This document shows positions 1 to 64,000 of a stretch of DNA of 64,000 nucleotides, piece by piece. The position numbers were made by a program, and so were the translations under genes. The notes beneath the pieces are model-generated. The model saw nothing but the letters and a program-made list of their open reading frames with translations, ran no database searches and was not told where the DNA came from. The stretch spans positions 2,761,001-2,825,000 of the forward strand of contig NZ_CP097253.1 in NCBI RefSeq assembly GCF_023380025.1, read 5' to 3'. The stretch comes from Sphingomonas glaciei. GTDB taxonomy: Bacteria > Pseudomonadota > Alphaproteobacteria > Sphingomonadales > Sphingomonadaceae. Numbering within the stretch: the first letter of the stretch is position 1; each line of letters begins with the position of its first letter.

Positions 1-1091
1 GAGACGGCCGCGACCGACAGCCCCTCGACCGTGCGCTGCAGCCGCAATTGCATCGAAGCGCGCCGGTTCATCGAATCGAGCAGGTCGGCATTGATCTTCT
101 GCGTGACCAGCTCGACCCGGGTGCTCAGCATCTGCCCGGCCCGCGCGATGCGCGAGATCATTTCCGTCTCGCGGTGGGCGATGCTGGTGCAGGTCCGCAT
201 CGCCGGCCCGAGCCGCCGGTCCATGAAATCGCGCATCGTCTGACGGCCGGGCAGCGCCTCTTCGCCGAGCGAGGCGATGCGGTTCTGGACGATGTCGTAA
301 TAGGCCCGCGCGGCACCGAAGCGGAAGCTGGTGCTGGCGCTCATCGCTTCCATCCGTCCCGACAGGGCCACCAGCCGCGCGAGGAGGTCGCGGTCATCGT
401 CGATGCCGAGATGGGTAGCGATCTTCTCGGTCAGTTCGCGCGCTTCGGCTTCGATCTCAGCCAGCCGGGCCGCGGTCTGCTGCGCAACCGGGAAGGCAAG
501 GAGGGCCATCAGCCGGTAGCTTTCGATCTCCAGCAGGCTGAGCGCGATCCGGCCGGTCAGGATCGGGTCGTCGACGTGCATGAACAGCCGGAAGCGGGTC
601 ATTCCGGCGGCATCGGCGCGAAGGTCGGTCAGCAGCGTCGCGGTGCCGTCGGCAATGCGCGAGCCAACCGCTTCCTTCGGGTCAGGCGCGGAATCGGGGC
701 GCTGGTCCTCGCGCGAGACGGCGAGGCTGGTCAGCACCACGACCTTGCCCGGCAAGGTGTCGAGCCAGGCACGGGGCACGGCATCGATCGCGCTTGCGTC
801 CACCCCCTTGCCCTTCGGCCGGGCGAAGAAGGTCCAGCTGAAGAATTCGCCATGCTTCTCCCAGCGGAGTTGCCAGTCCCCGCCGTCGACCGCGCACCAC
901 ACGGCATCGTCGGCGACACGCGGACTGCCGATGCGGTTGCACAATTCGGTGATGTGGCGGCGGTCGGCGGCCGCGCCCTCCGGCCCCGACAAGGCCGCGA
1001 TCCGGGTCACCAGCATCGGTCCATCGATCGGCGTCGATGGCCTTGCGTGGACTTCAGCAAGCAGCGAGTCGCGTTGGGGATGGAAGTCCAC
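1..1091 (-). CDS. DUF3422 family protein (partial, runs off left edge)
   Basis: Reading the minus strand from a GTG at 1091 gives an open frame to the window edge. It begins VDFHPQRDSLLAEVHARP, the HPxR..L..E.HARP opening typical of DUF3422 proteins, which are uncharacterised and often membrane-anchored. Further on it carries long helical stretches (for example LLEIESYRLMALLAFPVAQQ) and a TSFRFGAARAYYDIVQNRI segment, which fit the family's helical C-terminal half. The C-terminus, where the family's membrane segments normally lie, is outside the window. The start is the first plausible codon before the conserved HPQR motif; no strong ribosome site is seen. Function is unknown. It diverges from the cytochrome gene and marks the left border of the photosynthesis cluster. 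Confidence 0.8.
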   Translation of the reverse strand, partial: MDFHPQRDSLLAEVHARPSTPIDGPMLVTRIAALSGPEGAAADRRHITELCNRIGSPRVADDAVWCAVDGGDWQLRWEKHGEFFSWTFFARPKGKGVDASAIDAVPRAWLDTLPGKVVVLTSLAVSREDQRPDSAPDPKEAVGSRIADGTATLLTDLRADAAGMTRFRLFMHVDDPILTGRIALSLLEIESYRLMALLAFPVAQQTAARLAEIEAEARELTEKIATHLGIDDDRDLLARLVALSGRMEAMSASTSFRFGAARAYYDIVQNRIASLGEEALPGRQTMRDFMDRRLGPAMRTCTSIAHRETEMISRIARAGQMLSTRVELVTQKINADLLDSMNRRASMQLRLQRTVEGLSVAAV

Positions 1092-1126
1092 GGCCGCCCC
1101 TTTTCTGGTCCTGTCAGAGTCCAATA

Positions 1127-1144
1127 GGGCAGGCGATCCTGCCC
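1127..1144. repeat. Short perfect hairpin in divergent intergenic region
   Basis: GGGCAGG, a CGAT loop and CCTGCCC form a perfect 7-bp stem between the divergent DUF3422 and cytochrome genes. No T-run follows on either strand, so it does not look like a terminator. It could be an operator or leader structure; role unknown. Confidence 0.4.
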
Positions 1145-1224
1145 ATTCTAATGGACCTAAGGCTTATTTGCCTATGTTGTTTCTTTCTGCTTAGTTCGCG
1201 CACGTAACGAGGGAGTTTTCGCCC

Positions 1225-1752
1225 ATGAACCGCTCTTCCAGCTTGCTTGCTTCCGCCCTGTTGGTCGGACTTTCGGTAACAGCTTGCGGCGGAGGAGGGG
1301 GCGACAAAGGTGGCGGCGAGACGGCCAACACTGCTGCGACGCCGGCAGCCACCAACACCGCTACGGCTCCTGCCGCGCCGGCTGCGGCTGCAGCGCCCGC
1401 GGCCGACAATGTCGATACGGTCAGCGGCGCCAAATTCGCCGATTTCACCGGCGACGCCACCAAGGGCGAAGCGGTGTTCATCCAGTGCAAGACCTGCCAC
1501 GTCACCGACGCGGGCGTAAACCGGATAGGGCCGTCGCTGCACGCCGGGGTCGGCCGCGAAGCCGGCAAGATCGCCGGCTACGCCTACTCGCCGGCCAACG
1601 CCAACAGCGGGATCACCTGGAGCGCCGCCAAGCTGTTCCAGTATCTCGAGAACCCGCAGCGGGTGGTCCCGGGAACCAAGATGGCCTTCGCCGGCATCCA
1701 GGATCCGCAAAAGCGGGCCGACCTCATCGCCTGGCTCGAAACCCAGAAGTAA
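1225..1752 (+). CDS. Lipid-anchored class I cytochrome c (cytochrome c2 type)
   Basis: A 175-residue protein with a lipoprotein signal peptide: hydrophobic residues 6-19, then a lipobox ending in Cys21 (VTAC). Residues 22-66 are a Gly- then Ala/Pro/Thr-rich linker of low complexity. The C-terminal ~105 residues are a cytochrome c fold: heme motif CKTCH at 88-92, a GPSLHAGVGR segment and a Met ligand in GTKMAFAG (Met153), as in mitochondrial-type cytochrome c2. It probably carries electrons between the bc1 complex and the reaction centre or its PufC cytochrome, tethered to the membrane by its lipid and a flexible linker. It sits next to bchP, converging on it. The photosynthetic role is inferred from location; it could also serve respiration. 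Confidence 0.88.
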   Translation: MNRSSSLLASALLVGLSVTACGGGGGDKGGGETANTAATPAATNTATAPAAPAAAAAPAADNVDTVSGAKFADFTGDATKGEAVFIQCKTCHVTDAGVNRIGPSLHAGVGREAGKIAGYAYSPANANSGITWSAAKLFQYLENPQRVVPGTKMAFAGIQDPQKRADLIAWLETQK

Positions 1753-1924
1753 GCTCGCTCCTGGCGGCGACCCGGTCGACCGATCGGGCGCCGCCATCAT
1801 CGCGACCATTGCGCAGCGGCTGGGATGGCTGCTGCGGCATTGCGTCGGCGGTACCGGTCTTCGTTGATCAGCCGGCATCGGTAGCGCGCGACGGCAGCGC
1901 CCGGCCCGCGGCGGTGGCGACGGT

Positions 1925-3112
1925 TCAGGCCGCGACCTTCGCAAGGCCGAGCAGGTGGGCCGTATCCTTGAGGAAGATGCGCAGGTGCGCCCCGGGTTTA
2001 GCCCGCACCAGCCGCTTGTTCATGTAAGCCTGCCAGGTCAGCTGCTGCACGTCCTTGTCCGCGCACATGTGGACGAAGCGCTCGCGCCTTTTGTCGGACT
2101 TGTACCAGAAATATTGCATGAGCCGCAGCACCCAGAACACCTTGCCGTGCGCCTTCATGAAGTGCTTGCGGGCAAGCCCGAGGCAACGCGGGTCGCCTGA
2201 ATCGAGGAATTGTGCGACCGCATCCCCCGCTATCCGGCCGCAGGTCATGGCGTAATAGATGCCTTCGCCCGACGCCGGCGCGACCACCCCGGCGGCATCA
2301 CCCGCGACAACCACGTCGCGTCCATTGTCCCAGCGCTTGAGTGGCTTGAGCGGGATCGGCGCGCCTTCGCGGCGGATGGTCTCGCACCCCGCCAGGCCGT
2401 TGCGGTCGCGCATAACCGCAACCGCTTCGCGCAGCGCAAATCCCTTGTGCGCGCTGCCGACGCCGACGCTGGCGGTCTCGCCGTGGGGGAAGATCCAGCC
2501 GTAGAAATCGGGTGACAGGTCGCCCTGGTAGAAGACGTCGCAGCGCCCGGCTTCATAAGCTGCGCTGTCGTGCTCGGGGGCGCGGATGACCTCGTGATAG
2601 GCGAACACGCAGGGCACTCGTTCGGCGCCGGGCAGCGCGTCGCGGGCAACCGCCGAGCGCGCTCCGTCGGCCCCGATGATCGCGGCGGTGGCGACCCGCA
2701 CCAGCGCGCCGTTGCGGCTTTCGCGATAGCAGAGGATGGCGCGGCCCCCCTCGTCGCGGTCGATCCGTTCGAAGGTGCCGGTGCGGCGGTGCGCGCCATG
2801 CCCGGCGGCGCGGTCCCTCAGCCATTCGTCGAAATGGTCCCGGTCGACCATGCCGACGAACCCATCGCCGACCGGCATCCGCACCGCCCGTTCCGATGGC
2901 GCGATCATCCGCGCGGCTGTCGCGCGTGCGACCAGGAGGTTGAGCGGGATGGCGAAGTCTTCGAGCAGGCGGGGAGGAATCGCCCCGCCGCACGGCTTGA
3001 TCCGCCCGGCGCGGTCGAGCAGCAGGACCTTGCGGCCGGCCGAAGCGAGGTCGTCGGCGGCGGTCGCGCCCGCCGGTCCGCCGCCTACGACGACGACGTC
3101 GAACTGCTCCAT
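1925..3112 (-). CDS. bchP: Geranylgeranyl diphosphate/bacteriochlorophyll reductase BchP
   Basis: 395 residues, the usual BchP length. The N-terminus has the FAD-binding Rossmann motif VVVGGGPAGA (about residues 5-15), followed by a CGGAIPPRLL segment and a second FAD-contact motif GDAAGVVAPASGEGI typical of the geranylgeranyl reductase family. It reduces the geranylgeranyl tail of bacteriochlorophyll to phytyl, using NADPH. The start at 3112 places the FAD motif right at the N-terminus and overlaps the upstream orf428 by 28 bp, so it is the last gene of a bchG-orf428-bchP operon. This order is standard in purple bacterial clusters. An open frame continues upstream in this reading frame, but that part is a shadow of orf428. 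Confidence 0.96.
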   Translation of the reverse strand: MEQFDVVVVGGGPAGATAADDLASAGRKVLLLDRAGRIKPCGGAIPPRLLEDFAIPLNLLVARATAARMIAPSERAVRMPVGDGFVGMVDRDHFDEWLRDRAAGHGAHRRTGTFERIDRDEGGRAILCYRESRNGALVRVATAAIIGADGARSAVARDALPGAERVPCVFAYHEVIRAPEHDSAAYEAGRCDVFYQGDLSPDFYGWIFPHGETASVGVGSAHKGFALREAVAVMRDRNGLAGCETIRREGAPIPLKPLKRWDNGRDVVVAGDAAGVVAPASGEGIYYAMTCGRIAGDAVAQFLDSGDPRCLGLARKHFMKAHGKVFWVLRLMQYFWYKSDKRRERFVHMCADKDVQQLTWQAYMNKRLVRAKPGAHLRIFLKDTAHLLGLAKVAA

Positions 3113-4401
3113 CCCTGTTCTCCCAAAAGGTCGCGCCGCAAATTGGCGGCGAGCAATCGCACGGCGAAATGAGCGGCGAGCAGGAACAGCATCGCCTCGG
3201 CGCCGAAGGTAAGGGCAAAGGCCGGGCCGTCGGCGCCGATCATCGCGCGCGCGGCGTCGGTCGCCAGTGCCCCGACCAGCCCGCCCGTACCGAACGCCAG
3301 CGCCTGGGCCGCGCCCCACACGCCCATCCGCACGCCGGCGCGCGAGCTTCCGCCGCGTCCCGCCAATTCCATCATCGCGGCAATCGCGGACGCGGCAAAG
3401 ATGCCGTTCATCAGTCCCAGCACGAATACGTTGGTCGCGAGCGGCCACGGCGGGCCGGAGGTGGCGGCGATCGCCAGGGCGGCAAGCGCGGCGGCCGATC
3501 CCGCGCAGCCGGCGGTAGTCCACCATAGCAAGGGTGGCCCGCCCCGCCGCAGCCATGGACCAGCCAGGCAGCCCGACAGCAGCATACCCGCCAGGATGCC
3601 GCCATGCTGGATCCCGGCCAGCGACGTCGACTCGCCCGGCGCCGCGCCGAACACCAGCCCGGCAAACGGTTCGAGGATCAGGTCCTGCATGCTGTAGGCC
3701 AGCATCGACAGGAACACGAACAGGGTGAAGCGCACCGCCTCGCGGTCCTCGCTGACTTCGCGCAGGGCCTGGGCGAAGGACTTGCGGCTGGCCGGCGCGG
3801 CGGTTGCGGCCCCCGCCTTTTCCAGCCCGGCAAGCGCCACCAGCGAAAGGGTGAAGGCGGCCAGCACCACGCTCGACGCGACCAGGGCCAGCCGCGGCAG
3901 GGTGAAGGGCTGAAGCTGGCTTCCCGCCACCCCGGCCGAGATGGCGATGCCCGCGACCATCATGATCCAGGTCGTCGCCGCGGCTGCCGCACGGCGCTCG
4001 GAGGGGACGGAGGCCGCCAGCAGGGCAAGCAGGGCCGTGCCGGCGGCGCCGACCCCAAGGCCGATCAGGGTGAAGCCGAACAGCAGCAGGAGCAGTGCGC
4101 TCCATGAGCCGGGCGCAAGCATGGTAACCGCATCGACCGCGGCGAGCGAGCCCAGCGACAGCAGCCCCATGCCGGTCACGATCCACGGGGTGCGGCGGCC
4201 GCTGCGGTCGGACGCATGGCCGCTGACCGGGCGGGTCAGCTGCACCGCATAATGCCAGGCGACGAGGCCCGCTGGGACGGCCGCGGCCAGGCCGAGTTCG
4301 ACCACCATCACCCGGTTCAGGAGCGAGGTCGCCAGCATCACCATCGCCCCGATGCTCGCCTGCACGAGGCCGAGCCGGAAGACCGTGACCCAGCCACTCA
4401 C
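3085..4401 (-). CDS. PucC/BCD-family MFS transporter-like protein (ORF428/Bch2)
   Basis: A 438-residue protein with about 12 hydrophobic segments, of the PucC/LhaA (BCD) branch of the major facilitator superfamily. The family motif shows in SMQDLILEPFAGLVFG, equivalent to MQDVLLEPYGGE in LhaA. Its place between bchG and bchP is that of ORF428 (bch2) in Rhodobacter. Relatives are thought to help deliver bacteriochlorophyll to light-harvesting proteins or to scaffold pigment enzymes, but the transport substrate, if any, is unproven. Its start overlaps the bchG stop as ATGA (4398-4401) and its 3' end overlaps bchP by 28 bp, so all three genes are probably translationally coupled. Confidence 0.92.
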   Translation of the reverse strand: MSGWVTVFRLGLVQASIGAMVMLATSLLNRVMVVELGLAAAVPAGLVAWHYAVQLTRPVSGHASDRSGRRTPWIVTGMGLLSLGSLAAVDAVTMLAPGSWSALLLLLFGFTLIGLGVGAAGTALLALLAASVPSERRAAAAATTWIMMVAGIAISAGVAGSQLQPFTLPRLALVASSVVLAAFTLSLVALAGLEKAGAATAAPASRKSFAQALREVSEDREAVRFTLFVFLSMLAYSMQDLILEPFAGLVFGAAPGESTSLAGIQHGGILAGMLLSGCLAGPWLRRGGPPLLWWTTAGCAGSAAALAALAIAATSGPPWPLATNVFVLGLMNGIFAASAIAAMMELAGRGGSSRAGVRMGVWGAAQALAFGTGGLVGALATDAARAMIGADGPAFALTFGAEAMLFLLAAHFAVRLLAANLRRDLLGEQGWSSSTSSS

Positions 4402-5300
4402 CGGAGCGAACCCAGGCCGATCGCGGCGATCGCCATGCCGGTGACGTACAGGCTGACCCCGATCGCATTATACCAGGGCGCGAAGCGGCGGGGATTGCCC
4501 GCGAGCCGGACCATGCATAGCAGCTGCAGGACCAGCGACACGCCGACCAGCCCGGCGGTCAGCGGCAGTCCGCTGGCGAGCAGCACGGCGATCACCCCAA
4601 CCTGCGCCGCCGCCATCGCCAGACAGGCGAGGCGCACGGCCGGGCGGACGCCGAGCATTGCCGGAAGCGAGCGCACGCCGGTCAGCCGGTCGCCCTCGAT
4701 CGCCTTGAAATCGTTGAGGGTCATGATCCCCCACGCCCCTGCGCCATAGAGCAGCAGGACCGCGCAGACCTCGGCCGGCGGGACGGCGCCGAGCATGATC
4801 GCGCTACCGGTAAACCAGGTCAGCGATTCGTAGCTGAGGCCAACCGCCAGCGGCCCCCACCATCCGCTCGTCTTCAGGCGCACCGGCGGGGCGCTATAGG
4901 CCCATGCGAGCAGCAGGGCAGCGACGGTGGCCACCGCCACCACCGAGCCCATCGCTGCTGCGAGCAGCATTGAGAGGAGGGTGCCGGCCACGGCCAGCCA
5001 CAATCCCCAATTGCCCGCGATCCGGCCCGACGGGATCGGCCTCGCGGGCTCGTTGATCGCATCGACGTGACGGTCGAACCAGTCGTTGACCATCTGACTC
5101 GTGCCGCACACGAGGGGTCCGGTAAGCACCACCCCGGCCAGCAGGAGCGCGCTCTTGCCGGCGATCGGCTGTCCCGAGGCAATCACGCCGCAGCCGAACG
5201 CCCACATTGGCGGGAACCAGGTAATTGGCTTGGAAAGCTCCAGCACGTCGCTCGCCAGCGGCAGGGCCGGCAGAGACGAAGGACGAGCGAGCCGGTTCAT
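4398..5300 (-). CDS. bchG: Bacteriochlorophyll synthase BchG
   Basis: A 300-residue UbiA-family polyprenyltransferase with about nine membrane segments. The catalytic Asp-rich motif NDWFDRHVD (residues 72-80) is followed by INEPARPIPSG, the chlorophyll synthase signature. It esterifies bacteriochlorophyllide a with a geranylgeranyl (or phytyl) diphosphate, the last assembly step before BchP. It leads the bchG-orf428-bchP operon. A TGT-N12-ACA PpsR box starts only 3 nt upstream of the ATG, and no Shine-Dalgarno sequence is visible. Either the transcript is leaderless or the true start lies slightly downstream; the family motifs are intact either way. Confidence 0.96.
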   Translation of the reverse strand: MNRLARPSSLPALPLASDVLELSKPITWFPPMWAFGCGVIASGQPIAGKSALLLAGVVLTGPLVCGTSQMVNDWFDRHVDAINEPARPIPSGRIAGNWGLWLAVAGTLLSMLLAAAMGSVVAVATVAALLLAWAYSAPPVRLKTSGWWGPLAVGLSYESLTWFTGSAIMLGAVPPAEVCAVLLLYGAGAWGIMTLNDFKAIEGDRLTGVRSLPAMLGVRPAVRLACLAMAAAQVGVIAVLLASGLPLTAGLVGVSLVLQLLCMVRLAGNPRRFAPWYNAIGVSLYVTGMAIAAIGLGSLR

Positions 5301-5303
5301 CTC

Positions 5304-5347
5304 TGTAAGCTATGCCATACACAGAGGATGGTCAAACAAATTGGACA
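5304..5347 (-). promoter_or_regulatory. bchG promoter with paired PpsR/CrtJ boxes
   Basis: A perfect TGT-N12-ACA box spans 5304-5321. A second, one-mismatch copy (GGT-N12-ACA) spans 5330-5347, leaving exactly the 8-bp gap known for cooperative PpsR/CrtJ binding. On the minus strand TTGACC (5335-5330) and TAGCTT (5312-5307) are 17 bp apart and fit a sigma-70 promoter, with both boxes overlapping it. The predicted transcript start falls at or next to the bchG ATG. Confidence 0.75.
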
Positions 5348-5348
5348 G

Positions 5349-6770
5349 TTAAGAGGAGGTTATTTCGTCCTCGTCGGCACGGCCTAAACCATGCCGGTTG
5401 AGTTTGGAATAAAGGCTTTGCCGGCTGAGGCCGAGGATCTCCGCGGCAGAGGCGCGATTGTTGGAGGTGTAGGTCAGCGCGGCCTCGATGCACAGACGCT
5501 CGATCAGGTCGGTGCTTTCGCGCACGATGTCCTTGAGCGGCATGCGGCCGACCAGTTCGGTCAACTGCTCGACCGAGCGGGGCAGGTCGCGGGTGACCGG
5601 TGGCAGGTCGCGCATCCTGCGGGCGACCAGCCGCATGGTGAAGGCGTAATGGTTGTCCTTGTCGCCGCTGCGCACGGCGGACACTTCTACTTCCTCCTGC
5701 CCGCCGTCGTCGCCGCGCAGGATGGTGGACACGTTGCGCGCGACACGGTGGTCGGCGACCTGGGCGCGGATCAGGTCGAGATCGATTCCCGGCCTGCCGA
5801 GGAATTCGCCGAGCGGACGCCCGATCAGCGGGGCGAGGGCAGGGGCCTGCACCATCTCGAGGAAGGAGTCGTTGGCGTCGAGGATGTCGAGCCGGTCGTC
5901 GGTCAGCACGAGCGCGTCGGGCAGCCGCTTGACCATGTCGAGCGTCAGCCGCTCGGTCTCGCCGATCCGCGGCGCGTCGCCGGTGCTCATCTGGACCAGC
6001 AGATAGGCATCGCTGCCCTGGCGGAACAGGCGCGCCGACAGCGCCACTTCGGCCCCGGTGCGGGCAAGCGACACGGCGATCGGGGCGACCGTGGTACCGG
6101 TGGAGACCGCGCCGACAAAGGCAATCAGCTGGTCGCGGTCGGCGGCGGCGGCCTGCGCCACGAACGGCTGGCCTTGGAGGTTGCCGCCCGACAGCAACTC
6201 GACCCCGGCGGCATTGATCTCACGGATGCGCAAGGTCGCCAGGTCGATGATCAGCATCGGCTCGGCGGTCATCTCGAACAACAGGCGATAGCGCGATTCG
6301 GCCTGGCGCAGGCGGAGATAGTCGCGCTCAAGCGATTGCTGGACCTGGAGCAGGCGCTGCTGAAGGCGGGCGGTAGCCCGCTCGTCGCGGCCGACCGCGA
6401 CGGTGGTGCCGTTGGCCAGCCTAATCGCCTTGAAGCGGATCGGGAATTCGCTGGCGCTGCCGTTGTGATTGACCTGGCGCCAGCGCTGCGCGGCGGTGAG
6501 ATTGGCGTCGGCCAGCATCTCCTCGACCTTGACCCGGCTTTCAACGGTGACCACCGACGACCAGCTTTGCCCGACCCACTGGCGGGCCTCGGCAAGGTCG
6601 GCGGTCGGCGCGGCGACGTCGCGGATCACGCCCTCGCCGTCGACCAGCAAGGCGAGGTCGCCTGACGCTTCGACCAGCCGCGCAACGCTGGCGACGTCCA
6701 GCCCCATCAGCATCGGGCTGTCCGCATCCAGACGAGGCGTACCGTCGTCGTCAGGGGACGATTGCTTCAT
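5349..6770 (-). CDS. ppsR: Photosynthesis repressor PpsR/CrtJ
   Basis: 473 residues, close to the usual ~465. Domains in order: an N-terminal PAS-like region (about 30-125), a Gln-rich amphipathic linker (LQQRLLQVQQSLERDYLRL, about 135-155), two further PAS domains (about 160-285 and 290-400), and a C-terminal Fis-type helix-turn-helix (RASAAEILGLSRQSLYSKL). PpsR represses bch, crt and puf genes under oxygen by binding paired TGT-N12-ACA sites; such sites occur at five promoter regions here. Only one cysteine is present, Cys427 in LCIEAAL at the edge of the DNA-binding domain. The PAS-domain cysteine that pairs with it in the Rhodobacter disulfide model is missing. It lies downstream of ppaA, probably in one operon with it. 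Confidence 0.95.
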   Translation of the reverse strand: MKQSSPDDDGTPRLDADSPMLMGLDVASVARLVEASGDLALLVDGEGVIRDVAAPTADLAEARQWVGQSWSSVVTVESRVKVEEMLADANLTAAQRWRQVNHNGSASEFPIRFKAIRLANGTTVAVGRDERATARLQQRLLQVQQSLERDYLRLRQAESRYRLLFEMTAEPMLIIDLATLRIREINAAGVELLSGGNLQGQPFVAQAAAADRDQLIAFVGAVSTGTTVAPIAVSLARTGAEVALSARLFRQGSDAYLLVQMSTGDAPRIGETERLTLDMVKRLPDALVLTDDRLDILDANDSFLEMVQAPALAPLIGRPLGEFLGRPGIDLDLIRAQVADHRVARNVSTILRGDDGGQEEVEVSAVRSGDKDNHYAFTMRLVARRMRDLPPVTRDLPRSVEQLTELVGRMPLKDIVRESTDLIERLCIEAALTYTSNNRASAAEILGLSRQSLYSKLNRHGLGRADEDEITSS

Positions 6771-6795
6771 GTCAGCTCCAGCGCCGGAGGCGCGA

Positions 6796-7602
6796 TTACG
6801 CGTAAGCAGCGTTCAGGGGTTCCATGACCAGCCGTTCGGCGATGTCGAGCGCGTCGACCGCGGTGGCCGCCGTCGCATCCGCGCCTGCCCGGTCGGCCAG
6901 GCCGGGATCCTCGATCAGCAACCGGCCGCCAAGCATCACACGCACATTCGAGTTCCTGGATACATTCCGGATCGCCACGATCAACGCCGTCAGCGGGCCG
7001 ATATGGCAGTCGCAGGTGACGGTCAATCCGACCAGATCGTATTCGGCGGCGGCCACCGCGGCGAGCAGCGATCCGCGGCTCGGCTCGATCAGCAGGTTGC
7101 TACTCCATCCAGCGCGGGTGAAGCATTCGTCGATCATCGCCGCGCCGAACGCATGCTGGTCGCCGGGCAACGGCGAGAAGAGCACCCGGCGCGAGGTAAC
7201 GGAGCCGGGTCCCGGCGGGGTTCGCGCGGCGACTTCGCGGAGCACTTCCTGGAGGCGCCACAGGGCCATGGTGACGTCGAGGAAGTCGATCCGGTCGGCG
7301 GTCCAGTCATCGCCCAGGCGGCGTGCGACCGGAGCCAACAGCTCAACGAAGATCCGCTCCGCGCTGTACCCGCGGGCAAGGTAGATATCGACCTCGGCGA
7401 GGAGGTCGTGGGCTTCGAGCGAGATGGCGAGCGGGGCAAAGGCGTCGACCTCGGCATCGCTGATCCGTGTCGCGTCGCGCCGGCTCAGCGGTGCAGGTTC
7501 GGGACAGGCATTGAGCAGTCGCGCGGCCGGCGGGCGCTTGCCCGAGCGCCTGCGCCTTTCCGGACCCGAATTCCCAATGTCCACACCGATCACCGAGGCC
7601 AT
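6796..7602 (-). CDS. ppaA: Cobalamin-binding antirepressor PpaA/AerR
   Basis: 268 residues. The central part (about 60-125) resembles a B12-binding cap domain, with the typical W.ADRIDFLDVTMALWRLQ stretch. The C-terminal half (about 138-265) is a B12-binding Rossmann domain with the cobalt-ligand motif GDQHAFG (His150), a VGLTVTCD segment and a VMLGGRLL segment. PpaA and AerR bind adenosyl- or hydroxocobalamin in a light-dependent way and relieve repression by PpsR/CrtJ. The gene is directly upstream of ppsR (25-nt gap) and diverges from bchF, as in many purple bacteria. The first ~45 residues are basic and Pro-rich with no recognisable fold; a later internal start giving a short isoform, known for AerR, is possible. 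Confidence 0.92.
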   Translation of the reverse strand: MASVIGVDIGNSGPERRRRSGKRPPAARLLNACPEPAPLSRRDATRISDAEVDAFAPLAISLEAHDLLAEVDIYLARGYSAERIFVELLAPVARRLGDDWTADRIDFLDVTMALWRLQEVLREVAARTPPGPGSVTSRRVLFSPLPGDQHAFGAAMIDECFTRAGWSSNLLIEPSRGSLLAAVAAAEYDLVGLTVTCDCHIGPLTALIVAIRNVSRNSNVRVMLGGRLLIEDPGLADRAGADATAATAVDALDIAERLVMEPLNAAYA

Positions 7603-7719
7603 CGCGGTCTCCTCAAGCGTAGTCGGCGCTCTCGCGTCGGCTTGAACGAGGGGCGACTCATTCGCCGATCATTCCGGCACGAAAGCTATGTCGAAAAAAA
7701 TCGAAGCACAATCCCAAGT

Positions 7720-7753
7720 TGTCCAAAATAGTTTACGTCAACAAGAATTGACA
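7720..7753 (+). promoter_or_regulatory. bchF promoter region with two near-consensus PpsR boxes
   Basis: In the 202-bp region between ppaA and bchF, TGT-N12-ACG (7720-7737) and CGT-N12-ACA (7736-7753) each miss the TGT-N12-ACA consensus by one base. They abut rather than being 8 bp apart. The second reads GTCAA..TTGACA, and its TTGACA (7748-7753) is a good -35 element for the bchF operon; a -10 around 7772 (TAACCT) is weak. The same boxes could act on ppaA in the other direction. Confidence 0.55.
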
Positions 7754-7804
7754 CTTCTCGCGTTCGAGGCGTAACCTTCGTCACCGAACGAGGATATTTG
7801 GCTC

Positions 7805-9582
<1,778 letters not shown>

Positions 9583-9585
9583 GCG

Positions 9586-11110
9586 ATGCGGCTGGCCGTC
9601 TGGACCTATGAAGGACCGCCGCATGTCGGGGCGATGCGGGTCGCCACCGCCATGCGCGGCGTCCACTATGTGCTCCACGCGCCGCAGGGCGACACCTACG
9701 CCGACCTCTTGTTCACGATGATCGAGCGCCGCGGCGAGCGGCCGCCGGTGACCTATACCACCTTCCAGGCGCGCGACCTCGGCGGCGATACGGCCGAGCT
9801 GTTCAAGACCGCCGCGAAGCAGGCCTATGATCGCTTCCAGCCCGAACTGATGATCGTCGGCTCGTCCTGCACCGCCGAACTGATCCAGGACGATCCCGGC
9901 GGTCTTGCGGGCACCCTCGGCCTGCCATGCCCGGTCGTCCCGCTCGAGCTTCCTAGCTACAGCCGCAAGGAGCATTGGGGCGCCTCCGAGACCTTCTACC
10001 AGATCGTCCGCGCGCTCTGCCCGGCGGGTGTGCCGACCCCGCCGCGCGATCGGATCAGCGCCAACATCCTCGGCCCCGCGGCGCTCGGCTTCCGTCACCG
10101 CGACGACGTGCGCGAGGTCACCCGGATCCTCGAATTGCTCGGGATCGAGGTCAACATGGTCGCCCCGCTCGGCGCAGCGCCCTCCGACATCCGCCGCCTG
10201 CCCGACGCCCGCTTCAACATCTGCCTCTACCCCGAGATCGGCGACGAGGCCGCGCGCTATCTCGAAAAGCAGGGCCAGCCCTGCATCCGCACCGTTCCGA
10301 TCGGTGTCGCCGCCACCATCCGCTTCATCGAGGAAGTGGCGGCGCTGGCCGGGGTCGATCCCGCACCGGCCCTGAACCATCCCGATCTGCGCATGCCGTG
10401 GTGGAGCCGGTCGGTCGATTCGACCTATCTCACCGGCAAGCGGGTCTTCATCTTCGGCGACGGCACCCACGCCGTCGCCGCCGCCCGCGTCGCCGCGCAC
10501 GAGCTCGGTTTCACCGTCTGCGGCCTCGGCTGTTTCAACCGCGAATTCGCCCGCGACGTTCGCACGCTGGCTGCCGAGCTGGGCCTCGAAGCACTGATCA
10601 CCGACGACCACCTCGAGGTCGAGGAAGCGATTGCCGCCGCCCAGCCCGAGCTGGTGCTCGGTACGCAAATGGAGCGCCACACCGCCAAGCGGCTCGGCAT
10701 TCCCTGCGCCGTCATCTCGGCCCCGGTCCACGTCCAGGACTTCCCCGCCCGCCACTCGCCCCAGATGGGGATCGAAGGCGCGAACGTGCTGTTCGACAGC
10801 TGGGTCCATCCGCTGGTCATGGGGCTGGAAGAGCATCTCCTGACGATGTTCCGCGACGATCCGGAATTCCACGACGAGGCCGGCGCCAGCCACCTCGGCG
10901 GCCATGGCGCAATCGCTTCGACTCCCGATCCCGAACCCGCTTTGCCATCGGCAGAAGTCGTCAGCGGCTGGACCGCCGAGGCCGAGGCCGAATTGCGCAA
11001 GATCCCCTTCTTCGTCCGCGGCAAGGCGCGCCGCAACACCGAGGCGTTCGCCGCCAGCCACGGCCTCGCCACGGTCGAGCTCGCCACCCTCTACGAGGCG
11101 AAGGCGCATT

Positions 11111-11121
<11 letters not shown>
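9586..11121 (+). CDS. bchB: Dark-operative protochlorophyllide reductase subunit BchB
   Basis: 511 residues, full length. Asp36 (APQGD), the unusual aspartate ligand of the shared NB cluster, is present, as is Cys in [11 protein letters not shown]. The C-terminal ~50 residues (from about [21 protein letters not shown]) are the small helical domain conserved in BchB/ChlB and BchZ. It pairs with BchN to bind and reduce protochlorophyllide. It starts 3 nt after bchN, and its 3' end overlaps bchH by 11 bp. A long open frame on the opposite strand here is a shadow caused by high GC. Confidence 0.97.
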
Positions 11122-16264
<5,143 letters not shown>

Positions 16265-16268
<4 letters not shown>

Positions 16269-17689
16269 GCGGACGCGCCCTCAGCCCCGATATGTGGACC
16301 CGGGTGGCGACCGCCTGGCTGCCATTCGCGGACGGGGCAAGCGCCGAACTTCCGCTTGGCCGGCTGCTTCGCCTGTCCTTGTTCCAGGTCAGCGCCGGGA
16401 TGACCGCGGCGCTGCTCAGTGGCACGCTAAACCGCGTGCTGATCGTCGAGCTCGGGGTCAGCTCGGGCCTGGTCGCGGCGTTGATCGCCATCCCGCTGCT
16501 GCTGGCGCCGTTCCGCGCGTTCATCGGGCATCGTTCCGACCATCATCGCTCGGTGCTCGGCTGGCGGCGGGTCCCCTACCTCTGGTTCGGGACGCTGCTG
16601 CAGTTCGGCGGGCTGGCGCTGATGCCCTTCGCGCTGCTGATCCTGTCGACTGAGCAGGGCAGGGCACTGGGCCTCGCCGCCTCGGGCTTTGCCTTCCTGC
16701 TCACCGGCGCTGGTCTCCATGTCGCGCAGACCGCCGGGTTGGCGCTGGTCGCCGACCTCGCGCCCGAAGACCGCCGGCCGCGCGCGGTCGCCCTTCTCTA
16801 TGTCATGCTGCTGCTTGGAACGATGGTCAGCGCGCTGGTGATCGGCGCTGCGCTCGCCGACTTCTCCGCCACGAGGCTGGTGCAGGTGATCCAGGGCGCC
16901 GCGCTCGCCGCCCTGCTTCTCAACATCGCCGCTTCGTGGAAACAGGAAAGCCGCCGCTCGCGTGCCGAGATCGCGCACCAATCCCCCGCGCCCGCGTTCG
17001 GGGAGATGTGGGCACGGCTGATGGGTGAGGACAACAGCCGCCGCCTGCTGCTGTCGGTCGGGCTCGGCACCGCCGCCTTCACCATGCAGGATGTTCTGCT
17101 CGAGCCTTATGGCGGCGAGATCCTCGGCCTCGCCGTCGGCGTCACCACCTCGCTGACGGCGCTTTGGGCGCTCGGCGCGCTTTGCGGCTTCGCGCTGGCG
17201 GGCGCCCGGCTCGCACGGGGCAGCGAACCGCATCGCCTGGCGGGCTTCGGCTGCGTCGCCGGCCTCGCCGCCTTCACCCTCGTCATCTTCGCCGCGCCCG
17301 CGTCTAATCCCTTCCTGCTGATGGCGGGCGCGGCGTTGATCGGGTTCGGCGGCGGACTGTTCATGGTCGGGACTTTGGTCGCCGCCATGACCCTTGCGCA
17401 GCGCTCGCCATCGGGCCTCGCGCTCGGCGCGTGGGGTGCGGTGCAGGCGTCCGCCGCCGGGGCTGCCATTCTTCTGGGCGGGATCGCGCGCGATGCGATC
17501 GCCGCAACCGCCACCGCCGGTCAGCTCGGCGAGACCCTGGCGGTCCGGGCGACCGGCTACGGCGCCGTCTACACCGCCGAAATCGTGCTCCTGCTGCTGA
17601 CAATCGCGGTCCTCGGACCGCTCGTGCGTGCCCAGACCACCCCGACCGATACCACCCCGCGCTTCGGCCTGGCTCATTTCCCGAGCTGA
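16265..17689 (+). CDS. lhaA: Light-harvesting 1 assembly protein LhaA (PucC family)
   Basis: 474 residues with about 12 membrane segments; PucC/LhaA family of the MFS fold. Family landmarks are LLRLSLFQVSAGMTAALLSGTLNRV near the N-terminus and FTMQDVLLEPYGGEILGL in the middle. LhaA is needed for LH1 assembly in Rhodobacter, probably handling bacteriochlorophyll delivery near PufA/PufB. It is a paralog of ORF428 at 3085-4401. The GTG start at 16265 overlaps the bchM stop. It precedes puhA by 21 nt, the standard bchM-lhaA-puhA order. Confidence 0.94.
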
Positions 17690-17710
17690 AGAGAGAAGGA
17701 CAAGGACGCC

Positions 17711-18490
17711 ATGCACCCCGAAATCATCGTCGGCCGGCTCGATGTCGCAGAACTCGTCTTCTACGCCTTCGTGGGCTTCTTCGTCGCGCTCGTTTTCTAC
17801 CTGCGCCGCGAAGACCGGCGCGAGGGCTATCCGCTGGAAGATGCGGTGACCGGACGGGTCGACAGCGCATGGGGGCCGCTTACCGCCTCGACCTACAAGC
17901 GCTTCAAGCTGCCGTTCGATCGCGGCTATGCGACCACCCCGTCGCAGGGTCGCGAGCCGGTCGAGCTGGTCGGCGCCAAGCCCTTCGCGCGCTTCCCCGG
18001 CGCGCCCTATGTTCCGACCGGCGATCCGCTGGTCGACGGCGTCGGCCCCGCCGCCTGGGTCAAGCGCGCCGACTATCCCGACCAGGACATGGAAGGGCGG
18101 CTGCGGATCGTTCCCCTCAGCAGCGACGATCACTGGTCGATCGCGCGTGAGGATCCGAACCTGGTCGGGATGACCGTCACCGGCGCCGACTACAAGGTCG
18201 CGGGTACCATCACCGATGTGTGGATCGACCGATCCGACCATCTCGTACGCTATGTTGACGTTGCGCTGGAAGGCGGCGGACGGACGGTCCAGGTCCCGTT
18301 CCTGATGGGCACGGTGAAGCGCTCGCGCCGCCAATTTCACGTCGACGCGATCAGCGCCGAGCAGTTCGGCCGTGCGCCGGTGCTCGCCACCGCCGGCCAG
18401 ATCACCCGCCGCGAAGAGGACCAGCTGGTCGGCTATTTCGGCGGCGGCTACCTCTATGGGCTGCCCGGCCGCACGGAGCCTTTGCTGTGA
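17711..18490 (+). CDS. puhA: Photosynthetic reaction centre H subunit PuhA
   Basis: 259 residues: a short periplasmic N-terminus, one transmembrane helix (about residues 13-31, AELVFYAFVGFFVALVFYL), then a cytoplasmic domain with the conserved KRFKLPFDRG and YPDQDMEGRLRIVPL segments and a PRC-barrel core. It caps the cytoplasmic face of PufL/PufM and shapes proton delivery to the secondary quinone. A ribosome site (AGAGAAGGA) lies about 12 nt upstream of the ATG. Its 3' end overlaps puhB by 4 nt (GTGA), continuing the operon. Confidence 0.97.
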   Translation: MHPEIIVGRLDVAELVFYAFVGFFVALVFYLRREDRREGYPLEDAVTGRVDSAWGPLTASTYKRFKLPFDRGYATTPSQGREPVELVGAKPFARFPGAPYVPTGDPLVDGVGPAAWVKRADYPDQDMEGRLRIVPLSSDDHWSIAREDPNLVGMTVTGADYKVAGTITDVWIDRSDHLVRYVDVALEGGGRTVQVPFLMGTVKRSRRQFHVDAISAEQFGRAPVLATAGQITRREEDQLVGYFGGGYLYGLPGRTEPLL

Positions 18491-19128
18491 GTGGTCTTCT
18501 CGCCGATCAGCTCAACGGCCTCCCGGCCCCGCTTCCGCCGGGTGAGGCGATCGTCTGGCAGGGGCGTCCCGACGCCGGCCGCCTGCTGCAGGAAGCCTTC
18601 CACGCCCGTGCGGTCGCTTTCTATTTCGTGGTGCTGAGCGCGGCCGGGCTGTTGATGGGCAGCGTCACCGGCGCCTTGCTGACCGTCGGCGCCGGCGCGA
18701 TCTGCCTTGGCGTGCTGGCGATGCTCGCCCGCGCTTCGGCCCGCACCAGCGTCTACACCCTGACCGACCGCCGACTGGTGCTGCGGGTCGGGATGGCTCT
18801 GCCGATGCACTTTAATCTGCCGCTCAAGCAGGTCGAGGCCGCCGACCTCCGGCTGGCCGCGGATGGGAGCGGGGACATTGCGCTCCGCCTCGCCGGCAAC
18901 GGCCGGATCGCCTGGGCCTTGCTGTGGCCGCATGTCCGCCCGTGGCGCACCCGCAATCCCGAGCCGATGCTGCGCGCGGTTCCGGACGCCGAAACCGTCG
19001 CGCGCCTGCTCCATCAATGCTGCGCCGCGCTGGTCGAGGTTGAGGCCGACGCTCCGGCACCCGTTCAAGCCCGGCCCGTGCGTCGCCCTGCACGTATCGC
19101 TGCCCAGCCTGCAGGGGTCGCGGCATGA
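18487..19128 (+). CDS. puhB: Photosynthetic complex assembly protein PuhB
   Basis: 213 residues with a PH-like (bPH2) core: an LPPGEAIVWQGRP opening, two hydrophobic segments (about 42-58 and 62-78), and TLTDRRLVLRVG. PuhB assists reaction-centre assembly in Rhodobacter capsulatus. The GTG start overlaps the puhA stop; the ATGA at its end starts puhC. The C-terminal ~25 residues are Ala/Pro/Arg-rich and poorly conserved. Confidence 0.92.
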   Translation: MSGLLADQLNGLPAPLPPGEAIVWQGRPDAGRLLQEAFHARAVAFYFVVLSAAGLLMGSVTGALLTVGAGAICLGVLAMLARASARTSVYTLTDRRLVLRVGMALPMHFNLPLKQVEAADLRLAADGSGDIALRLAGNGRIAWALLWPHVRPWRTRNPEPMLRAVPDAETVARLLHQCCAALVEVEADAPAPVQARPVRRPARIAAQPAGVAA

Positions 19129-19607
19129 TCGACGATCACAGCCACGAGAACATGGTTCCTCCGGCCGCACTCAAGGCCGCCGTCGCGCTGGTCGGCTTTT
19201 CCCTGCTGCTAGTGGCCGGGGTCCGGGTCGGCGCGGTGTCGCCGACCGCTAATCCCTCGCAGATCCGGGCCGAAGCGGGGCTCCGTCCCACCGCCGAGCG
19301 CCAACTGCGCTTTGCCGACACCGCCGACGGCCATGTGCTCGTTTCCGATGCGACGACCGGCAAGGAAGTCGCCACGATCGGTGCGGAGGGAAGCGGCTTC
19401 ATCCGCGGCGTCATGCGCGGCTTGGCGCGTGAGCGGCGCCAGCACGGGGAAGGGGCGACAGCCCCATTCCGGCTGTCGGCCTGGCCGAATGGCGGGCTGA
19501 CGCTGAGCGACGATACCACCGGCCGGGTGATCGAGCTCGGCTCGTTCGGACCCTCCAACCGCGCCGCCTTTGCGCATTTCCTCGTCACCGGGAGCAAAGC
19601 CTCGTGA
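19125..19607 (+). CDS. puhC: Photosynthetic complex assembly protein PuhC
   Basis: 160 residues: a short cytoplasmic N-terminus (DDHSHENMVPPAAL), one membrane helix (about 18-38) and a periplasmic domain ending in FRLSAWPNGGLTLSD, the conserved PuhC/PufC-assembly signature. PuhC helps organise LH1 around the reaction centre. It is coupled by ATGA to puhB, and its stop overlaps a GTG that starts the next small gene. Confidence 0.9.
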   Translation: MIDDHSHENMVPPAALKAAVALVGFSLLLVAGVRVGAVSPTANPSQIRAEAGLRPTAERQLRFADTADGHVLVSDATTGKEVATIGAEGSGFIRGVMRGLARERRQHGEGATAPFRLSAWPNGGLTLSDDTTGRVIELGSFGPSNRAAFAHFLVTGSKAS

Positions 19608-19900
19608 GCCTGTTCTGCGCCGCCCGCTTCGACACGCCGTGCCGCATCGCGGTCCAGCACGATCCCGACGCGCTGCACGCGCATCTCGAACTGCCTGACG
19701 GGCTCGAGATGGGCCCGGGCGACCGCATCACCGTGCACGGCGCGCCGGTTGTCGTCCCCTTCGGCCAGAGCCTGACCATCGACCGCACCGCCACGGTCGA
19801 GGTGGCGGGGCCGCTGCGCCGGGCCTGGACCCGGCTGACCGCGCATTTCGAGATGTCCGAACTCTACGAAGTCAGCTTTTCGCCCGGGAGGCTCGCATGA
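19604..19900 (+). CDS. Small conserved hypothetical between puhC and acsF
   Basis: 98 residues, no signal peptide or membrane helix. It begins [20 protein letters not shown] and continues as a predicted small beta-rich soluble protein ([33 protein letters not shown]). The GTG start overlaps puhC by GTGA, and the stop overlaps the acsF ATG by ATGA, so it is translated with its neighbours. A small gene of unknown function occurs at this position in many purple bacterial clusters. A role in AcsF function or complex assembly is a guess from location only. Confidence 0.8.
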
Positions 19901-20940
19901 ACGCGCATGCCCATATCAAGACGTCGAACGAGTCGCTCGCCAAGGCGTGCGAGGACACGGTGCTTTCCCCGCGTTTCTACACCACCGATTTCGCCGCGCT
20001 GGACCGCATCGACGTGTCGTCGGTGCGCGCCGAATGGGACGCGCTGATGGCCGACTTCGACCGCGACGAAAACAAGCGTCACTTCAAGCGGACCGAGGAT
20101 TTCGAAGGCGTGCTGGAGGGCTTGCCCGCGCCGCTGCGCCGTGAGTTCATCGACTTCCTGGTCAGCTCACTGACCAGCGAATTCTCGGGCTGCGTACTCT
20201 ACGCCGAGATTGCCAAGCGGGTCACCAACCCGGACATGAAGAAGCTGTTCAAGACACTGGCCCGCGACGAGAGCCGGCACGCCGGCTTCATCAACGAAAC
20301 GCTCAAGGATGCCGGCCTCGGGATCGACCTCGGCTTCCTGACAAAGACCAAGAAATACACTCACTTCCGGCCCAAGTTCATCTTCTATGCCGTCTATCTG
20401 TCGGAGAAGATCGGCTACGCCCGCTATATCGCCATCTATCGCCAGCTTGAGCGCCATCCCGAGCTTCGCTTCCACCCGATCTTCAGCTGGTTCGAACGCT
20501 GGTGCCAGGACGAATTCCGCCATGGCGAGGCCTTCGCCATGCTGATGCGCGCTGACCCGAAGCTGCTGACCGGCGTCAACAAGCTGTGGATCCGCTTCTT
20601 CCTGCTGTCGGTCTACGCCACCATGTACGTCCGCGATCACGGCCGGCCCGAATTCCACAAGGCGATCGGCGTCAACCCGACCGACTATGATTACCAGGTA
20701 TTCCACATCTGCAATCAGATCAGCCGCCAGGTATTCCCGGTAGAGCTTCCGATCGACGACCCGCGCTTCCGTGCCGCGATGGAGCAATTGCGCGTCAGCC
20801 ACGACAAGCTGTCGGCCCGCCGCGGCCTGGCCCGGATCCCGCACCTGATCGGCGCTGGCATCGCCTTTGCGCGGATGTATTTCCTTCGTCCCGCCAGCCA
20901 TGCCTTGCCCGCCACGGTCCGGTTGCAGCCGGCCTGGTGA
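19897..20940 (+). CDS. acsF: Aerobic Mg-protoporphyrin IX monomethyl ester cyclase AcsF
   Basis: 347 residues, di-iron ferritin-like enzyme. Iron-binding motifs are visible: ExxH-type in RDESRHAGF (about residue 127) and [10 protein letters not shown] (about 206), each paired with an upstream glutamate helix. It builds ring E from Mg-protoporphyrin monomethyl ester using O2. No radical-SAM BchE is present in this window, so pigment synthesis here depends on oxygen at this step, as expected of an aerobic phototroph. It overlaps both neighbours by four bases. Confidence 0.97.
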
Positions 20941-21716
20941 CCCTCGACAACCACCTTCTGCCCGCAGCAGCGGTCCTCCTCGCCTGGTTCTCGAGCACGG
21001 GACTGGTCGTGTGGATGGTCCACCGCCCCCGCGCCACCTATCGCGGGGCGATGCTGTGGACCTCGCTGACGGCGATTGTCGGCGTGGCCGTGGTCGCCGC
21101 AACCCGGCATGACGGTAGCGCCTTTGGCACCTACGCCGCAGCGCTCGCCGCGCTCGCGATCTGGGGTTGGCAGGAGTTCGCCTTCCTGACTGGAGCGGCG
21201 GCCGGACCGCGTCGCATCGCCGCGGACCGTGACGTCACCGGGGCGCCCCGTTTTCTTCAGGCTACTGCTGCGCTGCTGTGGCATGAACTTGCCCTCGCCG
21301 CGCTGCTGGCGCTGCTCGTCACGCTATGCTGGGGAATGGCGAATACAACAGGAGCGGCGGTGTTCGGGCTGCTGTTCGTTCTTCGCCTCGCCGCCAAGCT
21401 CGCCATCTTCAGCGGGGTGCCCAATTTGACGGACGAATTGCTCCCGGCCCAGCTTCACCACCTCCGGAGTTATTACGGACCGCGGCGGATGAGCCTGACG
21501 CTGATCGTCATGCTGGCGGCCAGCCTGGCGCTGTCCGTGTGGCTTGCCGGCCGGGCGCTCGCCAGCGACGCTGCTGCCGCGCCCAGCCTAGTGTTCGCTC
21601 TTGCGGCCCTCGGCACGCTCGAGCTGCTCTTTCTCGCTCTTCCGGTTCGCGACGGCGCCTTGTGGCGCTGGGCTCGGCCGGCACCACCGACTGTACGCGC
21701 CGCGGAACCGGCCTAG
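20937..21716 (+). CDS. puhE: Photosynthetic complex assembly protein PuhE (DUF3623)
   Basis: 259 residues with about seven hydrophobic segments. The family pattern shows in [34 protein letters not shown] and the loop [23 protein letters not shown]. PuhE affects reaction-centre and pigment levels in Rhodobacter capsulatus; the mechanism is unknown. The GTG start at 20937 overlaps acsF (GTGA). It ends 12 nt before hemA. Confidence 0.93.
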
Positions 21717-21728
21717 GGGGGATAAGCC

Positions 21729-22949
21729 ATGGACTATGAAGCTTTTTTCACCGAGGCGCTGGACGAGCTGAAAGGCGAGGGGCGTTATCGCATCTTCGCC
21801 GAGCTGGAGCGCCGCGCGGGCTCCTACCCCAGGGCCCGTCGCCATGGCGTGGACGGCCCTGACGAGGTCACTGTCTGGTGCTCGAACGATTATCTCGGCA
21901 TGGGCCAGCATCCCAAGGTGCTGGACGCGATCCACGACACGCTGGACCGCTGCGGGGCGGGGGCCGGGGGCACGCGCAACATCGCCGGCACCACGCACCA
22001 GCATGTCTGCCTGGAGCGCGAGCTCGCCGACCTTCACGGGAAGGAATCGGCACTGCTGTTCACCTCGGGCTACGTGTCCAACTGGGCAGCGCTCGGGACG
22101 CTTGGCGCCAGGATCCCCAACCTCGTCATCCTCTCGGACGCCGGCAACCACGCCTCGATGATCGAGGGGATCCGTCACAGCCGGGCCGAGCGGCAGGTGT
22201 TCGCGCACAACGACTGGCGCGACCTCGACCGGCGGCTGGCGGCGCTGCCCAAGGACCAGCCCAAGCTGGTCGCGTTCGAGAGCGTCTATTCGATGGACGG
22301 CGACATCGCGCCGATCGCCGAGATCCTCGACGTGTGCGAGGCGCACGGCGCGATGAGCTATATCGACGAGGTCCACGCGGTCGGCCTGTACGGGCAGCGC
22401 GGCGGGGGCATCGCCGAGCGCGAAGGGCTGATGGACCGGATCACGGTGATCGAGGGAACGCTCGGCAAGGCGTTCGGCGTGCTGGGCGGCTATATCGCAG
22501 CGTCGGCGGCCCTGTGCGACTTCGTGCGCAGCTTCTCGAGCGGTTTCATCTTCACCACCGCGCTTCCGCCGGCGCTGGCGGCCGGGGCGGCGGCGAGCAT
22601 CCGCCACCTCAAGGAAAGCGCCGTTGAGCGGCAGGGCCAGCAGGACCGGGTAGCGACGGTCCGCGCGCGGCTGAAGGCGGTCGGCATTCCGGTGATGGAC
22701 AATGACAGCCACATCATCCCGGTGATGGTCGGCAACCCGATGCACTGCAAGCAGATCAGCGACTGGCTGCTGGAGGAGTATGGGATCTACGTCCAGCCGA
22801 TCAACTATCCCACCGTTCCGCGCGGGACCGAGCGGCTGCGCATCACGCCTTCGCCGGTGCATACCGCCGAGGACGTCGACCGGCTGGTCGAGGCGCTGAG
22901 CGAGATCTGGTCGCGCTGCGCGCTGAGCCGGGTGGCGGTCGCCGCCTGA
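21729..22949 (+). CDS. hemA: 5-aminolevulinate synthase HemA
   Basis: 406 residues, full-length class II PLP-dependent aminotransferase fold. Visible are [15 protein letters not shown] near the N-terminus, [11 protein letters not shown], the [13 protein letters not shown]-contact motif and the Schiff-base lysine in GTLGKAFG. It condenses glycine and succinyl-CoA to 5-aminolevulinate, feeding heme and bacteriochlorophyll. As the last gene of the bchF-puh operon it ties precursor supply to pigment-gene expression. A GGGGGAT ribosome site lies about 9 nt upstream. A hairpin terminator follows at 22980. Confidence 0.97.
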
Positions 22950-22979
22950 CCGCCAAGGTCACAATGGTCGCGAAGTTCA

Positions 22980-23023
22980 CAAAGGGCGGGGGTGCCGGGC
23001 GGCAGCCTCGCCCTTTGCTTTTG
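22980..23023 (+). terminator. Rho-independent-like terminator after hemA
   Basis: A perfect 9-bp stem CAAAGGGCG / CGCCCTTTG (22980-22988 and 23009-23017) encloses a smaller TGCC/GGCA hairpin and is followed by CTTTTG. It ends the plus-strand operon 7805-22949. The rest of the 241-bp gap up to 23191 shows no gene and no TGT-N12-ACA box. Confidence 0.7.
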
Positions 23024-23190
23024 AATCCCCGTTGTCGCAGTCCGTCGGTCCGACGAACCGAACCTATATGGCACGCAGATGCCGTGTAGGACAGCCCGGC
23101 CGAGCCTTACCGGCTTTAGGTGAGGAGGGACCCCGGCGGACGGCCGGACGTTGATTGCCGGACACCCGCGACATCAGAGCGAGAAGCGCC

Positions 23191-23394
23191 ATGAGCACGT
23201 CGGACTATCTGCCAGCGAACAACCTGTTCATCCTGATCGGGGTATTCGTGATCGTCCTGGTCGCGTTCCTGTGGTTCCTGCGCAAGCCTCAGAACCGCCA
23301 TCCGATGGAAGGCCCCAAGGGCGAGGCGCTCGACGAAAAGCGCGCGCAGGAGAATGCGCAGGGCGTCACCGACGTACCACCCACGCGCCGTTGA
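23191..23394 (+). CDS. Small single-pass membrane protein, hypothetical
   Basis: 67 residues: a polar N-terminus, one strong transmembrane helix (about residues 11-31, NLFILIGVFVIVLVAFLWFL), then RKPQNRHPMEGPKG and a charged tail. GAGAAG upstream of the ATG at 23191 is a fair ribosome site; a TTG twelve codons upstream is less likely. It stands alone between hemA's terminator and the convergent pufC. I do not recognise a family; location alone suggests a link to photosynthesis. Confidence 0.6.
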   Translation: MSTSDYLPANNLFILIGVFVIVLVAFLWFLRKPQNRHPMEGPKGEALDEKRAQENAQGVTDVPPTRR

Positions 23395-23485
23395 GGCGCG
23401 CCGCGCAATGATTTCACTGCGTCAGGCGACTGCACAAGTTTTGGCGTTCGACCGCGACAGCGGGAACGCTGCAGCTTCACCAGTT

Positions 23486-23515
23486 CAAAAAGGCACTGAG
23501 CACCTGCTTTCGCAG
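23486..23515 (-). terminator. Weak terminator candidate after pufC
   Basis: On the minus strand CCTGC-GAAA-GCAGG forms a stable tetraloop hairpin (23515-23502), followed eleven bases later by a run of five T (23490-23486). It lies 25-54 nt beyond the pufC stop, where the puf operon should end. The gap before the T-run makes the call uncertain. Confidence 0.35.
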
Positions 23516-23539
23516 GGGACCAGTCGGTAAAACGTCTGC

Positions 23540-24667
23540 TCAGCGCGCCGGCTGGTCGACCTTGTTGGGGGCGTTTGGCGGACTGATCTGACCCGTCATG
23601 GCAGCAGGCTGCTGCAAGGCGCGGACCACGCCCTGTTCCGCCGCCGTGCGGGGCTGCGAATTGTAGCCGGCCGGGCGCAGGTACGGATAATCCTTGATCA
23701 TCGACACGCCGCCCAGCGGCTTGTTCACGCCCTGGTGGCAGGTCAGGCAATTGACCTGCAGCGGGGCCCCGGTCGGCCCGAGACGGTTTGGCGGGAAGAC
23801 CCCGGCACGGGCCAGCGGGCTGATGTGCGAACCGTTGATGTCGCGCACCATTCGGATGCCGTACCAGGCGGTCGCCCGCTGCGCGCTCGACAGCGACCAG
23901 CTGCGGAAGCTCTGCGAATTGTGGCAGAAGGTACAGTTGACGCCGAGCGACTTCGACACGTGCATCATGATCGCATAACTGTTCTCGGCGTCGCGCGTGG
24001 TCAGCGGCTGGGTGCCGGGATAGGCGGTACTGGCGGCGACCCGGACGCTTTGCGCGTTGCCGCCAAGATATTCCTCGAACACGCCGGTCGGAAGCGAGGC
24101 ATAGCCGACGTTGGCGTCCGGGGTGTTCTGGCCGCGCTTCTGGCCGCGGATGGTCATCTTGTCGGCTGGCTTCTCGGGGCTCCAGACATATTCGGGCACC
24201 GGCTTCCCGCGGTGGCAGGTATAGCAGGTGACGCCGGTCTGGCCGGTGTGGTTGGACCATTGCGAGTTGAGCGACATGGTCATCTTCAGCATCTGCCGAG
24301 CGACCTTCTTGGTATAGACGCTGTCGTCCGCCATGTTCGCCGGATTGTGGCAATATTGGCAGTTGGCGGCGTCGCCCGCGACCCACAGGCTGATCGAGCT
24401 CATCAGATGGCCAAATTCCTCTTCGGAAAGGTTGTTCAGAACCTGGATGTTCTGGCCCTGCACCCGGGGTCCGGTCGAGGCCGCGGCCGACAGCGGATAG
24501 GGCGGCGCGGGAATCGCGGCGGCCGCCTTGATGCTGCTGACGTCGGTGATCTGGTCCATGCCGGTGCCGCGATAGCCGGTCTGCTGGCTGGCCTTCGATC
24601 CGAGCTCACAGCCCGACAGCGCGAGCAGCGGAAGGACACCGGTGAGGAGGGTGCGAGGGGTCGTCAT
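23540..24667 (-). CDS. pufC: Reaction-centre tetraheme cytochrome subunit PufC
   Basis: 375 residues; lipoprotein signal with the lipidated Cys20 (ALSGC), giving a membrane-tethered periplasmic cytochrome. Four CxxCH heme sites are present: 103-107, 148-152, 245-249 and 307-311, in the two-pair arrangement of PufC. It relays electrons from soluble or tethered carriers to the special pair of PufL/PufM. The start at 24667 gives the signal peptide; the open frame upstream belongs to the pufM shadow. It is last in crtF-bchCXYZ-pufBALMC, 13 nt after pufM. The tail after the last heme (~60 residues) is Pro/Gln-rich. Confidence 0.97.
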   Translation of the reverse strand: MTTPRTLLTGVLPLLALSGCELGSKASQQTGYRGTGMDQITDVSSIKAAAAIPAPPYPLSAAASTGPRVQGQNIQVLNNLSEEEFGHLMSSISLWVAGDAANCQYCHNPANMADDSVYTKKVARQMLKMTMSLNSQWSNHTGQTGVTCYTCHRGKPVPEYVWSPEKPADKMTIRGQKRGQNTPDANVGYASLPTGVFEEYLGGNAQSVRVAASTAYPGTQPLTTRDAENSYAIMMHVSKSLGVNCTFCHNSQSFRSWSLSSAQRATAWYGIRMVRDINGSHISPLARAGVFPPNRLGPTGAPLQVNCLTCHQGVNKPLGGVSMIKDYPYLRPAGYNSQPRTAAEQGVVRALQQPAAMTGQISPPNAPNKVDQPAR

Positions 24668-24680
24668 GGGAAGGCTCTCC

Positions 24681-25802
24681 TCAGCGGGCCGGCAGCGGCG
24701 TCGGCGCGGCGGGCGTCGGGACCGTGGTGGGCTGCGTGGCGACCGGCGGGGGCGGACCGGCCGCGTCACCGACCGGAAGGCCGCCGGCCTCGGCCGGAAC
24801 CGTCGGACTGGCGGCTGCGCTCGGGTCATAGGGCACTGGCAGCGGCTGCAGGGCCGGATCGGCCGTGTTGGTGGTCGGATAGGAGGGCGCGTAATGGTGT
24901 TCCTGCGCCCATAGATACCAGTTGTCGACGACGGTGCCGGTCAGCAGGATGCCGATGCCGCCGGTCAGCGTGGTCAGCACGGCGAACCACCAGGCCCAGC
25001 GGTGCACCGATTCCATCGTTGCGTTGAAACCCATCGTCCAGCGCCAGAACAGGGCGGCCCGCTCCAGCGCGGTACCGCGGTCGGTGATATGCTCGATCTC
25101 GCGCTCGCCGCCATACCGGCTGACGGCGAGGATGGTCGCACCGTGCATCGCGAACAGCAGGGTCGAGCCGTAGAGGAACGCGATCGAGAGCGCGTGGAAC
25201 GGGTTGTAGAAGAGGTTGCCGTAGCGGATCGAGAAAGCCGCGGTCCAATCGAGGTGCGGAAAGATCCCGAACGGCACCGCTTCGGCCCAGCTGCCCATCA
25301 GTCCCGGGCGGATGAAGCCCAGCACCAGGAACAGCCAAATCGCGCTGGCAAAGGCCCAGGCGACGTGGGTGCCCATGCCGAGTTCTCGCGCGCGGCGGTA
25401 GGTCCGGGCCCACCACAGCAGCACCGAGCAGGTGAGGAAGAAGCCGGCCATGATCCACCAGCCGCCCTGCGCCAGCGGAACGAAGGGATAGAAGCCCCAT
25501 TCCGGCCCCGGCGGTTCAAGTGCGAGCCACGGCAATTGGCGTGCGAACTGCACCGGGTCCCAATTGACGCTGGCCCACATGTTGAGGCCGATGATCTCGA
25601 ACGCGAGGAAGCCGCAGATCAGCGAGGCGAGCCCCAGCTTGCCGAGGTAGAAGGGGCCGACCTGTGCGGCGCCGAGCTTGCCCATCCAATAATGATACTG
25701 GCCGCTGCCGACCCGCGGGTCGTTGCCGGTGGGGAGCGGTGCGCCATATTCCGGCTTTGACCGGAGCTGCACCTGGGTGAAGATGTTCTGGTAGGCGCCC
25801 AT
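24681..25802 (-). CDS. pufM: Photosynthetic reaction centre M subunit PufM
   Basis: 373 residues. The five-helix core is intact, with [31 protein letters not shown] and [16 protein letters not shown] holding the pigment and iron histidines, and ends at about residue 311 ([15 protein letters not shown]). The usual length is near 305-325; here an extra ~62 residues rich in Pro, Ala and Thr follow, with no predicted fold. The M subunit's C-terminus is on the periplasmic side, so the tail should lie near PufC or LH1. It lies 17 nt downstream of pufL and 13 nt upstream of pufC. Confidence 0.97.
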
Positions 25803-25819
25803 GGCTCAATTCCCCTCCA

Positions 25820-26641
25820 TCACGACCAGATCGGCAGGTTGAGCCACCAGGTCCACCATTCCGGCCAGCCGCGGGTCCAGAAGGGTCCGGAAATGATGAT
25901 GCAGATCGCGCTCCAGAAGCCGGCGTTAAGCGCCAGCAGGAGGCCCAGGCGGTGGATGCCCAGCGTGCCGATCGAATAGCCGATCAGGTCGCGGAAGAAG
26001 CTGTCTTCATATTCGGGGGTCTTGACCGGTTCGCCCTTGGGGACGTTGACCGCCGACAGTACCGCGCCGCCGTGCATCGCGAGCGCGAGGGTGGTGGTGA
26101 AGAAGAAGCTCACCGCCAGCATGTGCGCCGGATTGTAGTGGAAGTGCAGATATTGGTAGCCGGTGTTGCTGACCCAATCGAGGTGGCTGAAGATGCCGTA
26201 GGGGAAGCCGAAGCCCCAGGCGCCGAGCAGCATCGGGCGGATCACCACCAGGCTGACATAGGCGAAGATAGCGAAGCTGAAGGCGACCGGCACGTGGTAG
26301 CTGATGCCTAGCTTGCGGCAGATTTCGACCTCGCGCAGCGCCCAGCAGCTGAACGATCCGATCGCGCAGAAAGTGATGATCTGCCACAATCCGCCTTCGC
26401 GCAGCGGCGCAAGCGCCAGGCCGTAGCTGATGTCGGGTGGGGCGATCGAGATCAGCCACGGGTTCCAGGTCGGGCCGATCGCGGCCCCCCACAGGATCAG
26501 CCCGGTGCCGAGCAAGGTGAAGAAGGCGCCAAGCACGCCGAAGAAACCTACGTAGAAGGGGCCGACCCAGAAATCGAACAGGTCGCCGCCCAGCAGGGTG
26601 CCGCCGCGAACCCGGTATTTGCGCTCGTAACTGAGGATCAT
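25820..26641 (-). CDS. pufL: Photosynthetic reaction centre L subunit PufL
   Basis: 273 residues, standard size. Five membrane helices and the signature [31 protein letters not shown], which includes the special-pair histidine, followed by [14 protein letters not shown] with an iron/quinone histidine. It binds the special pair, accessory pigments and the secondary quinone together with PufM. Unlike PufM and PufA it has no long C-terminal tail. The 5' side is preceded by a long hairpin that separates it from pufA. Confidence 0.97.
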
Positions 26642-26698
26642 GGGGACAGCGCTCCCGTTCGCGCCCGTGGCCGGGCTGGGTGGTGAAAGGCGGTGGAT

Positions 26699-26756
26699 CC
26701 GCTTCGAAGGGCAGCCGGGGAGACGGCACGCCGCCGTCCGGAGCCCTTCGAAGCGG
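26699..26756 (-). promoter_or_regulatory. pufA-pufL intercistronic mRNA-stability hairpin
   Basis: A perfect 14-bp inverted repeat, CCGCTTCGAAGGGC (26699-26712) and GCCCTTCGAAGCGG (26743-26756), encloses a second stem GACGGC/GCCGTC (26722-26727 and 26733-26738). It lies just after the pufA stop (26766) and before pufL. Hairpins at this place protect the pufBA segment from 3' decay in Rhodobacter, giving more LH1 than reaction-centre mRNA; the same role is inferred here. Confidence 0.8.
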
Positions 26757-26765
26757 CAAGGGGAC

Positions 26766-26996
26766 TTACTGGGCGGGTGCGACCGGAGCCGCGGCCACCG
26801 GGGCTGCCGCCGCCGGGGGCAGGGCCGCCGGCGAACTTGCGGTCACGCCGGCATTTTGCGCGCGCGGCCCGTCAAGCCAGTTGAACCGGTCGGTGCTGAG
26901 CAGGATGAAATGGATCAGCAATGCCAGTACGAACAGGAAGGTGAACAATGCCACCAGGGTACGGCGGGGATCGAAAATCAGCCAGATTCTCCACAT
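26766..26996 (-). CDS. pufA: Light-harvesting 1 alpha subunit PufA
   Basis: 76 residues. The N-terminal [13 protein letters not shown], a single membrane helix and the bacteriochlorophyll-binding His29 (ALLIHFILL), followed by RFNWLDG, are classic LH1 alpha. The usual protein ends within about 10-20 residues of this point. Here a ~30-residue Ala/Pro-rich tail follows, on the periplasmic side. It pairs with PufB in the ring around the reaction centre. It starts 12 nt after pufB and is followed by the stability hairpin. Confidence 0.96.
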
Positions 26997-27008
26997 GGCC
27001 AGGGCTCC

Positions 27009-27254
27009 TTAGCTGAAGATCGTCAGGACGACGCTGGCCATCTGCTGGCCGGTGTCGATCATCGCGGAGGCACCGTAGCCAGCCTCGCCGGGAAGCCACG
27101 GCCGCCACATCCAGGCAAGGAAGTGGGCAACAATGGCGATCGCCGTGAACAGCAAGAAGCTGGTGACGAAGATCTTGTGGAATTCTTTCGCTTCCTCCGG
27201 GGTCAGGTAGGTACCCGGACCGAAGCGATCATCGCGCTCTCTTGTGTCGCTCAT
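27009..27254 (-). CDS. pufB: Light-harvesting 1 beta subunit PufB
   Basis: 81 residues. [19 protein letters not shown] and [15 protein letters not shown] are diagnostic; His44 binds bacteriochlorophyll and His26 is the conserved second histidine. A C-terminal extension of ~26 residues follows RPWLP, ending in a weakly hydrophobic ASVVLTIFS; most LH1 beta chains stop soon after RPWLP. A GGAGAG ribosome site lies 6 nt upstream of the ATG. That ATG overlaps the stop of the preceding 44-codon ORF (ATGA). Confidence 0.96.
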
Positions 27255-27385
27255 GCGTCGCTCTCCATTATGCCCGTTTCCGAAGAAGGAGGCGCGAACG
27301 CCAGCGGGCGGCTTTCTCCGTGGGCGTTGCCGTCCACGAAGGGGGTGGGCCTGGGGGACCAGGCGAAGGCGGGGGAGCGGATCAT
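27251..27385 (-). CDS. 44-residue ORF coupled between bchZ and pufB, unknown
   Basis: An open frame of 44 codons fills the entire gap between bchZ and pufB. Its ATG overlaps the bchZ stop (ATGA, 27382-27385) and its TGA overlaps the pufB start (ATGA, 27251-27254). The product begins [19 protein letters not shown] and is Pro/Ser-rich, with no membrane helix. This is the place of pufQ in Rhodobacter, but PufQ is a ~70-residue membrane protein, so I do not call it pufQ. It may be a real small protein, or a translated leader that couples bchZ to pufB translation. Codon-level conservation is untested. Confidence 0.5.
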
Positions 27386-28824
27386 GCCGGCAGCTCCATC
27401 AGGGTATCGGCGAGGCGGTCGGCGGTGACCGTGCGCTCGCCCGCGGATCGTGCCGCGCGTTCGGCGGCGTCGCGCAATTTCTTGGCGGCGGAGATGCGGA
27501 CCAGCACCGGCTGGGCATCGACGATCGCCTGCAGCTTGGCGCGGGCGGGTTCGTCCCAGGCAAGCTCGGCCAGGCCGCGCGTGGGGGTCGCCTCGACCTT
27601 GTCCATCTGCGCGGCGCCCGGGAGGATGTGGAAAAGCGCGTCGAACAGCGCGTTGCACACTTCCTGCAGCAGGTAGGTGGCGCCGGCATAGCCCATGAAG
27701 GGCGTGCCGGTGTGGCGGCGGATGATCGGCAGCGGGAAGCTGGCCGGGATGAAGGTCGCCCGCGCTCCGCTTTCGGCCAGGTACATGCGCTCGTTGAAGC
27801 TGCCGAAGACGATTAGCGGGGGCTGGTTGGCGCAGGCGGCGATGACCGTCTGGTTGTCGGGCTTGACCCCGGCACGGCGGGCAAAGGCGAAGCTGCAGGG
27901 CAGGCCCATATCGCCCTCGAGAAAGGCGCGGACGCCGCGGGCATAGGTGTCGGTGGCGTGGATCCCGAAGCTGGCGGTGCCGAAGAAGTCCTGGGTGACC
28001 GAGCGCCACAGGTCCCACAAAGGCTTGATGGTGGTGTGCTTTTCGCGCTCGATGAACGGCTCGGGATCGAGCCCGGTGAGCTCGCCCAGCTGGCGCAGGA
28101 ACAGGGTGGTCGAGGTGATGCCGATCGGCGCCTGGAGGTAGGGGCGGTCGAGCTCCTCGCACAGCTTGCGGCCCCATTCGCGGTACATACAGACGTTGAC
28201 GCTGGCATCGGCGAGCTTGCGGATGTCGGCGAGGTGGGTGCCGAGCGGGAAGGTCATGTTGACCTCGGCGCCGATGCCTTCGACTAGGCGGCGGATCTCG
28301 GCGAGATCCGAGGGCATGTTGAAGGCGCCGTATTGCGGGCCGATGATGTTGACCTTGGGCCGCTCGCCCTCCTTCAACTTCCTAGGGCCAGGCACTTTCT
28401 TGGGGCCGAACTGGGTCCACAGCCAGAGAAGCGCGCGGTCGGCGGATTGCCACTGGTCCTCGTCGATGGTGCGGGGAAGGAAACGCTGGATGGTGGTACC
28501 CTCGGGCGTCACGCCGCCGCCGATCATCTCGGCGATCGAGCCGGTGACGACCACGCTTGGCAGGTCAGGATCGAGGGTCGCCCAGGCCCGCTTCATCGCG
28601 CCCTCGGTGCCGTCGCGGCCGAGTTCCTGTTCGGAAAGGCCGGTGACCACAATCGGCAGTTCGTGGGGCGGCAGCGCGTCGGTGTAGTGGAGGACGCTCG
28701 TGACCGGCAGATTCTCGCAGCCGACGGGGCCGTCGATCACCACCTGCAGGCCTTTGACCGCGGTGAAGGCGTAGACCGCGCCCCAGTACCCGCCGGCGCG
28801 GTCGTGATCGAGGATCAGGGTCAT
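27382..28824 (-). CDS. bchZ: Chlorophyllide a reductase subunit BchZ
   Basis: 480 residues, NifK-like subunit of chlorophyllide oxidoreductase. Landmarks are [34 protein letters not shown] near the N-terminus and the small C-terminal helical domain ([24 protein letters not shown]) shared with BchB. With BchY it holds the [4Fe-4S] cluster and active site that reduce the C7=C8 bond of ring B, using electrons from BchX. It is coupled by ATGA to bchY upstream and to the 44-codon ORF downstream. Confidence 0.97.
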
Positions 28825-30344
28825 GAGCCGATCGCCTCGGCCGCCTTGGCGGCGGCGATGCGGCGGGCGGCGTAGCGGGCCTTGAAGTCGGAGCGTTCGG
28901 CAGGGACGTCGAGGTGGATGCCGGCGGTGTGGCCTTCGCCGACGCCTTCGAAGAAAGCTTTCATCGAAGCCATGCGATCCTTGCCGGCGATGGCAGCGTT
29001 GATCACCGTGGCGAGACTTCCAGCGCCGGCCGCGCCCATCAGCGGCCGGGCGGAGATCAGGTTGGTGAAGTAGAGCGCAGGCATGCCGCGGCTCTTGGCG
29101 TATTGGACCACGGGTGTGGTGCCGATCGCTAGGTCGGGGCGATATTCCTCGACCGCCGCGATGTCCTGTTCGAGGCTGGCGCGATAGTTGATGCGGACGC
29201 CGCGTGTTACGAGCCATTCGCGGTCGGGATCGGACCAGGGCGTGCGCGGGCAGGCGGTGCCGACGTACGGCACGTCGGCGCCGCTTTCGATCAGCAAGCG
29301 GGCGACGAGCAGTTCGGAGCCTTCGTAGCCTGACACGGTGACTCGGCCCTTGATCGGCATGGCGGCGAGGGCGGCGCGGATGCCGGGAAGGATGGCGTTC
29401 TTGGCAGCGGCGACGGTGTCGGCAGCAATCCCGCAGGCGGCGCCGATCGCGTCGAGCCAGGCGGCGGTGCCGTCGACCCCGACCGGTGCCGAGCCGATGA
29501 TGCTACGGCCGGCGGCGGCGAATTCGCGAACGCTGGCGGTGTAGAAGGGGTGGATGGCGGCGACCGCGGCGCAATCGAGCGCACCGTACAGCTCACGCCA
29601 TTCGCGGGTCGGGACGACCGGGCCGGCGGCGAGGCCGAGCGGGGCGAGCAGTTGGCCGATGACGACGGGGTCGGCCGGGAACATCTCACCCAGCAGAGTG
29701 ATCGTCGGCTTGTCCGAACGCTCACGCGGTGCAGCGACCGGGCCGGCGGCTGCTTCGGCGCGGGCGAAGGCGAGCATCGCGCCGGCGAGCACGTCCTTGG
29801 CTTCGGCATGGGTGGGCACGCCGAAGCCGGGGACGTCGATGCCGATCACGCGGACACCGTTTATTTCGTTCGGCAAGAGCTGCAGCGGCACGCCCGAGGC
29901 GGTCGGCACGCACAGGTTGGTGACGATGATGGTGTCGTAGAGCGCCGGATCGGCCAGCTCGTGCACCGCGTCACGGATGTCTTCGAACAGCTTGCCGGTG
30001 ACCAGGGTTTCGGAGCTGAAGGGGACGTAGCCGACGCTGCGCTTGGCGCCATAGAAATGCGAGGTGAAGGTGAGGCCATAGACGCAGCAGGCCGAGCCCG
30101 AGAGTATGGTCGCAGTGCGCCGCATCCTGAGGCCGACGCGCAGCGAGCCGAAGGCCGGGCACATGCTTTGCGGCTGGTCGTGCGGGCCCTTAGGATAATC
30201 GCGCGCGAAGCCTTCGAGCAGTTCGGCCTTGCCGGCGGCCGCGGCTTCCGCGCGGAGACGCTCGGCGCCGGCATGGCAGCCGCCAGCGTCGCCCTCGACC
30301 TCAATCCGGTCGAGCTCACGCGAGGAGGGCGCGGCATAGTCCAT
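28821..30344 (-). CDS. bchY: Chlorophyllide a reductase subunit BchY
   Basis: 507 residues, NifD-like. Candidate cluster cysteines occur in [28 protein letters not shown] and [10 protein letters not shown], as in other BchY. It forms the catalytic YZ complex with BchZ. The first ~45 residues are variable. Its start lies 12 nt after bchX. No bciA- or bchJ-type 8-vinyl reductase is seen in the window; BchXYZ enzymes of some bacteria also reduce the 8-vinyl group, which may apply here. Confidence 0.96.
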
Positions 30345-30356
30345 CAGGCGCGGGCC

Positions 30357-31340
30357 TCAAATCGTGTCATAAATGACCTCGAGGCTGGGCTTGGGCGCGA
30401 AGCCCGCACCGCCGCGCATGTCGGCCTGGGTGGCCGGCTTGAGCGAATAATCGGCGCCGGTGATGTCGGCGCTGAACAGACCGAGCAGGCCGTCCTGGTC
30501 GAGCGGGGTCGGGCGCAGCGGCGGCGCGGTGGCGACGTTCTCCGCCAGCTCCTCGAACAGGCTGCCCCACTGACCGCCGGGCATGCCGATGATCTGGTAG
30601 TTGGCGCTCTTCTTGCGGATATCCTCGTTGGCGGGGATGGCGGTGAGGACCGGGATCCCGACCGCTTCGGCAAAGGCATTGGCCTCGCCCGTCCCGTCAT
30701 CCTTGTTGAGGATCATTCCCGCGACGCCGACATTGCCGCCAAGCTTGCGGAAATATTCCACCGCCTTGCAGACGTTGTTGGCGACGTAGAGCGACTGAAG
30801 GTCGTTCGAGGCGACGACGATGACCTTCTGGCACATGTCGCGGGCGATCGGCAGGCCGAAGCCGCCGCACACCACGTCGCCGAGGAAATCGAGCAGGACG
30901 TAGTCGAAGCCCCATTCGTGGAAGCCCAATTTCTCGAGCGTCTCGAAGCCATGGATGATGCCGCGTCCGCCGCAGCCGCGGCCGACTTCGGGGCCGCCGA
31001 GTTCCATCGCGAACACGCCGTCGCGCTGGAAGCAGACGTCCTCGATCCCGACTTCCTCGCCCGCCAATTTCTTGGCCGAGCTGGTTTCGATGATGGTCGG
31101 GGTCGACTTGCCGCCGAACAGCAGGCTGGTCGTGTCGGACTTGGGATCGCAGCCGATCAGCAGCACGCGCTTGCCCTGCTGGGCCATCATGTAGCTGAGG
31201 TTGGCCAGCGCGAAGCTCTTGCCCGAGCCGCCTTTGCCGTAAATGGCGATGATCTGGGTCTTGGAGGTCGGTTCGGCGGTGTGGACCGGATCCGGCTCGT
31301 GCATCGCCTCTTCGCGCAGTGCTTCGTGGTGGTCGAGCAT
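30357..31340 (-). CDS. bchX: Chlorophyllide a reductase iron protein BchX
   Basis: 327 residues from the ATG at 31340; a NifH-like ATPase with P-loop YGKGGSGKS, CDPKSDTTS and cluster cysteines in VGRGCGGRG and DVVCGGFG. It donates electrons to BchYZ. Another in-frame ATG three codons upstream (31349) abuts the ribosome site GGAGAGG, leaving no spacing, while 31340 lies 9 nt from it, so I prefer 31340. The first ~35 residues before the P-loop are charged and variable. The ATG overlaps the last base of bchC. Confidence 0.96.
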   Translation of the reverse strand: MLDHHEALREEAMHEPDPVHTAEPTSKTQIIAIYGKGGSGKSFALANLSYMMAQQGKRVLLIGCDPKSDTTSLLFGGKSTPTIIETSSAKKLAGEEVGIEDVCFQRDGVFAMELGGPEVGRGCGGRGIIHGFETLEKLGFHEWGFDYVLLDFLGDVVCGGFGLPIARDMCQKVIVVASNDLQSLYVANNVCKAVEYFRKLGGNVGVAGMILNKDDGTGEANAFAEAVGIPVLTAIPANEDIRKKSANYQIIGMPGGQWGSLFEELAENVATAPPLRPTPLDQDGLLGLFSADITGADYSLKPATQADMRGGAGFAPKPSLEVIYDTI

Positions 31341-32275
31341 CAAGGCCATCCTCTCCAGTCGAGCACCATCTTCAGGCAGCGCCTGTCGTTGAAGGCGTAG
31401 GGGTAGGCGTCGCCGGCTTCTTCGGCCGGGCGAACGTCGCTGATCAGCCCGGCGAGCGAGAGCCGACCGGTTTCGACCAGGGTGCGCACGGCGGCGAGGT
31501 CGTCGGGTTGCCATTCGGCGGCGATGCGAAGCCTGGCTTCGCGCATGAAGGCGGGCGCGAAGGCGAAGTTGATCGGGGCCGGGTAGAAGCCACCGAGGAT
31601 CAGCTCACCCTGCGGGGCGAGGCGGCCGATAAGTGTGTCGAGCAGGCCGGAGTCGCCGGTGACATCGGCGATAACCCGATAATCGCGGCGGGAGTCCGCC
31701 TCGGCAGTAGTGACGAGGTAGCCCTGGACGCCGCCGCTGCGGAGCGGATCGGATTCCCACACGGTCGGCGCGGGTGCACCGCACGCGACAACCAGCCGGG
31801 CGATCAGACGACCGAGGACGCCGTGGCCGACGATCAATTCGGGCGCCGGGCCACCTTCCAGCAGGTGGGCGGCGGTGGCGGCAAGAGCGAGGAGGATGCC
31901 GTCCTGGCCGAGCGACTCGGGAACGGGAAGGGCCCGGGCGGCGGGGACGATCAGGCGGCGGGCAGTGCCGCCGAACAGGCCGTGTGCGTCACGGAAACAG
32001 CGAGCGCCGGGGACAAACACCCATTCGCCGATCCGCTCGCGGGCGTCGCTCCCGGAATCGACGATCCGGCCAACCGACTCGTAGCCGGGGACCAATGGGT
32101 AGCCCATGCCCGGAAAGGGCGGCATGGCGCCCGACCAGAGGAGCTTTTCGGTGCCGCTGCTGATGCCGCTCCAGGCGATGTCGACCAGCACGTCGCCCGC
32201 GCTCATCGGCTCCAGAGTCAGCTCGCGAAGCGTGAGCTGCTCTGGTGCTTCGATGATGACGGCAAGTGCGTCCAA
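31340..32275 (-). CDS. bchC: 3-hydroxyethyl bacteriochlorophyllide a dehydrogenase BchC
   Basis: 311 residues, medium-chain dehydrogenase fold: GroES-like N-terminal half (SGISSGTEKLLWSG, VPGYESVGRIV) and a Rossmann half with LIVGHGVLGRL. It oxidises the 3-hydroxyethyl group, made by BchF, to the 3-acetyl group of bacteriochlorophyll a. The start is a TTG at 32275, with AAGGA 8 nt upstream. It is the first bch gene of the bchCXYZ-puf operon and is preceded by paired PpsR boxes and a short leader containing two inverted repeats. Confidence 0.95.
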   Translation of the reverse strand: MDALAVIIEAPEQLTLRELTLEPMSAGDVLVDIAWSGISSGTEKLLWSGAMPPFPGMGYPLVPGYESVGRIVDSGSDARERIGEWVFVPGARCFRDAHGLFGGTARRLIVPAARALPVPESLGQDGILLALAATAAHLLEGGPAPELIVGHGVLGRLIARLVVACGAPAPTVWESDPLRSGGVQGYLVTTAEADSRRDYRVIADVTGDSGLLDTLIGRLAPQGELILGGFYPAPINFAFAPAFMREARLRIAAEWQPDDLAAVRTLVETGRLSLAGLISDVRPAEEAGDAYPYAFNDRRCLKMVLDWRGWP

Positions 32276-32279
32276 CGAC

Positions 32280-32323
32280 CGTTCCTTGCGGAGGAACGAT
32301 CGGACTTGTGGCTAATCCCACAA
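32280..32323 (-). promoter_or_regulatory. Two inverted repeats in the bchC leader
   Basis: CGTTCC-N7-GGAACG (32280-32298) lies just upstream of the TTG start and encloses the likely ribosome site. TTGTGG-CTAATC-CCACAA (32306-32323) is a perfect 6-6-6 palindrome that matches neither the PpsR spacing nor an FNR box (TTGAT-N4-ATCAA). The second could be an operator for an unidentified regulator; both roles are inferred. Confidence 0.4.
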
Positions 32324-32340
32324 AACCAACTTCCTCCATG

Positions 32341-32384
32341 TGTCTTCTGCGCTTGACACAAAAGACTGTCAAGCAAGATGGACG
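32341..32384 (-). promoter_or_regulatory. Paired PpsR/CrtJ boxes upstream of bchC
   Basis: TGT-N12-ACA (32341-32358, perfect) and TGT-N12-ACG (32367-32384, one mismatch) are separated by exactly 8 bp, the classical arrangement at bchC in Rhodobacter. They lie between the crtF stop and the bchC start, 66-109 bp upstream of bchC, and probably control transcription of bchCXYZ-puf independently of crtF read-through. Confidence 0.8.
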
Positions 32385-33488
32385 TCAAGTGAACGCGACA
32401 AGGCAGCTTGCGACGAGGGGGAGCGGGGTCGCCTTGCGTTGAACGCGCGCGAATCCAGCGGCTTGCAGCATTGTGGTGATCTCACCGGGCTCGCGCGGAC
32501 GGCCCGACTGCATGGCGGCGAGATACATGCCGAAATAGGCGTGGCCTTCGGGCGCTGAGCCGAGCGCAGCCATCGGCTCGACGATCAGCAGGCGTCCCCC
32601 GGGAGCGAGCGCCGCGCGACTCGCCTTGAGAATGGCGAGCGCGGCTTCGTCGTCGTGATCGTGGAGCACCCGTACGAGGGTGTGCAGGTCGTAACCGCCC
32701 GGCAGGGGATCGCTGCGGAAGTCGCCGCCGTGGCGGGTGATGCCGGGGGAAGCAGCAGTGGCGGCGAGCACTTCCGGACGGTCGAACAGGCCGAGCTCGA
32801 GGTTTGGAGCGTGCTCGGCCGCCGCACGCAGAAAGGCGCCCGAGCCGCCGCCGATGTCGAGCAGGCGGTGGTGCTGGGCGAAGGGGTAAGCCGCGAGCGC
32901 CTGGGCGGCAACCATCGGTTGGGTCGCCGCCATCAGCTCGGAATAAGTGGCGGCGTCGGCGGGCTGAGACCCCGGAGCATAGTCCCATAGCCGGGCCAAC
33001 GCCCCGCGGCCGCTGCGCCTCAGCATCGCCAGCGGATCGGCGAGGTCGGCATAGAGCAAGCGGTGGTGACGGATCATCGCCTCAAGCCCTGGAGTCGCGA
33101 GTAGTGCCGCGCCGCGCACGCCGAGGATCCAGTGGCCCGACACCCGCTGGGTAATCCCGAGCGAGGCCGCGGCGAGCAACAGGGTGCGGGTGGCGGCCGG
33201 GGTCAGCCGCGCGGCATGGGCGGCCTCGTCTTCGCTGAGCGGGGCGGCCGCGAGGGCCCGGAGCAAACCGCTTTCGACCAGCGCGGCGGTGATCTGGCTG
33301 TAGACGAAGCCCGCGGTGAGATCGAACAGGCGGCGGGCGTGGGCGCGGGCAATCCAGCGGCCGGGAAGCAGGCGCTGCGCGAGCGCCTGGAAGCGGGGGC
33401 TGGCGATCAGCCGGTTGCGCCACTCGGCCAGCGCCAGGCCGGGGTGCCTCGGCCGCGCGGCGGGCAGGGGGCGCTGTCTGTCAAGCAC
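32385..33488 (-). CDS. crtF: Demethylspheroidene O-methyltransferase CrtF
   Basis: 367 residues: an N-terminal helical dimerisation domain (AGFVYSQITAALVESGLLRAL) and a C-terminal SAM methyltransferase domain with HRLLDIGGGSGAFL, the acetylserotonin methyltransferase-like pattern of CrtF. It methylates tertiary hydroxyl groups of acyclic carotenoids made by CrtC. The start is a GTG at 33488 with AAGGA 8 nt upstream. It precedes bchC in the usual crtF-bchCXYZ-puf order and diverges from crtD, with PpsR boxes in the shared promoter region. Confidence 0.93.
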   Translation of the reverse strand: MLDRQRPLPAARPRHPGLALAEWRNRLIASPRFQALAQRLLPGRWIARAHARRLFDLTAGFVYSQITAALVESGLLRALAAAPLSEDEAAHAARLTPAATRTLLLAAASLGITQRVSGHWILGVRGAALLATPGLEAMIRHHRLLYADLADPLAMLRRSGRGALARLWDYAPGSQPADAATYSELMAATQPMVAAQALAAYPFAQHHRLLDIGGGSGAFLRAAAEHAPNLELGLFDRPEVLAATAASPGITRHGGDFRSDPLPGGYDLHTLVRVLHDHDDEAALAILKASRAALAPGGRLLIVEPMAALGSAPEGHAYFGMYLAAMQSGRPREPGEITTMLQAAGFARVQRKATPLPLVASCLVAFT

Positions 33489-33522
33489 GCTTGTTCCTTA
33501 TTGCTGTCCACGAGAATGGACA
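33479..33522. promoter_or_regulatory. crtF/crtD divergent promoter with PpsR boxes
   Basis: TGT-N12-ACA at 33505-33522 is perfect and palindromic beyond the core (TGTCCA..TGGACA). A half-conserved partner, TGT-N12-TTC at 33479-33496, sits exactly 8 bp away, overlapping the first codons of crtF. The pair lies between divergent crtF and crtD, so one repressor tetramer could govern both. Confidence 0.7.
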
Positions 33523-33552
33523 CGTGTTAGGCTACCGTCAATGGAGGCGGTG

Positions 33553-35106
33553 ATGCACGGCGCGGAGCAAGTGGTGGTGATCGGCGCCGGTATCGGCGGC
33601 CTTGCCAGCGCGGTCCTTCTTGCCGCGCGCGGTGTATCGGTCACCCTGGTCGAGAAGGACGCTCATCCCGGCGGCAAGGTGCGCCGGCAGGAGGTCGGCG
33701 GGGTGGTGATCGACGCCGGGCCGACGGTGTTCACCTGCAAGGACGTGTTCGAGGCGTTGTTCGCCGAAGTCGGGGCCGATCTAGACCAGCGCTGCGCCAT
33801 CCGCCGTGCCGACTCGCTGGCCCGTCATGCCTGGAGCGAAGGCGAGCGGCTCGACCTGTTCGCCGATCCGAAACGCAGCGAGCAAGCGATCGGGGACTTC
33901 GCCGGGGCGGACGCGGCGCGCGGCTACCGTGCCTTTGCCGCCGAGGCGAAGCGGATCCACGGCATCCTCGACTCCTCCTTCATGCGCAACAGCCGGGTCT
34001 ATCCCCCGATGTTGATGTGGCGGATCGGGCTGTGGCGGCTCGGCGCGTTGCGGGCGATCAGGCCCTACGAAAGCCTGTGGAGCGCGCTTGGCGGCCATTT
34101 TCGCGACCCCCGGCTGCGGCAGTTGTTCGCGCGCTACAGCACCTATTGCGGCTCCTCGCCGTTCGAGGCGCCCGCCACCCTGATGCTGATCGCACATGTC
34201 GAGGCGCAGGGCGTGTGGCTGATCGAGGGCGGATTGAGCGCGCTGGCCGGGGCCTTGGCGCAGCTTGCCCGCGAGCAGGGCGCGCGGCTGCGGTTCGGTG
34301 AGGCGGTTAGCGAAGTGCTGGTCGAGCGCGGGCGTGCGGCGGGGGTGCGGCTGGCGAGCGGCGAGGTGATTCGCGCGGCGAGCGTGATTGCCAATGCCGA
34401 TCCCGCGGCGCTGGGCTCGGGCGCGCTGGGGCAGGACGCGCGGCGGGCGGTGCGGCCGGTGCCGGCCTCGCGCCGCTCGCTGTCGGCGGTGACCTGGCTG
34501 ATTAAGGCGCGGAGCGACGGCTTTCCGCTCGACCGGCACAACGTCTTCTTCTCGCCCGATTACCAGGCCGAATTTGCCGCGCTGAAGGGGGGCCGGCTGG
34601 CGGCCAGCCCGACCGCCTACCTGTGCGCGCTCGACCGCCCCGGCCAGCCACCGGACGGCGGCGAGCGCGTGCAGATCATCGTCAATGCGCCGGCTAACGG
34701 CGACACCCACCCTTATGGACCCGAGGAGATCGCCGCATGTGGAACCGCGATGCTGGAACGGCTGCGTCGTTGCGGCTTGACGCTGGAGCCGGCGGCGGAA
34801 CCGCTGGTCACCACCCCGGCGGACTTCGCGCGCCGCTTCCCGGCGACGGGTGGAGCCCTTTATGGACGGGCCTCGCACGGGTGGGCGGCCTCCTTCCTCC
34901 GGCAGAGCGCCCGGACACGGATCCCTGGGCTTTATTGCGCGGGCGGGAGCACCCACCCGGGGGCGGGCGTGCCGATGGCAGCCTTGTCCGGGCGCCTGGC
35001 CGCGCAGACCGTGATGAGGGACTGGGCTTCCACGCGGCGGTTCCGGCCGGCGGCTATGCCTGGTGGTATGTCGATGCCATCTCCGACTGCGGTGCCTTCG
35101 GGCTGA
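33553..35106 (+). CDS. crtD: Methoxyneurosporene (hydroxyneurosporene) dehydrogenase CrtD
   Basis: 517 residues; CrtI/CrtD-type FAD-dependent carotenoid dehydrogenase with the N-terminal dinucleotide motif VVVIGAGIGGLASAVLLAARG and the C-terminal family motif CAGGSTHPGAGVPMAALSGRLAA. I call CrtD rather than CrtI because of its place next to crtC and crtF. It introduces the C3,4 double bond in hydroxylated or methoxylated carotenoids. An ATG four codons upstream exists, but GGAGG is best spaced for 33553. The last ~27 residues after the conserved end overlap the start of crtC and look like an out-of-frame crtC reading. Confidence 0.88.
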   Translation: MHGAEQVVVIGAGIGGLASAVLLAARGVSVTLVEKDAHPGGKVRRQEVGGVVIDAGPTVFTCKDVFEALFAEVGADLDQRCAIRRADSLARHAWSEGERLDLFADPKRSEQAIGDFAGADAARGYRAFAAEAKRIHGILDSSFMRNSRVYPPMLMWRIGLWRLGALRAIRPYESLWSALGGHFRDPRLRQLFARYSTYCGSSPFEAPATLMLIAHVEAQGVWLIEGGLSALAGALAQLAREQGARLRFGEAVSEVLVERGRAAGVRLASGEVIRAASVIANADPAALGSGALGQDARRAVRPVPASRRSLSAVTWLIKARSDGFPLDRHNVFFSPDYQAEFAALKGGRLAASPTAYLCALDRPGQPPDGGERVQIIVNAPANGDTHPYGPEEIAACGTAMLERLRRCGLTLEPAAEPLVTTPADFARRFPATGGALYGRASHGWAASFLRQSARTRIPGLYCAGGSTHPGAGVPMAALSGRLAAQTVMRDWASTRRFRPAAMPGGMSMPSPTAVPSG

Positions 35107-35945
35107 CCGTCATCGCCTTCCTGGGCTCGGTCTTCTCGCCTTATTACAAGGGGAGCGGGCGGGGCGATCCGCTGGACCATGCCTGCATCAACGTCGCGCT
35201 TTATGGGCCGAGGGGTGCGCGGTGGACGATGACCGAGCGCGGGCGCGACAGCGTGTCGCGCGGGCCCGCCCATCTCGCGGTGGGGGACAGCCTGCTGCAC
35301 TGGCAGGGCGATCGGCTGGAGATCGACATCGAGGAGCAGGCGATATGGCTCGGCGTGCCGTTCCATCCGCCGGTCAGGGGCAAGGTGGTGATCGAGCCCG
35401 AGATGTGGAGCGGCCAGCGCTTCGCCCTCGACCCCGCTGGGCGCCACTATTGGCGGGCGTTCGCGCCGCGGGCGCGGATCCGGGTCGAGATGGAGCGGCC
35501 GGGAATCAGCTGGAGCGGGACCGGCTATCTCGACGGCAATCAGGGTAGCGAGGCGCTGGAGGAAGGGTTCGCCGACTGGCAATGGTCGCGCGCGCACCTC
35601 GGCGAGGAGGCGGCGGTGCTGTACGAGGGCGTCTGGCGCGACGGGTCTAGCTTCGCCTCGGCGTTGCGCTTCGATGCCCAGGGGCATGGGCAGGAGGAGT
35701 CGTTGCCGATGGGCGCGCCCTTGCCCGCGACGCGCTGGCTGATGGGGCGGCGGACGCGTGCCGATCGCGGCCATGCGCGGGTGGTCGGGACGTGGGAAGA
35801 CAGCCCGTTCTATGCCCGCTCGGCGGTGGCCAGCCGGCTGTTCGGGCGCGAGGTGCTGGCGGTACACGAAAGCCTGTCACTCGACCGCTTCCGCTCGCCG
35901 ATCGTGCAGTGGATGCTGCCCTACAAGATGCCGCGGCGGGTCTAG
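34935..35945 (+). CDS. crtC: Carotenoid 1,2-hydratase (hydroxyneurosporene synthase) CrtC
   Basis: The conserved CrtC region begins at GGYAWWYVDAISDCGAFGLTVIAFLGSVFSPYY (near 35050) and runs intact to 35945, with the YLDGNQGSEALEEGFADW motif. It adds water across the terminal double bond of acyclic carotenoids. The start is unclear: no ATG lies in frame close to the conserved part. TTG at 34935 (336 residues) and GTG at 34881 are the nearest candidates, both without a ribosome site and both deep inside crtD (a 172-226 bp overlap). The 3' stop codon overlaps that of the convergent 45-codon ORF. Confidence 0.8.
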   Translation: MRGREHPPGGGRADGSLVRAPGRADRDEGLGFHAAVPAGGYAWWYVDAISDCGAFGLTVIAFLGSVFSPYYKGSGRGDPLDHACINVALYGPRGARWTMTERGRDSVSRGPAHLAVGDSLLHWQGDRLEIDIEEQAIWLGVPFHPPVRGKVVIEPEMWSGQRFALDPAGRHYWRAFAPRARIRVEMERPGISWSGTGYLDGNQGSEALEEGFADWQWSRAHLGEEAAVLYEGVWRDGSSFASALRFDAQGHGQEESLPMGAPLPATRWLMGRRTRADRGHARVVGTWEDSPFYARSAVASRLFGREVLAVHESLSLDRFRSPIVQWMLPYKMPRRV

Positions 35946-36079
35946 GGCTCCTTCGTTTCGTCGGCCTTCTTGGCGCGGTCGCGGGCGATTTCGCGGTTGA
36001 TCGATATGAGTTGCCAGCCGCCGATGCCGAGCACGACGACCGCGACGAACACCATCTCGATCCAGCCGTAATTGTTCAT
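35942..36079 (-). CDS. 45-residue single-pass membrane ORF after bchO
   Basis: 45 residues, starting MNNYGWIEMVFVAVVVLGIG. One transmembrane helix (about 7-25) is followed by a basic cytoplasmic-type tail, SINREIARDRAKKADETKE. The ATG overlaps the bchO stop (ATGA, 36076-36079), so it looks translationally coupled as the fourth gene of bchI-bchD-bchO. The stop overlaps crtC's stop in the opposite direction. It is small enough to be missed by most gene callers. No family recognised; a role around Mg chelatase or BchO at the membrane is only suggested by position. Confidence 0.65.
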   Translation of the reverse strand: MNNYGWIEMVFVAVVVLGIGGWQLISINREIARDRAKKADETKEP

Positions 36080-36933
36080 GCCTGTCCTCCCGCGACGATC
36101 CGCGCCGCCGCCAGCTCGGGCCGTTCCTCGTGGAGGAGATGGCCAAGGCCCGGCAGCAGCTCGAAATCCGCCTTAGCCAGCCGCGCCGCGCGGCGGGCGT
36201 CGGCGGGACGAATGGAGCGATCGGCGGCGCCATGCACGATGGCCAAAGGGACGGGCAGGTGCGGCAGCGCGCGTTCGAGCGGCTCAAGCCGCCAGTTGGC
36301 CATCATCGCGATCGTCCCGCGCAGATGGTCGGGATCGGCGAAGAGGCGCTGGTAGAGTGCCGTTCCGATGGGATCGATCCGCGAACCTGTTGCCCGCTCG
36401 AGGAAGCGCTCGACCTGACCGGGGGTACGCGCGACCGAGGAGAAGATCGAGATCGCCAGCGGGTTGAGGAAGAGCATTTTCGCAAAGCTGCCGAACAGGG
36501 GCGCCGCGCTTCCACCCATCGGCAGCAGGGCCGGGCAGAAAGCGGTGATCGGGCCGGCGATCGTGCCGGCGATGGCCATGCGGCAGGCAATCGCCGCGCC
36601 GGCGCTGTGTGCAGCGACTTGCGGCTTCTCGATCCCGAGTGTGGCGAGAAGTTGGGCGACCGCGTCGGCCATGCCGTCGAGCGTCGGGCCACTACCGAGC
36701 GCGCCGCGGGTGAAACCGTGGCCGGGTAGGTCGGGGATGACGAGCTGGAAGCGGTCGGCGAGTAGCGGGGCGACGTCGCGCCAGCTGTGGCTGCTCGCGC
36801 CGGTGCCATGGAGCAGTAGCAGCGGCGGGCCCTGGCCGAGCAGTTGCACATGCCAGCGCAGCCCCGCCACCTCGACGAACCGGCTATGCTCGCGGAGCGG
36901 CCAGTCCCGGCCTTGAGTCGCGAAGTCGAGCAA
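36076..36933 (-). CDS. bchO: Mg-chelatase-associated alpha/beta hydrolase BchO
   Basis: 285 residues, alpha/beta hydrolase fold. The oxyanion segment LLLLHGTGASSHSW, nucleophile motif AHSAGAAI, and late catalytic histidine in GLGHLLHEE are visible. BchO always accompanies bchID in purple bacteria; its substrate is unknown. The start is TTG at 36933, three bases after the bchD stop, with no good ribosome site, so translation is probably coupled. The N-terminal DWPLREHSRFVEVAGLRWHVQ matches family members. Confidence 0.92.
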   Translation of the reverse strand: MLDFATQGRDWPLREHSRFVEVAGLRWHVQLLGQGPPLLLLHGTGASSHSWRDVAPLLADRFQLVIPDLPGHGFTRGALGSGPTLDGMADAVAQLLATLGIEKPQVAAHSAGAAIACRMAIAGTIAGPITAFCPALLPMGGSAAPLFGSFAKMLFLNPLAISIFSSVARTPGQVERFLERATGSRIDPIGTALYQRLFADPDHLRGTIAMMANWRLEPLERALPHLPVPLAIVHGAADRSIRPADARRAARLAKADFELLPGLGHLLHEERPELAAARIVAGGQA

Positions 36934-36936
36934 GGC

Positions 36937-38508
36937 TTAGGCCGCGGCGCCGGTGACCGCCGCTGCTACGGCGGAGGCTTGGCCCAGCGGCAGGTGGAGG
37001 TAGCGGGCCGTCATGTCCTTCGCGAGAGCCGAGGCCTCGGGCCGGGCGCGGGGGCCGATGTCGATTACCAGGGCGCGGAGCGAGCTGCCGGCGACGCGGC
37101 GGGCGGCGGCGGCGGCATCGGCGAGGGCGGCGCTGCGGTCCTGCCGGCCGTCGAGCGCGACATTGGCCCGTCCGTCGGTCAGCACCACCAGCGCCGGCAC
37201 TCGTCCGCGAGCGACCGCGGACAGCGCGAGTTCGCGCGCCGCATCGATCCCCGCGGCAAGCGGGGTGCCGCCGCCGCCCGGAAGCTCGGCCAGCAGGCGT
37301 CGAGCGCGGGTCAGCGAGCGGGTGGGAGGAAGCAGCAGGGTCGCGCCGTCGCCGCGGATCGCGACCAGCGCGACTTCGGCGCGGCGGACATAGCTTTGCT
37401 GGAGAAGGCTTTCGACCGCTCCCTTGGCCTCGGCCAGGCGCTGGGCCGCGGCCGAGCCCGAGGCATCGACCGCGAACACCGTCAGCGCGGTGGACTTGGC
37501 CTCGTGGCGGCGAATGCGCAGGTCGTCCCTGGCGATCTTGATCCGGTCGACGCGTCCGCGCAGCCGTTGCCACGGAGCGGCTGCACGCAGCGTGTCTAGG
37601 ATCGCCAGCCGCGCGCCATTGCCGGGCTTGCCGGCGCGGGCGCCGATCAACCGCCCATGCAAGGGCGACAGGCGGCGCCCGGCCTTGCCTGCGCCGGTCT
37701 GTTTCTTGCCCGTGTCTCCCGCCGCCAGCAGCGAGGCGAGCAACTGGCTCGGCAGTGCGGTGCGGACGGCGTCGAGCACGACATCCTCGAGCTTGCGCTG
37801 GCCGTCAGAAGGTGGCGGCGGCTGGTCGGGCGCCTGCTCGGGTTGGGGCTCGGCCGCCGGAAGGCGAGTGGCGCGGGGTGCCAGCACGGTGCGCAGGGCG
37901 AAGGCGAGGGCGGCTGAGTCGATTGCGCTTCCTCGCAGTGCCGCATGGGCGCGGACAGCGTGGAGCGCGAACAGGTCGGCGCGAGCCCCGGCGACGCCGA
38001 GCATGGCGGCGGCTTCGGCAACGGCGGTGCGGGCCTCGTCTTCGGACAGGGCGGTGCCGGGAGGTGAGTCGTCGTGTTCACTACCGCCGAGCAGGTGGAA
38101 GGCGACTCGTTCCAGCAGGCACGGCGCGATTGCTGCTTCGTCGGGTTCACCCCGGTCGAGCAGCAGCAGGTCCGGACCCCCGTCGTCCATCGCCGCGGCG
38201 ATCCGGCCGGCGATGGCGCCGCTCAATCGCTCGGCGCCGGGGACCAGCAGCAGGCCACCGCGCGCTTCCTCGAGCAGGCCCGCGCGCCGCACCGGGCGGG
38301 AGGCGGCAAGGGTGGCGGCGACATCGAGGCCGCCGTCGAGGCGCTCGGGATCGACTGTCGCTGGAAGCTTGCGGAGCGGCGTCGGCGCGGTCAGCGCGGC
38401 CAGTGAGTGTTCCGCCCCGCCCTCATCCTTGATCCACAGGCCGCCGAACAGCTGTGGGTGCGCCGCGACCAGCCGGGCGGCGATGCGGGCGTCGCCGCCT
38501 AGTCCCAC
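36937..38508 (-). CDS. bchD: Magnesium chelatase subunit BchD
   Basis: 523 residues, slightly shorter than the usual 550-600. It has a degenerate AAA+ N-terminal half without a clear Walker A motif, a Pro-rich linker (EPQPEQAPDQPPPPS), and a C-terminal von Willebrand A (integrin I) domain with MIDAS motif DASGSAAA. It forms the ID ring with BchI that powers BchH. The start is GTG at 38508, overlapping bchI by 10 bp; the open frame continuing to 39504 is a bchI shadow. bchO follows after 3 nt. Confidence 0.93.
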   Translation of the reverse strand: MGLGGDARIAARLVAAHPQLFGGLWIKDEGGAEHSLAALTAPTPLRKLPATVDPERLDGGLDVAATLAASRPVRRAGLLEEARGGLLLVPGAERLSGAIAGRIAAAMDDGGPDLLLLDRGEPDEAAIAPCLLERVAFHLLGGSEHDDSPPGTALSEDEARTAVAEAAAMLGVAGARADLFALHAVRAHAALRGSAIDSAALAFALRTVLAPRATRLPAAEPQPEQAPDQPPPPSDGQRKLEDVVLDAVRTALPSQLLASLLAAGDTGKKQTGAGKAGRRLSPLHGRLIGARAGKPGNGARLAILDTLRAAAPWQRLRGRVDRIKIARDDLRIRRHEAKSTALTVFAVDASGSAAAQRLAEAKGAVESLLQQSYVRRAEVALVAIRGDGATLLLPPTRSLTRARRLLAELPGGGGTPLAAGIDAARELALSAVARGRVPALVVLTDGRANVALDGRQDRSAALADAAAAARRVAGSSLRALVIDIGPRARPEASALAKDMTARYLHLPLGQASAVAAAVTGAAA

Positions 38509-39494
38509 AGCTCGGCCATCGCGCGCTCGATCCGCACGGTCGGGCCGGTTTCGTCCAGCACCCCGCGGCGCAGGCGATGGCGCAGCGCCATGGGAGCGAC
38601 GGCGCGCAGGTGGCTTCGTCCGACCGCTGTCTCGCCCTCCAGCGCGGCGAGGGCACGGGCGGCACGGATCAGGGTCAGCTCGCCCCGCAGGCCGTCGGCG
38701 CCGACAGCCATGCACAGCATTGCCGCATCGGCGAGGGTGGCTTCGGGCACGCTCAACTGGGCGAGCAGGGTGCGGCCCGCGGCGATCTGGTGCAGGACCT
38801 GCCGGTCCTTGCGTTTCCACTTGGCGCTGAAGGCCTTGGCATCGCGCTCGGCGGCGTCGCAGCGACGCATGATTTCGATCCGCTGCTGGACGTCCTGCGG
38901 AGTGCGCACCTCGACCGACAGGCCGAAACGGTCGAGCAATTGCGGGCGCAGTTCGCCTTCTTCGGGATTGCCGCTGCCGATCAGCACGAAGCGCGCGTCG
39001 TGGCGGACACTGAGGCTTTCGCGCTCGACCACATTCTCGCCGCTGGCGGCGGCATCGAGCAGCAGGTCGACGAGGTGATCCTCGAGCAGGTTGATCTCGT
39101 CGATGTAAAGGAAGCCGCGATTGGCGCGGGCGAGCAGGCCCGGCTCGAACGCTTTTTCCCCCGCGACCAACGCGCGTTCGATGTCGAGCGAGCCGGTCAC
39201 CCGGTCTTCGGTCGCGCCGAGGGGTAGGTCGACGAACGGAACCGACACCTCGTCGATCTTGCCGTTGCCGCCATGACTGCATTTGATGCCTGCGGGATCG
39301 CAATTGAAGCGGCAGCCCGCGACCACCTTCATCGGGGGGAGCAGCGCGGCCAGCGCGCGGGCGGCGGTCGACTTGCCGGTACCGCGATCCCCAAACACCA
39401 TCACCCCGCCGATCCGCGGCTCCACCGCGGCGATCAGAAGCGCGCGCTTCATCTCGTTCTGGCCGACGATCGCAGAGAAGGGGAAGGCGGCCAT
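38499..39494 (-). CDS. bchI: Magnesium chelatase ATPase subunit BchI
   Basis: 331 residues, AAA+ ATPase. Walker A GDRGTGKS (residues 35-42), Walker B FLYIDEINLL and the sensor region VLIGSGNPEEGELRPQLLDRFG are all intact. It drives Mg2+ insertion into protoporphyrin IX with BchD and BchH. It leads the bchI-bchD-bchO-orf45 operon. The upstream region holds PpsR-like boxes and is shared with the divergent TonB receptor gene. Confidence 0.97.
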   Translation of the reverse strand: MAAFPFSAIVGQNEMKRALLIAAVEPRIGGVMVFGDRGTGKSTAARALAALLPPMKVVAGCRFNCDPAGIKCSHGGNGKIDEVSVPFVDLPLGATEDRVTGSLDIERALVAGEKAFEPGLLARANRGFLYIDEINLLEDHLVDLLLDAAASGENVVERESLSVRHDARFVLIGSGNPEEGELRPQLLDRFGLSVEVRTPQDVQQRIEIMRRCDAAERDAKAFSAKWKRKDRQVLHQIAAGRTLLAQLSVPEATLADAAMLCMAVGADGLRGELTLIRAARALAALEGETAVGRSHLRAVAPMALRHRLRRGVLDETGPTVRIERAMAELWD

Positions 39495-39505
39495 GAGGCT
39501 CCAAG

Positions 39506-39549
39506 TGTCAACGTGCTTGGACGGAGGCTATCGTCAATCCAGCTTGCGG
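39506..39549. promoter_or_regulatory. PpsR-like boxes between bchI and TonB receptor
   Basis: TGT-N12-ACG (39506-39523) starts 12 bp upstream of the bchI ATG. Eight bp further, CGT-CAATCCAGCTTG-CGG (39532-39549) keeps the inner CAA..TTG symmetry but lacks the outer TGT/ACA. The spacing supports a PpsR pair, though both copies are imperfect. The only other gene starting from this region is the plus-strand TonB receptor. Confidence 0.5.
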
Positions 39550-39599
39550 TCCAGCCATCGTCGAGTTGCTTCCGGCATTTCCTCCGCTACGGCGCAGCG

Positions 39600-41591
39600 A
39601 TGCTGATAGTTGCTCTCCCAGCCGAAATCGTAATCACCGCGCGGGCCTTGCCCGATCCGGTGGCGGAACGCCTGCTGGGGGTCAGCCGGATCGATCGCGA
39701 CCGGCTGGAGGATGCCGGCGGCCTAGGTGTGGAGCAGGTTCTCCGCGAGGCGGCGGGAGTGATCCTGTTCCGCCGGTCGGATGCACGCAGCGGGCAGCCG
39801 ACCAGCCAGGGCGTGACCCTTCGCGCGCTGGGCGGGAATGCCGCGAGCAGGGCGCTGCTGGTGCTCGACGGCGTGCCGCAGTCGGACCCGTTCGGCGGGT
39901 GGATCAACTGGCCGGCGTACGACCCTGCGGCGCTGGCCGAGGTCCGCATCGTTCGCGGGGGCGGGAGTGTTGCCGATGGACCAGGCGCGCTCGCCGGAAC
40001 CATCCACATGACGAGCGTGGTCGGCGCGGAAATCGCGGGACGTGTCGAGCTCGGCAGTCGCTCGGCGTTGTACGGCAGTGCGCGGGCCGGGATGGCGCTG
40101 GGTTCGGGAAGCCTGATGCTGTCGGGCTATGGCGGGCTGGGCGACGGTTTCGTCCCGGTCGAGGCGAGTGTGCGCGGGCTGGCCGATCGGGCGTCGCCTT
40201 ATGCCTTTGGCGGCGGACGGATGCGCTGGGCGGGCGACATCGCGGCCGGCGTTGCGCTTGAGGCGGCGGTGGGCGGCTTCGACGACCGGCGCGAGCGCGG
40301 CCTGGCGTTTACCGACAACCGCACGCGGGGCCTGGACGCTTCGTTGCGGCTAGTCGGGCGGGGTAGCTGGGGCTGGTCGGCGCTGGTCTATGGCCAGCGC
40401 CGCGAGTTCGAGAGCAGCTTCGCGAGCACCGACCGGGCGCGCACCACCACCACTCGCACTGCCCTGCAATACGACGTGCCCGGCCGCGCGATCGGCTGGA
40501 GCGCGGAAGTCCGGCCGCCGGTGGGTGCGCGGACCGAACTGCGCATTGGGACCGACGGGCGGAGGATGAAGGGACGGTCGGACGAATTCGGAGCTTACGT
40601 TGCCGGGCAGCCGACCCGTGACCGGAGTTCGGGCGGGCAGAGCGCGCATGCCGGGCTGTTCGCCGAGCTGACGCGGGAGGAAGGGCGCTTCACGCTGAGC
40701 GGCACCGCGCGGGTGGATCGCTGGACGATCACCAAGGGCGCGCTGCGCGATCGATTGATTTCGACAGGAGCGCTGACGAGCGAGCGCTTTCCCGACCGCT
40801 CGGGCTGGCGGCCGACCGGGCGGATTGCGGCAGGGGCAGCGCTGTCGAACCGGGTTGCGCTGCGTTCGGCGGCTTACCTCGGCTGGCGGCTGCCGACGCT
40901 CAACGAGCTGTTTCGCCCGTTCCGCGCCGGGACCGACGCGGTCGCCGCCAACCCGGCGCTGGCGCCCGAGCGGCTGCGCGGCGCGGAGGTCGGGGCCGAC
41001 TGGCGAGGAGGCGGGGCATCGCTATCCCTCACCGCCTTTGCCAATCGCCTGCTTGACCCGATCGCCAACGTCACCTTGGGGACCGGTCCGGGCAGCTTTC
41101 CGGGCGTCGGCTTCGTCGCGGTGGGCGGGAGCTATCGCCAGCGCCGCAACCTCGACCGAATCGATGTGGCTGGGCTGGAGGCGTCAGGGTCGTGGCGCCT
41201 AGGCGAATGGACGCTCGGCGGCTCGCTGTCGCTGGCGGATGCGCGGGTGAGGGCGATGGGAGCGGCCGCGCCGCTCGACGGCCTTCGTCCGGCGCAAACG
41301 TCGTCGTTCGGGGCGGGTGCTAGCGTCGGCTGGGAACGCGAGGGGCGGTCGGCGGCTCTTCAGCTGCGCCATTCAGGGCGGGCTTATGAAGACGACCTAA
41401 ACCGCCTGTCGTTGCCGGCTGCTACCACCATCGACGCGGCCGCGTCGTGGCCTTTGTCGCGGCGGATCGCGCTGACCGCGCGGGCCGAGAATCTGTTCGA
41501 TGCGCGGGTCATCGCAGGGCGGACGGGGGACGGGATTACTGAGCGGGCGACCCCGCGCAGCCTGTGGCTGGGGCTTCGCCTGAGCCGCTGA
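39600..41591 (+). CDS. TonB-dependent outer-membrane receptor
   Basis: 663 residues from the ATG at 39600. A TonB-box-like EIVITA occurs at residues 9-14, then a plug domain (VEQVLREAAGVILFRRS..GVTLRALGGNAASRALLVLDGVP) and a ~500-residue beta-barrel ending in LRLSR. It would import a metal chelate, siderophore or cobalamin; the substrate cannot be told from sequence. The region before the TonB box is too short for a normal signal peptide (MLIVALPA). Starting at an in-frame GTG at 39513 would add a Phe/Leu/Arg-rich stretch that makes a plausible one. It diverges from bchI across a PpsR-like site. Confidence 0.85.
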   Translation: MLIVALPAEIVITARALPDPVAERLLGVSRIDRDRLEDAGGLGVEQVLREAAGVILFRRSDARSGQPTSQGVTLRALGGNAASRALLVLDGVPQSDPFGGWINWPAYDPAALAEVRIVRGGGSVADGPGALAGTIHMTSVVGAEIAGRVELGSRSALYGSARAGMALGSGSLMLSGYGGLGDGFVPVEASVRGLADRASPYAFGGGRMRWAGDIAAGVALEAAVGGFDDRRERGLAFTDNRTRGLDASLRLVGRGSWGWSALVYGQRREFESSFASTDRARTTTTRTALQYDVPGRAIGWSAEVRPPVGARTELRIGTDGRRMKGRSDEFGAYVAGQPTRDRSSGGQSAHAGLFAELTREEGRFTLSGTARVDRWTITKGALRDRLISTGALTSERFPDRSGWRPTGRIAAGAALSNRVALRSAAYLGWRLPTLNELFRPFRAGTDAVAANPALAPERLRGAEVGADWRGGGASLSLTAFANRLLDPIANVTLGTGPGSFPGVGFVAVGGSYRQRRNLDRIDVAGLEASGSWRLGEWTLGGSLSLADARVRAMGAAAPLDGLRPAQTSSFGAGASVGWEREGRSAALQLRHSGRAYEDDLNRLSLPAATTIDAAASWPLSRRIALTARAENLFDARVIAGRTGDGITERATPRSLWLGLRLSR

Positions 41592-41704
41592 TTGTTGCCG
41601 CTGGGCGACACCTGCCGCCATTCGGTTCCGCGACCCGCCGGGAGTGACACAATCGGGCGGCTCGGGCATTGGCGGGCAAGGGGGCTGTTGAGAAGAGTTT
41701 GAAT

Positions 41705-43882
41705 TTGCGACTTTCGGTGCCGATTTCCTTCCGCAGGACCTTGCTGGCCGGGTGCGCCACTCTGATCTTCGCTGCTTCTCCGGCCGGCGCGCAGGTCGCC
41801 GCGCCCGAGCCCCAGCGTCCGGTCTGCCCGCCCGAGGGGCCGACCGTCGCACCGCCGCCGCCTGGAGGAAGTGACCTGCCCCAGGTCGACCCGATCATCT
41901 GCCAGGAAGAATTGACCCGCGAGGTGCCCCCGATCGGTGCCGACGATCCCGCGCTTGCCACCCCGCTCGAGACCGTAGCCGAGTTCGAAGCGCGGCTGAG
42001 GGCGCAGGAAGCGGCCGGCATCGGCGTCGCGCCGACCGCCGATCCCGAGCTGACCCAGCCGCTGCCGCCGCTCAATCAATTCGACGTGCGTGAAGTCGAA
42101 CTTGCCCAGCCCGAGCCGGCGGAAGCGGTGGCCGAGCTACGCTACGCGACCCGGATCGAGGGGCTGGCCGAAGCCGATGCCGCGACCGAGGCCGCGCTGC
42201 TCGACGAATTCGAAGCGCTGTCGGCGCTCGACGATGGCGACGGCAAGGCGGCCAACGAGGCGATGCTGTCGGCCCGGCTGACCGAGGACAGCAAGCTGAT
42301 CCAGCGCATCCTCCAGGCCGAGGGCTGGTACGATGCGGCGGTGCAGACCCGGATCGACCGCTCGCCGGCCGAGGACGGCCAGCCGGTCAACGCCGTCCTG
42401 CAGGTCGCTCCGGGGACCCGCTACGCCATCGGCACCATCGCGGTGCAGGCCGACGCGCCGACGCCGCCGGACCTCATCACCAGCAATCTTGCGCTCAAGG
42501 TCGGGGAGCCGATCGTCGCCCAGCGCATCCAGGGTGCCGAAGCCAATATCGCCATCGTCCTGCCGCAGGAGGGCTATCCGTTCGCAACGGTCGGCCAGCG
42601 CGACGTGCTGCTCGATCCCGACACACATCTTGGCGACTACACCCTGCCGATCACGCTTGGCCCGCGGGCGCGGTTCGGTGGGTTCCGCACCACCGGCGAC
42701 CTCGCCTTCGGGGCGAGCCACGTGAAGACGCTGTCGCGGTTTAAGGCGGGCGAATTGTACGACAGCCGCGACGTCGACGACCTGCGCCAGGCGCTGGTCG
42801 CGACCGGGCTGTTCACCACGGTGGCGGTCGAGCCCGAGCGCAGCGGGCAGGTCAATCCCGACGGGACCGAAACGGTGACCATGCTGGTGACCCAGGACGC
42901 CGGCCCGCCGCGGACCCTGGCGGCGAGTGCCGGATATGGCACCGGCCAGGGGTTCCGGGTCGAGGGCAGTTGGACCCACCGCAACCTGTTCCCGCCCGAA
43001 GGCGCGCTGGTCGCCTCCGCGGTCGCGGGCACGCAGGAGCTGGGCGCCAGCGCGATCTTCCGCCGCTCCAACGCCGGCAAACGCGACCGTACGCTGCAGG
43101 CCGGGATCGAGGCGCTGCGCAGCGACTATGACGCGTTCGAGGCGCTGACCGGGCGGATCTTCGGGCGGCTGAGCTACGACAGCACGCCGATCTGGCGGAA
43201 GACCTTCACCTGGGGGATCGGCGCCGAAATCCTCGGCACGATCGAAAAGGATTATAATTTCGCGCTCGGTCGCCGGGACGATCGCAAGTTCCTGATCGGG
43301 GCGCTGACCGGACAGGTCGGGTTCGACAAGACCGACAGCCTGCTCGACCCGACCAAAGGGTTCCGGGCGCAGATCCTGGTCCAGCCCGAAGGCGCGCTGA
43401 GCGATGGCTTCCGCCCGTATGTGCGGAGCCAGCTGGACGGCAGCGCTTATTATTCGATCGGCGACAGCATCGTCGTCGCGGCCCGCGCCCGGGCCGGGAC
43501 CACGCTGGGGATTGATCGCTTCGAGCTGGCGCCGTCGCGCCGGTTCTATGGCGGCGGCGGCGGTTCGGTGCGCGGGTTCGCCTATCAGCAGCTTGGGCCC
43601 AAGGATCCGGAAGGTCGGCCGCTTGGCGGGCTGAGCCTGGTCGAGGCGGCGGGCGAGGTGCGTTATCGCTTCGGCGACTTCGGCGTGGTCGGGTTCGTCG
43701 ACATGGGCCAGGTCTATGAGGAAAGGGTGCCGAGCTTCAGGGATCTGAGGACCGGAGTGGGGATCGGCGCGCGCTATTACACCAGCTTCGGGCCGCTGCG
43801 GGTCGACGTCGCGACGCCGCTCGGCCGCCGCGAGGGCGAGAGCCGGTTCAACGTCTACATCTCGATCGGCCAAGCCTTCTGA
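41705..43882 (+). CDS. tamA: TamA, outer-membrane BamA/Omp85-family assembly factor
   Basis: About 725 residues. Signal peptide (FRRTLLAGCATLIFAASPAGA), a Pro/Glu-rich N-terminal region (~130 residues), POTRA-like domains (SKLIQRILQAEGWYDAAVQTRI and following), and a C-terminal 16-strand barrel with the Omp85 lid motif GGGGSVRGFAYQQLGP. With TamB it helps insert outer-membrane proteins and move lipids. The start is uncertain: TTG 41705 is best spaced from a GAGAAGAG ribosome site, with TTG 41669 and GTG 41717 as alternatives. Its stop overlaps the tamB ATG (TGATG). Confidence 0.92.
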   Translation: MRLSVPISFRRTLLAGCATLIFAASPAGAQVAAPEPQRPVCPPEGPTVAPPPPGGSDLPQVDPIICQEELTREVPPIGADDPALATPLETVAEFEARLRAQEAAGIGVAPTADPELTQPLPPLNQFDVREVELAQPEPAEAVAELRYATRIEGLAEADAATEAALLDEFEALSALDDGDGKAANEAMLSARLTEDSKLIQRILQAEGWYDAAVQTRIDRSPAEDGQPVNAVLQVAPGTRYAIGTIAVQADAPTPPDLITSNLALKVGEPIVAQRIQGAEANIAIVLPQEGYPFATVGQRDVLLDPDTHLGDYTLPITLGPRARFGGFRTTGDLAFGASHVKTLSRFKAGELYDSRDVDDLRQALVATGLFTTVAVEPERSGQVNPDGTETVTMLVTQDAGPPRTLAASAGYGTGQGFRVEGSWTHRNLFPPEGALVASAVAGTQELGASAIFRRSNAGKRDRTLQAGIEALRSDYDAFEALTGRIFGRLSYDSTPIWRKTFTWGIGAEILGTIEKDYNFALGRRDDRKFLIGALTGQVGFDKTDSLLDPTKGFRAQILVQPEGALSDGFRPYVRSQLDGSAYYSIGDSIVVAARARAGTTLGIDRFELAPSRRFYGGGGGSVRGFAYQQLGPKDPEGRPLGGLSLVEAAGEVRYRFGDFGVVGFVDMGQVYEERVPSFRDLRTGVGIGARYYTSFGPLRVDVATPLGRREGESRFNVYISIGQAF

Positions 43883-46800
43883 TGAGCGAGACCGCCGCCA
43901 CCGCCGACGGCCTGCCCGAGGGCAGCCACGAGACCATCGTGGTCCGCCGGCACCGCAACTGGCCGCTGACGATCGCCAAGGTGCTGCTGGGGCTGGTGGT
44001 CGGGCTGGCGCTGCTGGTGCTGGCGCTGTTCACCTTCATCAACACCGACCCCGGCCGCCGCTTCGCCGCCGACCGGATCGAAGCGCTCGAATTCGCCAAC
44101 GGGATGAAGGTCGGGGTCGGGCGGATCGACGGGTCGCTGACCGGGGCAATGACCATTCGCGGCTTCACACTGAGCGACCCGCGCGGGGTGTTCTTCTCCG
44201 CGCCGCTGGTCATGCTCGACTGGCGGCCGTTCGATTATCTCAACAATCATGTCGACATCCGCAGCCTGGTCGCGCCGACCGCGACATTGGCGCGGTTGCC
44301 GCAGTTCAAGGCGACTCCGCCGAGCGACGGGCCACTGCTGCCCGACCTCGACATCGACATCGGGCGGCTGAAGGTCGACCGGCTGGTGATCGGCCCATCG
44401 GTGACCGGCGAGCAACGGGTCGGGTCGATCGACGGCCGCGCGCGCATTGCCAATCGCCGGGCGCAGGTTGCGCTGCAGGCGGCGGTGATCGGCGGCGAGG
44501 GCCGCGCAGGCGGCGACCGCCTGGCGCTCAATCTCGATGCCGTGCCCGACGACAACAAGCTGACGCTCGACGCCTTCGTCAGTGCCCCGGCGGGCGGGGT
44601 GCTGGCCAAGATGGCCGGGCTGACGGCGCCGGTCCGCGCGCGGATCCAGGGCCGCGGCGACTGGAAGCAATGGGATGGCCGGCTGCTTGCCGACCTCGAC
44701 AATCAGCCATTCGCTCGGCTGATGCTGACTGCGCGCAACGGCACCTTCGGGGTGCGCGGGCCAACCCGGGTCGCGCGACTGGTCGAGGGGCCGACCGCGG
44801 CGCTACTGGGGCCGATCACCAACGTCGCGGTGCAATCGACCTGGGCCAATCGCCGCGCCGACCTCAATGGCCGCGTCTCGAGCGATGCGTTCACGCTGGT
44901 CGCCAATGGCGTGGCCGACCTCGGCCGCGACCGGTTCGAGGGCATGAAGCTCGATTTCGGGCTGCTGAAGCCGCAAGTGCTGGCACCCAATTTCGCCGGG
45001 CGCGACCTGCGCGCGGCGCTGACCCTGAACGGGGCGCTCCGCAAGCCGACGGTCGACTACCGGGTGACGGCGGCGAGCCTCGCGTTCAACGACATGGGGC
45101 TGCAGGGGCTCGACGCGAGCGGCAAAGCACGGTTCGATAAGGACCAGATGATTGTTCCGATCGCCGCCACCGCTCGCGCGATCACCGGGCTCGACGTTGC
45201 CGCAGGGGGCCCGATCACCAACGTTCGTCTCGACGGCGATCTAGCGGTCGACTGGCCGCGTATCGTGTCCGACGACATCCGCATTCGATCGAACCGGATC
45301 GACGCCCGGGCGATCGTCCTCGCCGACATCGGCACCGGGCTCTACACCGGGGCGATCGACGGGCGGATCAACGATTACCGCGTCGACAGCGTCGGCATCT
45401 TCAACATCGACACCGATGCCGATGTGAAGAGGGTAGCGGGCGGCGGCTTCGCGCTGGTCGGGCGGATCCGGGCGCAATCGACTCGGCTGTTCAACGATGG
45501 CGTACGCAGCTTCCTTGGCGGTAATCTCGTCGCGTCGAGCGATGTCGCTTACGGCACCGACGGGATCATCCGCTTCTCGCGGTTGCGGCTGAGCGCGCCT
45601 TTGCTGCGGGTCACCGATGGCAGGGGCAGTTACTCGCCCGACGGCCGAATCGACCTTCGTGCGCAGGGCGTGTCGCGGCAATATGGGCCGGTTGGGGTGC
45701 AGGTCGCCGGCACGGTTGCCAGCCCGCGCGCAATCGTCACTGCGGCACGGCCGGGCTTCGGGATCGGCATTGCCGGCCTGACCGCCGAGATCCGCAGCAC
45801 CGGCAATGCCTATGCGATCCTGGCGCGCGGGCGCAGCAACTATGGCGACTTCACCGCCGACGTGTCGGTGCAGACCGCGGCGGGGCCGCTGACGGTCGAT
45901 ATCCGCCGCGCGACGCTGGCCGGGATCACCGTGCAAGGGCGGGTACGGCAAACGCCGGCCGGGCCTTTCGCCGGGCAGTTGAATGCGCGCGGGGACGGGC
46001 TTGGCGGCGTGGTGCGGCTGGCCGCGGCCGGTCGCTTCCAGCAGGCGATCGTCAATCTGCGCGCCCGCAACGCCATCCTGCCGGAGCCGGCCGGCATCGC
46101 GGTCGGCGCCGCCATCGTCGATGCTCGCATCATCCTCTACGACCAGCCCGAGATCGTCGCCGACGCCCAGCTGGCCGACGCCCGGTTCGGGTCGACCAAT
46201 ATCGCGGCGCTACGGACGATCATCAATTATCGCGGCGGGCAGGGGTTCGCCCGCGGCGTGGCCGAAGGCACGTCGGGCGTGCCGTTCCGGATGGCCTTCA
46301 ACAGCGAACTGACCCCGCGGCTGTGGCGCGCCTCTTTGAAGGGGCGGATAAACGGGATCGACGTGCGCACCGAAAGCCCGGCCCGCATCGTGCCGCGCGG
46401 CGGGACCTATGAGCTGCTCCCGACCCGCCTGACCTTCGATCGCGGCAGCATGCGGCTAGCCGGAAGCTATGGCCGTGAGCTGGCGCTGCGGAGCCGGATC
46501 GATTCGATCGACATGAGCCTGCTCAACATCTTCTCGCCCGGTCTCGGAGTCGGCGGACAGGCAACCGGAAGCATCGACTTCGTCCAGGCCGGCAGCGCCT
46601 TCCCGCGGCTGGACGCGAGCTTGGCAATCCGCAATTTCACCCGAACCACCGCGGCGTCGGTCAGCCGTCCGCTCGACGTCAATCTGGTCGCGCGGCTGGC
46701 GCCGGGGGCGGGCACGCTCAACGCCGTGATGCGGACCCGCGGAACGGTGGTCGGCCGGGTGCAGGCGGCGATCCAGCCCTTGTCGTCGGGCAGCTGGACC

Positions 46801-48129
46801 AGCCGCATCGCCGGCGCACCCCTGCGTGGTGGCATCCGCTATGCCGGTCCTGCCGATGCCTTGTTCTCGCTGGCCGGTCTGGCCGACCAGAGCCTTGCCG
46901 GACCGCTCGGCGTCGCAGCCGACTTCGGCGGGCGGGTCGAGCGGCCGAGCCTGCAGGGCGTGGTCCGTGGCCGGAACCTGACCTATGCCAACGCCACCTA
47001 CGGCACGCGGATCACCGACATGGCGCTGCAGGGCCGCTTCACGGGCGAGCGCTTGCAGATCGATCAGCTGACCGGGCGCGCGGGTAGCGGGACGGTGACC
47101 GGCAACGGTTATGTCAGCCTGGCAGCGGCGAGCGGTTATCCGGCCAATTTCGACCTGGCGCTCGACAATGCGCGGCTGGCGGACAGCGACGCGTTGCGGG
47201 TCACCGCCACCGGCAATGTGCGGCTGATCAAGGCCGCTAACCAGTCGCCGGTGCTGAGCGGCACGGTGCGACTGCCGGCCACCCGCTACCAGATCGTGCG
47301 CCAGGGCTCGGCCCAGGTGCCCGAGCTGACCGGCGTCCGCTTCAAGCCGCCAAGGGGCCGGCCGAGGGTTACCGGCGATGCCCCGCCGCAGTCAGCTGCC
47401 GCCAGCTTCGGCGACGTGCGCCTCGACCTCAACATCGTCGCTCCGGGGCAGCTGTTCGTGTCGGGCATGGGTCTGGAATCCGAATGGCGCGCCGACATGC
47501 GGGTCGCCGGGACCAGCCAGGCGCCGCGGATCACCGGCACCATCGACCTGGTGCGCGGAACGCTGGGCTTCGCCGGCCGCTCGTTCGAGCTGCAGGAGGG
47601 CCGGGTGCGCTTCAACGGCGGCGGGGCGTCCGACGCGACGGTGGCAATGCAGGCGACCGAATCGATCGAGGACGTGGACGTGACGGTAAACGTCGCCGGC
47701 AACGCGCTCGATCCGCGGATCACCTTCACCAGCTCACCCGGCCTGCCGCAGGACGAGATCGTGTCGCGCATCCTATTCGGCAATTCGGTCGGGCAATTGT
47801 CGGCGATCCAGGCGGTTCAGCTGGCGGCCTCGCTTAACACCCTGCGCGGATCGGGCGGGGGCGGGCTCAATCCGCTCGGCAAGCTGCGGCAGGTGGCGGG
47901 GATCGACCGCCTCCGCATCCTCGGCCCCGACGACACGCAGGGACGCGGAACGGCGCTCGCGGCAGGCAAATATATCGGCGACGACATCTATCTCGAGGTC
48001 GTGACCGACGCACGAGGCTTCACCGCGACCCAGCTCGAGGTGACGCTGAGCCGGAGCCTGTCGATCCTCAGCCAAGCGGGCGGATCGAACAGCACCAACG
48101 TCAACGTGCGCTATCGGAAGACTTACTGA
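43882..48129 (+). CDS. tamB: TamB, translocation and assembly module inner-membrane protein
   Basis: 1415 residues. One N-terminal membrane anchor (about 27-51), a very long beta-helical periplasmic body, and a C-terminal TamB (DUF490) domain with RFNGGGASDATVAMQA and SSPGLPQDEIVSRILFGNS. It spans the periplasm to TamA, encoded immediately upstream with a TGATG overlap. Length and domain order are typical for Alphaproteobacteria. It is followed, again by TGATG, by a small lipoprotein gene. Confidence 0.95.
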   Translation: MSETAATADGLPEGSHETIVVRRHRNWPLTIAKVLLGLVVGLALLVLALFTFINTDPGRRFAADRIEALEFANGMKVGVGRIDGSLTGAMTIRGFTLSDPRGVFFSAPLVMLDWRPFDYLNNHVDIRSLVAPTATLARLPQFKATPPSDGPLLPDLDIDIGRLKVDRLVIGPSVTGEQRVGSIDGRARIANRRAQVALQAAVIGGEGRAGGDRLALNLDAVPDDNKLTLDAFVSAPAGGVLAKMAGLTAPVRARIQGRGDWKQWDGRLLADLDNQPFARLMLTARNGTFGVRGPTRVARLVEGPTAALLGPITNVAVQSTWANRRADLNGRVSSDAFTLVANGVADLGRDRFEGMKLDFGLLKPQVLAPNFAGRDLRAALTLNGALRKPTVDYRVTAASLAFNDMGLQGLDASGKARFDKDQMIVPIAATARAITGLDVAAGGPITNVRLDGDLAVDWPRIVSDDIRIRSNRIDARAIVLADIGTGLYTGAIDGRINDYRVDSVGIFNIDTDADVKRVAGGGFALVGRIRAQSTRLFNDGVRSFLGGNLVASSDVAYGTDGIIRFSRLRLSAPLLRVTDGRGSYSPDGRIDLRAQGVSRQYGPVGVQVAGTVASPRAIVTAARPGFGIGIAGLTAEIRSTGNAYAILARGRSNYGDFTADVSVQTAAGPLTVDIRRATLAGITVQGRVRQTPAGPFAGQLNARGDGLGGVVRLAAAGRFQQAIVNLRARNAILPEPAGIAVGAAIVDARIILYDQPEIVADAQLADARFGSTNIAALRTIINYRGGQGFARGVAEGTSGVPFRMAFNSELTPRLWRASLKGRINGIDVRTESPARIVPRGGTYELLPTRLTFDRGSMRLAGSYGRELALRSRIDSIDMSLLNIFSPGLGVGGQATGSIDFVQAGSAFPRLDASLAIRNFTRTTAASVSRPLDVNLVARLAPGAGTLNAVMRTRGTVVGRVQAAIQPLSSGSWTSRIAGAPLRGGIRYAGPADALFSLAGLADQSLAGPLGVAADFGGRVERPSLQGVVRGRNLTYANATYGTRITDMALQGRFTGERLQIDQLTGRAGSGTVTGNGYVSLAAASGYPANFDLALDNARLADSDALRVTATGNVRLIKAANQSPVLSGTVRLPATRYQIVRQGSAQVPELTGVRFKPPRGRPRVTGDAPPQSAAASFGDVRLDLNIVAPGQLFVSGMGLESEWRADMRVAGTSQAPRITGTIDLVRGTLGFAGRSFELQEGRVRFNGGGASDATVAMQATESIEDVDVTVNVAGNALDPRITFTSSPGLPQDEIVSRILFGNSVGQLSAIQAVQLAASLNTLRGSGGGGLNPLGKLRQVAGIDRLRILGPDDTQGRGTALAAGKYIGDDIYLEVVTDARGFTATQLEVTLSRSLSILSQAGGSNSTNVNVRYRKTY

Positions 48130-48299
48130 TGCGGGTGGCGGCCGCCTTGCTAGGCCTGCTCGCGCTGACCGCGTGCGGCGACCGGCGCAGCTTCGACGAG
48201 CGCTACAACGATACCAGCAGCCAGCTCGAAGACCGCGCGCGGGCGATCGACGATAACATCGCCAACGAACTGCCGGCGGACGAGAATCAATCGGGCTAG
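48129..48299 (+). CDS. Small lipoprotein coupled to tamB, hypothetical
   Basis: 56 residues: signal peptide MRVAAALLGLLALTAC with lipidated Cys16, then a charged helical tail (SFDERYNDTSSQLEDRARAIDDNIANE). The ATG overlaps the tamB stop (TGATG, 48127-48131), so it is probably made together with TamA/TamB. No family recognised. An outer-membrane lipoprotein partner of the TAM complex is possible from context, but unproven. It is short enough to escape common annotation cut-offs. Confidence 0.7.
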   Translation: MRVAAALLGLLALTACGDRRSFDERYNDTSSQLEDRARAIDDNIANELPADENQSG

Positions 48300-48320
48300 G
48301 CGTGCGTCGGCTCGGCTTCC

Positions 48321-49151
48321 TCAGCCATCCAGCCACTCCGCCGAGATCACGCCGCGATGCCCGTCGGGTGCCAGCGCGGCGCGATAGGCTTCCAGTAGCG
48401 GGGCTAACCCTTGCGTGAAGGCGTAGGGCGGATTGATGATGAATAGCCCCGCGCCGTTGTAAATGCCGGGCTGTTCGGCGTCGTACAGCCAATGCTCGAT
48501 CACCAGGAATTTGGCGATGCCGAGCCGGCGCAGCTGCTGCTTCCAGCGCAAGTGGGTCTCGCGATTCTTGAGCGGATACCAGATGGCCGTCACCCCGTGA
48601 GCCCATTTGCGCTGCGCGGCGGCGAGGGTGTCGGTGATGCGCTCGCGTTCGTCGGTCTGCTCGTAGGGCGGGTCGACCACCACGACCCCGCGAGGCGTCC
48701 GGGTCGGCAGCACCGCCAGCCACAACTCGTAGGCATCGCGCTGATGCACCGCGGCGGGCAGGCCACGCATCGAGGCACGCAGGGCAGCGATGTCCTCGGG
48801 ATGCTTTTCGTTGAGGATCAGGAAGTCCTGCAGGCGAAGCAACTGCGCCAATACCTGCGGAGAGCCGGGGTAGAGACGCGGCTCGGTCCCTTCGTTGACT
48901 GCCCTGACGGCCGCGCGATAGTCGTCGAGCAGGGGGTTGCTGTCGGCGAAGGCCCGTACGACGCCTTGCGTCGCCTCGCCGGTGCGCTGGGCCCTGTCAT
49001 CTTCGAGATCGTACAGCCCGCAACCGGCGTGGGTATCGATCAGCGTCAGCGCGCCCGGCTTTTGCTGGAGCGCGCGAACGAGGGCGATCAGCAGGCCGTG
49101 CTTGACGACATCGGCGCTGTTTCCGGCGTGGAAGGAGTGGCGATAGTTCAT
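48321..49151 (-). CDS. rlmJ: 23S rRNA (adenine2030-N6)-methyltransferase RlmJ
   Basis: 276 residues. MNYRHSFHAGNSADVVKH at the N-terminus, THAGCGLYDL and the N6-adenine methyltransferase motif DPPYEQ are the RlmJ (ComJ/YhiR) pattern. It methylates A2030 of 23S rRNA. Stand-alone minus-strand gene downstream of, and convergent with, the tamAB operon. Confidence 0.94.
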   Translation of the reverse strand: MNYRHSFHAGNSADVVKHGLLIALVRALQQKPGALTLIDTHAGCGLYDLEDDRAQRTGEATQGVVRAFADSNPLLDDYRAAVRAVNEGTEPRLYPGSPQVLAQLLRLQDFLILNEKHPEDIAALRASMRGLPAAVHQRDAYELWLAVLPTRTPRGVVVVDPPYEQTDERERITDTLAAAQRKWAHGVTAIWYPLKNRETHLRWKQQLRRLGIAKFLVIEHWLYDAEQPGIYNGAGLFIINPPYAFTQGLAPLLEAYRAALAPDGHRGVISAEWLDG

Positions 49152-49197
49152 TGGTGTCCAGATCGGTGCTGTTGTGCCTGCGGGCGGAGATGCGGAC

Positions 49198-49746
49198 CTA
49201 GACGGCGATTTCCTCGAACTGGCCCGGGGCGATGTTGGCGACGGTCCAGTCGCCGATCGACCAGCGGACCAGCCGCAGGGTAGGCAAGCCGACCGCCGCC
49301 GTCATTCGCCGGACTTGCCGGTTGCGCCCTTCGCGAAGCGTGATCTTCAGCCAGTTGTCGGGGATCGACAGGCGCCGGCGGATCGGCGGGTCGCGCGGCC
49401 ACAACTCGGGTTCGTCGATGCGCGCGACGTCGGCCGGGCGGGTCATGCCGTCATTGAGCTCGACGCCCTGGCGCAGACGCTCCAGCGCCGGCTCCTGCGG
49501 ATCGCCTTCCACTTGCACGAGATAGGTCTTGGACAGCTTGAAACGCGGATCGGCAATGCGCGCCTGCAATTGCCCATCGTCGCACAGCAGCAACAGACCC
49601 TCGCTGTCGCGGTCGAGCCGTCCGGCGGGGTAGACGCCTTTCACCGCGATGAAGTCCGACAGGGTCGAACGAAGCGTCGGCGATCCGCGATCGGTGAATT
49701 GCGAAAGCACTCCATAGGGTTTGTTGAATAGCAGCAACCGGGCCAT
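49198..49746 (-). CDS. 23S rRNA pseudouridine synthase, RsuA/RluE type
   Basis: 182 residues with the RsuA/RluB/E/F catalytic motif [19 protein letters not shown] and the C-terminal [24 protein letters not shown]. No S4 domain precedes the catalytic domain, which fits RluE (modifies U2457 of 23S rRNA) better than RsuA or RluB. The start at 49746 ([17 protein letters not shown]) is where family similarity begins; the frame is open further upstream through part of the tRNA. Confidence 0.9.
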
Positions 49747-49835
49747 CGGCCGTGCATATCGCCCGATCGCGGCAAAGTCTTCTGACCTGCGCTGCGGCGA
49801 TTCGTGGCCAGTGCCATGGCCGAGGTCGTGAAAAG

Positions 49836-49912
49836 TGGCGCGCCCGGCAGGACTCGAACCTGCGACCACGAGCTTAGAAGGCACGTGCTCTATCCAGCTG
49901 AGCTACGGGCGC
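49836..49912 (-). tRNA. tRNA-Arg (anticodon TCT)
   Basis: The minus strand folds as a 77-nt tRNA including an encoded CCA. The acceptor stem is GCGCCCG/CGGGCGC, the D stem GCTC/GAGC, the T arm GCAGG-TTCGAGT-CCTGC, and the anticodon loop CTTCTAA gives TCT (reads AGA). The anticodon stem CGTGC/GCTCG contains a T-T mismatch at its middle pair (29:41), which is unusual. All other stems are fully paired. Confidence 0.93.
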
Positions 49913-50009
49913 GTTGGGTCGTCGCTAGGGCCACGAGCGACCGGGCTCAAGCATTCATCTTTCATTCACCGCGCGAGTCGCGTATTACCTAGGCAAGACA
50001 GGGGTGTTT

Positions 50010-50216
50010 ATGCGCGTTTTTCTCAGCCTGCCGCTCGCTTTCCTGGCGTTAACCGCGACTCCCGCTGAAGCGGCCAAGATCCTGATCCTGACCGACCCGA
50101 TGACGCTGGAACGGCGGATGGTGGTGATCGAGGAGCCGGGGCCCGACCGCATCTTCCTGTGCGCGATGCCGCCCGCGGTGGCCGGCTGCAAGGACGTCAC
50201 CCCCAAGGCGCGCTAA
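50010..50216 (+). CDS. Small secreted hypothetical protein
   Basis: 68 residues: signal peptide [21 protein letters not shown], then [24 protein letters not shown] and two cysteines (FLCAMPP and AGCKDV) that could form a disulfide. I start at the ATG 50010 because the signal peptide begins there; a GTG two codons upstream is in frame. Its stop overlaps the stop of the convergent purQ. No family recognised. Confidence 0.65.
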
Positions 50217-50884
50217 GCGGCCGCCAGAGCGCCAACCAGGCTCTCGAATAACCGCCGCCCATCCTCGTTGCCATGCGCCGGCTCCGCCGCCCGTTCGGGA
50301 TGCGGCATCATGCCGAGCACGTTGCCCCGCTCGTTGACCAAGCCGGCGATATCGTTGGCCGAGCCATTCACCGTGCAGGCGTAGCGAAAGACGACCTGGC
50401 CATTCCCCTCGACTCGAGCGAGCGTCTCGGCATCGGCCTGGTAGTTGCCGTCATGGTGGGCGACCGGAATGCGAATTGCCTCGCCCTCGGCATAGGCGCT
50501 GGTGAACGAGGTGCGGTTGTTGACGACGGTGAGATCAGAGTCGCGGCAAACGAAGGTCAGGTTGGCATTGCGCATCAGCGCGCCGGGCAGCAGCCCCGCC
50601 TCAGTGAGCACCTGGAAGCCGTTGCAGATGCCGAGCACCGGGCGACCCTTGGCCGCTTCCTCGACCACCGCCCGCATGATCGGCGAACGTGCCGCCATCG
50701 CGCCGGAGCGTAGGTAATCGCCGTAGGAGAAGCCGCCGGGAACGCCGACCAGGTCGAGTGCGGGGGGAAGCGCGGTCTCGCGGTGCCAGACCATCTCGGG
50801 CCTGTTGCCGGTCGCGCGTTCCAGCGCCACGGCGAGGTCGCGGTCGCAGTTGGAGCCGGGGAAGACCAGAACCGCAGTGCGCAT
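50213..50884 (-). CDS. purQ: Phosphoribosylformylglycinamidine synthase subunit PurQ
   Basis: 223 residues; class I glutamine amidotransferase with nucleophile Cys in [10 protein letters not shown], and MMPHPERA with the catalytic His/Glu. It supplies ammonia to PurL for the fourth step of purine synthesis. [16 protein letters not shown] is the standard N-terminus. The ATG overlaps the purS stop, so purS-purQ are coupled. Confidence 0.96.
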
Positions 50885-51117
50885 CAGCCGAGCCGCTCGA
50901 TGCGGAAATTCTCGATCACCGTGTTGGCGAGGAGGTTGCGGCACATGTCCTCGATCGCGGCGTCGTCGGTGCCTTCGTCGAGGTCGAGTTCGATCAGCTT
51001 GCCCGCGCGCACGTCGTTGACGCCGCCGAAGCCGAGACCCTCCAGCGCATGGTGGATCGCCTTGCCCTGGGGATCGAGCACGCCCGGCTTCAACGTCACC
51101 AGAACCCGCGCCTTCAT
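50884..51117 (-). CDS. purS: Phosphoribosylformylglycinamidine synthase subunit PurS
   Basis: 77 residues, normal for Pur[21 protein letters not shown], then [23 protein letters not shown]. It bridges PurQ and the small PurL in the three-part FGAM synthase. The longer upstream frame is not used; the start at 51117 matches the family. Upstream of purQ with overlapping stop and start. Confidence 0.95.
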
Positions 51118-51245
51118 GGCCTTCTCCCGCCTGATCAAAGGTGTTTTGACAAGGCGCCTATGGACAAGGGATAAGACTCTAGCAAGCATTGCAGGGGAGA
51201 CTGCCGCAGTCGCCATTCTCGGCTGCCGGCAAGGGGAGCGTGTCC

Positions 51246-51395
51246 ATGTCCTATCTCGCGACTGCCATCTTCCTTGGCCTGTTCCTGGTCGGGCCAACCT
51301 ATTTCGGTTGGCAGGACCCAGCCGGGAAAGTGAGCATCGCGCTGGTGACCACCTTCCTGCTGGGCGCCGTGGCCGGCTACAAGGCCAAGGGCTGA
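51246..51395 (+). CDS. Small two-helix membrane protein, hypothetical
   Basis: 49 residues with two hydrophobic segments (SYLATAIFLGLFLVGPTYF and VSIALVTTFLLGAVAGY) joined by GWQDPAGK. GGGGAG lies 8 nt upstream of the ATG, a good ribosome site. It diverges from purS and converges on the epimerase gene. Unknown function; below common size cut-offs. Confidence 0.6.
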   Translation: MSYLATAIFLGLFLVGPTYFGWQDPAGKVSIALVTTFLLGAVAGYKAKG

Positions 51396-51407
51396 CGCGC
51401 CGGGGCG

Positions 51408-53383
<1,976 letters not shown>

Positions 53384-53549
53384 TTAGAGGCTCGGGCGAA
53401 AAAATCCTAATGACGTCCACTTCGTCCACTGGTTCGAAAATGGCCTGCTGGAGCCGAAAACGTATACCGGAAGATGGTGGCGCGGGACAGCCTTGCAACC
53501 TTTCCGCGCCTATGAGACGTTACATTGTCACATTGCCAGGAGGTGCAGC

Positions 53550-53972
53550 ATGGCCAGCATGAGCGTTCCCGTCCCGTCCGCCGCCGAGCCGATGATGGAG
53601 CTGAACACCACGCCGCTGATCGACATCATGCTGGTGCTGCTGATCATGTTCATCATCACCATTCCGCCGCAAAGCCACGCGGTGAAGCTGGACCTGCCGA
53701 ACGATCGCGTAGACGTCGCGCCTGATCCCTTGCGCAACAAGGTGGTGGTGACCGAGCGCGGCGGGCTGCTGTTCAACGGGGCGCCGGTTACCGCGCCCGA
53801 GCTGAGCGGCCTGTTCGAGCGGATGGCGCAATTGCCGAGGATGCCCGAACTGCAGCTCCAGCCTGCCGCGATGGCTCCGTACGGCGCGGTCGACGAGGTA
53901 CTGGTTCGCGCCAAGAAAGCCGATCTCACCCGCCTAGGGTTCGTCGGTAACGAGGCCTATCAGGGCCTCTGA
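53550..53972 (+). CDS. ExbD/TolR-family biopolymer transport protein
   Basis: 140 residues: a short N-terminus with MMELNTTPLIDIMLVLLIMFIIT, the ExbD membrane segment with its proton-conducting Asp, followed by a periplasmic domain. AGGAGG lies 7 nt upstream of the ATG at 53550; the 19 codons upstream in frame are not needed. No exbB or tonB is adjacent, so its partners are elsewhere. It could energise TonB receptors such as the one at 39600. Confidence 0.88.
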   Translation: MASMSVPVPSAAEPMMELNTTPLIDIMLVLLIMFIITIPPQSHAVKLDLPNDRVDVAPDPLRNKVVVTERGGLLFNGAPVTAPELSGLFERMAQLPRMPELQLQPAAMAPYGAVDEVLVRAKKADLTRLGFVGNEAYQGL

Positions 53973-53990
53973 GCGGTCGGCAGGGGCGCG

Positions 53991-54230
53991 CTAGCCCTTG
54001 CGGGCGCTGGCGAGGAAGCGGCGGGCGGTGTCGCGAACAGCTTCGTCGTCGCCGGTGCCGTCCTTGGCCGGATCGCCGAGGTGGTCGATGCTGTCTTCGA
54101 TCCGGTCGATCAGGCCGGGATGCTGGGCTTCGACGTGGCGGACCACCTGGAACAGGATATGCTCGGCCGCCATTTCACGCTGGCGGGCCTGGACGGCGCT
54201 GTCGGACGGGCGGGATTCGGCGTCGATCAT
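53991..54230 (-). CDS. Hypothetical small acidic protein
   Basis: 79 residues, soluble, helical: REMAAEHILFQVVRHVEAQHPGLIDRIEDSIDHLGDPAKDG. No signal peptide or recognised domain. It ends convergently with the exbD-like gene. Its codon pattern resembles that of its neighbours, but no strong ribosome site is seen. Confidence 0.5.
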   Translation of the reverse strand: MIDAESRPSDSAVQARQREMAAEHILFQVVRHVEAQHPGLIDRIEDSIDHLGDPAKDGTGDDEAVRDTARRFLASARKG

Positions 54231-54289
54231 GGTCTGCTCCGGCTTCTAGGGGTTGCCGGGCGAGCGCTCGGGACCCCTTGCCGGTTCCG

Positions 54290-55090
54290 CTAGGCGAGCA
54301 GCCGCCACAGTCCCCAGCCGCTGGTCACGATCAGCACCGCGCCGACCAGCACCAGCAGTTTGTCCGCCTCGACCCGCTTGGCGACGATTGCGCCCAGCGG
54401 TGCGGCTGCCACACCGCCGATCAGCAGGCCGATGATCGCCACGCTGAACGCTTCCCACCCCAGCGTCAGGAGGAAGGTGGCGGAAATGGTCAAGGTGAGG
54501 AAGAATTCGGCGGTGTTGACGGTGCCGATGGTGGTCCGCGGCGCCGAGCCCTGGACCATCAGGTTGGAAGTGACGATCGGTCCCCAACCGCCGCCGCCCG
54601 CGGCATCGAGGAAGCCTCCGACCAGCCCGATCGGGGCGACGATGCGCGGCCGCTTGAGAACATGGGTATGGGTCCAGCCGCGCCAGAAGATGTAGAGTCC
54701 GAGCGCCATCAGATAGGCGAGGACGAAGGGGCGGGCGGCCTCGGCGTGGATGTTGCTGAGCACATAGGCGCCGAGCACGCCGCCGATCACGCCGGGCACA
54801 ACGATGCGGGCGAAGAGCTTCCAGTCGACGTTGCGGTGGGCGACGTGACTGACCGCGCTGATCCCGGTGGTGAAGGTCTCCGCGGTGTGGACCCCGGCGC
54901 TGGCCACCGCCGGGGGCACGCCCATGCCGACCAGCAGGGTCGAGCTGATCGTCCCATAGGCCATGCCCAGCGCGCCATCGACCAGCTGCGCGGCGAAGCC
55001 GATCAGGATGAACGGGAGGAGGACCGACGGGTCGGCGGCAAGCTCGGCTATAATCGGCGTCGACCTTTCCCCTATTAACGGCGCCCCCAT
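54290..55090 (-). CDS. TSUP (TauE/SafE) family permease
   Basis: 266 residues with about eight membrane segments. The family repeats show in GFAAQLVDGALGMAYGTISSTLL and GLVGGFLDAAGGGGWGPIVTSNLM, typical of the sulfite exporter TauE/SafE family. Probable exporter or importer of sulfur-containing anions; substrate not determinable. cysE, a sulfur-assimilation gene, diverges just to the right, which supports a sulfur link. Confidence 0.88.
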   Translation of the reverse strand: MGAPLIGERSTPIIAELAADPSVLLPFILIGFAAQLVDGALGMAYGTISSTLLVGMGVPPAVASAGVHTAETFTTGISAVSHVAHRNVDWKLFARIVVPGVIGGVLGAYVLSNIHAEAARPFVLAYLMALGLYIFWRGWTHTHVLKRPRIVAPIGLVGGFLDAAGGGGWGPIVTSNLMVQGSAPRTTIGTVNTAEFFLTLTISATFLLTLGWEAFSVAIIGLLIGGVAAAPLGAIVAKRVEADKLLVLVGAVLIVTSGWGLWRLLA

Positions 55091-55197
55091 GCACGGGAGC
55101 GGCGGGTGCGCCTAGAGGGCAGCGGCGTGCCTGCCTTTGCAACCGAGGCGGGAGGACATACATTCACGCCGAACAGTCACGTCCCGGGGACCCGAGC

Positions 55198-55884
55198 TTG
55201 CGTTTCGCCCTTCTTGATTACCTCGACAGCGTGAAGGAGCGGGACCCCGCCGCGCGCAGCCGGTGGGACGTCATCCTCTATCCGGGCGCCTGGGCGCTGC
55301 TGTACCACCGCGCCGCGCACTGGCTGTGGGGTGGGCGGCTGTTCTGGCTGGCGCGACTGGTCAATCACTGGAGCCGGATGGTGACGGGGATCGATATCCA
55401 CCCCGGCGCGACCATCGGCCGCAATTTCTTCATCGACCATGGCTTCACCGTAATCGGCGAAACTGCGCTGATCGGTGACAACGTCACCATCTACCAGAAC
55501 GTCACGTTGGGCGGGACCAATCCTTCGACCGGGATCGGCGGCAAGCGCCATCCGACGCTAGAGGACGGCGTGGTGATCGGATCAGGCGCGCAGGTGCTGG
55601 GGCCGATCGTGGTCGGCGAAGGCGGCCGAGTCGGGGCCAATGCGGTGGTGACCAAGGACGTGCTGCCGCGGACCACAGTGGTCGGCATCCCGGCGCGGCC
55701 GGTGCCGGTCGACCTGGTCCACTACAGCCCGGGCTTCATCCCCTATGGCACGCCGTGCGGCGAGGACGTCGACCCGTTGCGCGCCCGGCTGACCACGCTG
55801 GAAGAGGAACTGGCCGAGCTTCGAGCCGAACTGAAGTCGCTCCGGACGCGAGGGGAAGCATTGCCGGAGAGCAAGGCTTCGTGA
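55198..55884 (+). CDS. cysE: Serine O-acetyltransferase CysE
   Basis: 228 residues. Short helical N-terminus, then a left-handed beta-helix with GIDIHPGATIGRNFFIDHG and NVTLGGTNPSTGIGGKRHPTL, catalytic histidines included. It makes O-acetylserine for cysteine synthesis. The length is of the short EpsC/CysE type. The start is TTG at 55198. The C-terminal ~30 residues form a charged helix. Its stop overlaps the next gene (GTGA). Confidence 0.93.
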   Translation: MRFALLDYLDSVKERDPAARSRWDVILYPGAWALLYHRAAHWLWGGRLFWLARLVNHWSRMVTGIDIHPGATIGRNFFIDHGFTVIGETALIGDNVTIYQNVTLGGTNPSTGIGGKRHPTLEDGVVIGSGAQVLGPIVVGEGGRVGANAVVTKDVLPRTTVVGIPARPVPVDLVHYSPGFIPYGTPCGEDVDPLRARLTTLEEELAELRAELKSLRTRGEALPESKAS

Positions 55885-56225
55885 GCAGCGTCACGCCCTT
55901 TCCGGTGCGTCCCGACCGGAAAGCCGTCGCCACCTTCGACCGGGTCGAGCTGCAGCGCATCCTCGACCTGTACGGACGGATGGTCGCGGCCGGGCACTGG
56001 CGCGATTATGCGATGCAGTTCGCTCCCGACCTCGCCAGCTTCGCCGCCTTCCGCCGCACCGCCGAGCGGCCCGAGATCCGGATCGAGAAACGCCCCTCGC
56101 TTCGGCTGAAGCAAGGGGCGTGGGCGTTGGTCGGGGAACATGGCGCCGTGCTCAAGCGGGGCGGGGATCTCGGGGGCATCCTCGCTCCGCTCGAGCGGCG
56201 GTTGCTCAGGCTGGTTGAGGACTGA
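55881..56225 (+). CDS. DUF2794 family protein
   Basis: 114 residues: FDRVELQRILDLYGRMVAAGHWRDYAMQF and RRTAERPEIRIEKRPSL match the alphaproteobacterial DUF2794 family, often found after cysE. The GTG at 55881 overlaps the cysE stop. Function unknown. The 3' end overlaps the convergent membrane gene by 20 bp. Confidence 0.82.
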   Translation: MSSVTPFPVRPDRKAVATFDRVELQRILDLYGRMVAAGHWRDYAMQFAPDLASFAAFRRTAERPEIRIEKRPSLRLKQGAWALVGEHGAVLKRGGDLGGILAPLERRLLRLVED

Positions 56226-57300
56226 GGCTCGGCAGGTGGCCGCGCAGGCCGCCGGGCAGACGGGATACCACCGCGGCGCGGGCCTGGTGCCAGAAGGCCG
56301 ACAGCAGCAGCAGCGCCGAACCGATCACCAGCGCCGTCAGCGCGATGTTGAGGCTGACCGCGCCGAACTGCCTGAACAGCTCGTTCAGGGCGAACAGGAC
56401 ATAGGCCAGCGCCGAGACGAGCAAGGCGCGGCGGTCGATCGCCAGCGCGGCGATTCCAAGCACCACATAGATGGCGACCACGATCAGGCCCTCGCCGACC
56501 GTCGCGTCGCCGTCGTTCAGGCCGAGCAGGGTGAAGACCGGGTGGACGATCATCGGCGCGGCCAGCAGGTGGAGCCAGAAGGCGACGTCCGAGCGGCGGG
56601 TGATGCGCGACGGGTCCGACGAGTCCCAGCGCATGGCGTAAAGGAACACGCCAAGGCCCAGCAGCAGCACGACGCCGAGGAGGATGTTGCCGGTGCTGGG
56701 CGTGTCGCCGATGGTGGCGCCGATCAGCGCGACCGCGATGCCGGCGACCGAGGCGGCGCCGGCGGCGACGGTGATCGGGACGCGGAACCGCTTCCAGTGA
56801 ACGAACGCGGCAAGCGCGCCGGCGGAAGCGGCGGCGGCACCTACCAGCCCGGCGGTCCACGCCTGCTGAGTCGCCTCAAGGTCGTTGTTGACGAACAGCA
56901 TGATCAGCAGGAAGCCGACGCTCGCCACCGTTCCGCCGACGAAGGCGAGCAGCAGCAGGATCGAGGGCAGCGCCATGCGGCGGCGCGCGGTGAAGAACAA
57001 CGCCAGGCCCCAGGCCGTGGCGGCTATCAGCGCCGGGGCGATGAAGGAGGGTCCTTCGCCATCGATCACCAGACCGAGGTTCTGGCCGATGCTCTGCCCG
57101 ATCCAGCCCACCGCGAACAGCAGGATGGCGGCGGCGATCGAGACGAAGATGTCGTTGAACCCGGTGATGAGGCGGAAATGCTCCTCGTCGACGGCCGGCG
57201 ATTTGCATTGCCCGTCGACGAAGGCCCGGAGCGACGTCGCCGCTTCGGGCGTGATCGCGCCGGACGCGACCGCGTCGTCGAGATCGTTCTGGCTGTACAT
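56206..57300 (-). CDS. Multi-spanning membrane protein, DUF2157-like
   Basis: 364 residues. A soluble ~45-residue N-terminus (MYSQNDLDDAVASGAITPEAATSLRAF) resembles the DUF2157 opening, then about ten membrane segments follow. Function unknown. The ribosome site GGGAGG, 7 nt before the ATG, lies inside a perfect 12-bp hairpin (57305-57341), suggesting control of translation. Confidence 0.75.
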   Translation of the reverse strand: MYSQNDLDDAVASGAITPEAATSLRAFVDGQCKSPAVDEEHFRLITGFNDIFVSIAAAILLFAVGWIGQSIGQNLGLVIDGEGPSFIAPALIAATAWGLALFFTARRRMALPSILLLLAFVGGTVASVGFLLIMLFVNNDLEATQQAWTAGLVGAAAASAGALAAFVHWKRFRVPITVAAGAASVAGIAVALIGATIGDTPSTGNILLGVVLLLGLGVFLYAMRWDSSDPSRITRRSDVAFWLHLLAAPMIVHPVFTLLGLNDGDATVGEGLIVVAIYVVLGIAALAIDRRALLVSALAYVLFALNELFRQFGAVSLNIALTALVIGSALLLLSAFWHQARAAVVSRLPGGLRGHLPSLSPQPA

Positions 57301-57304
57301 AGAA

Positions 57305-57341
57305 ACACCTCCCTGTTGCCACGAAGGCTACAGGGAGGTGT
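57305..57341 (-). promoter_or_regulatory. Hairpin that sequesters the ribosome-binding site
   Basis: ACACCTCCCTGT (57305-57316) and ACAGGGAGGTGT (57330-57341) form a perfect 12-bp inverted repeat with a 13-nt loop, ending 4 nt upstream of the ATG at 57300. In the minus-strand mRNA the GGGAGG Shine-Dalgarno lies in the 3' arm and is paired with CCTCCC. Next to it (57348-57359) is GTGT-CAAT-ACAC, overlapping a TTGACA -35-like element. An RNA thermometer, leader switch or DNA operator are all possible. Confidence 0.6.
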
Positions 57342-57393
57342 CCTATTGTGTCAATACACTAGACTGGTGCTTGCCGAAGCAGGCGGCCGGGCC

Positions 57394-57708
57394 CTAGCGG
57401 CAGACGTAGCGCTTGCGGCTACGCTCGACTTGACGGCCGAGCAGCGCACCGGCGGCGGCACCGACGATCGTGCCGGTGGCACGGCTGCCCTGGGTGTCGA
57501 TCGCGCGCCCGATTAGGGCACCGCCGGCGGCGCCGACGAGCAGGCCGGTGGTGCCGTTGTTACGGCGGCAGCGCTGGCGGCCCTGGCCGTCGTACCAGGT
57601 CTTGCCGTTGTAATAGCGCTGGGCCTCGGCCGGCGCGGCCACAGTCAGCGTGGCGGCGGGAACGGTAAGGCCGGCGGCGGCAACCGCCATCATCATGGTC
57701 CGCATCAT
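57394..57708 (-). CDS. Glycine-zipper 2TM domain outer-membrane-type protein
   Basis: 104 residues: signal peptide (MMAVAAAGLTVPAATLTVAAPAEA), then YYNGKTWYDGQGRQRCRRNNGTTG and a glycine-zipper segment LLVGAAGGALIGRAI...GTIVGAAAGALLGRQVE. Such proteins are usually envelope stress or structural proteins. It diverges from the SRAP gene across a palindromic promoter region. Confidence 0.8.
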   Translation of the reverse strand: MMRTMMMAVAAAGLTVPAATLTVAAPAEAQRYYNGKTWYDGQGRQRCRRNNGTTGLLVGAAGGALIGRAIDTQGSRATGTIVGAAAGALLGRQVERSRKRYVCR

Positions 57709-57752
57709 GTTTCTCCTGTTTCTCGTTGCGGTTTCGCTAGAACCTGTCTGGA

Positions 57753-57788
57753 CGTGTCAACCTGAACGGCTGGGCAACGGTTGACACG
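57753..57788. promoter_or_regulatory. Palindrome with divergent -35 elements
   Basis: CGTGTCAACC (57753-57762) and GGTTGACACG (57779-57788) are a perfect 10-bp inverted repeat with a 16-bp centre. Each arm contains TTGACA pointing outwards, one towards the glycine-zipper gene and one towards the SRAP gene. It is probably a divergent promoter or the operator of an unknown regulator; clear -10 boxes are not evident. Confidence 0.5.
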
Positions 57789-57853
57789 ATTAAGCGAAGA
57801 ATAAGCAGTTAACGGCGAAACGAGTTTTAAGGTTCGACGAGGCGAGGCAATCG

Positions 57854-58444
57854 ATGTGCAATCTCTATTCTATGACCGCGTCGGTCGACGAGATGAAGAA
57901 GCTGTTCGGCCCGTTCGAGGGCGAGCGCGACAACCTTCCAACCTTCGACGAAATCTATCCCGGCAAGCCGGCGCCGGTGCTTCGCCGGGCCGAGGGCGGG
58001 GCGCTCAGGCTCGAGATCATGGAATGGGGTTTTCCAGGGCCGGCCGCGGCCAGGGGGCGGCCGGTGACCAACATCCGCAACCTCGCCAGCCCGTTCTGGC
58101 GCAGCGCGCTCAATCGCACCGACCGGCGCTGCGTGGTGCCGGTCACCCGCTTCTGCGAGTGGGAAGGGGAGAAGGGATCCAAGCGCAAGGTGTGGTTCGG
58201 GCTGCACGAGGAGCATGACCCGCTGTTCGCCTTCGCCGGTCTATGGCGGCCGGGCGAGGGCGGGGTGCCCTATATGGCGTTCCTGACCTGCGATCCGAAC
58301 GAGGTGGTAGGGGCGGTCCATCCCAAGGCGATGCCGGTGATGCTGCGCGCGAGCGATGTCCCGACCTGGCTCGATTCGGAAACCGCAACCGCCTGCGCGC
58401 TTGCGGTGCCCTACGCGGACGCCGATATGCGACGTCTGCCGTAA
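57854..58444 (+). CDS. SRAP-domain protein (YedK/HMCES family)
   Basis: 196 residues. The catalytic Cys2 (MCNLYSMT), NIRNLASPFW and RRCVVPVTRFCEWEG are the SRAP signature, with PKAMPVML near the end. SRAP proteins form a thiazolidine crosslink with abasic sites in single-stranded DNA and protect them at replication forks. Length is typical. It is followed 19 nt later by a lysine-rich gene. Confidence 0.93.
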   Translation: MCNLYSMTASVDEMKKLFGPFEGERDNLPTFDEIYPGKPAPVLRRAEGGALRLEIMEWGFPGPAAARGRPVTNIRNLASPFWRSALNRTDRRCVVPVTRFCEWEGEKGSKRKVWFGLHEEHDPLFAFAGLWRPGEGGVPYMAFLTCDPNEVVGAVHPKAMPVMLRASDVPTWLDSETATACALAVPYADADMRRLP

Positions 58445-58463
58445 CGGAAAACAGGGACAAGCC

Positions 58464-58850
58464 ATGGCCAAGGACAAGAAATCGACCAAACCGCGCAAGG
58501 GCGACGAGATCGAAGCGGTGAAGCCGAAGAAGGCCAAGGCCGAAAAGGTCAAGAAGCCGGGCAAGGTCAAGAAGAGCGACGGCAATGGCGGTACCCGCGC
58601 GCATCCGCTGGAAGCGTTGTCGAAGCTGGCCGATCATCCCCTGGTGTCCGAACTGCTCGCCGCCGGCGCGCTGGCCGCGGTTGCCGCCATCGCCGAAGCA
58701 GGCTCGCGCAATCCGACCGCGGTGAAGTCGGCTGATAGCGCCAAGAAAGCCGGCAAGGCTGCCGCCGCCGCGATCGGTGCGCGCCTGCTGAAGGAATTCA
58801 ACGCCGGCAAGAAGACCGTCGAGGGCACGGCGACCAAGACGCAGAAGTAA
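58464..58850 (+). CDS. Lysine-rich hypothetical protein
   Basis: 128 residues. The first ~40 are Lys/Pro-rich (KDKKSTKPRKGDEIEAVKPK), resembling histone H1-like tails. Then come HPLEALSKLADHPLVSELLAAGALAAVAAIAE and an Ala-rich helix. It may bind nucleic acid through its basic tail; this is inference. Similar small proteins are common in sphingomonads, to my knowledge without an assigned role. Confidence 0.7.
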   Translation: MAKDKKSTKPRKGDEIEAVKPKKAKAEKVKKPGKVKKSDGNGGTRAHPLEALSKLADHPLVSELLAAGALAAVAAIAEAGSRNPTAVKSADSAKKAGKAAAAAIGARLLKEFNAGKKTVEGTATKTQK

Positions 58851-58859
58851 GGCGGCGCT

Positions 58860-59393
58860 TCAGGCTTGCAACAGGGTGAGGCAGGCCGGGCCTGTGGCGC
58901 GCGCGGTGTCGAGGCGGAGGGTGCCGGGATCGACCGCCGCGCCCTTGGCGGTTTCGATCGCCAGCCAGCCGCCCGGCGCAAGCCACCCGGCCGCCTCGAC
59001 CGCGGCGCGCACCGCATCGCCCGATCCTGCCGCATAAGGCGGATCGGCGAACACCAAGTCGAACGGGGTCGCGACAGGAGGCAGCTCGAGGGCTGAGCCG
59101 GCGAGCAGCTTCACTTCGATGCCCAGCGTCGCGGCATTGGCGAGGATGGTCTTGCGCGCCGCCGGATCGGTCTCGACCAGCACGACGCTGGCCGCGCCGC
59201 GCGACAGAGCTTCGAAGGCCAGGGCCCCGCTGCCGGCGAACAGGTCGGCGACCACGAGATCCTCGAAGCTGCCGAGCCGGCTGGCCAGCATGGAGAATAA
59301 TGTCTCGCGCGTGCGGTCGGCGGTGGGCCTGGTGGACGGCGTGGGCGGAGCGGCGATGACCCGGCTCCGCCATTTGCCGGCAATGATCCTCAT
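58860..59393 (-). CDS. rsmD: 16S rRNA (guanine966-N2)-methyltransferase RsmD
   Basis: 177 residues: MRIIAGKWRSRVIAAPP at the N-terminus, the SAM motif VADLFAGSGALAFEALSRGA and catalytic FADPPYAAG. It methylates G966 of 16S rRNA. Length and motifs are standard. Confidence 0.95.
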   Translation of the reverse strand: MRIIAGKWRSRVIAAPPTPSTRPTADRTRETLFSMLASRLGSFEDLVVADLFAGSGALAFEALSRGAASVVLVETDPAARKTILANAATLGIEVKLLAGSALELPPVATPFDLVFADPPYAAGSGDAVRAAVEAAGWLAPGGWLAIETAKGAAVDPGTLRLDTARATGPACLTLLQA

Positions 59394-59426
59394 TGCTCGG
59401 TACTAGCGCTCCCGACTGCGTTAGTC

Positions 59427-59466
59427 CCGAGCGAAGTCGAGGGACGGATGCCTCGACTTCGCTCGG
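59427..59466. repeat. Extragenic palindrome (CCGAGCGAAGTCGAGG type)
   Basis: CCGAGCGAAGTCGAGG (59427-59442) and its perfect 16-base reverse complement (59451-59466) flank an 8-base loop between rsmD and the GumN gene. Palindromes of this type recur between genes in sphingomonad genomes, like REP elements. Only one copy is in this window. It may also stop or stabilise the GumN transcript. Confidence 0.7.
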
Positions 59467-59493
59467 CCCAAGCGCCGTAGGGTGCTTCGCGGC

Positions 59494-60417
59494 TCAGTAC
59501 TTGACCCGGGTGGTCTTGATGCCGGTCTTGGCGAGATAGTCCTGGACGCTGTCCTTGCCCGCCAGATGGCCGGCACCGACCGCCACGAACACCGTGCCCG
59601 GCGTCTTCATCCGGTTCTCGATCCACTGGGCCCAGGTCTGGTTACGGCCGGTCAGCAGAAGCTGGTGCATCGCCGGGCTCTGCGTCTGCATCTCGTTCAT
59701 CATCGCGGCGAGGCCATCGGCATCGCCATTGTTCCACGCCTTGGTCATGGTGGCGAAGGTCTTTTCCATGTCGCCGAAGGTGGCGGCGGTATATTCGAGC
59801 ATCTTCACCTGCTCGGCCTCAGGCAGCTTGTCGAACAGCTGCATCTGGAACTCGAGCGTCTCGAGCTGGTCGATCGGCTTGCCGTCCTTCTTGGCGGCGG
59901 CGGTGATCAGCGCCTCAGCGCCCTGTTCGCCGGTCTTCCCAACCTTCTGCATGCCGAGCGCGGCCAGCACCATCGAAGCGGCGAACGGCTTCATCGGCTC
60001 AACCATCGCGGTCGATCCGCCGACGCTGGCCAGTGCCGTGGCGAGATCCTTCTTGCCCTTTTCGCTGAGCTTGGAAGTAAGCGGCTTGCCGTCGGTCGCG
60101 ACCCAATATTTCTGGACCAGCGGCGCCATCTCGGCCGGGTTCTCGGGCTTCACGACCTCGAGGTAGACCTTGCCCGAACGATCGTAGGCCGCCTTGACCT
60201 CGTCATTGAACCAATCGGTTTTGCCGTCGAGGGCGTGAAAGGTGCCGAACAGGTAGACGGTGGTGTCGGCATCTTTGACCACCCACAGGGCGGGATCGGT
60301 GTCGGGCAGCTTGGCGGCCGGCGCCGGCGCCGGGGCGGGCGCGGCGGTCTGGGCCACGGTCGGCGAGGCAAGGCCGAGGGCGGAGCCGAGTAGGATCGAA
60401 CGGAACAGCTTGAACAT
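59494..60417 (-). CDS. TraB/GumN family protein, paralog 1
   Basis: 307 residues. Signal peptide (LFRSILLGSALGLASPTVAQ), an Ala/Pro linker, then the family motif [14 protein letters not shown] and the C-terminal GAGHLAGKDSVQDYLAKTG. TraB/GumN proteins are thought to be metal-dependent proteases or related hydrolases (as in TIKI), here periplasmic. First of three paralogs between 59494 and 63734. The start at 60417 is chosen for the signal peptide. Confidence 0.85.
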   Translation of the reverse strand: MFKLFRSILLGSALGLASPTVAQTAAPAPAPAPAAKLPDTDPALWVVKDADTTVYLFGTFHALDGKTDWFNDEVKAAYDRSGKVYLEVVKPENPAEMAPLVQKYWVATDGKPLTSKLSEKGKKDLATALASVGGSTAMVEPMKPFAASMVLAALGMQKVGKTGEQGAEALITAAAKKDGKPIDQLETLEFQMQLFDKLPEAEQVKMLEYTAATFGDMEKTFATMTKAWNNGDADGLAAMMNEMQTQSPAMHQLLLTGRNQTWAQWIENRMKTPGTVFVAVGAGHLAGKDSVQDYLAKTGIKTTRVKY

Positions 60418-60455
60418 GGTGGTTTCTCCCTTGGATTGATGGATGGTGGTGGAGG

Positions 60456-61121
60456 TCAGCGGTATTTGAGCCAGGCCCAGACCGCGAAGTTGATGACGAA
60501 GGCGGAAAGCATGATCAGCATGACGCTGCCGATGCCGATCGGGCCGACCAGTCCCCCGCGTTCGAGCAGCCAGACGGCGGGCAAGGCGAGCGCCAAGAAA
60601 TAGAAGGCGAGGCTGTTGGCCCACAGGTAAGCCTGCTGCTCATGGTCATCGATCGAGCGGTGATAGATGACCAGCGTGCCGGCCAGAGTCACGACCATGG
60701 CGAGGGCCGCAATAACGGCGAAGCGAGAGTCGATCGGTCCGTTGCTGAACAGCGAGGTGCCGGGCTGACCATCGCCAGCGAAGCCGATCAGCACACCAAT
60801 CGGCATTCCCGCCGCGAACAGGACCCACATCATCTTGCTGTAGCGCCGCTCATAGGCACTGCGCCCGGGGCGCCGCCAATGCGCGCTGAGCTTCCAGCAG
60901 GCCCAGCCGAGGGCGGCGGCAGCGATCACTGCGACTGCAAGTAGCATGGCACCGCGCGGCTTGAGCAGGCCCTGTTCGAACGAGGCGACCCCGATCCCGG
61001 CCACCAGGCCAATGCTGAACACCAGCGCGATCGACGTCAGCACAAGCAGGACGAGCCGGACCGGCAGGGACAGGCGCGAGGGCGCGTCGGCGGTGACGGT
61101 GGCGGCGGCAAGCTCGGTCAT
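60456..61121 (-). CDS. Multi-spanning membrane protein, hypothetical
   Basis: 221 residues with about six membrane segments and a conserved-looking WRRPGRSAYERRYSKMMWVLF loop. No family recognised. The ATG overlaps the stop of the upstream XRE regulator gene (ATGA, 61118-61121), so it is part of a three-gene operon with that regulator and another membrane protein. Confidence 0.7.
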   Translation of the reverse strand: MTELAAATVTADAPSRLSLPVRLVLLVLTSIALVFSIGLVAGIGVASFEQGLLKPRGAMLLAVAVIAAAALGWACWKLSAHWRRPGRSAYERRYSKMMWVLFAAGMPIGVLIGFAGDGQPGTSLFSNGPIDSRFAVIAALAMVVTLAGTLVIYHRSIDDHEQQAYLWANSLAFYFLALALPAVWLLERGGLVGPIGIGSVMLIMLSAFVINFAVWAWLKYR

Positions 61122-61318
61122 TGGTGGTCCTCATCGGAGAAGATCTGCTCGATCGGCTGGCCGAACAGCCGGGCAAGCTTGAATGCGAGGGGAAGCGACG
61201 GGTCGTATTTGCCGGTCTCGATCGCGTTCACCGCCTGGCGGGAAACGTCGAGGTGCGAGGCGAGCTCGGCCTGGCTCCAGCCCCGCTCGGCGCGCAGGAC
61301 GCGGAGGCGGTTGTTCAT
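61118..61318 (-). CDS. XRE-family transcriptional regulator (YozG/PF01381 type)
   Basis: 66 residues, essentially one helix-turn-helix: NNRLRVLRAERGWSQAELASHLDVSRQAVNAIETGKYDPSLPLAFKLARLF, followed by GQPIEQIFSDED. This small type usually controls its own operon. It is flanked by two membrane-protein genes, each with a 4-nt overlap, so it probably regulates them. Confidence 0.9.
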   Translation of the reverse strand: MNNRLRVLRAERGWSQAELASHLDVSRQAVNAIETGKYDPSLPLAFKLARLFGQPIEQIFSDEDHQ

Positions 61319-61815
61319 TCGTCCTCCTCGTCGATGTCGTCGCCACCGACGGCGGGCGACCAGACCAGGAAGGTGGCCGGAAGGATTAGGATCGCGAGCA
61401 TGCCCCCGGTGCACAGCTGCTGCCAGGCATCGGCGGTGGCCGGCATCGGCAGATCAAGGTCGACCGCGAGAAAGGCATAGACCGCCGCGGCACCGACCAG
61501 GGCGGACAAGGCGGTGTAGGCCTTGGACATGGCCGACAGCCGCAGGCCAAGCTGGAATTCGTCAAGCTTCTCGCGCCGGCGGCCGACCACGATACTGGCC
61601 AGGGTCGAGCTTGCCACCGCCACCATCGCCGTCAGCGCGGCAATCTTCAGGAGGCCTCCCACGAAACCCGCGGCGGTGTCGGCCTGGCCCGGGGCTAGCT
61701 TGAGAAGGACGCCGGCGGGATAGGCGACGAGCGCGACGACGGTCAGGATCCGCAGCGAGCGCGTCGACAGGTCGAGCATCGTGTCGCGGGGGTTGGGGCG
61801 GGGCCGATACGTCAT
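61315..61815 (-). CDS. Membrane protein upstream of XRE regulator, hypothetical
   Basis: 166 residues with about four membrane segments and a central RREKLDEFQLGLRLSAMSKAYTALSALV loop; the C-terminus is acidic (GGDDIDEEDE). The start could also be the ATG at 61779. Membrane protein plus small XRE regulator pairs of this kind are common in sphingomonads. A strong promoter lies upstream (61858-61886). Confidence 0.7.
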   Translation of the reverse strand: MTYRPRPNPRDTMLDLSTRSLRILTVVALVAYPAGVLLKLAPGQADTAAGFVGGLLKIAALTAMVAVASSTLASIVVGRRREKLDEFQLGLRLSAMSKAYTALSALVGAAAVYAFLAVDLDLPMPATADAWQQLCTGGMLAILILPATFLVWSPAVGGDDIDEEDE

Positions 61816-61857
61816 GGAAAGCCTGTCAAGTTGAGCTGACTTGGTGTCAGGTCTACT

Positions 61858-61886
61858 TTACTATGGCGGGTCGCGGGCGATGTCAA
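61858..61886 (-). promoter_or_regulatory. Sigma-70 promoter for the 61815-60456 operon
   Basis: On the minus strand a perfect TTGACA (61886-61881) and TAGTAA (61863-61858) are separated by 17 bp, 42 bp upstream of the first ATG. It is the best canonical promoter seen in the window. Confidence 0.65.
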
Positions 61887-61923
61887 GCGACCCCGACAAA
61901 ATGTCGCGGGTGCTTGACGGGGG

Positions 61924-62754
61924 TCAATTGATCCGGCCGCTGCGGATCCCTACGGCGGCGAGTTTCGCCTGGACGCTGTCGCTTCCGACGAGATGGCCGG
62001 TGCCGACCGCGACGAACACCGTTCCGGGTTGATCGAGCCGGCGAGCGATCCACTTCGCCCACGCGGTGTTGCGGTCGGCGAACAGGCGGCGATAGGCTTG
62101 CGGCGACTGGGCCCGGACCGCGCCGACCACCGCTTCGATCGGGCTGGAGTCACCGCGGTTCCAGCCGTCGAGCATGGTGCGGAGGTAGGGGGCGAGGGCC
62201 TGCTCGGGACGCGCCGCCGGAGCCACCGCGGCGGCGGCGGTCGCGGGCCGGGCGCGCGGGGGCAGCGACTGGTACATGCGCAGCTGCTCGTCGAAGCTTT
62301 CGAGGCCGATGATCGGCTTGCCCTCAGCATCAGCAGCGCGCGCCAGCACCATGTCGGCGCCCAAGCGGACGCTGAGCCCGGCCTGCCGGGCTGACTGGAC
62401 CGTGGCCTTGGCCAGCGACAGGCCTGATCCTTGCGGCGCGGTGTCGGCCTTGGGCGGTTCGGCCGGGATCAGGGTTTCCAGCACCAGGGTCGAACTGGCG
62501 TCGAAGGCGCGGCGGACGGCATGGTCGAACCAGTGCGCGCGGCCGTCGTGGGTGTGGATGGTGCCGAACAGGTAGATGGTGGTGTCCGCGTCGCTGACCA
62601 CCCACAGCGAGGGGCGGGCGCAACTGGCCTCGTCATGGGGCGTGACCAGCGGAAATTCGGGTCGAGCGTGGGAAGGGCTTGCGGTCAGCAGCGTCAGCCC
62701 GGTCAGGGCCAGCAGCAGTTGCCGAGCGTGTCGCGCCCAGCCCATCCGATCCAT
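61924..62754 (-). CDS. TraB/GumN family protein, paralog 2
   Basis: 276 residues: signal peptide (ARQLLLALTGLTLLTASPSHA), motif TTIYLFGTIHTHDGRAHWF and C-terminal GTGHLVGSDSVQAKLAAVG. The GAGH motif of the other two copies is GTGH here. A GGGGGG lies about 6 nt upstream of the chosen ATG 62754. Two cysteines, one before the first motif (DEASCARP), differ from paralogs 1 and 3. Confidence 0.82.
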   Translation of the reverse strand: MDRMGWARHARQLLLALTGLTLLTASPSHARPEFPLVTPHDEASCARPSLWVVSDADTTIYLFGTIHTHDGRAHWFDHAVRRAFDASSTLVLETLIPAEPPKADTAPQGSGLSLAKATVQSARQAGLSVRLGADMVLARAADAEGKPIIGLESFDEQLRMYQSLPPRARPATAAAAVAPAARPEQALAPYLRTMLDGWNRGDSSPIEAVVGAVRAQSPQAYRRLFADRNTAWAKWIARRLDQPGTVFVAVGTGHLVGSDSVQAKLAAVGIRSGRIN

Positions 62755-62837
62755 CGACGACCCCCCGGCCCTCATTATAGAGGCGGAGTGTCGCCAGCCT
62801 GCGGACACCTGCCAACGCCTTGGAAGGCGTGAGGAAA

Positions 62838-63734
62838 TCACTGGATGCGAGTGACTTTCAGGCCACGCTTGCCGAGCATCGCCTGGACCGAGTCTGCGCC
62901 CGCCAGATGTCCGGCGCCGACCGCCACCATCACCGTGCCGGGCTGGCCCAGCCGGGTTTCGATCCACCGAGTCCAATTGGCGTTGCGCTGCCGCAGCAGC
63001 AGGTCGGCGAGCGCCGGATTGCCGTCCATCTCCGCATTGAAGCTGCGCCCGATGGCGGCGACGTCGCCGCGCGCCCAGGCGCTAAGCATCGTGTCGAACT
63101 GCTTGCTGACCGTCGCCGGGCTTTCAAGCGTGCCGAGCAGCAGCGACTGCTGGGCGCTTTCGGGCAACAGGTCGAAGAAGCGCAACTGCTCCTCATTGGT
63201 CTCGAGCTGACCGATCGGCTTGCCGGCGGCTGTGAAGCGATCCTTGAGCTTCGTTTCGACTCCTTCCTCGTGCTTAAGGTCCATCGCCCCGAACTGCGGC
63301 CCGAGCAGCGCCAGCGCGACCGCCCAGGTCTCCATCCGGTCGAGCGAGGCGGGGGCCAAGCGGCTCTTGGCGATGGCGGTGGCGAGCGCCGCCCGCTTTT
63401 CCTTCGGCACCCGGTCGAGCACCGGGGGCAAGCCCGGCGAGGTGGCGAGCTTCATCATCGTCGCGGCAAAGGCGGCGGGATTGGCGGTGTCGACGATGGT
63501 TTCCAGCACCAGGCCCTGCGATTCGTCGGCGGCGCGCTCCAGCGCCGGACTGACCCACCGCGCGCCGAGCGGCAGCAGGTGGATGGTGCCGAACAGGTAG
63601 ACGGTCGTGTCACGGTCGGCGACCTTCCACAGCGCGGGCCGGGGTTCGGCCAGCGCCTGGGCGGAAGCCGGCGCCGGCCCGAGCGCAGCAAGGCCGAGGG
63701 CAGCCAAGCCCTTGCGAAACCAGTTCAGTTGCAA
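62838..63734 (-). CDS. TraB/GumN family protein, paralog 3
   Basis: About 298 residues: signal peptide ([22 protein letters not shown]), [18 protein letters not shown] and [19 protein letters not shown]. The start is uncertain: TTG 63734 is best spaced from AGGAG, while GTG 63740 and ATG 63764 are in frame. It diverges from glyQ. The three copies share layout but differ clearly in sequence, so the duplication is old. Confidence 0.82.
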
Positions 63735-63813
63735 ACCCACGCTCCTATCCTCTTGGATCCTCATGTGGGAGCCGCTTGCCCCGCTGCCAAGCTCCGTCCT
63801 ATGGCCCCGCCCC

Positions 63814-64000
63814 ATGACCGCGCCCGCGCCCCTAAGCTTCCAGGACCTGATCCTGACCCTTCATCGCTACTGGTCCGAACGCGGCTGCCTGATCCTGCAG
63901 CCCTACGACCTGGAGATGGGCGCCGGCACCTTCCACCCCGCCACCGTGCTGCGCGCCCTAGGCCCCGAGCCGTGGAACTGCGCCTACGTCCAGCCGTGCC
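63814..64000 (+). CDS. glyQ: Glycyl-tRNA synthetase alpha subunit GlyQ (partial, right edge)
   Basis: The first 62 codons are present: [48 protein letters not shown], the conserved start of bacterial class II GlyQ (alpha2beta2 enzyme). The rest lies beyond the window; glyS should follow. Confidence 0.95.

Follow-up and report, generated by a model that had tools for sequence, protein, structure and literature searches.

In Rhodobacter sphaeroides, the small open reading frame (ORF) pufK is placed directly before pufB. According to the accessible part of PMC5725709 (citing Gong and Kaplan 1996), pufK, lying in the puf leader region before pufBA, has been proposed to gate ribosomes into pufBA via rare codons, acting by ribosome passage and not by its product. 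The pufQ gene follows bchZ, with a four-base overlap in many species (same part of PMC5725709), and a survey covering ten clusters reported that Sphingomonadales and NOR5/OM60 lack pufQ (PMC3176799; repeated in PMC12654162; both in their available sections). A related arrangement is that of the bicistronic-design leader cistrons, or ATGA coupling, in which the Shine-Dalgarno site of the following gene lies within a short leader frame that terminates on that gene's start codon (available excerpts of PMC11602170 and PMC5995908).

Here we describe a small ORF between bchZ and pufB for which, by analogy, pufK is the closest precedent. Unlike pufK, which accompanies pufQ and is marked by rare codons, this ORF begins on the bchZ stop, occurs where pufQ is missing, and belongs to a class of frames without rare-codon enrichment. 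It resembles the bicistronic-design leader cistrons, yet it is natural, is conserved over a bacterial family, is apparently coupled at each of its ends and overlies predicted hairpins. No description of this frame was found in the literature covered, which lay mostly outside subscription journals.

The window, i.e. the whole stretch of 64,000 nucleotides of Sphingomonas glaciei DNA that was analysed, comes from a genome consisting of one contig of 2.88 Mb. On its minus strand the gene order is bchZ, a 44-codon frame and pufB, with the following features:

27382..28821 (5′ bound provisional), minus strand: bchZ, chlorophyllide reductase subunit (Pfam PCP_red and nitrogenase-type domains)
27394..27397, minus strand: GGAG within the 3′ end of bchZ, Shine-Dalgarno-like for the ORF start (duplex energy −5.6 kcal/mol)
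27382..27385, minus strand: ATGA, ORF start over the bchZ stop (final bchZ codon is the rare GCA)
27251..27385, minus strand: putative translated-spacer ORF, 44 codons, filling the whole bchZ-pufB gap (predicted; frame kept in relatives)
27349..27364, minus strand: hairpin H1 (GCCTGG-TCCC-CCAGGC; predicted fold)
27316..27342, minus strand: hairpin H2 (CTTCGTGG...CCACGGAG; predicted fold)
27291..27302, minus strand: hairpin H3 (GGCG-TTCG-CGCC; predicted fold)
27263..27266, minus strand: GGAG, Shine-Dalgarno site of pufB, inside the ORF (from sequence)
27251..27254, minus strand: ATGA, pufB start over the ORF stop (from sequence)
27009..27254, minus strand: pufB, LH1 beta subunit, 81 aa (Pfam LHC domain; NCBIfam LH1-beta equivalog)

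The arrangement is as an earlier note on this DNA had claimed: the frame runs from 27385 to 27251 with ATGA at both ends, and both flanking genes are confirmed by their Pfam domains and the NCBIfam equivalog. The ORF ATG (27385-27383) overlaps the bchZ TGA (27384-27382), and the ORF TGA (27253-27251) overlaps the pufB ATG (27254-27252), so that both ends show the stop/start overlap of a translationally coupled gene pair. Searches of Pfam and NCBIfam with the small frame gave nothing at E up to 1, and no consensus promoter or terminator was found in the window between 27150 and 27700. Matches to BchZ occurred in 77 of 397 family genomes, 26 of 385 class genomes and 6 of 71 genus genomes (G000, G011, G029, G032, G053 and G056), and the double ATGA is common to the congeners G011, G029, G032, G053 and G056. 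A PufB search of 149 relatives gave 13 with a match.

From a BchZ search of a named genome collection, the best 80 of 591 relatives were used; among the matches listed, the best were mostly from Sphingomonadales, and the window's own genus was possibly excluded there. There were 143 spacers of 100–230 nt, of which 110 were left once near-duplicates had been taken out; junctions outside this range were dropped, as were loci without bchZ or pufB (L002, L016, L017, L064, L139 and L152). As the pufB start we chose, of the ATG codons preceded by a Shine-Dalgarno-like site, the one closest to the match, with a correction by hand in L037. We split the 110 spacers by hand into 87 from Sphingomonadales, 14 Caulobacterales-like and 9 other, the 23 outside Sphingomonadales being placed by record titles, kinship and appearance, and some of the loci placed by hand being metagenomic. 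The gaps of the 87 Sphingomonadales spacers range from 106 to 218 nt (median 132), and their open frames span 37–70 codons. A frame was counted as open when, read on from the bchZ stop, it met no stop codon until 15 nt or less remained before the pufB ATG.

That a single such frame is open is weak evidence, since shuffling leaves 64% of comparable spacers open; it is in the retention of frame, start and phase among relatives that chance is exceeded. In the comparison of Sphingomonadales junctions that the note had proposed, the frame is open in 82 of the 87 deduplicated spacers, against 55.5±4.2 expected from dinucleotide shuffles and 55 and 58 for the other two frames, and an [AG]TGA lies on the bchZ stop in 82 of the 87. 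In a set of 36 representatives whose identities in bchZ are all below 80%, it is open in every one (control frames 23 and 24). With near-duplicates kept, 96 of 102 distinct junctions have it open (other frames 61 and 69), and the six closed cases are L037 and L046, L074, L077, L123 and L133. The latter five, apparently one lineage, have long (185–218 nt), variable spacers in which the frame is broken, and they offer a natural test of losing translation through the spacer.

The length of the gap is also constrained. Modulo three it is 1 in 61, 0 in 24 and 2 in 2 of the 87 spacers (67, 30 and 5 of the 102 distinct junctions for 1, 0 and 2), and the rare phase, found in 2 of the 87 and in none of the 36 representatives, is that in which the frame could continue into PufB. 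Nearest neighbours that differ in length do so by a multiple of three in 43 of 67 cases. In 50 of the 87 the frame ends at +4 relative to the pufB ATG, i.e. with the exact ATGA overlap. Nominal p values for the 36 representatives are 2e-7 for the frame and 5e-7 for the phase; they serve as a guide only, because the sequences are related by descent and this kinship inflates significance. Loci without pufQ that were placed outside Sphingomonadales show a weak effect or none: the frame is open in 10 of 14 Caulobacterales-like spacers (6.5 expected) and in 4 of the 9 others (4.7 expected).

The start of the frame bears its own signature. In 72 of the 87 junctions the codon lying across the bchZ stop is ATG and in 10 it is GTG, and the last base before the stop is A in 74. 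Where bchZ ends in alanine, the final codon is GCA in 59 of 69 cases (29 of 34 among the 36 representatives), compared with 10.7% for internal alanines. The 14 nt before the ORF start pair with the anti-Shine-Dalgarno at −4 kcal/mol or lower in 65 of the 87, and, compared with in-frame bchZ windows, this site ranks at 3.9% (median) or 15.7% (mean) for such pairing. As judged from sequence, the GCA preference and the Shine-Dalgarno-like pairing are marks of a putative initiation site inside bchZ.

One of the two options in the earlier note was a new small photosynthesis protein. In favour of an ORF encoding such a functional protein are the conserved start, stop and open frame and peptides that are somewhat alike within genera. 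We rejected it on codon positions and on a shared motif. Taking one close pair from each of 17 hand-chosen groups, we counted 114, 113 and 124 substitutions at codon positions 1, 2 and 3 (chi-square p 0.73), whereas in bchZ of the same 17 pairs third-position substitutions dominate. Since the three positions are hit evenly, no peptide is conserved; within these 17 pairs, purifying selection on the amino-acid sequence, the hallmark of a conserved small protein, was not found. A motif beginning GGRTRC, present in 37 of the 87 spacers, is read in three phases (21, 7 and 9; a few look like chance matches at other places in the spacer). The open frames range over 37–70 codons and are unrelated in sequence between genera, the window ORF has no Pfam or NCBIfam match, and we regard a small functional protein as scarcely credible. 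A leader-peptide attenuator fares no better: by eye, no residues are common across genera, and the codon positions show no selection at the peptide level. We also rejected rare-codon gating in the style of pufK, as the rare-codon fraction (hand-chosen rare set) is 0.112, compared with 0.108 and 0.112 in the control frames.

As to RNA structure, many of 46 spacers folded one at a time show successive hairpins. Against shuffles, the folding energy has a mean z of −1.13 over the 87 spacers (17 above 0), a modest excess; for the window spacer z is −2.3 in this 87-spacer test, or −0.83 when a longer stretch is folded. Aligning 15 spacers over their full length with MAFFT yielded no consensus fold of use, and we therefore aligned the H2-H3 part alone, from 25 spacers with a recognisable copy. 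In this hand-picked set of 25, pairing holds in 85.5% of cells, compared with 41–54% with slid partners, and there are 33 double-change cells, compared with 9.0±2.7 after shuffling. A covariance model, R1, built from these 25 seeds and run on 100 sources, a subset of the loci collected, matched 42 of them at E up to 0.01, all within the spacer and 17 of them non-seeds; it misses the window's own junction as well as L005 and L006. In the window clade H3 is invariant, and H2 has two double-change pairs among four sequences, which is not above shuffles, while the counterparts of H2 and H3 covary in other genera; the window clade carries a diverged version of H2-H3. Searching Rfam gave no match at gathering score in 20 loci, and on the window stretch nothing but a miRNA match that fell below threshold and lay outside the spacer.

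Could structured RNA alone be what matters, as processing or stability hairpins upstream of pufBA, with the open frame a by-product of their GC-rich sequence? The H2/H3 covariation in the 25 hand-picked spacers fits such an explanation, as do the hairpins predicted in spacers between pufQ and pufB, which favour no frame. Against it, structure would not be expected to prefer one frame, to pick GCA together with a Shine-Dalgarno-like site, or to avoid one phase, and the control frames stand at the shuffled expectation. We judge the RNA-only explanation very unlikely. Occlusion of the pufB Shine-Dalgarno site by spacer structure was rejected as well, as the site is unpaired at 0.431, compared with 0.414 in shuffles (p 0.22).

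Hairpins of another kind precede pufB in other bacteria, pufQ-type loci included; therefore, on the predicted folds, RNA structure in the pufB leader may predate this frame. In several loci outside Sphingomonadales (L131, L138, L184, L186, L188, L189, L197, L175 and L177), the alignment has just upstream of pufB a hairpin GCCGCGCGGG-N-GCGCGG, in many cases with TAACGGCC after it. In L175, a gammaproteobacterial record, this GCCGCGCGGG-type hairpin has an altered loop side.

The 42 pufQ-type loci provide a direct comparison. They comprise 37 from outside the order and five from within it (L010, L012, L014, L015 and L091), and their PufQ-like frames, of 65–138 codons, were picked by a hydrophobic stretch. 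L132 and L161 yielded no PufQ candidate, and L149, L164, L167 and L194 had candidates below the helix cut-off. In the pufQ-pufB spacer the corresponding frame is open in 14 of the 42 and the other two frames in 22 each. No frame is favoured after pufQ, and the effect is therefore specific to the bchZ-pufB spacers of the Sphingomonadales group. The pufQ start (taking the earliest start codon) overlaps the bchZ stop in 17 of the 42, and hence the earlier note was apt in likening the position of the frame to that of pufQ. It was likewise right that the frame lacks a membrane helix, since by eye its 44 residues contain no hydrophobic stretch, PufQ-like helix or C-terminal motif. The window ORF differs from pufQ in this lack and in showing no selection at the peptide level.

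We also searched with profiles. The Pfam family PF05398, which had no match in 34 genomes, pufQ-type ones included, is of no use for detecting PufQ. A profile built from 10 PufQ-like proteins gave strong matches in six of the eight pufQ-type genomes searched, missing G091 and G376; four of the six (G100, G115, G795 and G891) had supplied its rows, so that G114 and G852 are the independent ones. None of 29 pufQ-less family genomes gave more than a single weak match. Matches of this weak kind, at E 7e-6 to 0.01, occurred in 14 family genomes and fell inside pufB in G000, G011, G029 and G032, which may reflect either shared membrane-helix composition or a distant kinship of PufQ and LH1 beta. The missed G376 carries L091, a Sphingomonadaceae locus with a pufQ-type junction whose BchZ is just 65% identical, which hints that its photosynthesis cluster was acquired by transfer.

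Four genomes of other families of the order have a PufQ-like frame at the position of the ORF; the survey cited above had reported no pufQ for Sphingomonadales. Probably, we infer, the ORF arose in Sphingomonadaceae by loss of pufQ, with the bchZ-overlapping start kept and the leader drawn into frame. Such an origin raises the question whether the frame is simply a fast-evolving remnant of pufQ, carried passively and with its start kept by ancestry, for which the four loci of other families and the shared overlap in 17 of the 42 would speak. A neutral relic, though, would not be expected to hold a stop-free frame, its phase and GCA through such divergence, and with neither a Pfam match nor, by eye, a PufQ-like helix or C-terminal motif in the ORF, we consider a passive remnant highly improbable.

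The reading we prefer, at a probability of roughly 0.58, is that the ORF is a translated spacer, retained for being translated and not for its peptide, which would couple bchZ to pufB. The earlier note had put forward a translated spacer carrying ribosomes from bchZ to pufB, by which LH1 synthesis would track chlorophyllide reductase; of this, the start, Shine-Dalgarno-like site, frame and phase are found to be conserved, and conserved without sequence conservation, while translation of the ORF and its coupling to pufB are what we infer from these patterns. Ribosomes ending bchZ at GCATGA would restart on the overlapping ATG, aided by the Shine-Dalgarno-like site in the last bchZ codons, and would then traverse about 45 codons of GC-rich hairpin RNA, melting the hairpins on the way. 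They would stop at the TGA within ATGA, where some could restart on pufB, whose strong Shine-Dalgarno site sits inside the ORF. The primary bchZ-puf transcript would in this manner supply pufB with ribosomes and have them shelter the junction, and RNA cut at the junction could still use pufB's own site.

Counting against this reading are that pufB's own Shine-Dalgarno site reaches −4 kcal/mol or lower in 86 of the 87, that 22 of the 87 ORF starts lack a site of that strength, that spacer structure leaves the pufB site as accessible as in shuffles, that six of the 102 distinct junctions are closed, and that the effect fades outside Sphingomonadales. Because pufB has its own strong site, unhidden by folding beyond chance, the coupling is probably partial. 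The same strong and unoccluded site also suits a serious alternative, in which the frame is translated to shield the junction from Rho-dependent termination or RNase cleavage while pufB starts independently through its own Shine-Dalgarno site. In favour of such shielding, the exact ATGA end is found in just 50 of the 87 frames, and in Rhodobacter capsulatus RNase E cleavage in pufQ yields a stabler pufBALMX RNA (PMC6238624, in its accessible part). On its own it leaves unexplained why the frame usually ends a few bases from the pufB start, although stops in two frames are often supplied by the pufB start itself, and we hold it to be unlikely.

A broader form of the translated-spacer reading can be put forward tentatively, at somewhat less than even odds: a sequence-blind ribosome conduit may have replaced pufQ, with start, frame, phase and end selected across the family while the peptide drifts, all over structured RNA, and the flow of ribosomes from chlorophyllide reductase may set LH1 synthesis or puf mRNA processing. 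Selection for translation and selection on what is translated are commonly taken as a single thing, and the frame sets them apart. If the reading is true, it points to a way in which Sphingomonadaceae connect their bacteriochlorophyll genes to the antenna genes in the absence of pufQ, and the frame would be a natural bicistronic-design element conserved over many genera. Small-ORF surveys that use open frames or substitution ratios alone would then misjudge such frames, and the old pufK ribosome-gate idea becomes testable by comparison.

Some features of the neighbouring puf genes may be mentioned. Following pufM (24681-25802), an open frame at 23540-24829 in the window has four CXXCH motifs and is probably pufC; a 2011 survey (PMC3176799, in its available section) described Sphingomonadales as being without pufC. 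Long C-terminal tails are seen in pufB (27009-27254), in the next small gene (26766-26996, taken as pufA by position) and in pufM, those of the latter two being Ala/Pro-rich, and a pufB of equal length (81 aa) is present in G011, G029 and G032.
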